Source of the DNA: Muribaculum sp.
GTDB lineage: Bacteria; Bacillota; Clostridia; Lachnospirales; Lachnospiraceae
Assembly: GCA_023663735.1 (NCBI GenBank)
Contig: JAMPGV010000017.1
Span: forward strand, 1 to 45,329
DNA: 45,329 nt
Reading direction: 5' to 3'
The notes under the pieces are model-generated. The model made no database searches. It was not told the origin of the DNA and was given only the letters and a program-made list of their open reading frames with translations. The position numbers and the translations under genes are program-made. Position 1 is the first letter of the stretch, and each line of letters begins with the position of its first letter. Positions 1-45,329 of this stretch are shown piece after piece.

Positions 1-54
1 AATATACAATCTGCACAATTCGGATTACCTAAATTGGAGTTTTGCAATTGCCTA
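1..54 (-). mobile_element. Left-end fragment of the foldback repeat family, cut by the window edge
   Basis: Read on the minus strand, this begins with TAGGCAATTGCAAAAC and ends with AATTGTGCAGATTGTATATT. It aligns without gaps over its first 34 bases with the left end of the full copy at 45123-45329, and the last 26 bases are nearly identical to that copy. The rest of the element would lie outside the window. It sits just beyond the stop codon of the acetyltransferase gene. Confidence 0.8.
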
Positions 55-61
55 TCCTGTA

Positions 62-649
62 TTATTGTTCCGTATTAAGTGCCTTGCGGACTTCCCCGGC
101 CACCTGCGGAAAGGGCAGGAAGGGCAGGGGCGGCGTATCGTGGGGGCAGAGCGTCTTTTCCATCCAGATCATGTCCAGCCATTGGCCGCTCTTGTACCCC
201 GACTGATGGAAATGCGCCACCGTCTGATAGCCGAAGCGCGTGTGGAAAGCCTCGCTCACCGGATGGGGATAGGCGATACAGGCGCAGAGATTGCAGACGT
301 GCTGTCTGCGCAGGCACTCCTCCAAAGCCTGATAGAGCAGGCTTCCGATTCCCTCCCCCGTGCAGTCCTCCCGCACATAGACGGAGGTCTCCACGGACCA
401 GTCGTAGGCGGCCCTGCCCTTAAAGGGGGAAGCGTAGGCGAATCCGGCGATCTTCCCGTCCTTGACGGCGGCCAGATAGGGATACCGCTCCAATGTCCGT
501 CGGATGCGGGATGCAAATTCCGCCGCGGAGGGGATTTCGTACTCAAAGGTGACAACGGTATGTTCCACATAGGGCGCATAGACGGCCAACAGTTCCGGAG
601 CGTCTTCCGGCACGGCATATCGGATGGAGATCCGGGACGGTGTATTCAT
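62..649 (-). CDS. GNAT family N-acetyltransferase, phosphinothricin-acetyltransferase-like
   Basis: Predicted cytoplasmic acetyl-CoA-dependent N-acetyltransferase of 195 residues. The N-terminal half has the strand and helix pattern IRYAVPEDAPELLAVYAPYV, followed by a T-F-E-Y segment typical of the Pat/Bar-like branch. The acetyl-CoA loop is seen as REDCTGEGIGSLLYQALEE, and a conserved FHTRFGYQTVAHFHQSGYK stretch follows. The start at 649 is chosen because AAGGAGG lies 7 bases upstream; the frame stays open further upstream, but that part would cross the promoter. It is a single-gene unit, divergent from the ATP synthase operon. The substrate is unknown; related enzymes act on amino acids or small amines such as methionine sulfone or phosphinothricin, and a resistance role is not shown. 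Confidence 0.85.
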   Translation of the reverse strand: MNTPSRISIRYAVPEDAPELLAVYAPYVEHTVVTFEYEIPSAAEFASRIRRTLERYPYLAAVKDGKIAGFAYASPFKGRAAYDWSVETSVYVREDCTGEGIGSLLYQALEECLRRQHVCNLCACIAYPHPVSEAFHTRFGYQTVAHFHQSGYKSGQWLDMIWMEKTLCPHDTPPLPFLPFPQVAGEVRKALNTEQ

Positions 650-680
650 GGCGGAGCCTCCTTGTAAACTCTTTTGTAAA

Positions 681-709
681 ATTCTAAACCCGTTCAACAG
701 ACAAGTCAA
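681..709 (-). promoter_or_regulatory. Sigma-A-type promoter for the acetyltransferase gene
   Basis: On the minus strand the -35 box TTGACT (704-709) and the -10 box TAGAAT (681-686) are separated by 17 bases. Transcription would start about 25 bases before the start codon at 649. Confidence 0.7.
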
Positions 710-792
710 TGAGAAATCCGCCGTAAAAGGGCAAAGATTTGAACCTGCGAACGGAAATTGGTAGATTTTTGGTGATTCTGTATTGTTTTGGG

Positions 793-821
793 TAGACATT
801 TTATGGAAAAATGGGTATAAT
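793..821 (+). promoter_or_regulatory. Sigma-A-type promoter of the ATP synthase operon
   Basis: TAGACA (793-798), 17 bases, then a perfect TATAAT (816-821). The expected transcription start is near 828. This rules out the in-frame ATG at 827 as the first codon of the operon and supports the ATG at 857. Confidence 0.75.
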
Positions 822-856
822 CTACTATGTCGGAATCAATTTTTCGGGGGAATCGG

Positions 857-1264
857 ATGAGCCGCAGGCGCAAGAGCAATCCTGAATATGATAAGAGCGT
901 GTACCGCAGTCTGGTGTTAATCACACAGTTTGGCATCAATATGCTGGTGCCGATCTGTATGATGTCGGCGCTCGGCGTCTGGCTGGACAACCGATACCAT
1001 ACTTCCTTCTGGACGATTCTGCTGTTCTTTGCGGGGGCGGCAGCCGGGGCGCAGAACACCTACCGGATGGCCAGAAAGATTTATGACGCGGACAATGCGG
1101 ATGCGGCTGATTTACAGGAAGAGGTTCGCAATGCCGGAGATTCCCGCCGAGGGAACGTTCGCCAAGGGAACGTCCGTCAAGGGGATGTCCGCCAAGGAGA
1201 CGTCCGCAGAAGGGACGGCGGAGCGGATGCGGACAGACAGGATGTGGAAGGTAGCGTAAAATGA
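857..1264 (+). CDS. AtpZ/AtpI-family small membrane protein, first gene of the ATP synthase operon
   Basis: A 135-residue protein with two predicted membrane segments (LVLITQFGINMLVPICMMSA and SFWTILLFFAGAAAGA) separated by LGVWLDNRYHT. This is the pattern of the AtpZ/AtpI family, proteins encoded ahead of F1Fo subunits and proposed to help rotor assembly or magnesium/calcium uptake. The start at 857 follows GGGGGAA and lies downstream of the expected transcription start. The C-terminal tail is polar and holds five 5-residue repeats (RQGNV, RQGDV type) encoded by 15-bp direct repeats. The stop overlaps the next start as ATGA, which points to translational coupling. Confidence 0.8.
   Translation: MSRRRKSNPEYDKSVYRSLVLITQFGINMLVPICMMSALGVWLDNRYHTSFWTILLFFAGAAAGAQNTYRMARKIYDADNADAADLQEEVRNAGDSRRGNVRQGNVRQGDVRQGDVRRRDGGADADRQDVEGSVK
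1145..1219 (+). repeat. Five 15-bp tandem repeats in the tail of the AtpZ-like gene
   Basis: Units of CGCCAAGGGAACGTC type repeat five times in frame (1145, 1160, 1175, 1190, 1205), giving RRGNV, RQGNV, RQGDV, RQGDV and RRRDG. The repeat lies outside the membrane domain, so copy number could vary with little effect. Confidence 0.85.
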
Positions 1265-1716
1265 TCGCATGGCTGAAAAACAGAAACAGAACGCTGCTGG
1301 AGCTGGATACCGGAGTGCTGTTCTGGACGTTGGCGGCCAGTGCGGCGGGATTTGCACCTCCCCTGCGTTCGCTGGGGATCGGCAGACAGGACTGGTGCGC
1401 GGCGCTGTGGACTGCGGCGGCGCTTGTCATGATTTCCGTACTGCATATGCAGCGCTGTCTGGACAGGGCGCTTGATTTTGACGAGGGTACCGCCTCCAAA
1501 CTGATTGTCAGGGGATACTTGATCCGTTATGTGTCCGTGGGAGCTGTTTTGATTGCTGCCGTACTCACGGAAATCTTAAACCCGCTGATTCTGTGTCTGG
1601 GGTATTTGTTGATTATGAAAGTAGCGGTTTATTCACAGCCGTTTACCCATAAGCTTTACAATAAGCTGTTCCACGAGACGGAGCCGGATTCGGAACCGGC
1701 CGGGGACGAGCTTTAG
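1261..1716 (+). CDS. Putative ATP synthase subunit I-like membrane protein
   Basis: A 151-residue protein with about four hydrophobic segments: TGVLFWTLAASAAGFA, WCAALWTAAALVMISVL, YVSVGAVLIAAVLTEIL and ILCLGYLLIMKVAVYS. It ends in a short acidic tail (HETEPDSEPAGDEL). Size, topology and position between an AtpZ-like gene and atpB fit the poorly conserved AtpI/subunit I group, which assists assembly of the c ring in other bacteria. Assignment rests more on position than on sequence. The start overlaps the upstream stop (ATGA); 46 bases separate it from atpB. Confidence 0.65.
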   Translation: MIAWLKNRNRTLLELDTGVLFWTLAASAAGFAPPLRSLGIGRQDWCAALWTAAALVMISVLHMQRCLDRALDFDEGTASKLIVRGYLIRYVSVGAVLIAAVLTEILNPLILCLGYLLIMKVAVYSQPFTHKLYNKLFHETEPDSEPAGDEL

Positions 1717-1762
1717 GAAGCAATTTTAAAGCTGTACAAAAAGAAAAGAGGGAGGTGAGAAT

Positions 1763-2790
<1,028 letters not shown>

Positions 2791-2824
2791 GACACGGTAA
2801 AAAATTACCGGAAAGGAGGCAGAA

Positions 2825-3367
2825 ATGATACTATTAACCGCAGGAGAGACCTATGAGAGAATGTTCGGCATCGACTGGCAGCTTTTGGCCGATTCCACGC
2901 TCTCCATCATAGCCGTCTTTGTTCTGTTTGCCATAATGAGCTACTTCCTGTTCAATCCCGCCCGCAAAATGCTGTCGGATCGTCAGGCCAAGATCAAGGG
3001 TGAGCTGGACGCCGCCAAGAGCGGCATGGAGGAGGCGGACCGCTTGCGCGAGGAGTACGAGGCAAAGCTTCGTGACATCGACAAGGAGGCGGAGAGCATC
3101 TTAAGCGAGGCCCGCAAAAAGGCGCTTGCCAGCGAGAACCGGATTGTCGCCGAGGCGAAGGAAGAGGCCGCTCGTATTATGGAGAGAGCGCGCGTGGAAG
3201 CCGAACTGGAGAAACAGAAAGTGTCCGATGAGGTGAAACGGGAGATCATCGCCGTCGCTTCCCTGATGGCGGCTAAGGTCGTAGCCGCATCCATCGACAC
3301 GAAGGTTCAGGATCAGCTGATCGACGAGACGCTGAAGGAGATGGGTAAAAATACATGGCTAAGTTAG
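2825..3367 (+). CDS. atpF: F1Fo ATP synthase subunit b
   Basis: Peripheral stalk subunit of 180 residues. It has one N-terminal membrane helix (STLSIIAVFVLFAIMSYFLF, about residues 24-43) and a long charged coiled coil rich in E, K, A and R that reaches the delta subunit. The start follows AAAGGAGGCAGAA. The last 13 bases overlap the atpH start, so the two stalk genes are probably coupled in translation. Confidence 0.94.
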   Translation: MILLTAGETYERMFGIDWQLLADSTLSIIAVFVLFAIMSYFLFNPARKMLSDRQAKIKGELDAAKSGMEEADRLREEYEAKLRDIDKEAESILSEARKKALASENRIVAEAKEEAARIMERARVEAELEKQKVSDEVKREIIAVASLMAAKVVAASIDTKVQDQLIDETLKEMGKNTWLS

Positions 3368-3933
3368 TTTCCAAAACATACGGTGAAGCCCTGTTTCAGA
3401 TAGCCATGGAAGCCCGCGCGGAAGGCGCCGCAGAGAGCGGATCCGGCGCGGCGGACGATCTGTTTGCGCAGGTACAGCAGGTCAGCGCCATCTTGCAGGA
3501 CAATCCGGACTTTGACAAACTGATGATGCATCCCGGCGTCCCCAAGCAGGAGAAGGTGGCGGCTATGGAGGCTGTCTTCAAAGGCCGTGTGAGCGATGCG
3601 CTCACGGGATTGATGGATGTGGTCATCCGCAAGGAGCGGTATGGCGATCTGCAGGAGATCTTCGGCTACTTCATCGACAAAGTGAAGGCGGTGCGGGGAA
3701 TCGGCGTGGCGTATATCACCACGGCGGTGGAACTCAGCGACAAGCAGAAGGCGGATACCGTGGCAAAGCTTTTAGAGACCACGTCCTATCGGAGCATCGA
3801 ATCACAGTTTGCTGTGGACGAATCCCTGATCGGGGGAATGGTCATCCGTATGAACGACAGAGTGGTGGACAGCAGCGTCCGCTCAAAATTAGACGATTTG
3901 ACAAGACAATTATTACAAATCCGGCTCGCATAG
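3355..3933 (+). CDS. atpH: F1Fo ATP synthase subunit delta
   Basis: Stator subunit linking b to the top of F1, 192 residues. The start MAKLVSKTYGEALFQIAME is typical of the family. The C-terminal part shows the conserved pattern SLIGGMVIRMNDRVVDSSVR followed by KLDDLTRQLL. An alanine, glycine and serine-rich stretch near residues 22-32 (EGAAESGSGAADD) is a small insertion relative to common delta subunits. The start lies inside the atpF 3' end. Confidence 0.93.
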   Translation: MAKLVSKTYGEALFQIAMEARAEGAAESGSGAADDLFAQVQQVSAILQDNPDFDKLMMHPGVPKQEKVAAMEAVFKGRVSDALTGLMDVVIRKERYGDLQEIFGYFIDKVKAVRGIGVAYITTAVELSDKQKADTVAKLLETTSYRSIESQFAVDESLIGGMVIRMNDRVVDSSVRSKLDDLTRQLLQIRLA

Positions 3934-5469
<1,536 letters not shown>

Positions 5470-5503
5470 TCCCTTTGCCGCAGGAGGCAGATAGGAGTAA
5501 GTT

Positions 5504-6364
5504 ATGGCATCGATGCGTGATATAAAGCGCCGGAGAAGCAGTATTCAGGGGACACAGCAGATCACAAAGGCGATGAAGCTGGTGTCCACCGTAAAACTGC
5601 AGCGCGCCAAAGCAAATGCAGAGCGCTCCAAAATATACTTTGAGAACATGTTTGAGACGGTAAACAGCATTTTATCCCGGGTGGGACATGTGGAACATCC
5701 GTATCTTATGCCGGGGCAGTCTCAGAAAAAAGCGGTGATCGTGATTACTTCCAACCGCGGTCTGGCCGGAGGATACAACTCCAATGTGGTGAAGCTCATC
5801 ACCCGGCATGAGACTTGGAAGAAGGAAGATCTGGAGATCTATGCGCTGGGAAATAAGGGCCGGGAGGCTCTTGCCAGAAACGGCTATACCATCCGGGAAA
5901 CGATTCCCGAGATCATCGACGATCCCACTTATGCGGATGCGATGCTGTTGACGAAAAGGCTTTTGGAGGCTTTTGCCGCAGGGGAGGTCGGGGAGATTTA
6001 TCTCGCCTATACTTCCTTCAAAAATACGGTGAGCCATGAGCCAAAGATTTTGCGGCTCCTGCCTGTGGACAGGGAAGAGCTGGAAGGCAGCGGGAAGGAA
6101 GCGGATGCGATCATGAACTTCGAGCCTGAAGATGTGGAGGCTCTGGATATGATCATCCCCAAGTACGTCACCAGTCTCATCTACGGCGCTATGGTGGAAG
6201 CCGTAGCCAGTGAGAACGGCGCCCGTATGCAGGCCATGGACAGCGCTACCAGCAATGCGGAGGAAATGATAGACGATCTGTCGCTGAAGTATAACAGAGC
6301 AAGACAAGGCTCCATCACACAGGAGCTGACAGAAATTATTGCCGGTGCGGAAGCATTGGGTTAA
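5504..6364 (+). CDS. atpG: F1Fo ATP synthase subunit gamma
   Basis: Central rotating shaft of F1, 286 residues. The N-terminal helix starts MASMRDIKRRRSSIQGTQQI with TKAMKLVSTVKLQRA after it. The middle contains VITSNRGLAGGYNSNVVK, and the C-terminal helix ends with ATSNAEEMIDDLSLKYNRAR and QGSITQELTEIIAGAEAL, all characteristic. The start has the ribosome site AGGAGGCAGATAGGAGTAAGTT upstream in two possible parts. It lies 34 bases after atpA. Confidence 0.95.
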   Translation: MASMRDIKRRRSSIQGTQQITKAMKLVSTVKLQRAKANAERSKIYFENMFETVNSILSRVGHVEHPYLMPGQSQKKAVIVITSNRGLAGGYNSNVVKLITRHETWKKEDLEIYALGNKGREALARNGYTIRETIPEIIDDPTYADAMLLTKRLLEAFAAGEVGEIYLAYTSFKNTVSHEPKILRLLPVDREELEGSGKEADAIMNFEPEDVEALDMIIPKYVTSLIYGAMVEAVASENGARMQAMDSATSNAEEMIDDLSLKYNRARQGSITQELTEIIAGAEALG

Positions 6365-7804
<1,440 letters not shown>

Positions 7805-7823
7805 TAGGGAAAGGATCGATAAC

Positions 7824-8228
7824 ATGGCAGAGAATCAAAATTTTTATCTGCGCATCATCACTCCGGACAGGCTGTTCTACGAAGGGGATGTGGAGATGGT
7901 GGAATTCAACACCACGGAAGGTGAAATAGGCGTGCTGCCGGGACATATTCCCCTGACCGTCATTGTGAAGCCGGGAATTCTGGCGATCACCGAGAAGGAC
8001 GGGGAGCGGGAAGCCGCGCTTCATGCCGGATTTGCGGAGATTCTGCCGGAAGGTATCACCATATTGGCCGAGATTGTGGAATGGCCGGAGGAGATCGACA
8101 TGCATCGCGCAGAGGAGGCTATGAGCCGCGCAAAGGAGCGTCTCGCAAGCAAGACGCCCGAGACGGACGTTGCCCGTGCGGAGACCGCGCTTCTTAGGGC
8201 AATGGCCAGAATCGAGATCTTGAAGTAA
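7824..8228 (+). CDS. atpC: F1Fo ATP synthase subunit epsilon
   Basis: Rotor-associated F1 subunit, 134 residues. The N-terminal beta sandwich is seen in LRIITPDRLFYEGDVEMVEF and EGEIGVLPGHIPLTVIVKPG. The C-terminal two-helix part (IDMHRAEEAMSRAKERLAS and RAETALLRAMARIEILK) is present, so the inhibitory arm is not truncated. It is the last gene of the operon. GGGAAAGGATCGATAAC precedes the ATG. Confidence 0.95.
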   Translation: MAENQNFYLRIITPDRLFYEGDVEMVEFNTTEGEIGVLPGHIPLTVIVKPGILAITEKDGEREAALHAGFAEILPEGITILAEIVEWPEEIDMHRAEEAMSRAKERLASKTPETDVARAETALLRAMARIEILK

Positions 8229-8242
8229 AAGAACAGACGGCA

Positions 8243-8304
8243 GCTCCCGGAAAGCTATGCAAAAGATGCGTTGAACGGACATCCTGCATGGCATTTCCGG
8301 GAGC
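8243..8304 (+). other. Strong hairpin after the ATP synthase operon
   Basis: GCTCCCGGAAA (8243-8253) is perfectly complementary to TTTCCGGGAGC (8294-8304). GCTATGC (8254-8260) also pairs with GCATGGC (8286-8292) with one mismatch or wobble. No T-run follows on the plus strand, so it is not a standard intrinsic terminator. It may protect the operon's 3' end or slow transcription. Confidence 0.6.
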
Positions 8305-8377
8305 GCTGTATAGGGGAGGACACATGCGGAGCGTGCTGTCCGTCCTTTTCTATTGTGGGTGGAACAACAGGGTGGCA

Positions 8378-8489
8378 GATAGGACAGCACAGATAGGATA
8401 GTACAGATAGGACAGCACAGATAGGATAGTACAGATAGGACAGTACAGATAGGATAGCACAGATAGGACAGCACAAATAGAATGACACA
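8378..8489. repeat. 14-bp tandem repeat between atpC and the next gene
   Basis: Seven copies of GATAGGAYAGYACA (8378, 8392, 8406, 8420, 8434, 8448, 8462) and an eroded eighth (8476-8489). The two internal variable positions alternate C/T. The unit length is not a multiple of three, and the long frames read across it on the minus strand (Cys, Leu, Ile, Pro-rich) look like repeat artefacts. Together with the hairpin at 8243-8304 this fills the gene-free stretch 8229-8540; no promoter was seen there. Confidence 0.92.
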
Positions 8490-8540
8490 AAAAGAGCGGG
8501 CGGCGCATATCTTATTAAAAAGCGGCGGCGAGGCATCCAT

Positions 8541-8960
8541 ATGGATTTCAAACCCAAAATACTCCACAGCTTTCCCGGCCATGTTCCTCTGCCTTTCTAT
8601 ATGACTTATCCCGGCTATCAGGGAGCGGAACAGGAGCGGGCGCTTCTGCGGGACATGGAATATCTGCAGCAGGCCTATCCGGGAGAAGTGAAGCGTTATC
8701 AGCGCAGAGTGGCGGAAATACTGGACAAAACGGATTATGAAGGCAGTATGATTTACGACGAGTACCCTGATTTCACCAGTATGCGCAGACTGACGGAGAG
8801 CATGATAAAGATATTGCAGAACGAGGACCGGGAGCTGCCCGAAGAGCAGCGGCTGCCGGCGGAACAGTGGAGCTGGCTGGCGGATATGATTCAGGTGCTT
8901 TTGTGTGAGGAGATCTACAAGCGCAGGCACGGGGGCAGAAGAGGAAAAATTTTTGGATGA
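8541..8960 (+). CDS. Protein of unknown function
   Basis: A 139-residue, probably soluble protein without a recognised domain. It starts MDFKPKILHSFPGHVPLPFY and is rich in Glu, Arg and Tyr, with likely helical stretches (RALLRDMEYLQQAYPGEVKRYQ; LADMIQVLLCEEIYKRRHG). A GAGGC ribosome-site-like element lies about 8 bases before the ATG. The 3' end overlaps the methyltransferase gene, so both are likely co-translated. No signal peptide or membrane segment is visible. Confidence 0.75.
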   Translation: MDFKPKILHSFPGHVPLPFYMTYPGYQGAEQERALLRDMEYLQQAYPGEVKRYQRRVAEILDKTDYEGSMIYDEYPDFTSMRRLTESMIKILQNEDRELPEEQRLPAEQWSWLADMIQVLLCEEIYKRRHGGRRGKIFG

Positions 8961-10137
8961 ATTAAACGGACTGTTAGAAGAAATTCTGAATATAGATTTA
9001 CGGCAGATTGTGCTGAGCAACACAAGGGATGAAGCACAGGGCACCAAAGTAAAGGTGCGCCCTGTGCTGCTAAAGGGCGAATTGTTTTTTCAGGAGACCC
9101 TGTACAGGGGAACGCAGGTATTTCATGAGAATCTGACGGGGGAAGAGATGCGGGAGCGCATCGGAACGTATCTGGAGACGCTGTTTCGGCAGGGAGAGTT
9201 TCAGGGAGCGTCTTTGGAGGGGACGGTGCTTGTGAGCAGGAAGGGAAAGATGACCGTCAAGATGCGCAGGACAAAGGAGGCGGACAAGCCGTCCGGCGCG
9301 GCGGGGAGCGCAGCCCTTGCCCACAACCGTGCCAAGCGGTATCTTCTCGCGGACGGCGAGCCGGTGGACTTTCTGGTGGGGCTGGGCGTACAGACGCCGG
9401 ACGGAAAAGTGGTCAAGGCAAAATATGATAAGTTCCGCCAGATCAACCGTTATCTGGAGTTTATAGAAGATGTGCTGGACGAGCTTCCCAGAGACCGGGC
9501 GATCCGGATTGTGGATTTCGGATGCGGCAAGTCCTATCTCACGTTTGCCATGTATTATTACCTGCATGAACTGCAGGGGCGGGATCTTCAGGTTGTCGGA
9601 CTGGATCTGAAAGCCGACGTCATTGCCCGCTGCAATGAATTGGCGCAGAGGCTGCATTACGGTGGCCTGCATTTCGAGAGAGGGGACATCAGCACTTACG
9701 GGGGCGCTGCGGAGGCGGACATGGTGGTGAGTCTCCACGCCTGTGACACCGCCACGGATTATGCGCTGGAAAAGGCGGTAAAATGGGGAGCCGGAGTGAT
9801 CTTTGCGGTACCCTGCTGTCAACATGAGATCAACGGGCAGATGCGTTGCAAAACGCTGCAGCCGCTGTTGAAATACGGTTTGATAAAGGAACGCATGGCG
9901 GCGCTGGTGACCGATGCATTGCGTGCGAACCTGCTGGAGCAAAAAGGATATGACACGCAGATTCTGGAGTTTATCGAGATGGAGCATACGCCCAAGAACG
10001 TCCTGATCCGGGCGGTCAAGCGGAAGGACGCGGGCATGAAACGCAGAGGAGATAGGTCGGATCTGCGGGAGCTGACGGATTTTCTGCAGATCCATCCCAC
10101 ATTGGAGCAATTGTTGAATGAAGAAAACGCTGATTAA
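8905..10137 (+). CDS. Class I SAM-dependent methyltransferase (Methyltransf_32-like)
   Basis: Predicted methyltransferase of 410 residues from the GTG at 8905. The SAM-binding motif I is VDFGCGKSYLTFAMYYYL (from residue 203); VVGLDLKADVI follows as the acidic strand-2 motif; SLHACDTATDYALEKA and the PCCQHE motif (303-308) match the group that includes METTL25/RRNAD1-like proteins, several of which modify RNA. The first 180 residues form an extra N-terminal domain. An alternative start is TTG at 8953 after GAGGAAAAA, close to the upstream stop. The 3' end overlaps the next gene by 20 bases. The substrate cannot be read from sequence. Confidence 0.82.
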   Translation: MRRSTSAGTGAEEEKFLDELNGLLEEILNIDLRQIVLSNTRDEAQGTKVKVRPVLLKGELFFQETLYRGTQVFHENLTGEEMRERIGTYLETLFRQGEFQGASLEGTVLVSRKGKMTVKMRRTKEADKPSGAAGSAALAHNRAKRYLLADGEPVDFLVGLGVQTPDGKVVKAKYDKFRQINRYLEFIEDVLDELPRDRAIRIVDFGCGKSYLTFAMYYYLHELQGRDLQVVGLDLKADVIARCNELAQRLHYGGLHFERGDISTYGGAAEADMVVSLHACDTATDYALEKAVKWGAGVIFAVPCCQHEINGQMRCKTLQPLLKYGLIKERMAALVTDALRANLLEQKGYDTQILEFIEMEHTPKNVLIRAVKRKDAGMKRRGDRSDLRELTDFLQIHPTLEQLLNEENAD

Positions 10138-12649
10138 ACTGGCAGTTTTTCTGTCGGTCTTTCTGGCCGCAATGGTGGTGGCGAGCCGGGTGATGAATAA
10201 AGGGCATAATAATATGACCATGGAGATGGCGGACGCCTCTCTGCCCATTGTTTCGATGGAGCGGGGCGGTGTGCGCTATAATGCGTTACACGGGTATAGC
10301 GTGCCGATGGACACCGCATTTGAGCGGGGAACGGTGACGGTGCTGGGCGAGGGCAGGAGTCTTTCGCTTCGGGTGGACACCTATGGGAGGATTGTGTCCG
10401 GAATGGCCATGGAGGTGCGCAGTATTGATGGCGGACGGCTTGTGGAGAAACGGGAGATTACGGATTACGCGGTGGAGGAGGAAGGGAGGCTCTCCGCCCA
10501 TTTTTCCTTGAAGGATCTGATCGACCGGGACAAGGAGTATGCGCTGGTTTTGATCTTGACGCTGGATGAGGACAAACCCGTCTACTATTATACCCGCGTG
10601 GTCTGGAGCGAAACGGTATATGCGGACGAGAAGCTTGGCTTCGTGAAAGACTTTCACGAGAAACTCTACGACAGGGAGGCGGCCAGAGAGCTGACCAAGT
10701 ATCTGGAGACCAACGGAAGGCTTGAAGACAACAGTTCTTTTCACAAGGTAAATATCCACAGCAGTTTCAAGCAGATCACTTGGGGCAGCCTGAGTGTGCG
10801 GGAGATCGGGGAGCCGGTGATCCGGCTCACGGAGATCGGGGAACAGACGGCTTCCCTGCTGGTGGATTACTTTGTCGAAAGCGGTGACAGGAATGTCACT
10901 TATTACCGGGTGCAGGAACATTACCGTGTGCGCTACACCACAGAGCGCATGTATCTCTTGAATTATGAGCGCACGATGGTTCAGATTCCGGATGTGGAGG
11001 ATATGTGTACCAACGACAAGATCGTGCTGGGCATTGTGGGGACGGACGTTCCCATGATGGAGAGCGAGGACGGCAGCAATGTGGTCTTTGAGGTGGACAA
11101 TCAGCTCTACAGCTATAATACGGACAAAAACCAGCTCACGGTGATTTTCAGTTTTTATGACGCCGATCACATGGACGCGCGCACCATGTATGACAGCCAC
11201 TCTATCAAGATGCTGGACGTGACGGAGGGCGGCAATGTGAGTTTCGCCGTGTACGGCTATATGAACAGGGGGCGTCACGAGGGGGAAGTGGGAATCCAGA
11301 TCTATACCTATGACAGTGCGCTGAACACGCTGGAGGAGAATGTTTATATTCCGTATGGCAAGAACTATGCCGTGCTGAAACCCCAGATGGATCAGCTGCT
11401 CTACTTGAACAGGGATCAGCAGCTCTATCTGATGCTGGAGGATGTGATCTACGGTATTGATTTGGAGGAAAAAACGTATTATCCCATGGTGGAGATTGCG
11501 CAGGACGACAAGATCCGGGTCTCGGACAATCACCGCATTATCATCTGGCAGGAGGGGGACGACGGTTATCACAGCAACCGCCTGAACGTGCGCAACCTCA
11601 ATACGGGGGTGCAGAAAGTCATCGTGGCCGGGACAGGAGAATTTATCCGGCCGCTGGGATTCATGGGAGAGGATATCATTTATGGGGCGGCAAAGGCGGA
11701 AGACGTCTACCGGGAAAATTCGGGAAGGATCTTTTTCCCCATGTATAAGGTCTGCATCTGCGATTCGGACGGCGAGATTTTAAAGGAATACGGTCAGGAA
11801 AATATGTATGTCACCGACTGCAGCGTGGAGGACAATCAGATCACATTGGAGCGCGTACAGCGGCGCGCGGACGGCAGTTATGCGGAAGCGCCGCCGGATC
11901 AGATCATGAATAGTGTGGAAATCATAACCGGAAAGTATCAGATCGTGGCGCCGGTCATCGACGTCTACGAGCGGTATGTCCAGATACAGACCAAGGTGAA
12001 TATCGACAGCAAAACCATGCAGATCCTGACGCCCAAGGAAGTGGTGTTCGAGGGTGGAAGGGAGCTGATCCTGAATGCGGAAAGCGATACCGCCAAATAT
12101 TTTGTCTATGGCGCTTACGGGGTGGAGGGAATCTACAGCTCTCCGGCCAAGGCGGTCACTCTGGCCAACAATATCTCCGGCGTGGTGGTGAACCAGAGGG
12201 GGAATACGGTTTGGCTTCGGGGAAACCGCGCGCTGCGCAATCAGATCATGGCCATCACGGAGGACAAGGTGTCGGAAGAGAAGAACAGTCTGGCCGTGTG
12301 TCTGGATACCATCTTGAAGTACGAGGGAATTATTCGTAATTCCGATTATCTGTTGGCACAGGGTCAGACTGTCATGGGAATCCTTCAGGACAATCTAGAG
12401 GACGTTCAGGTTTTGGATCTGACGGGATGCGATCTGGACGCCGTACTTTATTATGTCAATCAGGATATACCGGTTCTGGCGCTCACAAGCGACGGCGAGG
12501 CGGTTGTGATCACCGGATTCAATGAATTCAATATTGTGGTGATGAACCCTCTGAAAGGGACGTTAGCCAAACAGGGAATCAATGATTCCACCGAATGGTT
12601 CAAAGAAAACGGCAACCTCTTCGTCACTTACATGCGAGAAGAACAATAA
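10118..12649 (+). CDS. Membrane-anchored protein with beta-propeller-like middle and degenerate C39-like peptidase domain
   Basis: 843 residues. One N-terminal hydrophobic segment (LIKLAVFLSVFLAAMVVASR, residues 6-25) suggests a signal anchor with the rest outside the cell. Residues 330-640 have repeated short strands such as NQLYSYNTDKNQLTVIFSF and LYLMLEDVIYGIDLEEKTYY, resembling a beta-propeller; this is inference. Residues 720-843 resemble a C39-type papain-like peptidase (LAVCLDTILKYEG, then GEAVVITGFNEFNIVVMNP), but the usual cysteine position appears to be Ser724 and the usual histidine is Glu794, so catalysis is unlikely. The gene overlaps the methyltransferase by 20 bases and, tail to tail, queT by 26 bases. 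Confidence 0.72.
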   Translation: MKKTLIKLAVFLSVFLAAMVVASRVMNKGHNNMTMEMADASLPIVSMERGGVRYNALHGYSVPMDTAFERGTVTVLGEGRSLSLRVDTYGRIVSGMAMEVRSIDGGRLVEKREITDYAVEEEGRLSAHFSLKDLIDRDKEYALVLILTLDEDKPVYYYTRVVWSETVYADEKLGFVKDFHEKLYDREAARELTKYLETNGRLEDNSSFHKVNIHSSFKQITWGSLSVREIGEPVIRLTEIGEQTASLLVDYFVESGDRNVTYYRVQEHYRVRYTTERMYLLNYERTMVQIPDVEDMCTNDKIVLGIVGTDVPMMESEDGSNVVFEVDNQLYSYNTDKNQLTVIFSFYDADHMDARTMYDSHSIKMLDVTEGGNVSFAVYGYMNRGRHEGEVGIQIYTYDSALNTLEENVYIPYGKNYAVLKPQMDQLLYLNRDQQLYLMLEDVIYGIDLEEKTYYPMVEIAQDDKIRVSDNHRIIIWQEGDDGYHSNRLNVRNLNTGVQKVIVAGTGEFIRPLGFMGEDIIYGAAKAEDVYRENSGRIFFPMYKVCICDSDGEILKEYGQENMYVTDCSVEDNQITLERVQRRADGSYAEAPPDQIMNSVEIITGKYQIVAPVIDVYERYVQIQTKVNIDSKTMQILTPKEVVFEGGRELILNAESDTAKYFVYGAYGVEGIYSSPAKAVTLANNISGVVVNQRGNTVWLRGNRALRNQIMAITEDKVSEEKNSLAVCLDTILKYEGIIRNSDYLLAQGQTVMGILQDNLEDVQVLDLTGCDLDAVLYYVNQDIPVLALTSDGEAVVITGFNEFNIVVMNPLKGTLAKQGINDSTEWFKENGNLFVTYMREEQ

Positions 12650-13154
12650 GATATTTGCGGTATTGCTGAAGCGCTTTCAGGAGCGGGATGCCCAGTACGC
12701 CGCAGGAGAGCAGTTCGCCTGCGCCGACGGTCAGCATGAAATACGGAATTCCCCCCCGCAGTCCGTAGGCGTAGGCCAGCACAAAAGGAATGACGATTGT
12801 GTTGGCGATGATGGGAGGAAGCGGGGCGAGAAACACTTTCAGGTTTCCGGTCTGACGTTCAGGTTTGGCTCTGCCGCAGAGATAATAGGTACCCAGAGCG
12901 CCTAAAAGCGTGGCCAGACTTCCGAAGAGGATATCCCAAGGGACGGCTCCGGTGAGAAGGTTGGCCAGAAGGCAGCCGATAAACAGGCCGGGTATGGCCG
13001 CCGGAGTAAAAAAGGGGAGGATGGTCAGAGCCTCCGAGAAGCGGATTTGAATGGCGTAGTTGGCCAGTCCGAGAGCGTTGGCCAACAGAGTCAGCACAAC
13101 ATAAAGAGCGGCAATGACTGCCGCGTGTACCAGTGATAAGACATGTTTGTTCAT
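12624..13154 (-). CDS. queT: QueT family queuosine-precursor ECF transporter S component
   Basis: Integral membrane protein of 176 residues with five or six helices. The start MNKHVLSLVHAAVIAALYVV, the segment IQIRFSEALTILPFFTP and the glycine-rich stretch AIPGLFIGCLLANLLTGAVP are typical of QueT, the substrate-binding part of an energy-coupling-factor transporter for preQ0/preQ1. The shared ECF ATPase and T components are not in this window. The preQ1-type riboswitch directly upstream independently supports the assignment. The 3' end overlaps the opposite-strand gene by 26 bases. Confidence 0.9.
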   Translation of the reverse strand: MNKHVLSLVHAAVIAALYVVLTLLANALGLANYAIQIRFSEALTILPFFTPAAIPGLFIGCLLANLLTGAVPWDILFGSLATLLGALGTYYLCGRAKPERQTGNLKVFLAPLPPIIANTIVIPFVLAYAYGLRGGIPYFMLTVGAGELLSCGVLGIPLLKALQQYRKYLIVLLACK

Positions 13155-13161
13155 TTTTTGT

Positions 13162-13206
13162 TCTCCTTAGTTTTGTTTTACGTGAGGATGGTTTCGAACT
13201 CACGGA
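13162..13206 (-). promoter_or_regulatory. preQ1-I-type riboswitch controlling queT
   Basis: On the minus strand, CGTGAG (13204-13199) pairs with CTCACG (13186-13181) around the loop TTCGAAACCATC. An A-rich tail, TAAAACAAAACTAAGGAG, then carries the ribosome site AAGGAG. A short stem, a C-containing loop and the AACAAAACTAAGG tail are the hallmarks of preQ1 class I aptamers, in which the tail folds back into the loop when ligand is bound and hides the ribosome site. Control would therefore be translational. Confidence 0.8.
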
Positions 13207-13243
13207 TCTTGTGTGAAAACACCGGGCGTGTTTCACAAGAGAC

Positions 13244-13271
13244 ATTATAGCGCAAATGGGAAGAAAGTCAA
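13244..13271 (-). promoter_or_regulatory. Sigma-A-type promoter of queT
   Basis: Minus-strand TTGACT (13266-13271), 16 bases, TATAAT (13244-13249). Transcription would begin near 13237, just inside an imperfect hairpin (13209-13240, CTTGTGTGAAAACAC and GTGTTTCACAAG) that precedes the riboswitch. Confidence 0.75.
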
Positions 13272-13308
13272 GGTCTGGCGTGCCAACTGTCTTGTTTGGC
13301 AGTCCGCC

Positions 13309-13860
13309 TCATACCAAATCCGCGGCGAGAAGTCTTTTGCGCAGCTGCATCCCCACCGCCAGAGCGACGACAATTTTTACCAGATCTCCCGGTATGTAGG
13401 GGATCACACCGGCCCAGAGCGCGGACAGGAAATCCAAATGGAGTTGAAAACCGAGCCACAGCGTGCCGAAGAGGTAGAGAACCAGCGTACCCAGCACCGC
13501 GCCCGCCAGATTGGCGGCCGGCCTGTTCTTCCAGTGATCCACGAAAAATCCCAGAATCAGGGAGAGGAAGAGATAGCCGATGATATAGCCGCCTGTGGGT
13601 CCAAGCAGCTTTCCAGCACCCCCGGTGAAATTGGACAAAACGGGAAGCCCCGCCAGACCGAGCAGGATATAGAGCAGAACGCTTATCGTGCCGCGTTTCA
13701 TGCCCAGCACGGTCACGGCGAAATAGACCGCAAGACTGCCCAGAGAAATCGGAACGGGACTGACGGGGATGTTCAGGGAAAAGGGGGCTATGATACATAC
13801 TATGGCGGTCATAAGGCCGATGACGGCCATTTGCTTTACTTTGGATGTGTTGTGTGTCAT
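13309..13860 (-). CDS. bioY: BioY family biotin transporter (ECF S component)
   Basis: Integral membrane protein of 183 residues with six predicted helices. Family features are the substrate-site region PFSLNIPVSPVPISLGSLAV, GLAGLPVLSNFTGGAGKLLG, and PTGGYIIGYLFLSLILGF. The start at 13860 (MTHNTSKVKQMAVIGL) follows AAAAGGAG; a longer frame would run through the promoter. BioY binds biotin and works alone or with the shared ECF module, which is not encoded here. Two palindromic operators in the promoter point to repression, probably by biotin supply. A biotin transporter without nearby bio synthesis genes suggests uptake from the environment. Confidence 0.93.
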   Translation of the reverse strand: MTHNTSKVKQMAVIGLMTAIVCIIAPFSLNIPVSPVPISLGSLAVYFAVTVLGMKRGTISVLLYILLGLAGLPVLSNFTGGAGKLLGPTGGYIIGYLFLSLILGFFVDHWKNRPAANLAGAVLGTLVLYLFGTLWLGFQLHLDFLSALWAGVIPYIPGDLVKIVVALAVGMQLRKRLLAADLV

Positions 13861-13877
13861 GCGTTTGGCTCCTTTTC

Positions 13878-13905
13878 TGTAAACCAATATGAAAGCAGGT
13901 TTACA
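13878..13905 (-). promoter_or_regulatory. BirA-like operator downstream of the bioY -10 box
   Basis: TGTAAACC (13878-13885) and GGTTTACA (13898-13905) form a perfect palindrome with a 12-base spacer, lying between the -10 box and the ribosome site. The half-sites equal the known biotin-repressor half-site TTGTAAACC/GGTTTACAA; known sites usually have a longer spacer of about 14-16 bases. Confidence 0.65.
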
Positions 13906-13911
13906 AACAAG

Positions 13912-13940
13912 AGCATACAGGATGGGAAGAAAAATGTCAA
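13912..13940 (-). promoter_or_regulatory. Promoter of bioY
   Basis: Minus-strand TTGACA (13935-13940), 17 bases, TATGCT (13912-13917). The -35 box is part of the palindrome at 13932-13964, so a protein bound there would block RNA polymerase. Confidence 0.65.
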
Positions 13941-13964
13941 CCTTTTTTGTAAAGGTTGACATTT
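13932..13964. promoter_or_regulatory. Perfect 14-bp inverted repeat over the bioY -35 box
   Basis: AAATGTCAACCTTT and AAAGGTTGACATTT flank TTTGT. The core TGTCAACC-N11-GGTTGACA closely resembles the downstream operator TGTAAACC-N12-GGTTTACA, which suggests a second site for the same regulator. On the minus strand the second arm is followed by a short T-run (TTTTTC), so it could alternatively or also act as a terminator for the upstream prs gene. Confidence 0.6.
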
Positions 13965-13967
13965 ATG

Positions 13968-14018
13968 AAAGTTCAAATTTTAGAAAAGTACAAATTTTAC
14001 AAAAGTTCAACTTTTGTG
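13968..14018. repeat. Three 17-bp AT-rich direct repeats upstream of bioY
   Basis: AAAGTTCAAATTTTAGA (13968), AAAGTACAAATTTTACA (13985) and AAAGTTCAACTTTTGTG (14002) follow each other without gaps. The last lies in a perfect 19-bp palindrome, ACAAAAGTTCAACTTTTGT (13999-14017). They fill the space between prs and the bioY promoter and may bind a regulator; none is known to me. Confidence 0.6.
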
Positions 14019-14049
14019 AGATCCGAAAAGAGATTCCTGAATCCACAAT

Positions 14050-15234
14050 TTACAGTTCATGCGCCTTGTATCTGCTCACAATGCTCTGGATGCGCTCGTT
14101 GGGATTGAGCAGGTCGCTGATGGAAGAATCGTGGTTCAGCGTATCAATGATATAGGCGATATACTTGCTCATATCGCAGTTGATGTACCAGCTGCGGTTT
14201 AACAGCTCGGGCGGCTGGTAGATCAGATTGGTGGTCAGCACCCTGTCGATAATCCCGTTTTCATAGGCGTCGTCGAACTGGTCCAGACCTCTGGTAAACA
14301 GGCCGAAGGTGGCGAATACGAAAATCTTGTTGGCCTTGCGCTCTTTTAAGGCCTTGGCCACTTCCAATACGCTCTCCCCGGAGGAGATCATGTCGTCTAT
14401 GATAATCATATCCTTGCCTTCCACGCTGCTGCCCAGAAATTCGTGGGCGATAATGGGGTTGCGGCCGTTCACCACGCGCGTATAATCCCGGCGTTTGTAG
14501 AACATGCCCATGTCCAGCCCCAGCACATTGGCGACGTAGATGGCGCGGCTCATACCGCCCTCGTCCGGGCTGATGACCATCATGTGGCTGGAGTCGATCT
14601 GGAGGTCGTTTACATGGCGTAGCAGTCCCTTGATAAATTGATAGGATGCCTGTACGGTCTCGAAACCGTGCAGGGGAATGGCGTTTTGGACTCTCGGGTC
14701 GTGGGCGTCGAAAGTGATGATATTGTCCACGCCCATCGCCACCAGTTCCTGCAGCGCCAGCGCGCAGTCCAAGGACTCTCTCGAAGTCCGCTTGTGTTGG
14801 CGGCTCTCATACAAAAACGGCATAATCACCGTGATGCGTCTGGCTTTTCCGCCCACGGCGGCAATGACGCGCTTGAGATTCTGATAGTGGTCGTCGGGGG
14901 ACATATGGTTGGTATGTCCGCACAGGGAGTAGGTGTTGGAGTAATTGAGTACATCCACCAGCAGATACAGATCGGTGCCGCGGACGGATTGCAGGATCTC
15001 GCCTTTCGCCTCGCCTGACCCGAAGCGGGGAACTTTGCTGTCCAACAGATAAGACTCCCGCATATAGCCGGAGAAAGCCAGCGATTCTTTGTGTTCGCTC
15101 TCGCGTTCGGCTCTCCATTTTACCAGATAGCCGTCCACCATCTCCCCCAGACTTTTGCAGCCCTCCAGAGCAATGATACCCAGAGAACCGACCGGGATGG
15201 TCTCCAAATTGCGCTTTTCTTCGCGGTTTCCCAT
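14050..15234 (-). CDS. prs: Ribose-phosphate pyrophosphokinase (PRPP synthetase), long form
   Basis: Makes phosphoribosyl pyrophosphate from ribose 5-phosphate and ATP for nucleotide, NAD, His and Trp synthesis. At 394 residues it is about 80 longer than the common bacterial form of about 315. Visible landmarks are FDAHDPRVQNAIPLHGFE (ribose phosphate and ATP region), VISPDEGGMSRAIYVAN, and the PRPP loop IIIDDMISSGES; the usual loop is DDMIDTGGT, so this is a divergent branch. It follows the DnaC-like gene by 16 bases and is probably in the same operon. Assignment to the family is firm; regulation by ADP or phosphate cannot be predicted. Confidence 0.85.
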   Translation of the reverse strand: MGNREEKRNLETIPVGSLGIIALEGCKSLGEMVDGYLVKWRAERESEHKESLAFSGYMRESYLLDSKVPRFGSGEAKGEILQSVRGTDLYLLVDVLNYSNTYSLCGHTNHMSPDDHYQNLKRVIAAVGGKARRITVIMPFLYESRQHKRTSRESLDCALALQELVAMGVDNIITFDAHDPRVQNAIPLHGFETVQASYQFIKGLLRHVNDLQIDSSHMMVISPDEGGMSRAIYVANVLGLDMGMFYKRRDYTRVVNGRNPIIAHEFLGSSVEGKDMIIIDDMISSGESVLEVAKALKERKANKIFVFATFGLFTRGLDQFDDAYENGIIDRVLTTNLIYQPPELLNRSWYINCDMSKYIAYIIDTLNHDSSISDLLNPNERIQSIVSRYKAHEL

Positions 15235-15250
15235 TTTATGTCCTCGCTTT

Positions 15251-16243
15251 CTATTCAGTCGTATGTAGGTTTGAGAGTTTCCTGCACATGCGGATATCGG
15301 GTCCGGTCAGCTTGCAGATCGTGTAGTTGCTGGTAACCCGGGAAAAAATTCTGTCCGAGTAGCGGTCCCGCAGTTCTTCCAAACTCAAATTTGTGGAAAT
15401 AATGGTGGCCTTCTGTCGCAAATGCCGTTCGTTTAAACAGGAAAAAAGTTGAGATGCGACGAAGGTGTTGGTCATTTCCGTGCCTAGATCATCTATGATG
15501 ACCAATTCACAATTGTAAAGGTCTTCGTAAAAATTGTAAAGCTTTTCTTTCTCCCTGACGTCGAACGTATACCGCGCGATGGTGTCAAACAGGGCGGCGC
15601 TGCTGAAATAAATCACGGAACATCCTTTTTTCAGCAGTTCCTCCGCGACACAGCCCGAGAGAAAACTTTTCCCTGTACCCACTGTACCATAAAAAAAGAG
15701 ATTGCGATAGTCCTGTTTGAAATTCTCCGTAAAAGTTTTGCAGATCTGGACCGCGCCCCGGAATCGTTCCAAGTCCTCACCCTGATAATATTCATAGGAG
15801 AGCGTGGAGAAATTCTCCTTGGCGATCACGTCCCTGATATTGGATTGTTCATAGAGAAGGGAGAGTTCCTGCTGACGCAGACAGTGGCATTTGGTTTTCC
15901 CAAAATCCCGTGAATCCACATAGCCGGTGTCCCGGCAGTCTGCACAGGTGTAGATAGGATCTAAATAATCCGGCGGATAGCCCCCGGACGAAAGGAGCGC
16001 CTTTTTCCTGCGGTCAATGTCTTCCAGATCCGCATGGAGGGACGCCGCAGCCGCACTGTCCCCGTCCAACAGGCATTGAGCCTTCCTGCGAAAGAGGCTT
16101 CCCCTAGACAGATCCAGCCGTTCGTATTCCGGAAGCGCCTGATAGACGGCGTCTCTGCGTTTTACCCACAGATCGCGGTTGGAATCCCGGGTCCTCTCAT
16201 AGCCTCTCATGATAGACTCATATTGCCAGTTGCTCAGTGCCAT
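15251..16243 (-). CDS. DnaC/DnaI-like helicase-loader ATPase
   Basis: AAA+ protein of 330 residues, likely to load the replicative helicase. A zinc-finger-like part is near residues 97-125 (CADCRDTGYVD followed by CHC). Walker A is YGTVGTGKSFLSG (about 185-197) and Walker B is LVIIDDLGTEM. The N-terminal 90 residues are charged and helical, as in DnaI, where this part binds the helicase. The gene starts 17 bases after the DnaD-like gene stops. Pairing with a DnaD-like gene supports a role in replication initiation or restart rather than transposon targeting (IstB-like), which is the main alternative. Confidence 0.85.
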   Translation of the reverse strand: MALSNWQYESIMRGYERTRDSNRDLWVKRRDAVYQALPEYERLDLSRGSLFRRKAQCLLDGDSAAAASLHADLEDIDRRKKALLSSGGYPPDYLDPIYTCADCRDTGYVDSRDFGKTKCHCLRQQELSLLYEQSNIRDVIAKENFSTLSYEYYQGEDLERFRGAVQICKTFTENFKQDYRNLFFYGTVGTGKSFLSGCVAEELLKKGCSVIYFSSAALFDTIARYTFDVREKEKLYNFYEDLYNCELVIIDDLGTEMTNTFVASQLFSCLNERHLRQKATIISTNLSLEELRDRYSDRIFSRVTSNYTICKLTGPDIRMCRKLSNLHTTE

Positions 16244-16260
16244 GACGGTCTCCTTCCGTG

Positions 16261-17358
16261 TCAGTTGCGCAGAAGTTCCTTCTCCAGCGCGTCAAAATCA
16301 TAATTATTCTGTGAGAACTGATTAAATTTATTGCCGGATGCGGGTTTGGGCGCACTCTTCTTGCGGTGGTAAAGCTCGTCAATCTTGTGGATGTCGGCTT
16401 TGTGCTGTACGTTTTCCTGCCGCCAGCTGCTCAGAATGCGTTCCGCATACTCCAGTCTGTGGCGGTCCGTGGCCATGACCGTGCGCTCGCAGGCCTCCAG
16501 AATAATATCCAGATCAAACCCGTACTCCCCGGTCCAGCGGGTGATAAATTCCGCTTCCTTGGCGGTGGGCGCGCTGTTTTTGCCCAATGCGTTCATAATC
16601 GTATAGACGTTCCGGTCGTATCTCGTGGCAAACCGACGCGCCTCGGCGGGGGTGGTCACGCCGTGTTCCGCCCAATTCACCGCCACTTTTTCGATGTATT
16701 TAAAGTCTTTCTTGCCCCTGTCCATGCAGTAGGCGATCAGATGGTCAATCAAATCTTCGGAGAAGTGCAGTACATCCGTGAAGAACAGGACAGACTTCAT
16801 CTCCGCCGGAGTCAAGGGGCGCCCCATATAAGTTTCTGCGATAAACAGAAGCTGGGCGGTCTCCTGTCTGCCCTTGAACTCGCGGAGCTGATCCGCCGAG
16901 TAGGAAGGCTTTTTGTACGAAGGCGTTTCGCAGGCGGGCGCTTCATAGGCGGGTTCTTGATAAGAAGCGGCCTGAGCCTGTCCCTGACGGGAATCTCCGC
17001 TTTCCATAAACACGGCGAGGGACTGTGGGGACGAGGCCTCTCTGGACTCTGCATCTGACACTGATGTCAGATCTTTGAAGTGAATGCCCACGGGAGCGCC
17101 CTGCGCGTCGTAATCCAAGGTCAGAAGATCCTTTTTTTCCCAATATTTGAGAGAGCGGATAATCTCCCGCTCCGTGTGGTTGAACTTGTCCGCAAGATCG
17201 GACACACTGGTAGCCTGATCGGCGTTCAGCATACGAAGCAGGTACAGATACACCTTGAGCTGCGCCTCGTTCGCACCTTCCATATATTCGTCGATAAAGC
17301 GGTTGGAAACCGCGGTGGAATTCTTGTGAGAATCCTTATAAATTGTCAGACGCGCCAT
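16261..17358 (-). CDS. DnaD domain-containing replication protein
   Basis: 365 residues. The N-terminal winged-helix-like part (AQLKVYLYLLRMLNADQATS and VSDLADKFNHTEREIIRSL) resembles DnaD/DnaB primosomal proteins. A variable linker contains repeated Pro, Tyr and Glu (EPAYEAPACETPSYKKPSY). The C-terminal half (about 165-300) has the DnaD helical repeat ending with the WTGEYGFDLDIILEACERTV type motif. The start at 17358 follows AGGAAGG. It precedes the DnaC-like gene, so the two probably form a helicase-loading pair. The stretch upstream carries DnaA-box-like sites. Confidence 0.85.
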   Translation of the reverse strand: MARLTIYKDSHKNSTAVSNRFIDEYMEGANEAQLKVYLYLLRMLNADQATSVSDLADKFNHTEREIIRSLKYWEKKDLLTLDYDAQGAPVGIHFKDLTSVSDAESREASSPQSLAVFMESGDSRQGQAQAASYQEPAYEAPACETPSYKKPSYSADQLREFKGRQETAQLLFIAETYMGRPLTPAEMKSVLFFTDVLHFSEDLIDHLIAYCMDRGKKDFKYIEKVAVNWAEHGVTTPAEARRFATRYDRNVYTIMNALGKNSAPTAKEAEFITRWTGEYGFDLDIILEACERTVMATDRHRLEYAERILSSWRQENVQHKADIHKIDELYHRKKSAPKPASGNKFNQFSQNNYDFDALEKELLRN

Positions 17359-17432
17359 TGTATCAACCTTCCTCGTTTCTAATCTGGGCAATTCGAGTTT
17401 CGCACCATCTCATTTTTCTCGAAGTAGTTTTG

Positions 17433-17441
17433 AGTATAGCA
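17433..17441 (-). promoter_or_regulatory. Extended -10 promoter upstream of the DnaD-like gene
   Basis: Minus-strand TGCTATACT gives an extended -10 box (TGN plus TATACT) about 75 bases before the start codon. No good -35 is seen at the standard distance, which is common for extended -10 promoters. Confidence 0.45.
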
Positions 17442-17516
17442 TAAGGTTTTCAAAAAGAAAATAGTCAAATTTCTGAAACGCCGATTGGCAGAAAAAATGT
17501 CCCAAAATGTGGAAAC

Positions 17517-17655
17517 GGTGGATAATGTGCATAAAAAAACAGGAGGGCAGAAAAGAGTCGTTTTATGCGCTTATTCGGAAATCAAACTATCCACACGGAA
17601 AAATGAAATATCCACAGAGAAAGAAAACGTTTTGGATGCTCTTTTCTGTGGATAT
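17517..17655. promoter_or_regulatory. Cluster of four DnaA-box-like sites
   Basis: Four 9-mers each differ by one base from TTATCCACA/TGTGGATAA: GGTGGATAA (17517-17525), CTATCCACA (17587-17595), ATATCCACA (17608-17616) and TGTGGATAT (17647-17655). They lie in the 306-base gap between the murC stop and the DnaD-like gene start. The gap otherwise holds only the extended -10 promoter. Confidence 0.7.
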
Positions 17656-17664
17656 TGTGGAAAA

Positions 17665-19125
17665 TTAAATTCCCAGCAGATTTTCGCCGACTTTCATGAT
17701 GTCTCCGGCGCCCATAGTTATCAACAAATCACCTTTTGTGCAATTTTTTAAAAGAAAATTTTCAATCTCATCAAAAGTGGGGAAGTAGTAACATTCCCCG
17801 CCGGCGTCTGTAATGCGTTCCTGCAGCGTGCGGGAGTCTATGCCCAGCGTGTCGGTTTCTCTGGCCGCGTAGATGTCGGCCAGTACCACTTTGTCGGCCA
17901 GACAGAGAGCCTTGGCAAACTCCTCCAGAAAGGCTTTGGTGCGCGTGTAGGTGTGGGGCTGGAACACGCACCAGAGCGTGTTGTGGGGGCAGGCCGCCGC
18001 CGCTTTTAACGTGGCGGTAATTTCCGTGGGATGATGCGCATAATCATCTATTATAGTGACGCCGCCCACGGAGCCTTTGATTTCAAAGCGCCGGTCGGTA
18101 CCCTGAAAGTCCTCCAGCGCCCGAAGCGTGACGCCGCTGTCGATGTGCATCAGATCCGCCAGAGCGGCGGCCGCCAGCGCATTGCTCACATTGTGGTCGC
18201 CGGGTACCCGCAGTCTGGCGGAGCGGACAGGTTCCGCCTCGTTGCAGGCGGGGGATGTGTGAATCAGGAAAGCGGGATGTCCGTACTCGTCATGCGACAG
18301 ATCCGAGGGATAATAGTCCGCCCGGGCGTCAGCCATGGAACTCATGGAACCCGTGGAATCCATGGAATCAGTGGAACTCATGGAACCCATAGACCCCATG
18401 GAATAAGTAATGACACGGCACGCCGCTCCCTCCGCAATCTCCTGCCAGTCCGGAATATCCGCATTGATAATCAACGCGCCCTCCGGGGGCAGGAGCTGTG
18501 CGAATTTCCGGAAAGAGCGGCGGATGTCTGCCAAATCCTCAAAGAAGTCCAGATGGTCTTCCTCAATATTTAAGATGATGCCCACGGTGGGAGACAGGCT
18601 TAAGAAACTGTTGGTGTACTCACAGGCCTCCGTCACAAAGCATTCGGAGCCGCCCACCCGGATATTGCCGCCGATGCTCTTGTAGATGCCGCCCACGGAC
18701 AGGGTGGGATCCACGCCCGCCTGCAGCAGGATTTCGCTGATCATGGAGGTGGTGGTCGTCTTGCCGTGGGTGCCGCTCACGGCGACGGAAGTGCGGTAAT
18801 TGCACATCAGCTGCCCCAGAAGCTGCGCCCGGGTCAGATGGGGAAGCCCGAGCTTATGCGTGGCGGCGTACTCGGGATTATCCGGCCGGATTGCGCTGGT
18901 AAAGACCACGCAGTCGATATCCGGCGTGATGTTGGCTTCCCGCTGGCCGTACAGAACCCGGACGCCCTTTTGTTCGAGCCGTTCGGTCAGGGCGCTCCGG
19001 CTCCGGTCGGATCCGGATACCCGAAAACCCGCTTCGGCCAGAATCTCGGCAAGCCCGCTCATGCTGATGCCGCCGATGCCCACAAAATAGATGGAGGAGG
19101 GATGTGCAAAATCAATTTTATACAT
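17665..19125 (-). CDS. murC: UDP-N-acetylmuramate--L-alanine ligase
   Basis: Cytoplasmic ATP-dependent ligase that adds L-Ala to UDP-MurNAc, the first step of the peptidoglycan stem peptide. 486 residues. The N-terminal nucleotide-binding part has YFVGIGGISMSGLAEIL, the P-loop is SGTHGKTTTTSM (about 115-126), and the middle domain shows ACEYTNSFLSLSP and NIEEDHLDFF. The C-terminal part has IDDYAHHPTEI and RTKAFLEEF. Unusually, residues about 241-264 are a serine and methionine-rich 3-residue repeat (SMGSMGSMSS type) encoded by 9-bp direct repeats. AAAGGACATTCCTT precedes the ATG. Confidence 0.95.
   Translation of the reverse strand: MYKIDFAHPSSIYFVGIGGISMSGLAEILAEAGFRVSGSDRSRSALTERLEQKGVRVLYGQREANITPDIDCVVFTSAIRPDNPEYAATHKLGLPHLTRAQLLGQLMCNYRTSVAVSGTHGKTTTTSMISEILLQAGVDPTLSVGGIYKSIGGNIRVGGSECFVTEACEYTNSFLSLSPTVGIILNIEEDHLDFFEDLADIRRSFRKFAQLLPPEGALIINADIPDWQEIAEGAACRVITYSMGSMGSMSSTDSMDSTGSMSSMADARADYYPSDLSHDEYGHPAFLIHTSPACNEAEPVRSARLRVPGDHNVSNALAAAALADLMHIDSGVTLRALEDFQGTDRRFEIKGSVGGVTIIDDYAHHPTEITATLKAAAACPHNTLWCVFQPHTYTRTKAFLEEFAKALCLADKVVLADIYAARETDTLGIDSRTLQERITDAGGECYYFPTFDEIENFLLKNCTKGDLLITMGAGDIMKVGENLLGI
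18334..18405. repeat. Eight 9-bp tandem repeats inside murC
   Basis: Units of CATGGAACT type start every 9 bases from 18334 to 18397. They are in frame and encode a Ser, Met, Gly, Thr and Asp-rich insertion in the central ligase domain, probably in a surface loop. Confidence 0.9.
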
Positions 19126-19180
19126 AAGGAATGTCCTTTCCGCTATGTAGTTTTTGGGGCGCTACATAAGATACAATATT

Positions 19181-19209
19181 ATTATATACATTCCGGAGGG
19201 AAAAAACAA
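19181..19209 (-). promoter_or_regulatory. Promoter of murC
   Basis: Minus-strand TTGTTT (19204-19209), 17 bases, perfect TATAAT (19181-19186). The leader contains a 7-bp hairpin (TATGTAG/CTACATA, 19144-19168) before the ribosome site. Confidence 0.6.
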
Positions 19210-19221
19210 ATACTTTAGAGG

Positions 19222-19242
19222 ATATTTGCATCTTGCAAATAT
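19222..19242. promoter_or_regulatory. Palindromic operator candidate between murC and glgC promoters
   Basis: ATATTTGCA-TCT-TGCAAATAT is a perfect 9-bp inverted repeat with a 3-base spacer. It lies 13 bases upstream of the murC -35 box and about 55 bases upstream of the glgC -35 box, a place suited to a regulator of either divergent promoter. Confidence 0.45.
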
Positions 19243-19296
19243 TGTGAAATTTATCTATAAAAATGGAAAATTATCGAAAATTTTTGGTGATTTATA

Positions 19297-19325
19297 TTCA
19301 CTTTCAGAACGGAATGTGATATAAT
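19297..19325 (+). promoter_or_regulatory. Promoter of the glgC-glgD-spoVG unit
   Basis: TTCACT (19297-19302), 17 bases, TATAAT (19320-19325), with TGA directly before the -10 box (extended -10). The ATG at 19326 follows the -10 box at once and cannot be the translation start; the ATG at 19377 is used. Confidence 0.7.
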
Positions 19326-19376
19326 ATGACCAGATTCTCGAAAGAAATCGGCCGCGCGGGCCGGAAAGGTGACAAC

Positions 19377-20651
19377 ATGATTAAAAAAGAGATGATAGCC
19401 ATGCTGCTGGCCGGGGGACAGGGGAGCCGTCTTGGCGTTTTGACTTCAAAGGTGGCCAAGCCTGCCGTGGCGTTCGGGGGAAAATACCGCATCATCGACT
19501 TTCCCCTCTCCAACTGTATTAATTCCGGCGTGGACACGGTGGGCGTGCTGACCCAGTATCAGCCCTTGCGCCTGAACACGCATATCGGGATCGGGATTCC
19601 CTGGGATCTGGACCGCAATATCGGCGGAGTGGCGGTATTGCCGCCCTATGAGAAGAGCGTCAACAGCGAGTGGTACACCGGTACGGCCAATGCGATTTAT
19701 CAGAATATGGAGTATATGGAGAGCTATAATCCGGATTATGTGCTGATTTTGTCCGGCGACCACATCTATAAGATGGACTATGAGGTGATGCTGGATTTTC
19801 ATAAGAAAAACGGCGCGGAAGTGACCATTGCGGTGATGCCCGTTCCGCTGGAGGAGGCGAGCCGTTTCGGCATCATGATCGCCGACGAGAACAAGCGCAT
19901 TACGGAGTTTGAGGAGAAACCGGAACATCCCAGAAGCAATCTGGCCAGTATGGGCATCTACATTTTTAATTGGAAGACTCTGCGGGAGGCGCTGGTGGCC
20001 ATGGCCGAGCAGCCCGCGCTGGATTTCGGCAAGCATGTGATTCCTTACTGCCATGAAAAAGGCGCGCCGCTGTACGCCTATGAATTTACCGGATATTGGA
20101 AAGACGTGGGGACGTTGAACTCTTATTGGGAGGCCAATATGGAGCTGATTGATATCGTGCCGGAGTTCAACCTCTACGAGGAGTATTGGAAGATTTACAC
20201 CAAGAGCGAGATCCAGCCGCCCCAGTATTTCTCTGAGGAGAGCGTGATCGAACGCAGTATCGTGGGAGAGGGTACCAACATATACGGAGAGGTCTACAAC
20301 TCCGTGATCGGCTGCGGCGTGACGATCGGAAAAGGCAGCGTGGTGCGGGATTCCATCATTATGAACGAGACGGCAGTCGGCGAGGACTGCGAGCTGAACA
20401 AGGCGATCGTGGCGGAGAATGTCCGGATCGGCAGCCGTGTCCGGCTGGGCGTCGGCGAGGAGGCGGACAATGATACGGCGCCCCATATTTACAACCACGG
20501 CATCGTGACCGTGGGAGAGCGGAGCGTGATTCCGGAAGGGGTCTGCGTGGGCAAAAATTCGGTGGTCTTCGGTGAGACAAGCGCTTCGGACTATGCGGAT
20601 ATGAGTCTTGGATCGGGCAAAACTTTGATTAAGGCAGGTGAACAGCATTGA
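19377..20651 (+). CDS. glgC: Glucose-1-phosphate adenylyltransferase
   Basis: Makes ADP-glucose from glucose 1-phosphate and ATP, the committed step of glycogen synthesis. 424 residues. The nucleotidyl-transferase part has [31 protein letters not shown] and the metal and sugar site [24 protein letters not shown] is also typical. The C-terminal left-handed beta-helix is seen in repeats such as [20 protein letters not shown]. The start at 19377 follows GAAAGGTGACAAC. It overlaps glgD by 4 bases; glycogen synthase and branching enzyme are not in the window. Confidence 0.95.
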
Positions 20652-21766
20652 GAGCGATCGGAATCATTTTAGCGGGCGGGAATAACCACAGGATGAAGGA
20701 GCTGTCCCAGAAGCGGGCCATATGCGCCATGCCCATCGCCGGCAGTTACAGAAGCATCGACTTTACCCTGAGCAATATGTCCAATTCCCATATTCAGAAA
20801 GTGGCGGTGTTCACCCAGTATAACGCGCGGAGCCTGAACGAGCATCTCAATTCCTCCAAGTGGTGGGATTTCGGCAGAAAACAGGGCGGCCTATATGTGT
20901 TCACCCCGGCCGTGACGGCGGACAACAGCAACTGGTACCGCGGGACGGCGGACGCCATTTTCCAGAATGTACATTTTCTGAAAAACAGCCATGAGCCGTA
21001 TGTGGTGATCGCCTCCGGCGACGGAGTGTACAAGCTGGATTTTAATAAGGTGCTGGAGTACCATATCCGGAAGAAAGCGGATATCACGGTGGTCTGCCGG
21101 GACATGGAACCGGGGAACAATGTGGAGCGGTTCGGGACGATTCATATGAACGAGGAGAACCGCATTGAGGAGTTTGAGGAGAAGCCCATTCAGGCCAAGA
21201 CCAACACCATCTCCTGCGGCATCTATGTCATCCGCAGGCGGCTTCTGATCGAGATGATCGAGAAATGTGCGGAGGAAGATCGGTACGATTTCGTGCGGGA
21301 TATTCTGATCCGCTACAAAGACCTGAAGCGGATCTACGGATATAAGATGGAAAGCTATTGGCGCAACATCGCTTCCATCGAAGATTATTTCGGTACCAAT
21401 ATGGATTTCCTGAAAGCGGATGTGCGGGATTATTTCTTTAAACAGTATCCCGATATCTATTCCAAGGTGGACGATCTGCCGCCCGCCAAATACAATGTGG
21501 GAGCCAGAATCCGCAACAGCCTGATCTCCAGCGGCTGTATCGTCAACGGCGAGGTGGAGCATTCGGTGATCTTCAAGAAAAGCTATATCGGCAACAACTG
21601 CGTCATTAAGAATTCCATCATTCTGAACGACGTATACATCGGCGACAACACCTACATTGAAAACTGTATCGTGGAGAGCCGCGATACCATACGAGCCAAT
21701 TCCCGTTTCGTAGGTGAGGGAGGAATCAAAATTGTGGTAGAACACAATGAGAGATACATGTTATAA
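20648..21766 (+). CDS. glgD: GlgD, ADP-glucose pyrophosphorylase companion subunit
   Basis: 372 residues, paralogous to GlgC and found beside it in many Firmicutes, where it modulates the GlgC/GlgD heterotetramer. The start is TTG at 20648, overlapping the glgC stop (TTGA) after GGCAGGTGAAC. The glycine-rich N-terminus is altered ([20 protein letters not shown]), lacking the GSRL pattern of catalytic GlgC, which fits a regulatory subunit. The C-terminal beta-helix is present ([20 protein letters not shown]). Confidence 0.93.
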
Positions 21767-21794
21767 AAAAGTTTTTAAAGGGGGCTGAAGAAAA

Positions 21795-22070
21795 ATGCAG
21801 ATTACGGATGTGCGGGTTCGCAAAATCACCAAAGAGGGCAAGATGAAGGCAGTCGTATCCATCACTCTGGATGATGAATTTGTGGTGCATGACATTAAAG
21901 TCATCGAGGGCGAGAAGGGATTGTTCATCGCCATGCCCAGCAAAAAATCCACGGACGGGGAGTACAGGGATATTGCCCATCCGATCAATTCCGGTACCAG
22001 AGAGAATATCCAACAGACGATTCTGGACGCCTATGAGAGGGCGCTGGACGAACCGGAGGAGGTTCTGTAG
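21795..22070 (+). CDS. spoVG: Septation/sporulation regulator SpoVG
   Basis: Small nucleic-acid-binding regulator, 91 residues, nearly the usual length. The whole chain matches the family: [60 protein letters not shown], and [20 protein letters not shown]. In Bacillus it affects septation and sporulation, in Staphylococcus and Listeria capsule and virulence genes. Only 28 bases separate it from glgD, so it is probably read from the glg promoter. A terminator follows at 22134. The family is also present in non-sporulating Firmicutes. Confidence 0.95.
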
Positions 22071-22133
22071 ATTCGAGGAAAAGTTATAGGCAGAAGGTTT
22101 CTTGTAGAAATTTTATTCAGAAGATTTTGGCAG

Positions 22134-22169
22134 TTCCCGGATGCGGCGTCCGCCCGTCCGGGAATTTTT
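22134..22169 (+). terminator. Intrinsic terminator after spoVG
   Basis: TTCCCGGA (22134-22141) pairs with TCCGGGAA (22157-22164), with an inner GCGG/CCGC stem, followed by TTTTT (22165-22169). It ends the glgC-glgD-spoVG unit. Confidence 0.85.
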
Positions 22170-22256
22170 GGCGGGTCAAAACCTGTCTTTTTGGTTTTGC
22201 CGCTTGTATTTTCCGGGAAAAGATGCGACAATAGACAATACGGGAGAGAAATCGTT

Positions 22257-22832
22257 ATGTATCTGATTGTGGGGCTGGGGAATCCCGGCAGAGAATATCA
22301 AAATACCCGCCATAATATCGGTTATGATGTGATAGACCGGCTGGCGGAGGCGGAGCATATTTCCGTTTTGGAGAAGAAGCACAAAGCCGTCATCGGAAAG
22401 GGACTGGTCGCAGGCGAGAAATGTGTGCTGGCCAAACCCGTCACCTACATGAATCTGAGCGGTGAGAGCGTGCGGGAGCTGGCGGATTATTACAAAGTGG
22501 ACGAGACCACGCAGCTCATTGTCATTTCCGACGACATCAGTCTGGACGTGGGACAGATCCGCGTGCGCAAAAAAGGCAGCGCCGGAGGACACAACGGGCT
22601 GAAAAACATTATCGCCCATCTGGGGCATGACCAATTTACCCGCGTAAAGATGGGCGTGGGAGCAAAACCTGCGGGATGGGATCTGGTGGACTATGTGTTG
22701 GGACATTTTTCGAGTGCGGAGCGCAAGACGATGGATGAGTCCTGTGACAGAGCGGCGGATGCGATCCGGACGATCCTCACGGACGGTGCGGACGCGGCCA
22801 TGAACCGGTTCAACGGCAAGAAGGAGGCGTAA
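22257..22832 (+). CDS. pth: Peptidyl-tRNA hydrolase
   Basis: Recycles tRNA by cutting peptidyl-tRNA released from ribosomes. 191 residues, the usual size. Motifs include GLGNPGREYQNTRHNIGYD with catalytic His19, KPVTYMNLSGESV, the acidic SDDISLDVGQIRVRKKGSAG loop and GGHNGLKNI. The start at 22257 follows GGGAGAGAAATCGTT; upstream in-frame codons lack an ATG. It is followed by mfd after one base, the common pth-mfd arrangement of Firmicutes. A weak promoter-like TTGTAT-17-GACAAT lies just upstream (22205-22233). Confidence 0.95.
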   Translation: MYLIVGLGNPGREYQNTRHNIGYDVIDRLAEAEHISVLEKKHKAVIGKGLVAGEKCVLAKPVTYMNLSGESVRELADYYKVDETTQLIVISDDISLDVGQIRVRKKGSAGGHNGLKNIIAHLGHDQFTRVKMGVGAKPAGWDLVDYVLGHFSSAERKTMDESCDRAADAIRTILTDGADAAMNRFNGKKEA

Positions 22833-22833
22833 T

Positions 22834-25800
22834 ATGCAGGCATTGCTTGCACCCTTACAGGAACTTGCGGAGTATGACGCCATGCGCGGAGCCATACGGA
22901 AACGGATGCAGAAAGCAGGGGAGAGCCGTACATCCGGCGGCGCAGGGAAAGCGGGGGGCGTGACCGCCCTGTCCGGCTGCGTGGATTCCCAGAAACTTCA
23001 TATGATATACGGATTGAGCGATGGCCTTCGGTGCAGGGTCATCGTTACTTACAGTGATTTGAAGGCGAAGGCGCTTTACGAGGAGTACAAATTTTATGAC
23101 AGGAATGTCATGTTGTACCCGGCCAAGGATTTGATCTTCTTTCAGGCGGATATTCACGGCAACCAGCTCACCGGGGAGCGGATCCGCACCCTGCGCCGTC
23201 TGGTGGAGGGGAAACCTTTGACCGTCATCACCACCTTTGCCGCGCTTATGACGCCGCAGGTGCTTTGGGACAAGGAGCGGGACGTGATCTGGATCGACCG
23301 GGGCGGCAGCCTGGACGAGGGGAAACTGGCGGATCGTCTGGTGGAGATGGGATATGAGAAGAGCGCGCAGGTGGACAGTCCGGGGCAGTTTTGCGTCCGG
23401 GGCGGCATCGTGGACGTGTTCGACCTCACGGAGGAGAATCCTTACCGGATAGAACTCTGGGGGGACGAGGTGGATTCCGTCAGAAGTTTTGACATCCTGA
23501 GCCAGCGTTCCGTGGAGAAGCTGGAGAGTATCTGCATTTATCCCGCCACGGAGTTTGTCCTGTCTAAGGAGCGGATGCGAGCCGGGTTGGAGAAGGTGGA
23601 GCGGGAGGCGGCGGAGCGGGAGCAGTATTTCCGGGACAGACACCAGCCGGAGGAAGCCCACCGGATCGCCATGCAGGTCAAGGATCTGCAGGAGCAGCTT
23701 CTGGAATGGAAGAACAAGGTGAATCTGGAAAGTTATATCCGCTATTTTTATGAGGATACGGTGACGCTTCCGGAGCTTCTGTATGGCGCGGGGGCGGATC
23801 CCGTGTATTTTATCGACGAGCCGGTCCGGGTGAAGGAACAGGCGGAGGCGGTGGAGCTGGAGTTTCGGGAGAGCATGGAACAGCGCGCCCTGAAGGGATA
23901 TATTCTGCCCGGCCAGATGCATATTCTCTACAGCGGCGAACAGGTGGCGGCGGCTCTGCAGCGGAGTATGGTGTTCACGCTGGCCACGCTGGACGGACAG
24001 GGGGGTTTTTTCAAACCGGAATCCAAATTTGACATTCATGTCAGAAATGTGGCTCCCTACAACAATAGCTTTGAAGCCTTGGTGAAAGATTTGAAAGGCT
24101 ACCGCAAGAAGGGATACCGCGTGCTTCTGCTGTCGGGTTCCCGCACGAGGGCGAAGCGTCTGGCGGAGGATCTGCGGGATCAGGAGCTGTCGGCGGTGTA
24201 TACGGAAGATCCCATGCGCGAGGTGCAGCCGGGGGAGATTGTGACCTATTACGGGCATGTGAGCAGGGGATTCGAGTATCCGCTGCTAAAGTTCGTGGTA
24301 CTCTCGGAAACGGACATTTTCGGCGCGGAGAAAAAGAAGAAAAAGAAGCGCCGGGTTTATCAGGGGCAGAAGATCAATGATTTTAACGAGTTGAAAGTGG
24401 GAGACTATGTGGTTCATGAGAGCCATGGACTGGGTATCTATAAAGGTATCGAGAAAGTGGAAGTGGAGCATGTGGTCAAGGACTATATCAAGATTGAGTA
24501 CCGGGACGGCGGCAATCTCTATGTGCTTGCCACCGGTCTGGACGTGATCCAGAAATATGCGTCCGCCGACGCCAAGACGCCCAAGCTCAACAAATTGGGC
24601 GGCAAAGAGTGGGAGCGCACCAAGACCAAAGTCCGCGCCGCGGTGGACGAGGTGGCGAAAGATCTGGTGGAGCTGTATGCTGTACGGCAGCAGTCGGAGG
24701 GCTATCAATACGGGAAGGACACCGTCTGGCAGCGGGAATTCGAGGAGATGTTCCCCTTTGAGGAGACGGAGGATCAGCTGGCCGCCATCGCGGATACGAA
24801 GGCGGACATGGAGAGCCGCAAGATCATGGACCGCCTGATCTGCGGGGACGTGGGGTACGGCAAGACGGAGATCGCCATCCGGGCGGCGTTCAAGGCGGTG
24901 CAGGAGGGGCGGCAGGTGGTTTATCTGGCTCCCACCACGATTCTCGCGGGACAGCATTATAATACTTTCGTACAGCGCATGAAGGAGTTTCCCGTGCGCA
25001 TCGATCTGCTCAGCCGCTTCCGCTCCCCTGCCGAGCAGAGAAAGACGGTGCGGGACCTGCAGAAAGGCTTGGTGGATATCGTCATCGGCACTCACCGGGT
25101 ATTGTCCGCGGACGTGCAGTTTAAGGATCTGGGGCTTCTGATCGTGGATGAGGAACAGCGTTTTGGCGTGGCGCACAAGGAGAAAATCAAGAAGCTGAAG
25201 GAGAACGTGGATGTGCTGACGCTGACGGCCACGCCGATTCCGCGTACCCTCCACATGAGCCTGATCGGCATCCGGGATATGAGCGTGCTGGAGGAGGCTC
25301 CCGGAGACCGCCAGCCCATTCAGACTTTCGTGTGCGAATACAATGAGGAGCTGGTGCGGGAGGCGCTCTCCCGGGAACTGGCCAGAGGCGGACAGGTATA
25401 TTATGTTTACAACCGCGTGCATAATATAGCTGACGTGACGGCGCAGATCGCCGCGCTTGCGCCGGAGGCGACGGTGGCTTTTGCCCACGGGCAGATGAAA
25501 GAGCAGGAGCTGGAGCGCGTCATGTTCGATTTTGTGAACGGGGAGATCGATGTGTTGGTGACGACTACCATCATCGAGACGGGGTTGGACATCCCCAACG
25601 TCAACACCATGATTATTCATGATTCCGACAATATGGGACTGGCGCAGCTCTATCAGCTCAGGGGACGCGTGGGGCGCTCCAGCCGTAACGCCTATGCGTT
25701 CCTGATGTACAGGCGGGATAAGATGTTGAAGGAAGTGGCGGAGAAACGGCTGGAGGCCATCCGGGAATTTACGGATCTGGGGAGCGGGTTTAAGATCGCC

Positions 25801-26421
25801 ATGCGGGATTTGGAGATCCGGGGAGCCGGGAATCTTCTGGGGATGCGCCAGCACGGCCACATGGAGGCCGTGGGATATGATCTGTACTGCAAGATGCTCA
25901 ACGAGGCGGTGCAGCGTATCAAGGGCGGAGCCGCAGGGCCGGACGCGGATTCGTTTGCCACGGTGATCGACTTGGACGTGGACGCATTCATTCCGCCCGC
26001 CTATATCGTGAACGAGGTGCAGAAGCTGGATATCTACAAGCGCATCGCGGGCATCGAGAACGAGCGGGAGCGGGACGATATGCGGGACGAACTGCTGGAC
26101 CGTTTCGGAGAAATCCCGCAATCCGTGGACAATCTGCTGCGCATCGCATTGATCCGGGTGGCGGCGCACAGCCTGTACATGACGGAAGTGAAGGGCAAGA
26201 ACGAGCGCATCACATTCACGTTCCGGCCGGATGCGGATGTGAATCCCGCGGGTATTCCGGCTCTTCTGACGGAGGTGGGAGCAGATCTGTCGTTCACCTC
26301 CTACGGAAATCCGTATTTTACCTATAAATACCGGAAGAGCGGGCTGGTGGAAAAGGATGCGGAGCTTCTGCTGGAACGGACGCAGGAACTTCTGACACAA
26401 ATGTCGGAAAAATTAAGATAG
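22834..26421 (+). CDS. mfd: Transcription-repair coupling factor Mfd
   Basis: Large ATP-driven translocase that removes stalled RNA polymerase and recruits UvrA. 1195 residues. Order of parts: UvrB-like N-terminus ([20 protein letters not shown] onward), the RNA-polymerase-interacting CarD-like domain near residues 515-575 ([20 protein letters not shown]), the RecG-like motor with Walker A GDVGYGKT (671-678), DEEQ (772-775) and [12 protein letters not shown], then [11 protein letters not shown] and the C-terminal autoinhibitory domain. A lysine-rich run ([10 protein letters not shown]) precedes the CarD part. AAGGAGG lies upstream of the ATG. Confidence 0.96.
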
Positions 26422-26502
26422 TTTTATTGGACTCTATATTTGATATCTTCTGATCAGAACAAGTCAAAACAAACGACAAAGTTTGAGAAGGAGGTATCGG
26501 AT

Positions 26503-26607
26503 ATGAAAGGATATATCACGGCGAACGGTTATATGGGTCTTGTGGAGGGCAGATACATTCTGTTTGCCAGCGAGGAAGATTACCGGGAATATCTGGAGGC
26601 GGCATAA
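26503..26607 (+). CDS. Small conserved-looking protein of 34 residues
   Basis: A short gene with an excellent ribosome site (AAGGAGG, 7-8 bases before the ATG). It reads MKGYITANGYMGLVEG, then RYILFASEEDYREYLEAA and a stop. It is rich in Tyr and Gly at the start and acidic near the end, with no membrane segment. I believe similar short proteins occur in Lachnospiraceae, but this is recollection and was not checked. It lies 81 bases after mfd and may be read from the mfd transcript. Function unknown. Confidence 0.65.
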   Translation: MKGYITANGYMGLVEGRYILFASEEDYREYLEAA

Positions 26608-26623
26608 GAGCCGTAGAGAAATG

Positions 26624-26740
26624 GGAATGAGCAATCGGAATGAGCGGTCGGAATGAGAGACAGACATGAGAGACAGGCATGAGGGACGGGAGTGAGGAAC
26701 AGGCATGAGGGACAGAATTGAGAGACAGGCATGGGAGGGA
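26624..26740 (+). repeat. 13-bp tandem repeat between the small protein and the GT39-like gene
   Basis: Nine degenerate units of GGCATGAGGGACA type start every 13 bases from 26624 to 26728; the last unit contains the ATG of the next gene and supplies its GGGAGGG. The array thus runs into the translation start region, and copy number or phase might alter expression. Confidence 0.88.
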
Positions 26741-28410
26741 TGCGCGCGGATATGAAGAAACTGCGGACGGAACAATATCTTTTCGGGGCGGTCATGGCGC
26801 TTGCCGCCGTCCTGCGGCTGGTTTGTCTGGGTTCCATGCCCGGCGGCCTGCATCAGGACGAAAGTTTTGTGGCGTGGAACGCTTTTGCGATCTTTCACGA
26901 GGGCATGGATTCCGCAGGGCATGTGATGCCTGTGTACATGGCGGACTGGGGGGACGGCCACAGCGCGCTGTATGTGTGGCTGACGCTGCCGCTCCTCGCC
27001 TTAAACGGTGGGCATGTCACGCCTTTCTTGAGCAGGCTGCCGCAGGCTCTGACGGGCATTCTGACCATTGGGGCGCTCTATGGCGTCATCAGGCGGATGC
27101 TGGGGAGGGAGGCGGCTCTGTGGACGAGCTTTCTTCTGGCGGTCTGCCCCTGGCATGTCATGATGTCGAGATGGGGGCTGGATGCGAATCTGGCGCCGGG
27201 CTTTCTGATCTTCGGGCTGTACTTCTTCGTGCGGGCGTTGTCCGCAGAGACGCAAGAAAAGCCGGGCGGAAAGATTCCGGACGGAAGAATTCTGAGGGGA
27301 AGAATCCCGGCGAAGGGGAGATTCCTGCTGCTCTCGGCGTTTTTTTACGGGCTGGCGCTGTATTCCTATGCGGTGATCTGGCCCATCGTGCCGTTGATGC
27401 TGATGCTGCAGATTCTCTATGGGCTGTGGCATCGAAAGCTTTGCATCGACAGATGGAGCCTGCTCTCGGCGTTTGTGTTATTGATTATGGCGATGCCGCT
27501 GCTCTTGTTCCTTCTGGTCAATTCCGGGATCCTGCCGCAGATAGAACTGCCTTTTTTGACGATTCCCCGCATGGGAGGCTACCGGGGCGGGGAGGTGGCT
27601 TTTGATCTTGCGAGGATGTGGTCCAATGTCCGGACAGCCCTCTCTCTTCTGTGGCATCAGAACACGGGAGCGCCCTATGACGTGCTGCTGCCGTGGGGAT
27701 TGTTTTACGATGTGGGCAGGGTATTCATCCTGATCGGGGCGGTTCTGCTGGTGATTCGGACGGCGCGCGGATTGTGGCGGCGGGAATATGCGGAAGAGAC
27801 GCTTCTGCTGATCCAGCTGGCCGGGGGCGGCGTGGTCTGCCTGCTTGTGACCGCCGTGCTGCATCAGATCAACGCTCTCTATATTCCCCTTGTCATCTGC
27901 GAGGGATACGGCGTGTTCCGCCTGCTGGAGGGGATCCGGAGACATGCCGCCGTTTGGGGGCGTGTGTGCGGATGCCTTTTGGCTGCAGTATATCTGCTTT
28001 GTTTGGCGGGCTTTCAGAGAGATTATTATACGAGTTACCGCAAGGTGGCGGACGCCTATTTCGGGGCGGGCGTCGAGGAGTGCGTGGAGTATGCGCTGGA
28101 GGCGTGCGGACGGACAGGGATCCGCACCGTCACGGCGGAACAGGCGGCTCAGTGGCCCAGACTGCTCCTATATACCGAGACGCTGCCCTCCGCATATCTG
28201 GGGTCCGTGGTCTATGACGTCGCGCCCGCGCCCGCCAGTTTCAAGGCGGGGGATATTCTGATCCGCACCCGGATCGACAAGGAACGGATCGATACGGACA
28301 GCATTTACATTCTATATTATATTGACAGGGAACTGTTCGAAGAGGAATTTGAGCTGGTTCCGTTTAGGGATTGGTATGTGGCGGTACCGGAAAAATATAT
28401 AGAATCTTAA
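26731..28410 (+). CDS. Glycosyltransferase family 39-like integral membrane protein
   Basis: 559 residues with about ten to twelve hydrophobic segments. HQDESFVAWNAFAIF (His41, Asp43, Glu44) is the early Asp-Glu motif of GT-C fold transferases such as ArnT and protein mannosyltransferases, which use lipid-linked sugars outside the membrane. SRLPQALTGILTIGALYGVI and WHVMMSRWGLDANLAPGFLI also fit. The C-terminal 130 residues are soluble and have no recognised family. The start is uncertain: ATG at 26731, 26740 or 26752 are all in frame and lie in the 13-bp repeat region. Donor and acceptor are unknown; neighbours give no sugar pathway. Confidence 0.75.
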   Translation: MGGMRADMKKLRTEQYLFGAVMALAAVLRLVCLGSMPGGLHQDESFVAWNAFAIFHEGMDSAGHVMPVYMADWGDGHSALYVWLTLPLLALNGGHVTPFLSRLPQALTGILTIGALYGVIRRMLGREAALWTSFLLAVCPWHVMMSRWGLDANLAPGFLIFGLYFFVRALSAETQEKPGGKIPDGRILRGRIPAKGRFLLLSAFFYGLALYSYAVIWPIVPLMLMLQILYGLWHRKLCIDRWSLLSAFVLLIMAMPLLLFLLVNSGILPQIELPFLTIPRMGGYRGGEVAFDLARMWSNVRTALSLLWHQNTGAPYDVLLPWGLFYDVGRVFILIGAVLLVIRTARGLWRREYAEETLLLIQLAGGGVVCLLVTAVLHQINALYIPLVICEGYGVFRLLEGIRRHAAVWGRVCGCLLAAVYLLCLAGFQRDYYTSYRKVADAYFGAGVEECVEYALEACGRTGIRTVTAEQAAQWPRLLLYTETLPSAYLGSVVYDVAPAPASFKAGDILIRTRIDKERIDTDSIYILYYIDRELFEEEFELVPFRDWYVAVPEKYIES

Positions 28411-28431
28411 GAATTTTCCGCCGCGTCGCGG

Positions 28432-28460
28432 TTGCAATCATAATCTTGGGATGATAAAAT
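28432..28460 (+). promoter_or_regulatory. Promoter of the first BspA-like gene
   Basis: TTGCAA (28432-28437), 17 bases, TAAAAT (28455-28460), with TGA before the -10 box. The same design occurs before the second paralogue at 33366-33394. Confidence 0.65.
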
Positions 28461-28513
28461 AACGGTGTAAATGTAAATAGTCTAAGCTTTTTAGATCATT
28501 GGGAGGAATTATT

Positions 28514-31500
28514 TTGAAAGCGAAGAGAATACTGGCAACCATACTGAGCGTGGCGCTGGTCGTCACCTCGGGGAATTTTACGCTGGACGTCTCTGCGACG
28601 TGGGACGGGGGCGATACGCCCGTCGTCGGCACGGAACAGACAGACCCCGGATCGGATGAGGAATCGTCCGGAGAGAATCTGGGGGACGGGAGCGACGCGG
28701 CGGACGCCGATTCCGCGGAGACGGGAGAAGCGGGCGCCGATCAGGCCTTGGCGGCGGAAGGCGGAAGCCAAGGCGGAGACGACTTGATCGTTGCGTGGAA
28801 CGATTATTTCGCCGTGACGGAGAGCGGGAAGCTGTGCGAGAAGGAAGGAACGCCCATCAGCGGACTCAGAGGCACGGTGGCGCTTCCCAAAGAGGCAAAG
28901 CGGATTCCTGCGGGAATCTTCAGCAATAATACAAATATCACGGCGCTGACCATCCCGGCGGACAGCCTTCTTGAGGCGATCGACGAGGGCGCGTTCAAAG
29001 GTTCGGGGATCACCGCCATTTCCCTGCCGGACGCCGTGACGGAGATCAAGAAGGAGACGTTCAAAAACTCCGCGCTTAGGAGCATTGAGTTCCGCTCCAC
29101 CAGCAGACTGGTTTCCGTCGGCGAGGAGGCGTTTTTGGGATGTAAGCTGACGACGATGGAATTTCCGGTCACGGTGGTTCGCGTGGAGGAATCCGCATTC
29201 CGCGACTGTACGGAGTTAAACAGCATTACGCTGCACAATGTGGAGCAGCTCGGCAACCATGTGTTCCGTAACAGTGCGAAGCTGACTTCCATCGGCTGGG
29301 GCGAGAAGCTGACGAAGATCGGGAATTATGCGTTTGCGGGAACCGGCGTCAGCAGAACGCTCGACCTGAGCAAAGCCTTCGCCAACGTTTCCCAAGACGG
29401 ATGGGGAAGTTCCGTGTTCGAGGGCTGTGCCGCTCTGACAGCGGTGAAGCTTCCCGCCGGTATGACGCTCATACCCGAAGCCATGTTTAAAAATTGTACG
29501 AGTCTGGCCACGATCGACATTCCCGTGGGATGCAAGGTCATTAAGCGGGAAGCGTTCTTTGGCTGCGCCGTGAAGAAAGTTACGGTTCCGGCGAATGTGG
29601 ACGCTATTGAATCAGGAGCTTTTGCGGACTGCCAGAGCCTGACCGAGGTCACGGTCAATCAGCGTGGCAGCGCAAACGGCGACAGCAGTATCAAATTGGC
29701 GGAAGATGCGTTTAACCAGAAGAAGCTGACCATGAAGGGATACGACGGAACGGTCGAGGACTATGCGACAGAGAAGGGCTATACCTTCACAACGCTCTAT
29801 GCTTCCCATGCCGTCACCGTAAAAGTAAACAATTCCGATTACGGAAAGGCGACGCTGTCTGCGAAGAAGGCGCGCGAGGGAGACATTATTGAAGTGACGG
29901 TCACGCCCGCTTCCGCGGATTACCGTCTGCGTTCCTATGGATTTAAATACAACGACGAGCTGGTGACGAATCTGAAAGAGGAGAAGGCCGGCAGTCAGGT
30001 GTTCAGCTTTGTGATGCCGGACGAGGATGTGGAAGTGTATGTGCCTTTCGAGCGGGTGGCGCTTGCCTATGCGTCCCTGCGGAAGGATTTTGAGCAGACG
30101 GACACCCAGATGTCCTACAGCTGGGACGGCAAGAAACTGATCTTTGACAAGACCGGTATGTCCTGCAGGCTGGTGGTGGAAGGCAAGAGAGGCAGCAGCT
30201 GGTATGAGATCTCCACTTGGGCGCTCGATTTCAGCAGCAGCAAATCCTCCGTGGTATCCGTGAACGAACAGGGCGTGCTGTATGCCCGCGGCAAAGGAAC
30301 AGCCAAGATTACGGCGACGCTGAAAGAAGACAACACGAAGAGCGTTTCCTTTAATGTGACGGTGGAAGAGGAAGCGGTGATCGATTACGACAATATCCAG
30401 ATCAGTTTTGCGGATTTGGAAAAGGCCAAAGAGACCACGGAAACCATTCCGGAAGAGGGCGGAAACAAGGTGTACAAAGTCATCCAGTATACCAAGAGCC
30501 AGCTGAGCAAAGAGGAACAGTGGTTTACCGTCAACCTGAAGGCGACGGAGTTCCTTGACAGCGCCAATCTGAACGTGATCTCGGAGTGGAAATCGGCCAA
30601 CGAGGAATTTGCCTATGTGGACAACGCATCGGTGAACAATAACACCAATGTGATCCGCGTGAAACAGGGCGTCGTGGGCGAGACGTCCGTGACGGTCTCC
30701 GTCACAAACGGCAAGACCGGGAAAAACAAAAAGATTGAGTATGAGGAGAGTATCATTATCCGGGTGATTGATGTGACGCCCAGACTGCTCCAGAGTACGC
30801 TGACGGTTAATTCCAATTGCGACGTCAACTCCGGTATGGAATTTGATCTGCTGTCCGTGTACGGATACGAGGTGGATCTGTCCAGCCTTTCGGTAGACCT
30901 GCTTGTCAGCGGTAGCAAAACCAGAGATTACGAACCGCTGGACACTGTGCTTATCGGACTCTCCAACGGCAGACCCTATATTGAACTCTCGCCGGAGGGC
31001 AGGACACTGCTGGCGAACAAGTCCAGCAAGACCTATACCAACGCTTATATCAGAGGAGAATATACCTATTTGTCGGACAGCGGAGCTGCGGTGACGGAGG
31101 AGTTCCACACGCCCATCAAGTCTCTGGTGCTGACCAAGAAGGCTTTAAAGCCGACCGTCAAGCTGAGCGGCAAGATCAACCTGTTTTTCAACGCAGCTGC
31201 GGATGTGGAGGACAAAGGCGAGGTCAAGATCACGCAGAGCTTAAAGACGCTGAACGTGGCGAATTATCGTTTGGTCTCCGAGGCCAATTATAAGCTTGCC
31301 AATTCCGAGACGCCGGATCCTTTCGCCAACAATTTTGATGTGAGTGCGGACGGCGTGATTACCCGGAGCGCAAACGAGGAGCTGATGACGGACGCCAAAG
31401 GCAAGGTGGTCACCAAGGGGTATCTGGAGATCACTTATGAGGGATACGCTCCTGTCTATGTAAAGATTACGGTTCCGACCAAGAATACCAAGCCCGCCTA

Positions 31501-33193
31501 TGTGCTTTCTAAGACCAAGGCGACGGTGAACGCCAACAGCAGGGGATATGCGGTGGGACTCCAGATTCTGGAGAAGAAGTCTAAGAAGCCGATTTCTCTG
31601 GCGCATCTGACGGAGCTGAGCTTTAACCAGTCCTCCTCCGGAACGACCATGGGTCTGTTTGAGGAGCTGGATGCAGCGGACGCAAGGCTTACGGATACCA
31701 TTACGCTGAAGATCAACGACGCCAGCAAGGGCAAGGCGATCATCAACGTGGAGATGGATACCTGGAACGAGCCGATGAAGTTCACCTTCAATTTGAGCGT
31801 GAACAGCAAAGCGCCTTCGGCGAAACTAAAGAAGACCACGCTGACGTTAAACAATCTGTGTGTGGGCAAGGAAGAGAGTACGACGGTATCCTTAAATCAG
31901 GCGGATGTGGAGATCCTCTCCATGGATCAAATTGAGTTCGCGGGGAAGGACGCGCTGGCCTATGACGCGCAGAAGATTCTGCCGAATATCATTTATTCCG
32001 CCGAGGACAAAACGCTGACGGTATCCGCCAGCGATACGGTGCAGGCCGGAAGCTATAAGTTCCGCATGACGCCGCATGTGCAGTATACCAACGGCCAGAC
32101 GGCGGATCTCAAGAGCGTCACCGTCACCGTGAAAGTGATCGGCAAACAGCTGACCGCAACTTTGAAACCCACCAGCGTGACGCTGAATAATAAGTTTGTG
32201 GGCAGAGAGACGGCTGTCACTTCCTATACGATCAAGAATATGCCCGCCGGAAACGGCGCCATCACCATCCAGTCTCAGGATGTGACGATCAGCGGCGTGA
32301 ATGCGTCCGCGCAGGATATGAAGAACGCTTTTGACTTTACGTTCGACAGCGACGCCGCCAAGATCCGCGTGAGCCAGCTGCAGACGGTCGGCAAGACGGG
32401 CAGTTATAAATACGAGATTGCCGGATTAAAGGTGGTAATCGGAGGCGCCGCAGTAGAGATCCAGCCGTTTAAGATCACCGTGAAGGTGATTAACAAGGCG
32501 GCTACCGTGACGGCGAAGGCGAGCGGCAATATCAATCCGATCAGCGGAAGCGGCATTGTCTATACGCTGAAAACAGGAAACACCAGCGCGCAGATCACCG
32601 ATGTCACCGTGAAAGAGCTGAATAAAGTCAACGGCAAATACAATATGGTGGATTTGGAGAACTTCCAGATCGGAGAGATTCAGAGGAACGAGGACGACGG
32701 CATCGTCAGCGTACAGATTCTGGCCAACGACAATAAGAACGTAGCCAACGGAACGCATAAGCTGCGCATCGGAATCAAGCTCGAGGGCGCGGCGCCGGAG
32801 GAGAGCGAGATTGCCTGGACGAAAGATCTGTCTGTCAAACCCAAGCAGACCTTGCCGAAGGTGAAAGCGGACGTGACTTCCGCCACGATGTATGCGGGCG
32901 TGTCCATTGACAGCCCCAAGCGCTCTCAGCAGATCCGGCTCACCAAGACTACGGAGAAATCGGCCGTCATGAATAATGTTGTCTTGGCGGACAGCAATTC
33001 GGAAAACATCAAGAAAGCGCTGCGGGTGACAGCGTTCGACCGCGACACCCAGACGGCCACGGTTACTTTGATTCGGCCGGATCTGCTGGTTGCCGACACG
33101 GAATACACCGTGAAGCTGGAAGCCAGATATGAGAAACAGATGACCAAGACAAAGGGTTCGGCCTTTACGTTGAAACTGAAAGTTTTGAACTAA
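28514..33193 (+). CDS. Secreted BspA-like leucine-rich-repeat and Ig-like protein, paralogue 1
   Basis: 1559 residues from TTG at 28514, 7 bases after GGAGG. A signal peptide (KRILATILSVALVVTSG) is followed by an acidic Ser, Gly and Asp-rich linker. One BspA-type LRR module runs from NDYFAVTESGKL to YDGTVEDYATEKGY; repeats have the form LTSIGWGEKLTKIGNYAFAG. Then come an InlB-repeat-like part (VTVKVNNSDYGKATLSAKKA), a Big_2-like Ig domain (SVVSVNEQGVLYARGKGTAK) and about six further Ig-like modules with a TLTLNN type strand. No LPxTG, SLH or choline-binding motif is seen, so attachment is unknown. Such proteins often bind host or bacterial surfaces; the ligand cannot be inferred. Confidence 0.85.
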   Translation: MKAKRILATILSVALVVTSGNFTLDVSATWDGGDTPVVGTEQTDPGSDEESSGENLGDGSDAADADSAETGEAGADQALAAEGGSQGGDDLIVAWNDYFAVTESGKLCEKEGTPISGLRGTVALPKEAKRIPAGIFSNNTNITALTIPADSLLEAIDEGAFKGSGITAISLPDAVTEIKKETFKNSALRSIEFRSTSRLVSVGEEAFLGCKLTTMEFPVTVVRVEESAFRDCTELNSITLHNVEQLGNHVFRNSAKLTSIGWGEKLTKIGNYAFAGTGVSRTLDLSKAFANVSQDGWGSSVFEGCAALTAVKLPAGMTLIPEAMFKNCTSLATIDIPVGCKVIKREAFFGCAVKKVTVPANVDAIESGAFADCQSLTEVTVNQRGSANGDSSIKLAEDAFNQKKLTMKGYDGTVEDYATEKGYTFTTLYASHAVTVKVNNSDYGKATLSAKKAREGDIIEVTVTPASADYRLRSYGFKYNDELVTNLKEEKAGSQVFSFVMPDEDVEVYVPFERVALAYASLRKDFEQTDTQMSYSWDGKKLIFDKTGMSCRLVVEGKRGSSWYEISTWALDFSSSKSSVVSVNEQGVLYARGKGTAKITATLKEDNTKSVSFNVTVEEEAVIDYDNIQISFADLEKAKETTETIPEEGGNKVYKVIQYTKSQLSKEEQWFTVNLKATEFLDSANLNVISEWKSANEEFAYVDNASVNNNTNVIRVKQGVVGETSVTVSVTNGKTGKNKKIEYEESIIIRVIDVTPRLLQSTLTVNSNCDVNSGMEFDLLSVYGYEVDLSSLSVDLLVSGSKTRDYEPLDTVLIGLSNGRPYIELSPEGRTLLANKSSKTYTNAYIRGEYTYLSDSGAAVTEEFHTPIKSLVLTKKALKPTVKLSGKINLFFNAAADVEDKGEVKITQSLKTLNVANYRLVSEANYKLANSETPDPFANNFDVSADGVITRSANEELMTDAKGKVVTKGYLEITYEGYAPVYVKITVPTKNTKPAYVLSKTKATVNANSRGYAVGLQILEKKSKKPISLAHLTELSFNQSSSGTTMGLFEELDAADARLTDTITLKINDASKGKAIINVEMDTWNEPMKFTFNLSVNSKAPSAKLKKTTLTLNNLCVGKEESTTVSLNQADVEILSMDQIEFAGKDALAYDAQKILPNIIYSAEDKTLTVSASDTVQAGSYKFRMTPHVQYTNGQTADLKSVTVTVKVIGKQLTATLKPTSVTLNNKFVGRETAVTSYTIKNMPAGNGAITIQSQDVTISGVNASAQDMKNAFDFTFDSDAAKIRVSQLQTVGKTGSYKYEIAGLKVVIGGAAVEIQPFKITVKVINKAATVTAKASGNINPISGSGIVYTLKTGNTSAQITDVTVKELNKVNGKYNMVDLENFQIGEIQRNEDDGIVSVQILANDNKNVANGTHKLRIGIKLEGAAPEESEIAWTKDLSVKPKQTLPKVKADVTSATMYAGVSIDSPKRSQQIRLTKTTEKSAVMNNVVLADSNSENIKKALRVTAFDRDTQTATVTLIRPDLLVADTEYTVKLEARYEKQMTKTKGSAFTLKLKVLN

Positions 33194-33264
33194 AAACACA
33201 TTCCCTAGGGAAACGCTGATGAAAGCGCTCCCCAGAAAACTCTTCTTAGTAAACATTTCAACAG

Positions 33265-33309
33265 ACCGGGATCCGGAGCGGCGCGAAGCTGCTCCGGATT
33301 CCGGTTTTT
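33265..33309 (+). terminator. Intrinsic terminator between the BspA-like paralogues
   Basis: ACCGGGATCCGGAGC (33265-33279) pairs with GCTCCGGATTCCGGT (33291-33305), 15 bp with one G-T pair, followed by TTTTT. It ends transcription of paralogue 1, so the paralogues are separate units. Confidence 0.88.
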
Positions 33310-33365
33310 ATCGACGGATTTTCTTCTTTTTCTATTTCGGGCAAGGAAAAAAGTGGTGCAGATGG

Positions 33366-33394
33366 TTGCAATATCATTTGAGGAATGCTAAAAT
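33366..33394 (+). promoter_or_regulatory. Promoter of the second BspA-like gene
   Basis: TTGCAA (33366-33371), 17 bases, TAAAAT (33389-33394), with TGC before the -10 box. Matches the promoter of paralogue 1. It gives a leader of about 190 bases; within the 399-base gap 33194-33592 it is preceded by the terminator at 33265 and followed by the 12-bp repeats near 33529. Confidence 0.65.
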
Positions 33395-33528
33395 AGTGAT
33401 ATCGTGATGTGATAGAGCCTGTAATTAAGCGGGTTTAGCAATATTATATTACGATGCGTTGCAGTATCCTACATGAGACTATGGCAGAAGCGTGATAGAA
33501 GTAGGGTAAAAGCAGGAGAGAAGTAGAC

Positions 33529-33576
33529 GTAGAAGCATATATAGAAGCATACATAGAATCATGACAGCAGCATGAT
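33529..33576 (+). repeat. Degenerate 12-bp repeats in the leader of the second BspA-like gene
   Basis: GTAGAAGCATAT (33529), ATAGAAGCATAC (33541), ATAGAATCATGA (33553) and CAGCAGCATGAT (33565), directly before the ribosome site GAGGAGG. More eroded purine-rich copies seem to reach back to about 33485. Confidence 0.65.
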
Positions 33577-33592
33577 AGAGGAGGTAATGAAA

Positions 33593-36500
33593 TTGAGCAG
33601 ATTAAAGTACGGGAGACGGATGATAGCTTATATCCTGAGCGTGGCTCTGGTGATGGGATCCGGGGATGCCGCTGTTCTCGCCAATGCTGCGGACGGCGCT
33701 TCGGGATCGCCGGCACAGGCGGACGGGAGCGATATTGCAGGCGGTCAGGACGGGCAGGAGACTGCGGGAACGGCAGACGGCGAGGACTATTGTACGGTAT
33801 CTGACGGAAACCTAGAGCTTAAAATAGAAGATATTAAGGAGGCTGCGAAGGAAGGGAAGCCGGTGACCATAACCATTCCGACAAAAGCTACCAGCATTCC
33901 TGCGGGTGTTTTGGGTATGGACGCTCTGGACGACATAACAACGGGGATCGAGATCGTGATCCCCGAGGGAAGCCTGTTGGAGACCATTGCTCCAGAAGCA
34001 TTTGCGAACTCTGCGGTCACGTCCCTAACGATTTCCGCTGACGTTCCCCTGCAGTCCATCGGCGATCGTGCGTTCGCAGGATCCAAGCTCACGGAAATTA
34101 TCTTTGAGGCGGACAGCGCATCTGCAGACGCAAAAGCGGCACGGATTATGGCGCTTGCCGATGAAGGATCCGATGGCGACGGAGAATCGGGCAGCGGATC
34201 TCCGATTGATTGGGGAGAGTATGTCTTTGAGGATTGCGATGGACTGCAGACGGTCATCTTGCCGGAAAATACGACAGAGATTACAGACGGTATGTTCAAC
34301 GGCTGTCTTAATCTGGAAACAATAGATATTCCCGAGAGCTGTACCAAAGTAGGAGTTTCGGCGTTTGAAGGGTGCGAAAATCTTCAAACAATCGACTTCC
34401 CTAAGAATGTGACAGAGATCGGAGACCGCGCTTTGGTGGATTGCAAAGCTTTGCAGGAAGTCATTATCAGACAGCGCGGTTCGGGGAATGAGACAGATGA
34501 AGCGGGCGTTTTGCAAGAAGGCGTAAGCTCGATTACGCTGAAGGAGAATCTCTTCGGGTGGACACAAACGGTACCGGATGCAACTACGCCTGACGGCACT
34601 GTTTCGGGCAATTTAACGGACCCTACAGAGACGATCATATTGCGCGGATACAACGGTACAGTGAAAACGTATGCCCAAGGTAAGACATATCTTCAATTTG
34701 AGACCTTGTTTGAAGAGAATGATTATTTTATCGTGGATCAGGCAGGAAGGCTGCAGTTAAGAACTGATGTGGAGTTGTCCGGAACAATAAGCGATGCTAA
34801 GCTTCCGAACAATGCAGAGAAGATTCCTAAGGGAATTTTTAATGAGTCGGACGAATCAGAGTATTCCTTCACGGCTCTGGCGATTGACGTGAATCAGAGC
34901 CGGCTGGGCGAGATTGCGGAAGGCGCTTTTGAAAATTCTGCGATCACTTCCCTTGAACTGCCCGAGGGTGTGAAGGAACTTCCGTTAAATGCATTTAAAG
35001 GCTCCGAACTGCAGACGATTACAACAAGAAATTTAACGGCGATTCGCGACTCTGCTTTTGAAAATTGTTCCGCTCTGACCGGAGTGCTTGAACTCCCCAA
35101 TATAGAGACAATCGGACAAAATGCGTTTGCAGATTGTGCGGCAGAAGACGGCGCAAAATTGGAATTTGTGTTTGGGGCGTCTTTGGAGAGCATTGGTCAA
35201 GGCGCGTTTCAAGAGAGCGGCGTGTCTGCGGTTGAGTTCGGAGATGGAACCCCGAAACTCGAGGAAATATCAGACCAGATGTTCGCGGGATGCACGAAGC
35301 TTTCTGCCATAACGATTCCGGAAAGCTGCACCCGGATCGGCAACTCTGCATTTATGGGCTGCGAATCCCTCAGTGAGATTGCAGTTCCCCAGAATTGCAG
35401 CCTAATTGGCGACTCTGCGTTTCAAGACTGCACAAGCCTTGCGCAGGTAACGATTCCCGAACAGCCGGAGCAGTCGGAGCAGTCGAAGGTGACGGTTACG
35501 ATCGGTGATTCCGCATTTGCGGGCTGTGAAAAACTGAAGGAGATCGAACTTCCTGCAAGTGTGACAGCGATCGGCAAGCGGGCCTTCTTCGGATGCGGTC
35601 TTACGAAAGTTTTGATTTATCAGTGTGCGGATTCCGAAGACGGTGTGAGTACGATTGTGCTTGACACGGAGGAGAGCGAGGACGTATTTGACCAGCCCAC
35701 ACTGACGCTGTACGGATATGACGGTACTGTCGAGCAATATGTGAAGGACAAGAACAAGCTTACCATACCGGACGATCCAGCTGACAAGAAGTATCAATAT
35801 ACCTTTCACACGCTTTTTGAAGAAAACGATTACTTCCGGGTAGACAGCAAGGGCGTTCTGCATGTGAAGAACGAAACCACTTTTGCAGAGGTTACGGGGA
35901 CCGTGGAGCTTCCCCACAGCGCCAAGAGGATTCCCGCCGGTATTTTCAGTAATCATGCGGGTATCACCGGGTTGACCGTTCCCGAGGACAGTATCTTGAA
36001 CACCATAGATGAGGCGGCATTTACGCGTTCCGGAATCAAATCGCTCGTGATTCCCCAAAACGTGAAGGAGATTCAAGACGACACATTCCGAAATGCCAAG
36101 ATCGAGACCGTCACATTTAGAGAGGGCAGCCTTTTGGAGCGGATCGGCAAGGATGCGTTCAGCGGAAGCAGCCTGAAAAAATTAGAGCTGCCCTATACGC
36201 TTGTCCATTCGGAGGGCGGGCAGGAGGAGCAGGATCCGGATCAGAATACCGGTCAGGACACAGTTGCGGATCAGAATCCGACGCAAGATCATGACATGAA
36301 TCAGGATTCTGATCAAGATACCGATCACAATTCCGAAAGCACGAAAAAGGAAAAGCCGATTCCCATCGAAATCGGGGACGGAGCATTTGACCGCTGCAGC
36401 AGTTTGGAGACGATCTCCCTGCGCGCGGTGAAAAGCATCGGTGCGTCCGCGTTTGAGGGATGCGACAAGCTGAGTACGATACAGTGGGGTTCTAGTCTGG

Positions 36501-39500
36501 TTTCTGTCGGAAGCGAGGCGTTCTTGGGATGCCCGATTACCTCTCTGAATTTGACGGAGTTGGATAAAAGCGAGAAGAGCGTCACATGGGGAAGCGGCGT
36601 GTTTGAAAAGTGTACCGCGCTGCGGACGGTGACGCTTCCCGAAAACATGACAACGATCCCCGCAAATATGTTCAAAGATTGTACGGCGCTGACTACGCTG
36701 ACGCTGCCGGAAAAGTGTGCTTGTAAGACGATTTCCCAGCAGGCGTTTTCCGGCTGTAGTGCGCTGGTGACGGTCAATATTCCGGCCAAGGTGAGTACGA
36801 TCGGCTCGAAGGCTTTTGCGAATTGCAAGAGCTTGATTATGGTGACCATCCATCAGCAGGGCGAGCAGGGTGAGAGTACCATTTCGATCGCGGAAGACGC
36901 ATTTCCCGTCATGAAGCTGACCATGCGCGGATATGACGGAACGGTGGAAACTTATGCAGCCTTGAAGGGATATACCTTCCGAACCTTATTTACTACCAAT
37001 ACGGTAACGGTGGATGTCAAGAACAAGTCCTACGGTGAGGCTTCTGTCTCCAAAGAGACGGCGCGGGGCGGCGAGGTCATTGAAGTGACCGTGACTCCCA
37101 AAACGGGATACCGGCTGAAAGCTTCTTCATTCACATATAATGGAACCCCGATTACCAATCTGAAGACATCGACCAATAAGAGCCAGACCTTTACGTTCTT
37201 GATGCCGAATGAAGAGGTGTTGGTTATCGTGGAGTTTGAAAAAGACGAATCCTACGGGAAGCTGACAGCGGACTTTGAGCAGGTTCGGAATATGCCCTAT
37301 CTGTGGGATGCGGAAAATAAGACGCTCACCTTCGCTGAGGCGGGACTGGCGGCAAAACTGGTGGTGGAAGGTGAGAAATCCAACGGCGAGAAATCCAAGC
37401 CCGGCAGCTGGGAGCTTACCTATTCCAGCACCTCGTCCAAACTGGTTCGAGTCGATTCGGACGGCGTTGTCTATGCGCTGGGCAAGGGGAGCGCTAAGAT
37501 CATGGCAACGCTCAAATCGGATTCCTCACAGAAAGTGACGTTTACGGTGAATGTGCTGGAGGATCTTGAGATCGGCGGCATTGAACTGAAAGTTTACGGC
37601 TATGGCAACAAAGCTCATTCCAAGACCTACACCCCGGAGACGGGTGAGGAAGAGGAGGAAGAAGGGACGACCGATGCGGAGGACGCCTATTCCTATCCGG
37701 TTTTGGAGTATACCAAGTCCACGCTGCAGCAGGGGGAACAGAGTTTTACGGTGGAATTCACTGTCGAGAACAAAAAAACTTCCGGCGCTGCGGCATCCGG
37801 TATGGACTATTTTGCCAAATCCGAGTGGAAGTCCTCCAACACCGGAATGCTTACGGTGGATCAGGCGACGGTTTATAATAACAAAAATGTGGTGCGCGTC
37901 AAAAAAGGCGTCACGGGAGAAGCCTCCGTCTCCGTCACCGTAGGGAAGCAGAAACGAACCGTGATCGTCCGCGTGATTGATTCCACGCCCAAGCTGGTGC
38001 AGACGACGTTGACCTTAAATTCCAGAAGCACGGAACCTAAGGCCGCTTTTGAACTGCTTCCGGTTTATGAGTATGACGTGGTGCCGGGCAGCCTGCGGGT
38101 GGTTCAGGCGGTTAAGAAAGACGGGATGACCAATTATGAGCAGTGGGAGTATGCGGAAGTTTCCGATACGCATTCCGAAGAAGATAAGTATTACTTGAAG
38201 CTTACGGAGGCGGGCAAGACACAGATTGCCGCCAAGAACAATCAGACGTTTAAAGACATTTTCCTGCAGGGAAGCTGCAAGCGGGAAGATGATGACGAAG
38301 CGCAGATTTTCTATGTGCCGATCAAGAGCGTTGTATTGACGAACAAAGCATTGAAACCCAGCGTGAAATTCAGCGGGAAGATCAATCTTTTTTACAACGG
38401 CAAGGCAAGCACGGATGAACGCGGTTTCGTTACGTTCACGCAGAGCTTGAAAGATCTGACTGTGGCGCAATATCGTCTGCTGTCCGAGGAGAATTACAAG
38501 GCGGGCAGATACAAGGATCCGAACGATGAACCGCAGGACGACGCATTCGCCAATAATTTTGAAGTGAAGGACAATGCGCAGATTGTGCGGACCGGAAACG
38601 ATCTGGCCAAAGTGAAGAACAAGGCGGTCACAAGCGGTTATCTGGGCATTCTCTATGACGGATACGACGAATTCTGCTGGGTGAAGATCACCGTGCCGAC
38701 CAAGACGACGAAGCCCGCTTATGTCCTCTCCAAGACCAAGGCGACCGTGAGCGCCGGAAGCACATCCTATGTGATTGCGCTGAAACTGCTCGACAAGAAG
38801 ACGAAGAACGAGATTTCTTTGGAGAATCTGGATGAGGACAATGGCATCAGCATCAACTATTCTTCGTCCAAGACGACGACGGGGCTGTTCTATGATTTTG
38901 CCGAGGAGGCATCAGAAACCGGAAGCTGGTATAATGTTGAAGAGAACACGGTGAATTTGAGATTGGATACCGTGCAGAACGGAAAGGTCACTTTAAACGT
39001 CCAGATGGCGACTTGGAGCGAGCCGGTGTCCTATACCTTGAAAGTGAATGTCGTCAAAGGGAATCCGAAGGTCAAGGCCAAGTCATCGACGCTGACTTTA
39101 AATTTGTTGTCCTCCGGTTCAAGCACATCCACCCCGCTGACCGTCACGCCGGACGATGTGACGATTACGGGCATAGACGCGGTTTGTCTGTCTCCCAAGA
39201 GAAGCGGTGAGGAGGAGCCGGACGACGGTGGAATTACGCTAGACTATGAGAGTGAAAGCGGCAAATTGATTGCGTCGGGAGGCGAAGAGAAGGGCAAATA
39301 CCGCTTCCGCGTGACGCCCAAAGTCAAATATGCGAACGGCGACGAGGGAAACGGGACTCCCTTTACCGTCACCGTGAATGTGATTGAACAAAAGATGTCC
39401 ATGAAATTAAAGTCGTCCACGGTAACGTTGAACCGGCTCTATTGGAATCTCGACAAGCGGGAGATTGCGTACACCGTGCGAAACATGCCTGCGGAGGACA

Positions 39501-40459
39501 GTCTTGAAGCGGGAATGATTACCATGGAAGGCGTCAACGACGCTTCCAGAGCCGTGGCGGACGATATAGAATTCAGTTTAGATGAAGCAGGGGAAAGCAA
39601 GATCTATGTCAGGCTGAAATCCTCACAAGTGTCTTCCGGCACTTATAAATTCAAGTCGGCGGAGGGGCTGCAGACGGCGGGCGGCGCGGAGATCGCTCCG
39701 TTTACCGTCACCGTGAAGGTGATCGAGAAGGCGGCGAAAGTGTCGGCCAAGGCGAGCGGATCCATCAATATGCTGGATAAAACTTCGGCGATCAAATACA
39801 CGCTGTCCACAAGCAATGTGAAGATTACGCCGGATGAGAATAATGTGTTGGTGCGGGAGCTGAACACCACAGGCGGCAGAAACATTCCCTACACGGATGA
39901 TTCGGGCGAATACTTTTTGAAGCATTTTGAACGGTCTTTTGAGGTGGAGAAGGACAAGACGATCATTAAAATTGCGGCCTTGAAGGAAGAGGAGGCGGGG
40001 GACGACGAGGATCAAGACACCCTCACGGCGCCCACCTACAAGCTGCAGTTCGGTCTGGTCGTGGATGCGGAGAAGGGAACGGTGATCTGGAGCAAAGACG
40101 TCAATGTGAAACCCAAACAGACGCTTCCCAAGATTAAGACGGATGTGACGGAGACGACGCTGTATGCGGGCGCGACAAAATCCAGAAGGTCGCAGGAGCT
40201 GGTGTTGCATAAGACCACGGTGGGAGAGGCCGTGATCAGCGACGTCGTTTGGGGCAAGGGGAACTCCAGCGCCTTGAAGGAAGCGATAAAAATCGAAGGG
40301 TTTGATCCTGATTATCAGTCAGTGGTGATCACGCTGGTCAGACCGGATCTGCTCAAGCCCAATACCACGTACAATTTGAAGCTGGAAGCCCTGATCGACG
40401 GGCAGATGGCCAATACGGCGGGCGCTTCGTTCACGGTGAAGGTGAAAGTGGTCAATTAA
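33593..40459 (+). CDS. Secreted BspA-like leucine-rich-repeat and Ig-like protein, paralogue 2 (giant)
   Basis: 2288 residues from TTG at 33593, 8 bases after GGAGG; ATG at 33587 is only 2 bases from it and less likely. A signal peptide (RRMIAYILSVALVMGSGD) is present. Unlike paralogue 1 it has three LRR modules, the second and third opening with FEENDYF and all closing with Y[DN]GTV. The third is closest to the single module of paralogue 1. An Asp, Gln and Asn-rich insert (about 36216-36345) interrupts the third. The C-terminal half matches paralogue 1 module by module (for example NKALKPSVKFSGKINLFYN). No wall-anchor signal is seen. No stop or frameshift breaks the 6.9-kb frame. Confidence 0.85.
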   Translation: MSRLKYGRRMIAYILSVALVMGSGDAAVLANAADGASGSPAQADGSDIAGGQDGQETAGTADGEDYCTVSDGNLELKIEDIKEAAKEGKPVTITIPTKATSIPAGVLGMDALDDITTGIEIVIPEGSLLETIAPEAFANSAVTSLTISADVPLQSIGDRAFAGSKLTEIIFEADSASADAKAARIMALADEGSDGDGESGSGSPIDWGEYVFEDCDGLQTVILPENTTEITDGMFNGCLNLETIDIPESCTKVGVSAFEGCENLQTIDFPKNVTEIGDRALVDCKALQEVIIRQRGSGNETDEAGVLQEGVSSITLKENLFGWTQTVPDATTPDGTVSGNLTDPTETIILRGYNGTVKTYAQGKTYLQFETLFEENDYFIVDQAGRLQLRTDVELSGTISDAKLPNNAEKIPKGIFNESDESEYSFTALAIDVNQSRLGEIAEGAFENSAITSLELPEGVKELPLNAFKGSELQTITTRNLTAIRDSAFENCSALTGVLELPNIETIGQNAFADCAAEDGAKLEFVFGASLESIGQGAFQESGVSAVEFGDGTPKLEEISDQMFAGCTKLSAITIPESCTRIGNSAFMGCESLSEIAVPQNCSLIGDSAFQDCTSLAQVTIPEQPEQSEQSKVTVTIGDSAFAGCEKLKEIELPASVTAIGKRAFFGCGLTKVLIYQCADSEDGVSTIVLDTEESEDVFDQPTLTLYGYDGTVEQYVKDKNKLTIPDDPADKKYQYTFHTLFEENDYFRVDSKGVLHVKNETTFAEVTGTVELPHSAKRIPAGIFSNHAGITGLTVPEDSILNTIDEAAFTRSGIKSLVIPQNVKEIQDDTFRNAKIETVTFREGSLLERIGKDAFSGSSLKKLELPYTLVHSEGGQEEQDPDQNTGQDTVADQNPTQDHDMNQDSDQDTDHNSESTKKEKPIPIEIGDGAFDRCSSLETISLRAVKSIGASAFEGCDKLSTIQWGSSLVSVGSEAFLGCPITSLNLTELDKSEKSVTWGSGVFEKCTALRTVTLPENMTTIPANMFKDCTALTTLTLPEKCACKTISQQAFSGCSALVTVNIPAKVSTIGSKAFANCKSLIMVTIHQQGEQGESTISIAEDAFPVMKLTMRGYDGTVETYAALKGYTFRTLFTTNTVTVDVKNKSYGEASVSKETARGGEVIEVTVTPKTGYRLKASSFTYNGTPITNLKTSTNKSQTFTFLMPNEEVLVIVEFEKDESYGKLTADFEQVRNMPYLWDAENKTLTFAEAGLAAKLVVEGEKSNGEKSKPGSWELTYSSTSSKLVRVDSDGVVYALGKGSAKIMATLKSDSSQKVTFTVNVLEDLEIGGIELKVYGYGNKAHSKTYTPETGEEEEEEGTTDAEDAYSYPVLEYTKSTLQQGEQSFTVEFTVENKKTSGAAASGMDYFAKSEWKSSNTGMLTVDQATVYNNKNVVRVKKGVTGEASVSVTVGKQKRTVIVRVIDSTPKLVQTTLTLNSRSTEPKAAFELLPVYEYDVVPGSLRVVQAVKKDGMTNYEQWEYAEVSDTHSEEDKYYLKLTEAGKTQIAAKNNQTFKDIFLQGSCKREDDDEAQIFYVPIKSVVLTNKALKPSVKFSGKINLFYNGKASTDERGFVTFTQSLKDLTVAQYRLLSEENYKAGRYKDPNDEPQDDAFANNFEVKDNAQIVRTGNDLAKVKNKAVTSGYLGILYDGYDEFCWVKITVPTKTTKPAYVLSKTKATVSAGSTSYVIALKLLDKKTKNEISLENLDEDNGISINYSSSKTTTGLFYDFAEEASETGSWYNVEENTVNLRLDTVQNGKVTLNVQMATWSEPVSYTLKVNVVKGNPKVKAKSSTLTLNLLSSGSSTSTPLTVTPDDVTITGIDAVCLSPKRSGEEEPDDGGITLDYESESGKLIASGGEEKGKYRFRVTPKVKYANGDEGNGTPFTVTVNVIEQKMSMKLKSSTVTLNRLYWNLDKREIAYTVRNMPAEDSLEAGMITMEGVNDASRAVADDIEFSLDEAGESKIYVRLKSSQVSSGTYKFKSAEGLQTAGGAEIAPFTVTVKVIEKAAKVSAKASGSINMLDKTSAIKYTLSTSNVKITPDENNVLVRELNTTGGRNIPYTDDSGEYFLKHFERSFEVEKDKTIIKIAALKEEEAGDDEDQDTLTAPTYKLQFGLVVDAEKGTVIWSKDVNVKPKQTLPKIKTDVTETTLYAGATKSRRSQELVLHKTTVGEAVISDVVWGKGNSSALKEAIKIEGFDPDYQSVVITLVRPDLLKPNTTYNLKLEALIDGQMANTAGASFTVKVKVVN

Positions 40460-40513
40460 GCGCGCCTTAGAATCATGGGACAATGGCCGCAAAACGGCCG
40501 GAAAGGGCAGAAT

Positions 40514-41038
40514 ATGAAGATTCTTGTGGTTGTGGATATGCAGAAGGACTTTATTGACGGCGCGCTGGGTACCAAGGAGGCGCAGGCGATTGTCCCCAAG
40601 GTGGTGCAGAAGATCCGGGAGTTTGACGGGATGGTCGTCGCCACCAGAGACACGCACCAAAGCGATTACCTGACGACGCAGGAGGGCAGAAACCTCCCGG
40701 TGGAACATTGTATCGAAGGCACGGATGGCTGGCAGATTCATCCAAAGGTGGCGGCTCTGCTCACCGAGGAGCCGGTCAATAAGCCCGCTTTCGGGAGCGT
40801 GGAGTTGGGAGAGAGATTGCGGCAATTCGGGGAACGGGAGAAGATCGAGAGCATCACGCTGATCGGGTTATGTACTGACATTTGTGTCATTTCTAATGCG
40901 ATGATCTTAAAGGCGGCTCTCCCGGAGGTTCCCGTGATTGTGGACGCAGAGTGCTGTGCGGGTGTATCGCCGGAGAGCCATCTGCGGGCGCTGGAGGCGA
41001 TGAAAGTCTGCCAGATTCAGCTGGAGGAGGAAGCATAG
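40514..41038 (+). CDS. Isochorismatase-family cysteine hydrolase, nicotinamidase-like
   Basis: 174 residues, probably cytoplasmic. The expected triad is Asp8 (VVDMQKDF), Lys90 (NKPAFGS) and Cys124 (LCTDICVISNA). A metal site is suggested by Asp46 and His48 (RDTH) and His65 in EHCIEGTDGWQIHP, a pattern shared with nicotinamidases (PncA), which turn nicotinamide into nicotinate for NAD salvage. The start at 40514 follows GAAAGGG. A GGCCG/CGGCC hairpin without T-run (40485-40499) lies just upstream. It is directly followed by the HD-domain gene with no gap, so the two are co-transcribed. Confidence 0.82.
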   Translation: MKILVVVDMQKDFIDGALGTKEAQAIVPKVVQKIREFDGMVVATRDTHQSDYLTTQEGRNLPVEHCIEGTDGWQIHPKVAALLTEEPVNKPAFGSVELGERLRQFGEREKIESITLIGLCTDICVISNAMILKAALPEVPVIVDAECCAGVSPESHLRALEAMKVCQIQLEEEA

Positions 41039-41623
41039 ATGAGAACAAGCCGTTTGACCAGAGAGGAAGCGCTGGCGCTTCTGAAGAAATACAATCAGGA
41101 ACCCTTCCATATCCAACATGCGCTGACCGTGGAGGGTGTGATGCGCTGGTATGCGAGAGAGCTGGGATATGGGGACGAGGAGGAATACTGGGGCATCACG
41201 GGACTGCTCCACGATATCGACTTTGAACTCTATCCGGAGGAACATTGCGTGAAAGCGCCGGAACTTCTGCGGGACGGCGGCGTGGGGGAAGATATGATTA
41301 CTTCCGTCTGTTCCCACGGCTATGGGATCTGCTGTGATGTGGAGCCTGTCCATGAGATGGAGAAGGTGCTGTTTGCAGCGGACGAGCTGACGGGTCTGAT
41401 CTGGTCCGCCGCGTTGATGCGCCCCTCTAAGAGTGTGTCGGATATGGAGCTGAAAAGCCTGAAGAAAAAATTTAAGGACAAAAAGTTTGCGGCGGGCTGT
41501 TCCCGCGATATCATTTCAGACGGCGCGCAGCGTCTGGGCTGGGAGCTGGATGAACTTCTGGAGAAGACCATCCTCGCCATGCGGGACTGCGAGGCGCAAG
41601 TCGCCGCGGAATTGAATCGTTGA
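41039..41623 (+). CDS. HD-domain protein, predicted metal-dependent phosphohydrolase
   Basis: 194 residues. HIQHALTVEGVMRWYAREL holds the first metal histidine, and GLLHDIDFE gives the His58-Asp59 pair that names the family; SVCSHGYGICCDVEP and FAADELTGLI supply further conserved residues. These proteins usually cleave phosphate esters of nucleotides or related molecules; the substrate is unknown. The ATG follows the stop of the upstream gene directly, with GGAGGAAGC as ribosome site. Confidence 0.85.
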   Translation: MRTSRLTREEALALLKKYNQEPFHIQHALTVEGVMRWYARELGYGDEEEYWGITGLLHDIDFELYPEEHCVKAPELLRDGGVGEDMITSVCSHGYGICCDVEPVHEMEKVLFAADELTGLIWSAALMRPSKSVSDMELKSLKKKFKDKKFAAGCSRDIISDGAQRLGWELDELLEKTILAMRDCEAQVAAELNR

Positions 41624-41669
41624 ACGCATAACAGACAACTTTGCAGTACAACAATATTGTATACAGCAA

Positions 41670-43184
41670 TTACAGCATTTGCAGAAAGCGTCCGAAGGCT
41701 TTGCGTCCTTCGGGCGTATTTTTGTAGACTCCGGCGCAGGTCAGAACCTGTGCGAAGACTTTGCCGATCTCCTGTTGCAGGATGTCGTGCAGATTGTCCG
41801 GCGTGATCTCATAGCGGCCGATCCATTCTTCCACCCAGTCTGCATGTTTCTCAATATTAGGATGCTCCCGGATCTTCTGATGGTTCAGGATGGCGTCCTC
41901 CAGCTCCGTGATCTCCTGCTTGAGGCGGGCGGGGAGTACGGCCAGCCCCATGACTTCAATCAGCCCGATGTTTTCTTTTTTGATGTGATGGTACTGCGCG
42001 TGGGGATGGTAGAGTCCCATAGGGCATTCCGGCGTCGTGATATTGTTGCGAAGCACCAAATCCAGCTCAAACAGATCCCCGCGCATTCTGGCGATGGGGG
42101 TGACGGTATTGTGGGGCGTGCCGTCCGTGTAGGCATAAATCATGGCTTCCTCGTCCGTGTAGGAGCGCCAGCATTGCAGGATGTGATCCGCGGCGTTCGA
42201 TATGACATTTGTGTCATTTCCTTGCAGACGGATGACGGACATGGGCCATTTGACGATACCGGCGGTGAGATCCGGATACTCTTTTAAGGTAAAATAAGAT
42301 TCGTAGGGCGCTTTGGCCATGGGGAAGGTGTAATGTCCGCCCTGAAAATGGTCGTGGCTTAGAATCGACCCGCCCACAATGGGGAGGTCTGCGTTGGAAC
42401 CTGCCGTATAATGCGGGAACAGCCGCACAAAATCCAGCAGCTTGACAAACACGGCGCGGTCGATCTTCATGGGAATGTGTTTTTCGTTAAAAATAATACA
42501 GTGTTCGTTGTAGTACACATAGGGCGAGTATTGGAGGAAATAGGATTCTCCGGCGAGGGTGATGGGGATTACCCGGTGGTTCTGTCTGGCGGGATGGGTG
42601 AAAGTACCTGCGTAGCCCTCGTTTTCCCTACAGAGGAGACAGGCGGGGTAGCCCGACTTTTTGGCCTGTCCCGCCCGGGCGATATCCCGGGGATCCTTCT
42701 CGGGTTTGGACAGATTGATGGTGATGTCGATAGGGCCAAACTCCGTCTCTGCCACCCATTTTTCATCTCTGGCGATCCGGTCCGTTCGGATATAATTGGT
42801 GGCTTTGCTGAAACGGTAATAGAAATCCGTGGCTTCCTGCGGGGAGCGGGCGTAGGAAGCCCGAAATGCGGAGATGACAGCCGAAGGGGGCGGGGTCAGA
42901 AGCCCCATGATCTTGGTGTCGAACAGATCCCGCAGGGTGACGGTGTCCTCCTCCAGAATCCCCCGCTCGAGGGCGTACTGCGTCAGATCTTCTAAAATTT
43001 CATGCACGGGGCGGATGGTTTCCGCCGTGGGAGGATTCTGAGGTTCTTCATATTCGTCCAGCCGGAAGAGTTCCAACAGCCGGTTGATCGTGTAAGTCTT
43101 GTCGGCGGCCTCCACAAGGCCGTTTTGGATTCCGTAGGCGGTCAGTTCCGCAATCAAATTGTTGATGTGAGTTGTTTTGTCCAT
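41670..43184 (-). CDS. galT: UDP-glucose--hexose-1-phosphate uridylyltransferase, Firmicutes type
   Basis: Swaps UMP between UDP-glucose and galactose 1-phosphate in the Leloir pathway. 504 residues, the size of the Firmicutes GalT class, which is much longer than the E. coli type. Conserved parts include YPACLLCRENEGYAG, NHRVIPITLAGESYFLQYSP and the catalytic region GGSILSHDHFQGGHYTFPM. GGGGAGA lies upstream of the ATG. It is downstream of galK, separated by 152 bases that contain a foldback repeat. Confidence 0.95.
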   Translation of the reverse strand: MDKTTHINNLIAELTAYGIQNGLVEAADKTYTINRLLELFRLDEYEEPQNPPTAETIRPVHEILEDLTQYALERGILEEDTVTLRDLFDTKIMGLLTPPPSAVISAFRASYARSPQEATDFYYRFSKATNYIRTDRIARDEKWVAETEFGPIDITINLSKPEKDPRDIARAGQAKKSGYPACLLCRENEGYAGTFTHPARQNHRVIPITLAGESYFLQYSPYVYYNEHCIIFNEKHIPMKIDRAVFVKLLDFVRLFPHYTAGSNADLPIVGGSILSHDHFQGGHYTFPMAKAPYESYFTLKEYPDLTAGIVKWPMSVIRLQGNDTNVISNAADHILQCWRSYTDEEAMIYAYTDGTPHNTVTPIARMRGDLFELDLVLRNNITTPECPMGLYHPHAQYHHIKKENIGLIEVMGLAVLPARLKQEITELEDAILNHQKIREHPNIEKHADWVEEWIGRYEITPDNLHDILQQEIGKVFAQVLTCAGVYKNTPEGRKAFGRFLQML

Positions 43185-43215
43185 CGTTTTTGTCTCCCCG
43201 TTTTATGATTTTGAC

Positions 43216-43299
43216 TAGACGATTGCGAAACGATATTTTCTGGAATCCGAATTGTGCAGATTTGACCCTCTACGAAATGTAGTGTTTCGCAAACGCCTA
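43216..43299 (+). mobile_element. Short foldback element between galK and galT, with direct repeats at both sides
   Basis: 84 bases. Left end TAGACGATTGCGAAACG and right end TGTTTCGCAAACGCCTA are near-perfect inverted repeats. The interior keeps GGAATCCGAATTGTGCAGATT of the long copies but lacks the central stem. TGATTTTGAC occurs directly before (43206-43215) and after (43300-43309), like a target-site duplication. It encodes no protein. Confidence 0.8.
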
Positions 43300-43336
43300 T
43301 GATTTTGACGTCTGATTCCGATTCTCATTTCACATT

Positions 43337-44617
43337 TTACAGCACTTTCATGCCGCCGTATTTGCGGATTTGCAGGATTTTGCAGGAATCCGCGCCGAAC
43401 ACGGCGTCCATGGCGTCCTTATATTCCCGGACGGCGCTGTTTTGCACGAACGCCTGAATGGTTCCGGCGAATCCTCCCCCGTGGACGCGGCACACGCCGT
43501 TTTCCCGCAGGACAATCTCGCTGACGGCCAGAGCGACGGACATGTTCTGGGAGGCGACGTCATGATGGGTATAGACGTTTTGCAGATATTGGAAGGAGGA
43601 AGCCCCGGAGGCCTTGACTGTCTTCAAGAAAGCGGCGGTGTCTCCGCCCCGCAGAGCCTCCACTTGTGAGAGGACGCGCTTGTTTTCCTCGTAAAAGTGC
43701 AGGGCGCGCAGAACCGCCCGGTCTCCCAACGCCGCCCGGAGCTGGGGGAGATCCGCCAGCACTTTCTGTTCGGGGACTTCCGCCAGCACTTCCTTCCCGA
43801 ACATGGCGGCGACGGACTTCATCTCCGCAGGAATCGCCGCATAGTCGGCGGTGAGGTTCGCATGGGAGCCTTTGGTGTCTGTGATGCAAAGGCTGTAGCC
43901 CGCCTGTTCCAGATCGAAGTCCAGTTTCTCCACGGACGGGTTGGCGGCATCCGCAAAGTCGATATGAACCAGACTGCCCACGGAGCAGGCCATCTGATCC
44001 ATGAGTCCGCAGGGCTTCCCGAAATAAACGTTTTCCGCATATTGGCTGATGAGCGCAATCTCGATGGGGGAAACCTGCATTTGATTGTAGAGTCCCGAGA
44101 GAATCGTTCCCACAAGCACCTCAAAGGCGGCGGAGGAGGAAAGTCCCGCGCCGATCAGCACGTCGCTGGTGATATAGGCCTGAAAACCGCCGATGCGGAA
44201 ACCGTGCTGCTTCATGCCGGCCGCCACCCCTTTGATGAGCGCGGCGGTCGTCTCCTTCTCGGCCGCTGACGGTTCGAGGGACGTGGTGTCTATGGTGAGC
44301 AGCTCATATCCGTCGGATTGAATCCGGATCAGTCCGTCGTCAGTTGGCCGGACAATGGCGATGGCGTCTAAATTGATGCCGGCCGCCAGCACATGGCCGC
44401 GCTGGTGGTCCGTGTGGTTGCCGCAGATCTCGCTCCGGCCGGGGGCAGAATAAATGTCGGCTTCCCCTGCTCCGAACTGCCGGGTATAGTTCTCTATGGC
44501 CTGTAGATAGCGCTGCCTTTGGTAGGGAATGCGGCTTTGATCCACATAGATATCCGCAAGCAGGGCGTCATGCGCGCCTTCCGCAAACTGCCGTGTCAAA
44601 GTAGAAGTATGAGTCAT
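43337..44617 (-). CDS. galK: Galactokinase
   Basis: Phosphorylates galactose to galactose 1-phosphate, the entry of the Leloir pathway. 426 residues, a GHMP kinase. The sugar-binding signature is GRSEICGNHTDHQRGHVLAA, a variant of the common GRVNLIGEHTDY form. The ATP loop is VLIGAGLSSSAAFEVLVG, and the C-terminal GHMP motif is ENGVCRVHGGGFAGTIQAFV. CGGAGGTATCCC precedes the ATG. It is the first gene of a galK-galT unit. Confidence 0.95.
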   Translation of the reverse strand: MTHTSTLTRQFAEGAHDALLADIYVDQSRIPYQRQRYLQAIENYTRQFGAGEADIYSAPGRSEICGNHTDHQRGHVLAAGINLDAIAIVRPTDDGLIRIQSDGYELLTIDTTSLEPSAAEKETTAALIKGVAAGMKQHGFRIGGFQAYITSDVLIGAGLSSSAAFEVLVGTILSGLYNQMQVSPIEIALISQYAENVYFGKPCGLMDQMACSVGSLVHIDFADAANPSVEKLDFDLEQAGYSLCITDTKGSHANLTADYAAIPAEMKSVAAMFGKEVLAEVPEQKVLADLPQLRAALGDRAVLRALHFYEENKRVLSQVEALRGGDTAAFLKTVKASGASSFQYLQNVYTHHDVASQNMSVALAVSEIVLRENGVCRVHGGGFAGTIQAFVQNSAVREYKDAMDAVFGADSCKILQIRKYGGMKVL

Positions 44618-44663
44618 GGGATACCTCCGTTCTGCGCAATCGGTTACGCAATTTTATATACTT

Positions 44664-44692
44664 AACTTATAACAGTTTTGGCAAAAAGTCAA
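44664..44692 (-). promoter_or_regulatory. Probable galK promoter
   Basis: Minus-strand TTGACT (44687-44692) with TATAAG at 15 bases (44666-44671) or TAAGTT at 17 bases (44664-44669). The -35 is good, the -10 spacing is not ideal. The AT-rich stretch 44700-44800 upstream shows no clear feature. Confidence 0.45.
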
Positions 44693-44805
44693 TTAAAATG
44701 TATGAAGCACACAAAAATATTGACAACATCCACAAAAATTGATAAACTACAAACGATTAAAATGCGCAAAAAATTGCATAATATGACAAGAACGGAACCA
44801 TAAAT

Positions 44806-44871
44806 CAGGGCGATGAGTTGCGCAGATTGTACAATGACACTTTCCGAACTGTAGCGTTTTGCGATCGCCTA
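44806..44871 (+). mobile_element. Degenerate, internally deleted copy of the foldback element
   Basis: The end TAGCGTTTTGCGATCGCCTA matches the right end of the other copies, and GTTGCGCAGATTGTA matches their left interior. The left inverted repeat is eroded. It is followed by the 11-base spacer CTGCATATTTT, which also separates the two long copies. Confidence 0.6.
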
Positions 44872-44882
44872 CTGCATATTTT

Positions 44883-45110
44883 CAGACGTTTGCAAAGCTG
44901 CATTTTTCGGAATCCGAATTGTGTGAATGGTATATCCCATAAGCAGACCCTAGCGAAACGCCGGCACACAACGTAACTTCGTTACGATTGACGCTGTACT
45001 TTAGCGTCTTATGTGCCGCTGCGGTGAGGTTGGAGCGCAAGCGTGTCTGCGTTGGAATATACCATTTACACAATGACTCTTTGTAAATTAGAGAGTTTCG
45101 CAAACACCTA
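44883..45110 (+). mobile_element. Full foldback element, copy A
   Basis: 228 bases. Ends AGACGTTTGCAAAGC and GTTTCGCAAACACCTA are imperfect inverted repeats. Inside, TTGTGTGAATGGTATATCC pairs with GGAATATACCATTTACACAA, GCAGACCC with GTGTCTGC (one mismatch), CGGCAC with GTGCCG and GACGCT with AGCGTC. It has an extra small hairpin (CGTAAC-TTC-GTTACG, 44972-44986) that copy B lacks. Short reading frames across it are not credible genes. Confidence 0.8.
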
Positions 45111-45122
45111 ACTGCATATTTT

Positions 45123-45329
45123 TAGACGTTTGCGAAACGACATTTTGGGGAATCCGAATTGTGCAGATTGTATATTCATAAGCAGACCCTAGCGAACCGC
45201 CGGTACTTAGACGCTGTACTTTAGCGTCTTATGTACCGTTGCGGTGAGGTGGGAGCGAAAGCGGGTCTGCGTTGAATGTGCAATTAGCACAATGACTCTT
45301 TGCAAATTAGAGCGTTTCGCAAACGCCTA
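45123..45329 (+). mobile_element. Full foldback element, copy B, ending at the window edge
   Basis: 207 bases. Left end TAGACGTTTGCGAAACG (45123-45139) and right end CGTTTCGCAAACGCCTA (45313-45329) match at 16 of 17 positions when inverted. Inside, TTGTGC pairs with GCACAA, ATTGTATATTCA with TGAATGTGCAAT (two wobbles), GCAGACCC with GGGTCTGC, CCGC with GCGG, CGGTAC with GTACCG and GACGCT with AGCGTC, so most of the element folds on itself. The window ends exactly at its last base. Confidence 0.82.

What the first reader, a model, noticed from the sequence alone, without database searches (positions are those of the whole stretch)
44883..45329. Paired sequence changes between the two long copies keep the same stem
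Copy A has CGGCAC/GTGCCG where copy B has CGGTAC/GTACCG. Copy A has TTGTGT/ACACAA where B has TTGTGC/GCACAA. In the next stem AATGG/CCATT of A becomes GATTG/CAATT in B. Base pairs change on both sides together, which points to selection or repair acting on the fold. It could be a structured RNA, a DNA hairpin recognised by a transposase, or arms kept alike by hairpin-templated conversion.
Basis: partly seen in the sequence, partly recalled or inferred. Interest (0 to 1): 0.75.

Follow-up and report, generated by a model that had tools for sequence, protein, structure and literature searches.

The report
Jumping DNA with a self-matching hairpin
The window ends in two copies of a small jumping DNA element whose core folds into a hairpin seen in many members of one bacterial family, and the two sides of that hairpin change together far more often than chance allows, probably because the pairing of the DNA itself is being kept.

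Summary
Over many copies it is strong: partners change on the same tree branch 37 times against 3.2 expected in the core, but 23 against 20.8 in the terminal repeats. The copies are ~207-bp MITEs with inverted ends and ~10-13 bp target duplications (43 of 59; control 23 of 1155). The same ends flank IS1182-like transposase genes in two sister species that lack the hairpin. The hairpin core, with no Rfam match, is in 64 of 150 genomes sampled from the same family (Lachnospiraceae, inferred) and 5 of 196 from the class, all that family. One relative carries it in a different repeat beside TwoAYGGAY RNA. G-U pairs are as rare as A-C mismatches (18 v 20 of 3318 cells) and orientation to genes is unbiased (74:82). 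I favour pairing kept at the DNA level, by selection plus arm-templated copying, over an ordinary structured RNA; one stem and own-genome events lean to RNA, so this is unsettled.

The parts
44883..45110 (+). Copy A: full MITE, 228 bp, carrying an extra ~20-nt hairpin in its core
   Evidence: Terminal repeats and 12/12 target duplication; folds z -7.0; model hit 44930-45059, 57.7 bits
45123..45329 (+). Copy B: full MITE, 207 bp; its last base is the end of the contig
   Evidence: z -8.4, folded as 45111-45329; model hit 45168-45279, 103.3 bits; 54 matches of the region in own genome
44871..44882 (.). Left target-site duplication ACTGCATATTTT of copy A
   Evidence: 12 of 12 identical to 45111-45122
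45111..45122 (.). Right target-site duplication of copy A, also the left flank of copy B
45168..45279 (+). Conserved hairpin core of copy B (stems P1-P4 and a GNRA-type side hairpin)
   Evidence: Model R1; covariation of the core
45201..45206 (+). P3 5' strand CGGTAC, pairs with 45233-45238 (CGGCAC in copy A, 44962-44967)
   Evidence: Read; pair counts
45233..45238 (+). P3 3' strand GTACCG (GTGCCG in copy A, 45013-45018)
44968..44989 (+). Extra small hairpin in copy A, in place of the TTA internal loop of copy B
   Evidence: Alignments; the same insert is in L019, L037, L043, L044 and L045
44815..44871 (+). 5'-truncated remnant of a third copy, followed by CTGCATATTTT
   Evidence: repeat family D7
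43216..43299 (+). 84-bp internal-deletion copy: both ends kept, hairpin core gone, flanked by the duplication TGATTTTGAC
1..54 (+). End of a further copy cut by the contig start

Best explanation
The region holds two MITEs of one family and the remnant of a third. Shown: ~16-bp inverted ends, target duplications of about 10-13 bp, at least 71 core copies in the genome, no room for a transposase gene, and IS1182-like transposase genes between the same ends in two sister species. Inferred: such a transposase moves, or moved, the MITEs in trans. Shown: the body is a long imperfect hairpin with a core conserved across one bacterial family in its unpaired motifs (TTA/TTAT internal loop, GTAYTTT end loop, GNRA-type side loop, YT bulge), while stems P1, P2 and P4 and the outer arms vary widely with the two sides matching. 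Inferred: pairing is kept mainly at the level of DNA (hairpin or cruciform) rather than as one strand of RNA. Selection during spreading keeps the unpaired motifs and the fold; replication-time copying of one arm from the other (template switching) supplies many of the simultaneous two-sided changes. The hairpin is a module riding in at least two kinds of repeat, not a part the IS1182-like transposase needs.
For: Ends: 109 + 101 TIR-like sites in own genome v 1 + 3 for the reversed pattern; target duplications 43 of 59 v control 23 of 1155. Partner: IS1182-like gene between the same ends in G016 (1742 bp) and G005 (1813 bp, frame broken), no core in them. Core: 71 in own genome, 43 of 61 genus genomes, 64 of 150 family genomes, 57 of them with two or more hits, 5 of 196 class genomes, all this family; own genome counted in each. 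Covariation. Branch test: core 37 v 3.2, G017 25 v 1.4, terminal repeats 23 v 20.8. DNA-like pairing: GU 18, AC 20 of 3318 cells (unchanged after removing loci fetched twice) against 34 GU of 312 in 14 tRNAs. Orientation 74 sense, 82 antisense of 286 elements examined. Fast paired change in the variable G017 arm: 0.143 two-sided per pair, 0.037 one-sided per site, flank 0.243 per site. Second carrier in G006.
Against: P4 (six pairs, loop-closing pair included) shows GU 15 v AC 2; own-genome core events show GU 25 v AC 6 (on pairs chosen by an RNA fold of the consensus, which favours GU); own-genome outer arms 36 v 9. These lean to RNA. Private core changes in own genome are mostly one-sided (25 v 7), so arm copying is not fast there. 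The partner transposase was sought in 22 genomes: it is near full length only in G016 and G005; own genome and 7 other element-rich genomes (G006, G012, G017, G032, G077, G079, G082) have none, G027 and G022 only short weak matches, and two element-free genomes have pieces (G014, G001). It scores 81.9 bits against the IS1182 equivalog cut-off of 270. No target duplication could be shown for the autonomous copies. The core set was gathered with a model and a pattern that demand the loops, so loop conservation is partly built in. The tRNA control brackets GU but not AC pairs, so only its GU share is comparable.
Confidence: 0.55

Rival explanations
1. A structured RNA (small RNA with its own promoter, or an mRNA-borne element) is the selected product; MITEs merely carry it around.
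For: Covariation; GNRA-type loop with a covarying 2-bp stem (pairs 97-104 and 98-103); strand-specific conserved unpaired motifs; P4 GU 15 v AC 2; own-genome GU 25 v AC 6 events; own-genome outer arms 36 v 9; sits beside TwoAYGGAY RNA in G006.
Against: Overall GU 18 v AC 20 of 3318 cells; no orientation bias to genes, 74 v 82; private changes hit core stems nearly as often as elsewhere (0.9% core stem, 0.9% core loop, 1.7% outer arm, 1.4% terminal repeat), which argues against each copy being a selected gene; no Rfam match over the core.
Confidence: 0.3
2. Paired changes come only from hairpin-templated conversion (template switching), with no selection on the fold.
For: Simultaneous two-sided changes on single branches; paired-change rate in the variable G017 arm not far below the unpaired flank rate; private outer-arm changes in own genome 27 two-sided v 16 one-sided; mechanism reported in print (PMC8794818, outline with abstract and opening text seen).
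Against: Asymmetric loops and bulges persist over the family although copying would tend to erase them; 25 one-sided v 7 two-sided private core changes; terminal repeats, also inverted, are not homogenised. The loop evidence carries ascertainment: the searches used those loops.
Confidence: 0.1
3. The hairpin is the recognition site of the MITE's own transposase.
For: All 54 full-length-looking copies aligned or read by eye kept it only because they were found through it, so there is no independent support; the idea rests on the conservation of the fold.
Against: IS1182-like elements with the same ends lack it; four 84-90 bp copies without it have exact target duplications; G006 carries the hairpin without these ends.
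Confidence: 0.03
4. A REPIN-like element moved by a RAYT (Y1/HUH) transposase as single-stranded DNA.
For: Intergenic, multicopy, hairpin-forming, compensatory changes as reported for REPINs (PMC3116915, passages); close pairs almost always diverge (17 minus-plus, 1 plus-minus, 1 plus-plus).
Against: No Y1 match in 8 of 10 element-rich genomes, while 3 of 10 element-free genomes have one; only one weak core hit (13.2 bits, E 0.024) near the five Y1 matches; own copies have DDE-type ends with target duplications.
Confidence: 0.02

Closest known systems
Bacterial MITEs, here with IS1182-like ends
   Same: Short, non-coding, inverted ends, target duplications, many intergenic copies, deletion derivatives
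   Different: Carries a family-wide conserved hairpin core; partner transposase below the IS1182 equivalog cut-off and not found in the own assembly
REPINs / REP doublets (Bertels and Rainey 2011, PMC3116915; passages read)
   Same: Extragenic hairpin repeats with common compensatory changes and an inverted arrangement of units
   Different: ~110-nt branched core instead of short REPs; ends with target duplications; no Y1 match in 8 of 10 carriers tested
TwoAYGGAY RNA (RF01731)
   Same: Occurs with the core inside the G006 repeat (9 of 12 loci scanned)
   Different: A separate stretch about 80 nt away on the opposite strand; does not match the core
Template-switch maintained hairpins (PMC8794818; outline with abstract and opening text seen)
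   Same: Simultaneous changes on both stem sides
   Different: There RNA genes; here a mobile element with conserved unpaired loops

Membership tests
MITE | Terminal inverted repeats shared by the copies | tested here: met
   109 + 101 ends v 1 + 3 control
MITE | Target-site duplication | tested here: met
   43 of 59 end-to-end copies, control 23 of 1155
MITE | No transposase of its own | tested here: met
   207-228 bp; no ORF of 150 aa or more in 44883-45329
MITE | Autonomous element with the same ends | tested here: met
   Found in G016 and G005; not in own genome; target duplication of the autonomous copies not shown
IS1182 family (partner) | Transposase over the NCBIfam equivalog cut-off | tested here: not met
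   81.9 bits v cut-off 270; PF01609 22.2 v cut-off 23; DUF772 53.6 v 23.1 met; hence called IS1182-like only
REPIN/RAYT | Y1 (RAYT) transposase in carrier genomes | tested here: not met
   No match in 8 of 10 element-rich genomes
REPIN/RAYT | Hairpin with compensatory changes | tested here: met
Structured RNA family | Covarying conserved fold | tested here: met
   0 of 500 shuffles reach the score; the shuffle does not keep relatedness, but the branch test does
Structured RNA family | G-U tolerated over A-C (one strand read) | tested here: inconclusive
   Overall 18 v 20; P4 15 v 2; own-genome events 25 v 6; outer arms 36 v 9 own, 18 v 16 others, 1 v 1 G017
Structured RNA family | Transcribed | not testable with these tools
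   No RNA data; only no orientation bias
Known Rfam family | Match at gathering score over the core | tested here: not met

The most novel reading that the evidence does not exclude
A family-wide DNA-structure module of Lachnospiraceae: a hairpin kept by DNA pairing rather than RNA function, hitch-hiking in unrelated transposon contexts, with arms renewed by self-templated copying while its unpaired motifs stay fixed.
Probability: 0.3. Interest if true: 0.8.

Novelty: new variant of a known kind. Interest (0 to 1): 0.58.

Why it matters
Paired changes are usually read as proof of a functional RNA. Here they are abundant in a mobile element whose core helices show no overall one-strand (G-U) signature and no orientation bias, so the case can separate RNA selection from DNA-level pairing and arm copying, with many natural replicates (64 of 150 sampled genomes of the family). 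It also supplies an apparently uncatalogued family-wide hairpin (no Rfam match) that could be mistaken for a conserved ncRNA, and shows a listed RNA family (TwoAYGGAY) inside a dispersed repeat.

Tried and rejected
Autonomous partner by paired ends within the sequence then held (1.06 Mb, 212 records): only neighbouring MITEs came up. PF01609 search of 8 genomes: none in own genome; a G016 hit led to the partner. L151, two cores 5 kb apart: ordinary-looking genes between (read by eye, no family search). Y1 transposases. Phage and plasmid collections: no match; viral contigs: none for the exact core pattern. Rfam weak hits are sub-threshold microRNA hairpins and one rRNA, taken as chance. Age test (target-duplication mismatches v stem mismatches): no correlation, rho 0.05 on the 38 of 48 copies with at most 4 mismatches; not used because boundary choice is loose and the singleton count points another way. 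GU/AC in the outer five P2 pairs (30 v 120 for all eight pairs) was not used: the register differs between subtypes, so only the inner 3 pairs count. Rows dropped: of 293 model hits 3 lacked a P3 end, 44 lacked the anchor motif or flank and 9 were duplicate sequences, leaving 237; 48 of 72 own-genome hits had the standard length and were used; two contig-end copies and L302:120-246 were left out of the G017 set, 19 of 22. Seven of the 293 hits were the same place fetched twice; the first context count (76 v 84 of 293) was redone without them (74 v 82 of 286). In one search some rows of the mixed group are mis-anchored. A first tRNA parse failed and was redone. An earlier count said 14 one-sided changes; sums to 13. 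Papers: searches listed no report of this element (titles and starts of abstracts seen); the library is partial, so this is not proof of absence in print.

Full report
What is there. The last 447 bases of the window are two tandem copies of an interspersed repeat, A (44883-45110) and B (45123-45329), preceded by a truncated third copy. The same 12 bases ACTGCATATTTT lie before A and between A and B. The window is one contig of a 2.65-Mb draft genome, and B ends exactly at the contig end. Both copies fold far better than shuffled sequence (z -7.0, -8.4).

Mobile element. BLAST finds 54 matches in the own genome (40 of 137 first-look candidates scored) and the core model finds 71 (150 of 523 scored). 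Ends fitting TAGRYRWTTGCRAAAY with at most one mismatch number 109 + 101 against 1 + 3 for the reversed control pattern. Of 59 end-to-end copies, 43 have a direct repeat of 8 or more bases with at most 1 mismatch; 42 of these are 10-13 long, 13 being the longest tried. With flanks shuffled between copies 23 of 1155 do. Four 84-90 bp copies that lost the hairpin, window 43216-43299 among them, have exact duplications. This is a MITE.

Partner. No PF01609 transposase is in the own assembly. In sister species G016 a 519-aa open frame lies between TAGGTAATTGCGAAAC and TAGGCGTTTGCGAAAC, 1742 bp in all; it has DUF772 (53.6 bits, cut-off 23.1), PF01609 just under its cut-off (22.2 v 23), and scores 81.9 bits to the NCBIfam IS1182 model (cut-off 270), so I call it IS1182-like. 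G005 has a second element with the same ends, 1813 bp, its frame broken. Neither holds the hairpin core. That this transposase moves the MITE is inferred from the ends. Against it, own genome and seven other element-rich genomes of the 22 searched have no relative of it (several are incomplete drafts).

The core. A 68-sequence alignment gave model R1. Anatomy, read: P1 (often GCAGRC/GYCTGC); a variable P2; P3 CGGTAC/GTACCG with a YT bulge on its 3' side; a TTA/TTAT internal loop; P4 of six freely varying pairs with loop GTAYTTT; and a side hairpin with a GNRA-type loop. R1 hits 43 of 61 genomes of the genus, 64 of 150 of the family (63 of 149 genera; 57 of the 64 with two or more hits) and 5 of 196 of the class, all of this family; own genome is counted each time and the filters were strict. 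I take the family to be Lachnospiraceae because G006 has the length of GAM79 (AP018536.1, 4,078,671 bases) and many titles in the capped list name that family or genera placed in it; a few MAG titles name other groups. No Rfam family matches the core.

Covariation. On the 68 sequences 94.4% of cells pair (shuffled 78.2%), 271 cells have two-sided changes (74.9), and the covariation score is 0.472 (0.153; 0 of 500 shuffles reach it); sliding the partner drops pairing to 22-43%. In 19 copies of one sister species 98.3% of cells pair and 18 of 50 pairs have two-sided changes (8.1). A tree test asks how often partners change on the same branch: own-genome core 37 against 3.2 (maximum of 1000 shuffles 8.6), own-genome outer arm 18 against 9.3, G017 25 against 1.4, own-genome terminal repeats 23 against 20.8. 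The effect is strongest in the core and not seen in the inverted ends.

RNA or DNA. A G-U pair on one strand is an A-C mismatch on the other, so selection on one RNA strand should favour G-U. By position-anchored counting over 237 unique sequences (P2 inner 3, P3, P4 inner 5), G-U is 18 and A-C 20 of 3318 cells; 14 tRNAs from the same loci have 34 G-U of 312 pairs (the tRNA tool does not bracket A-C, so only the G-U share compares). In the G017 outer arm it is 1 and 1 of 234. Against this: all six P4 pairs have 15 v 2, own-genome core events 25 v 6 (on pairs chosen by an RNA fold), own-genome outer arms 36 v 9; other genomes' outer arms 18 v 16. P3 in sequences found with the exact pattern could not vary. 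Of 286 elements (293 less 7 fetched twice), 156 lie between tandem genes: 74 sense, 82 antisense; 21 are divergent, 12 convergent, 1 overlaps a gene, 96 undetermined (first count). A cis-acting mRNA element should show bias.

Selection or copying. In G017 the variable arm has 0.143 two-sided changes per pair and 0.037 one-sided per site between nearest copies, with the unpaired flank at 0.243 per site; so fast a two-sided rate is hard to reach through poorly paired intermediates and suggests arm copying (my inference). Private changes in the own-genome outer arm point the same way (27 two-sided, 16 one-sided), those in the core do not (7 and 25), and the unpaired loops persist. Singletons are spread rather evenly (terminal repeat 1.4%, outer arm 1.7%, core stem 0.9%), which suggests that single insertions decay and that the fold is kept in the spreading lineage.

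A module in two contexts. G006 has 32 core copies and no exact match to the end pattern TAGNNRWTTGCGAAAYT. There 17 of 30 loci held share a ~485-525 bp repeat at 90% identity or more; 4 of the 9 copies printed have ends GGAAAGTTAGT/ACTAACTTTCC, the rest are degenerate, and no target duplication was worked out. Nine of 12 loci scanned hold TwoAYGGAY (RF01731) next to the core on the opposite strand. So the core is not tied to one set of ends. Print: REPINs also show compensatory changes (PMC3116915, passages); template switching can maintain hairpins (PMC8794818, outline and abstract); TwoAYGGAY is listed as a probable RNA in PMC2864571 and in a table of PMC11701678 (passages).

Verdict. DNA-level pairing is favoured, not proven.

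Noticed in passing
19 close pairs in 19 sources, e.g. L119:2990-3386, L205:1934-2222, L161:3323-3617: Two cores within 600 bp are nearly always divergent: 17 minus-plus, 1 plus-minus, 1 plus-plus (same after de-duplication); this hints at a composite inverted unit. Random insertion would give about half same-orientation.
   Followed up: partly
L331, L333, L334, L337, L338, L340, L350, L351, L355 (G006): TwoAYGGAY RNA (RF01731) lies inside a dispersed ~500-bp repeat, in some copies with inverted ends, so this Rfam family is, at least here, part of a mobile-looking element.
   Followed up: partly
L381, L382, L383 (G016): A second ~142-bp element with the same ends but a different long hairpin around CCGAAGCAGTGGC; similar stretches occur in L058 and L069.
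   Followed up: no
window 44871-44882 and 45111-45122: Neighbouring insertions share one target sequence although A and B are only 80% identical, which suggests repeated insertion into one site.
   Followed up: no
L086-L090, L093: Some own-genome copies carry an extra ~67-nt hairpin at the P3/P4 junction, others a ~20-nt one: the core seems to grow by added hairpins at a fixed place.
   Followed up: no
L161:3506-3617 and L172:5581-5692: Core whose 5' half matches one subfamily and 3' half another, so its arms do not match; either recombination or a draft-assembly join.
   Followed up: no
G386:C59:125127-125729 and G386:C21:12428-12912: Same-direction arrays of the core with ~164 and ~187 bp spacing.
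   Followed up: no
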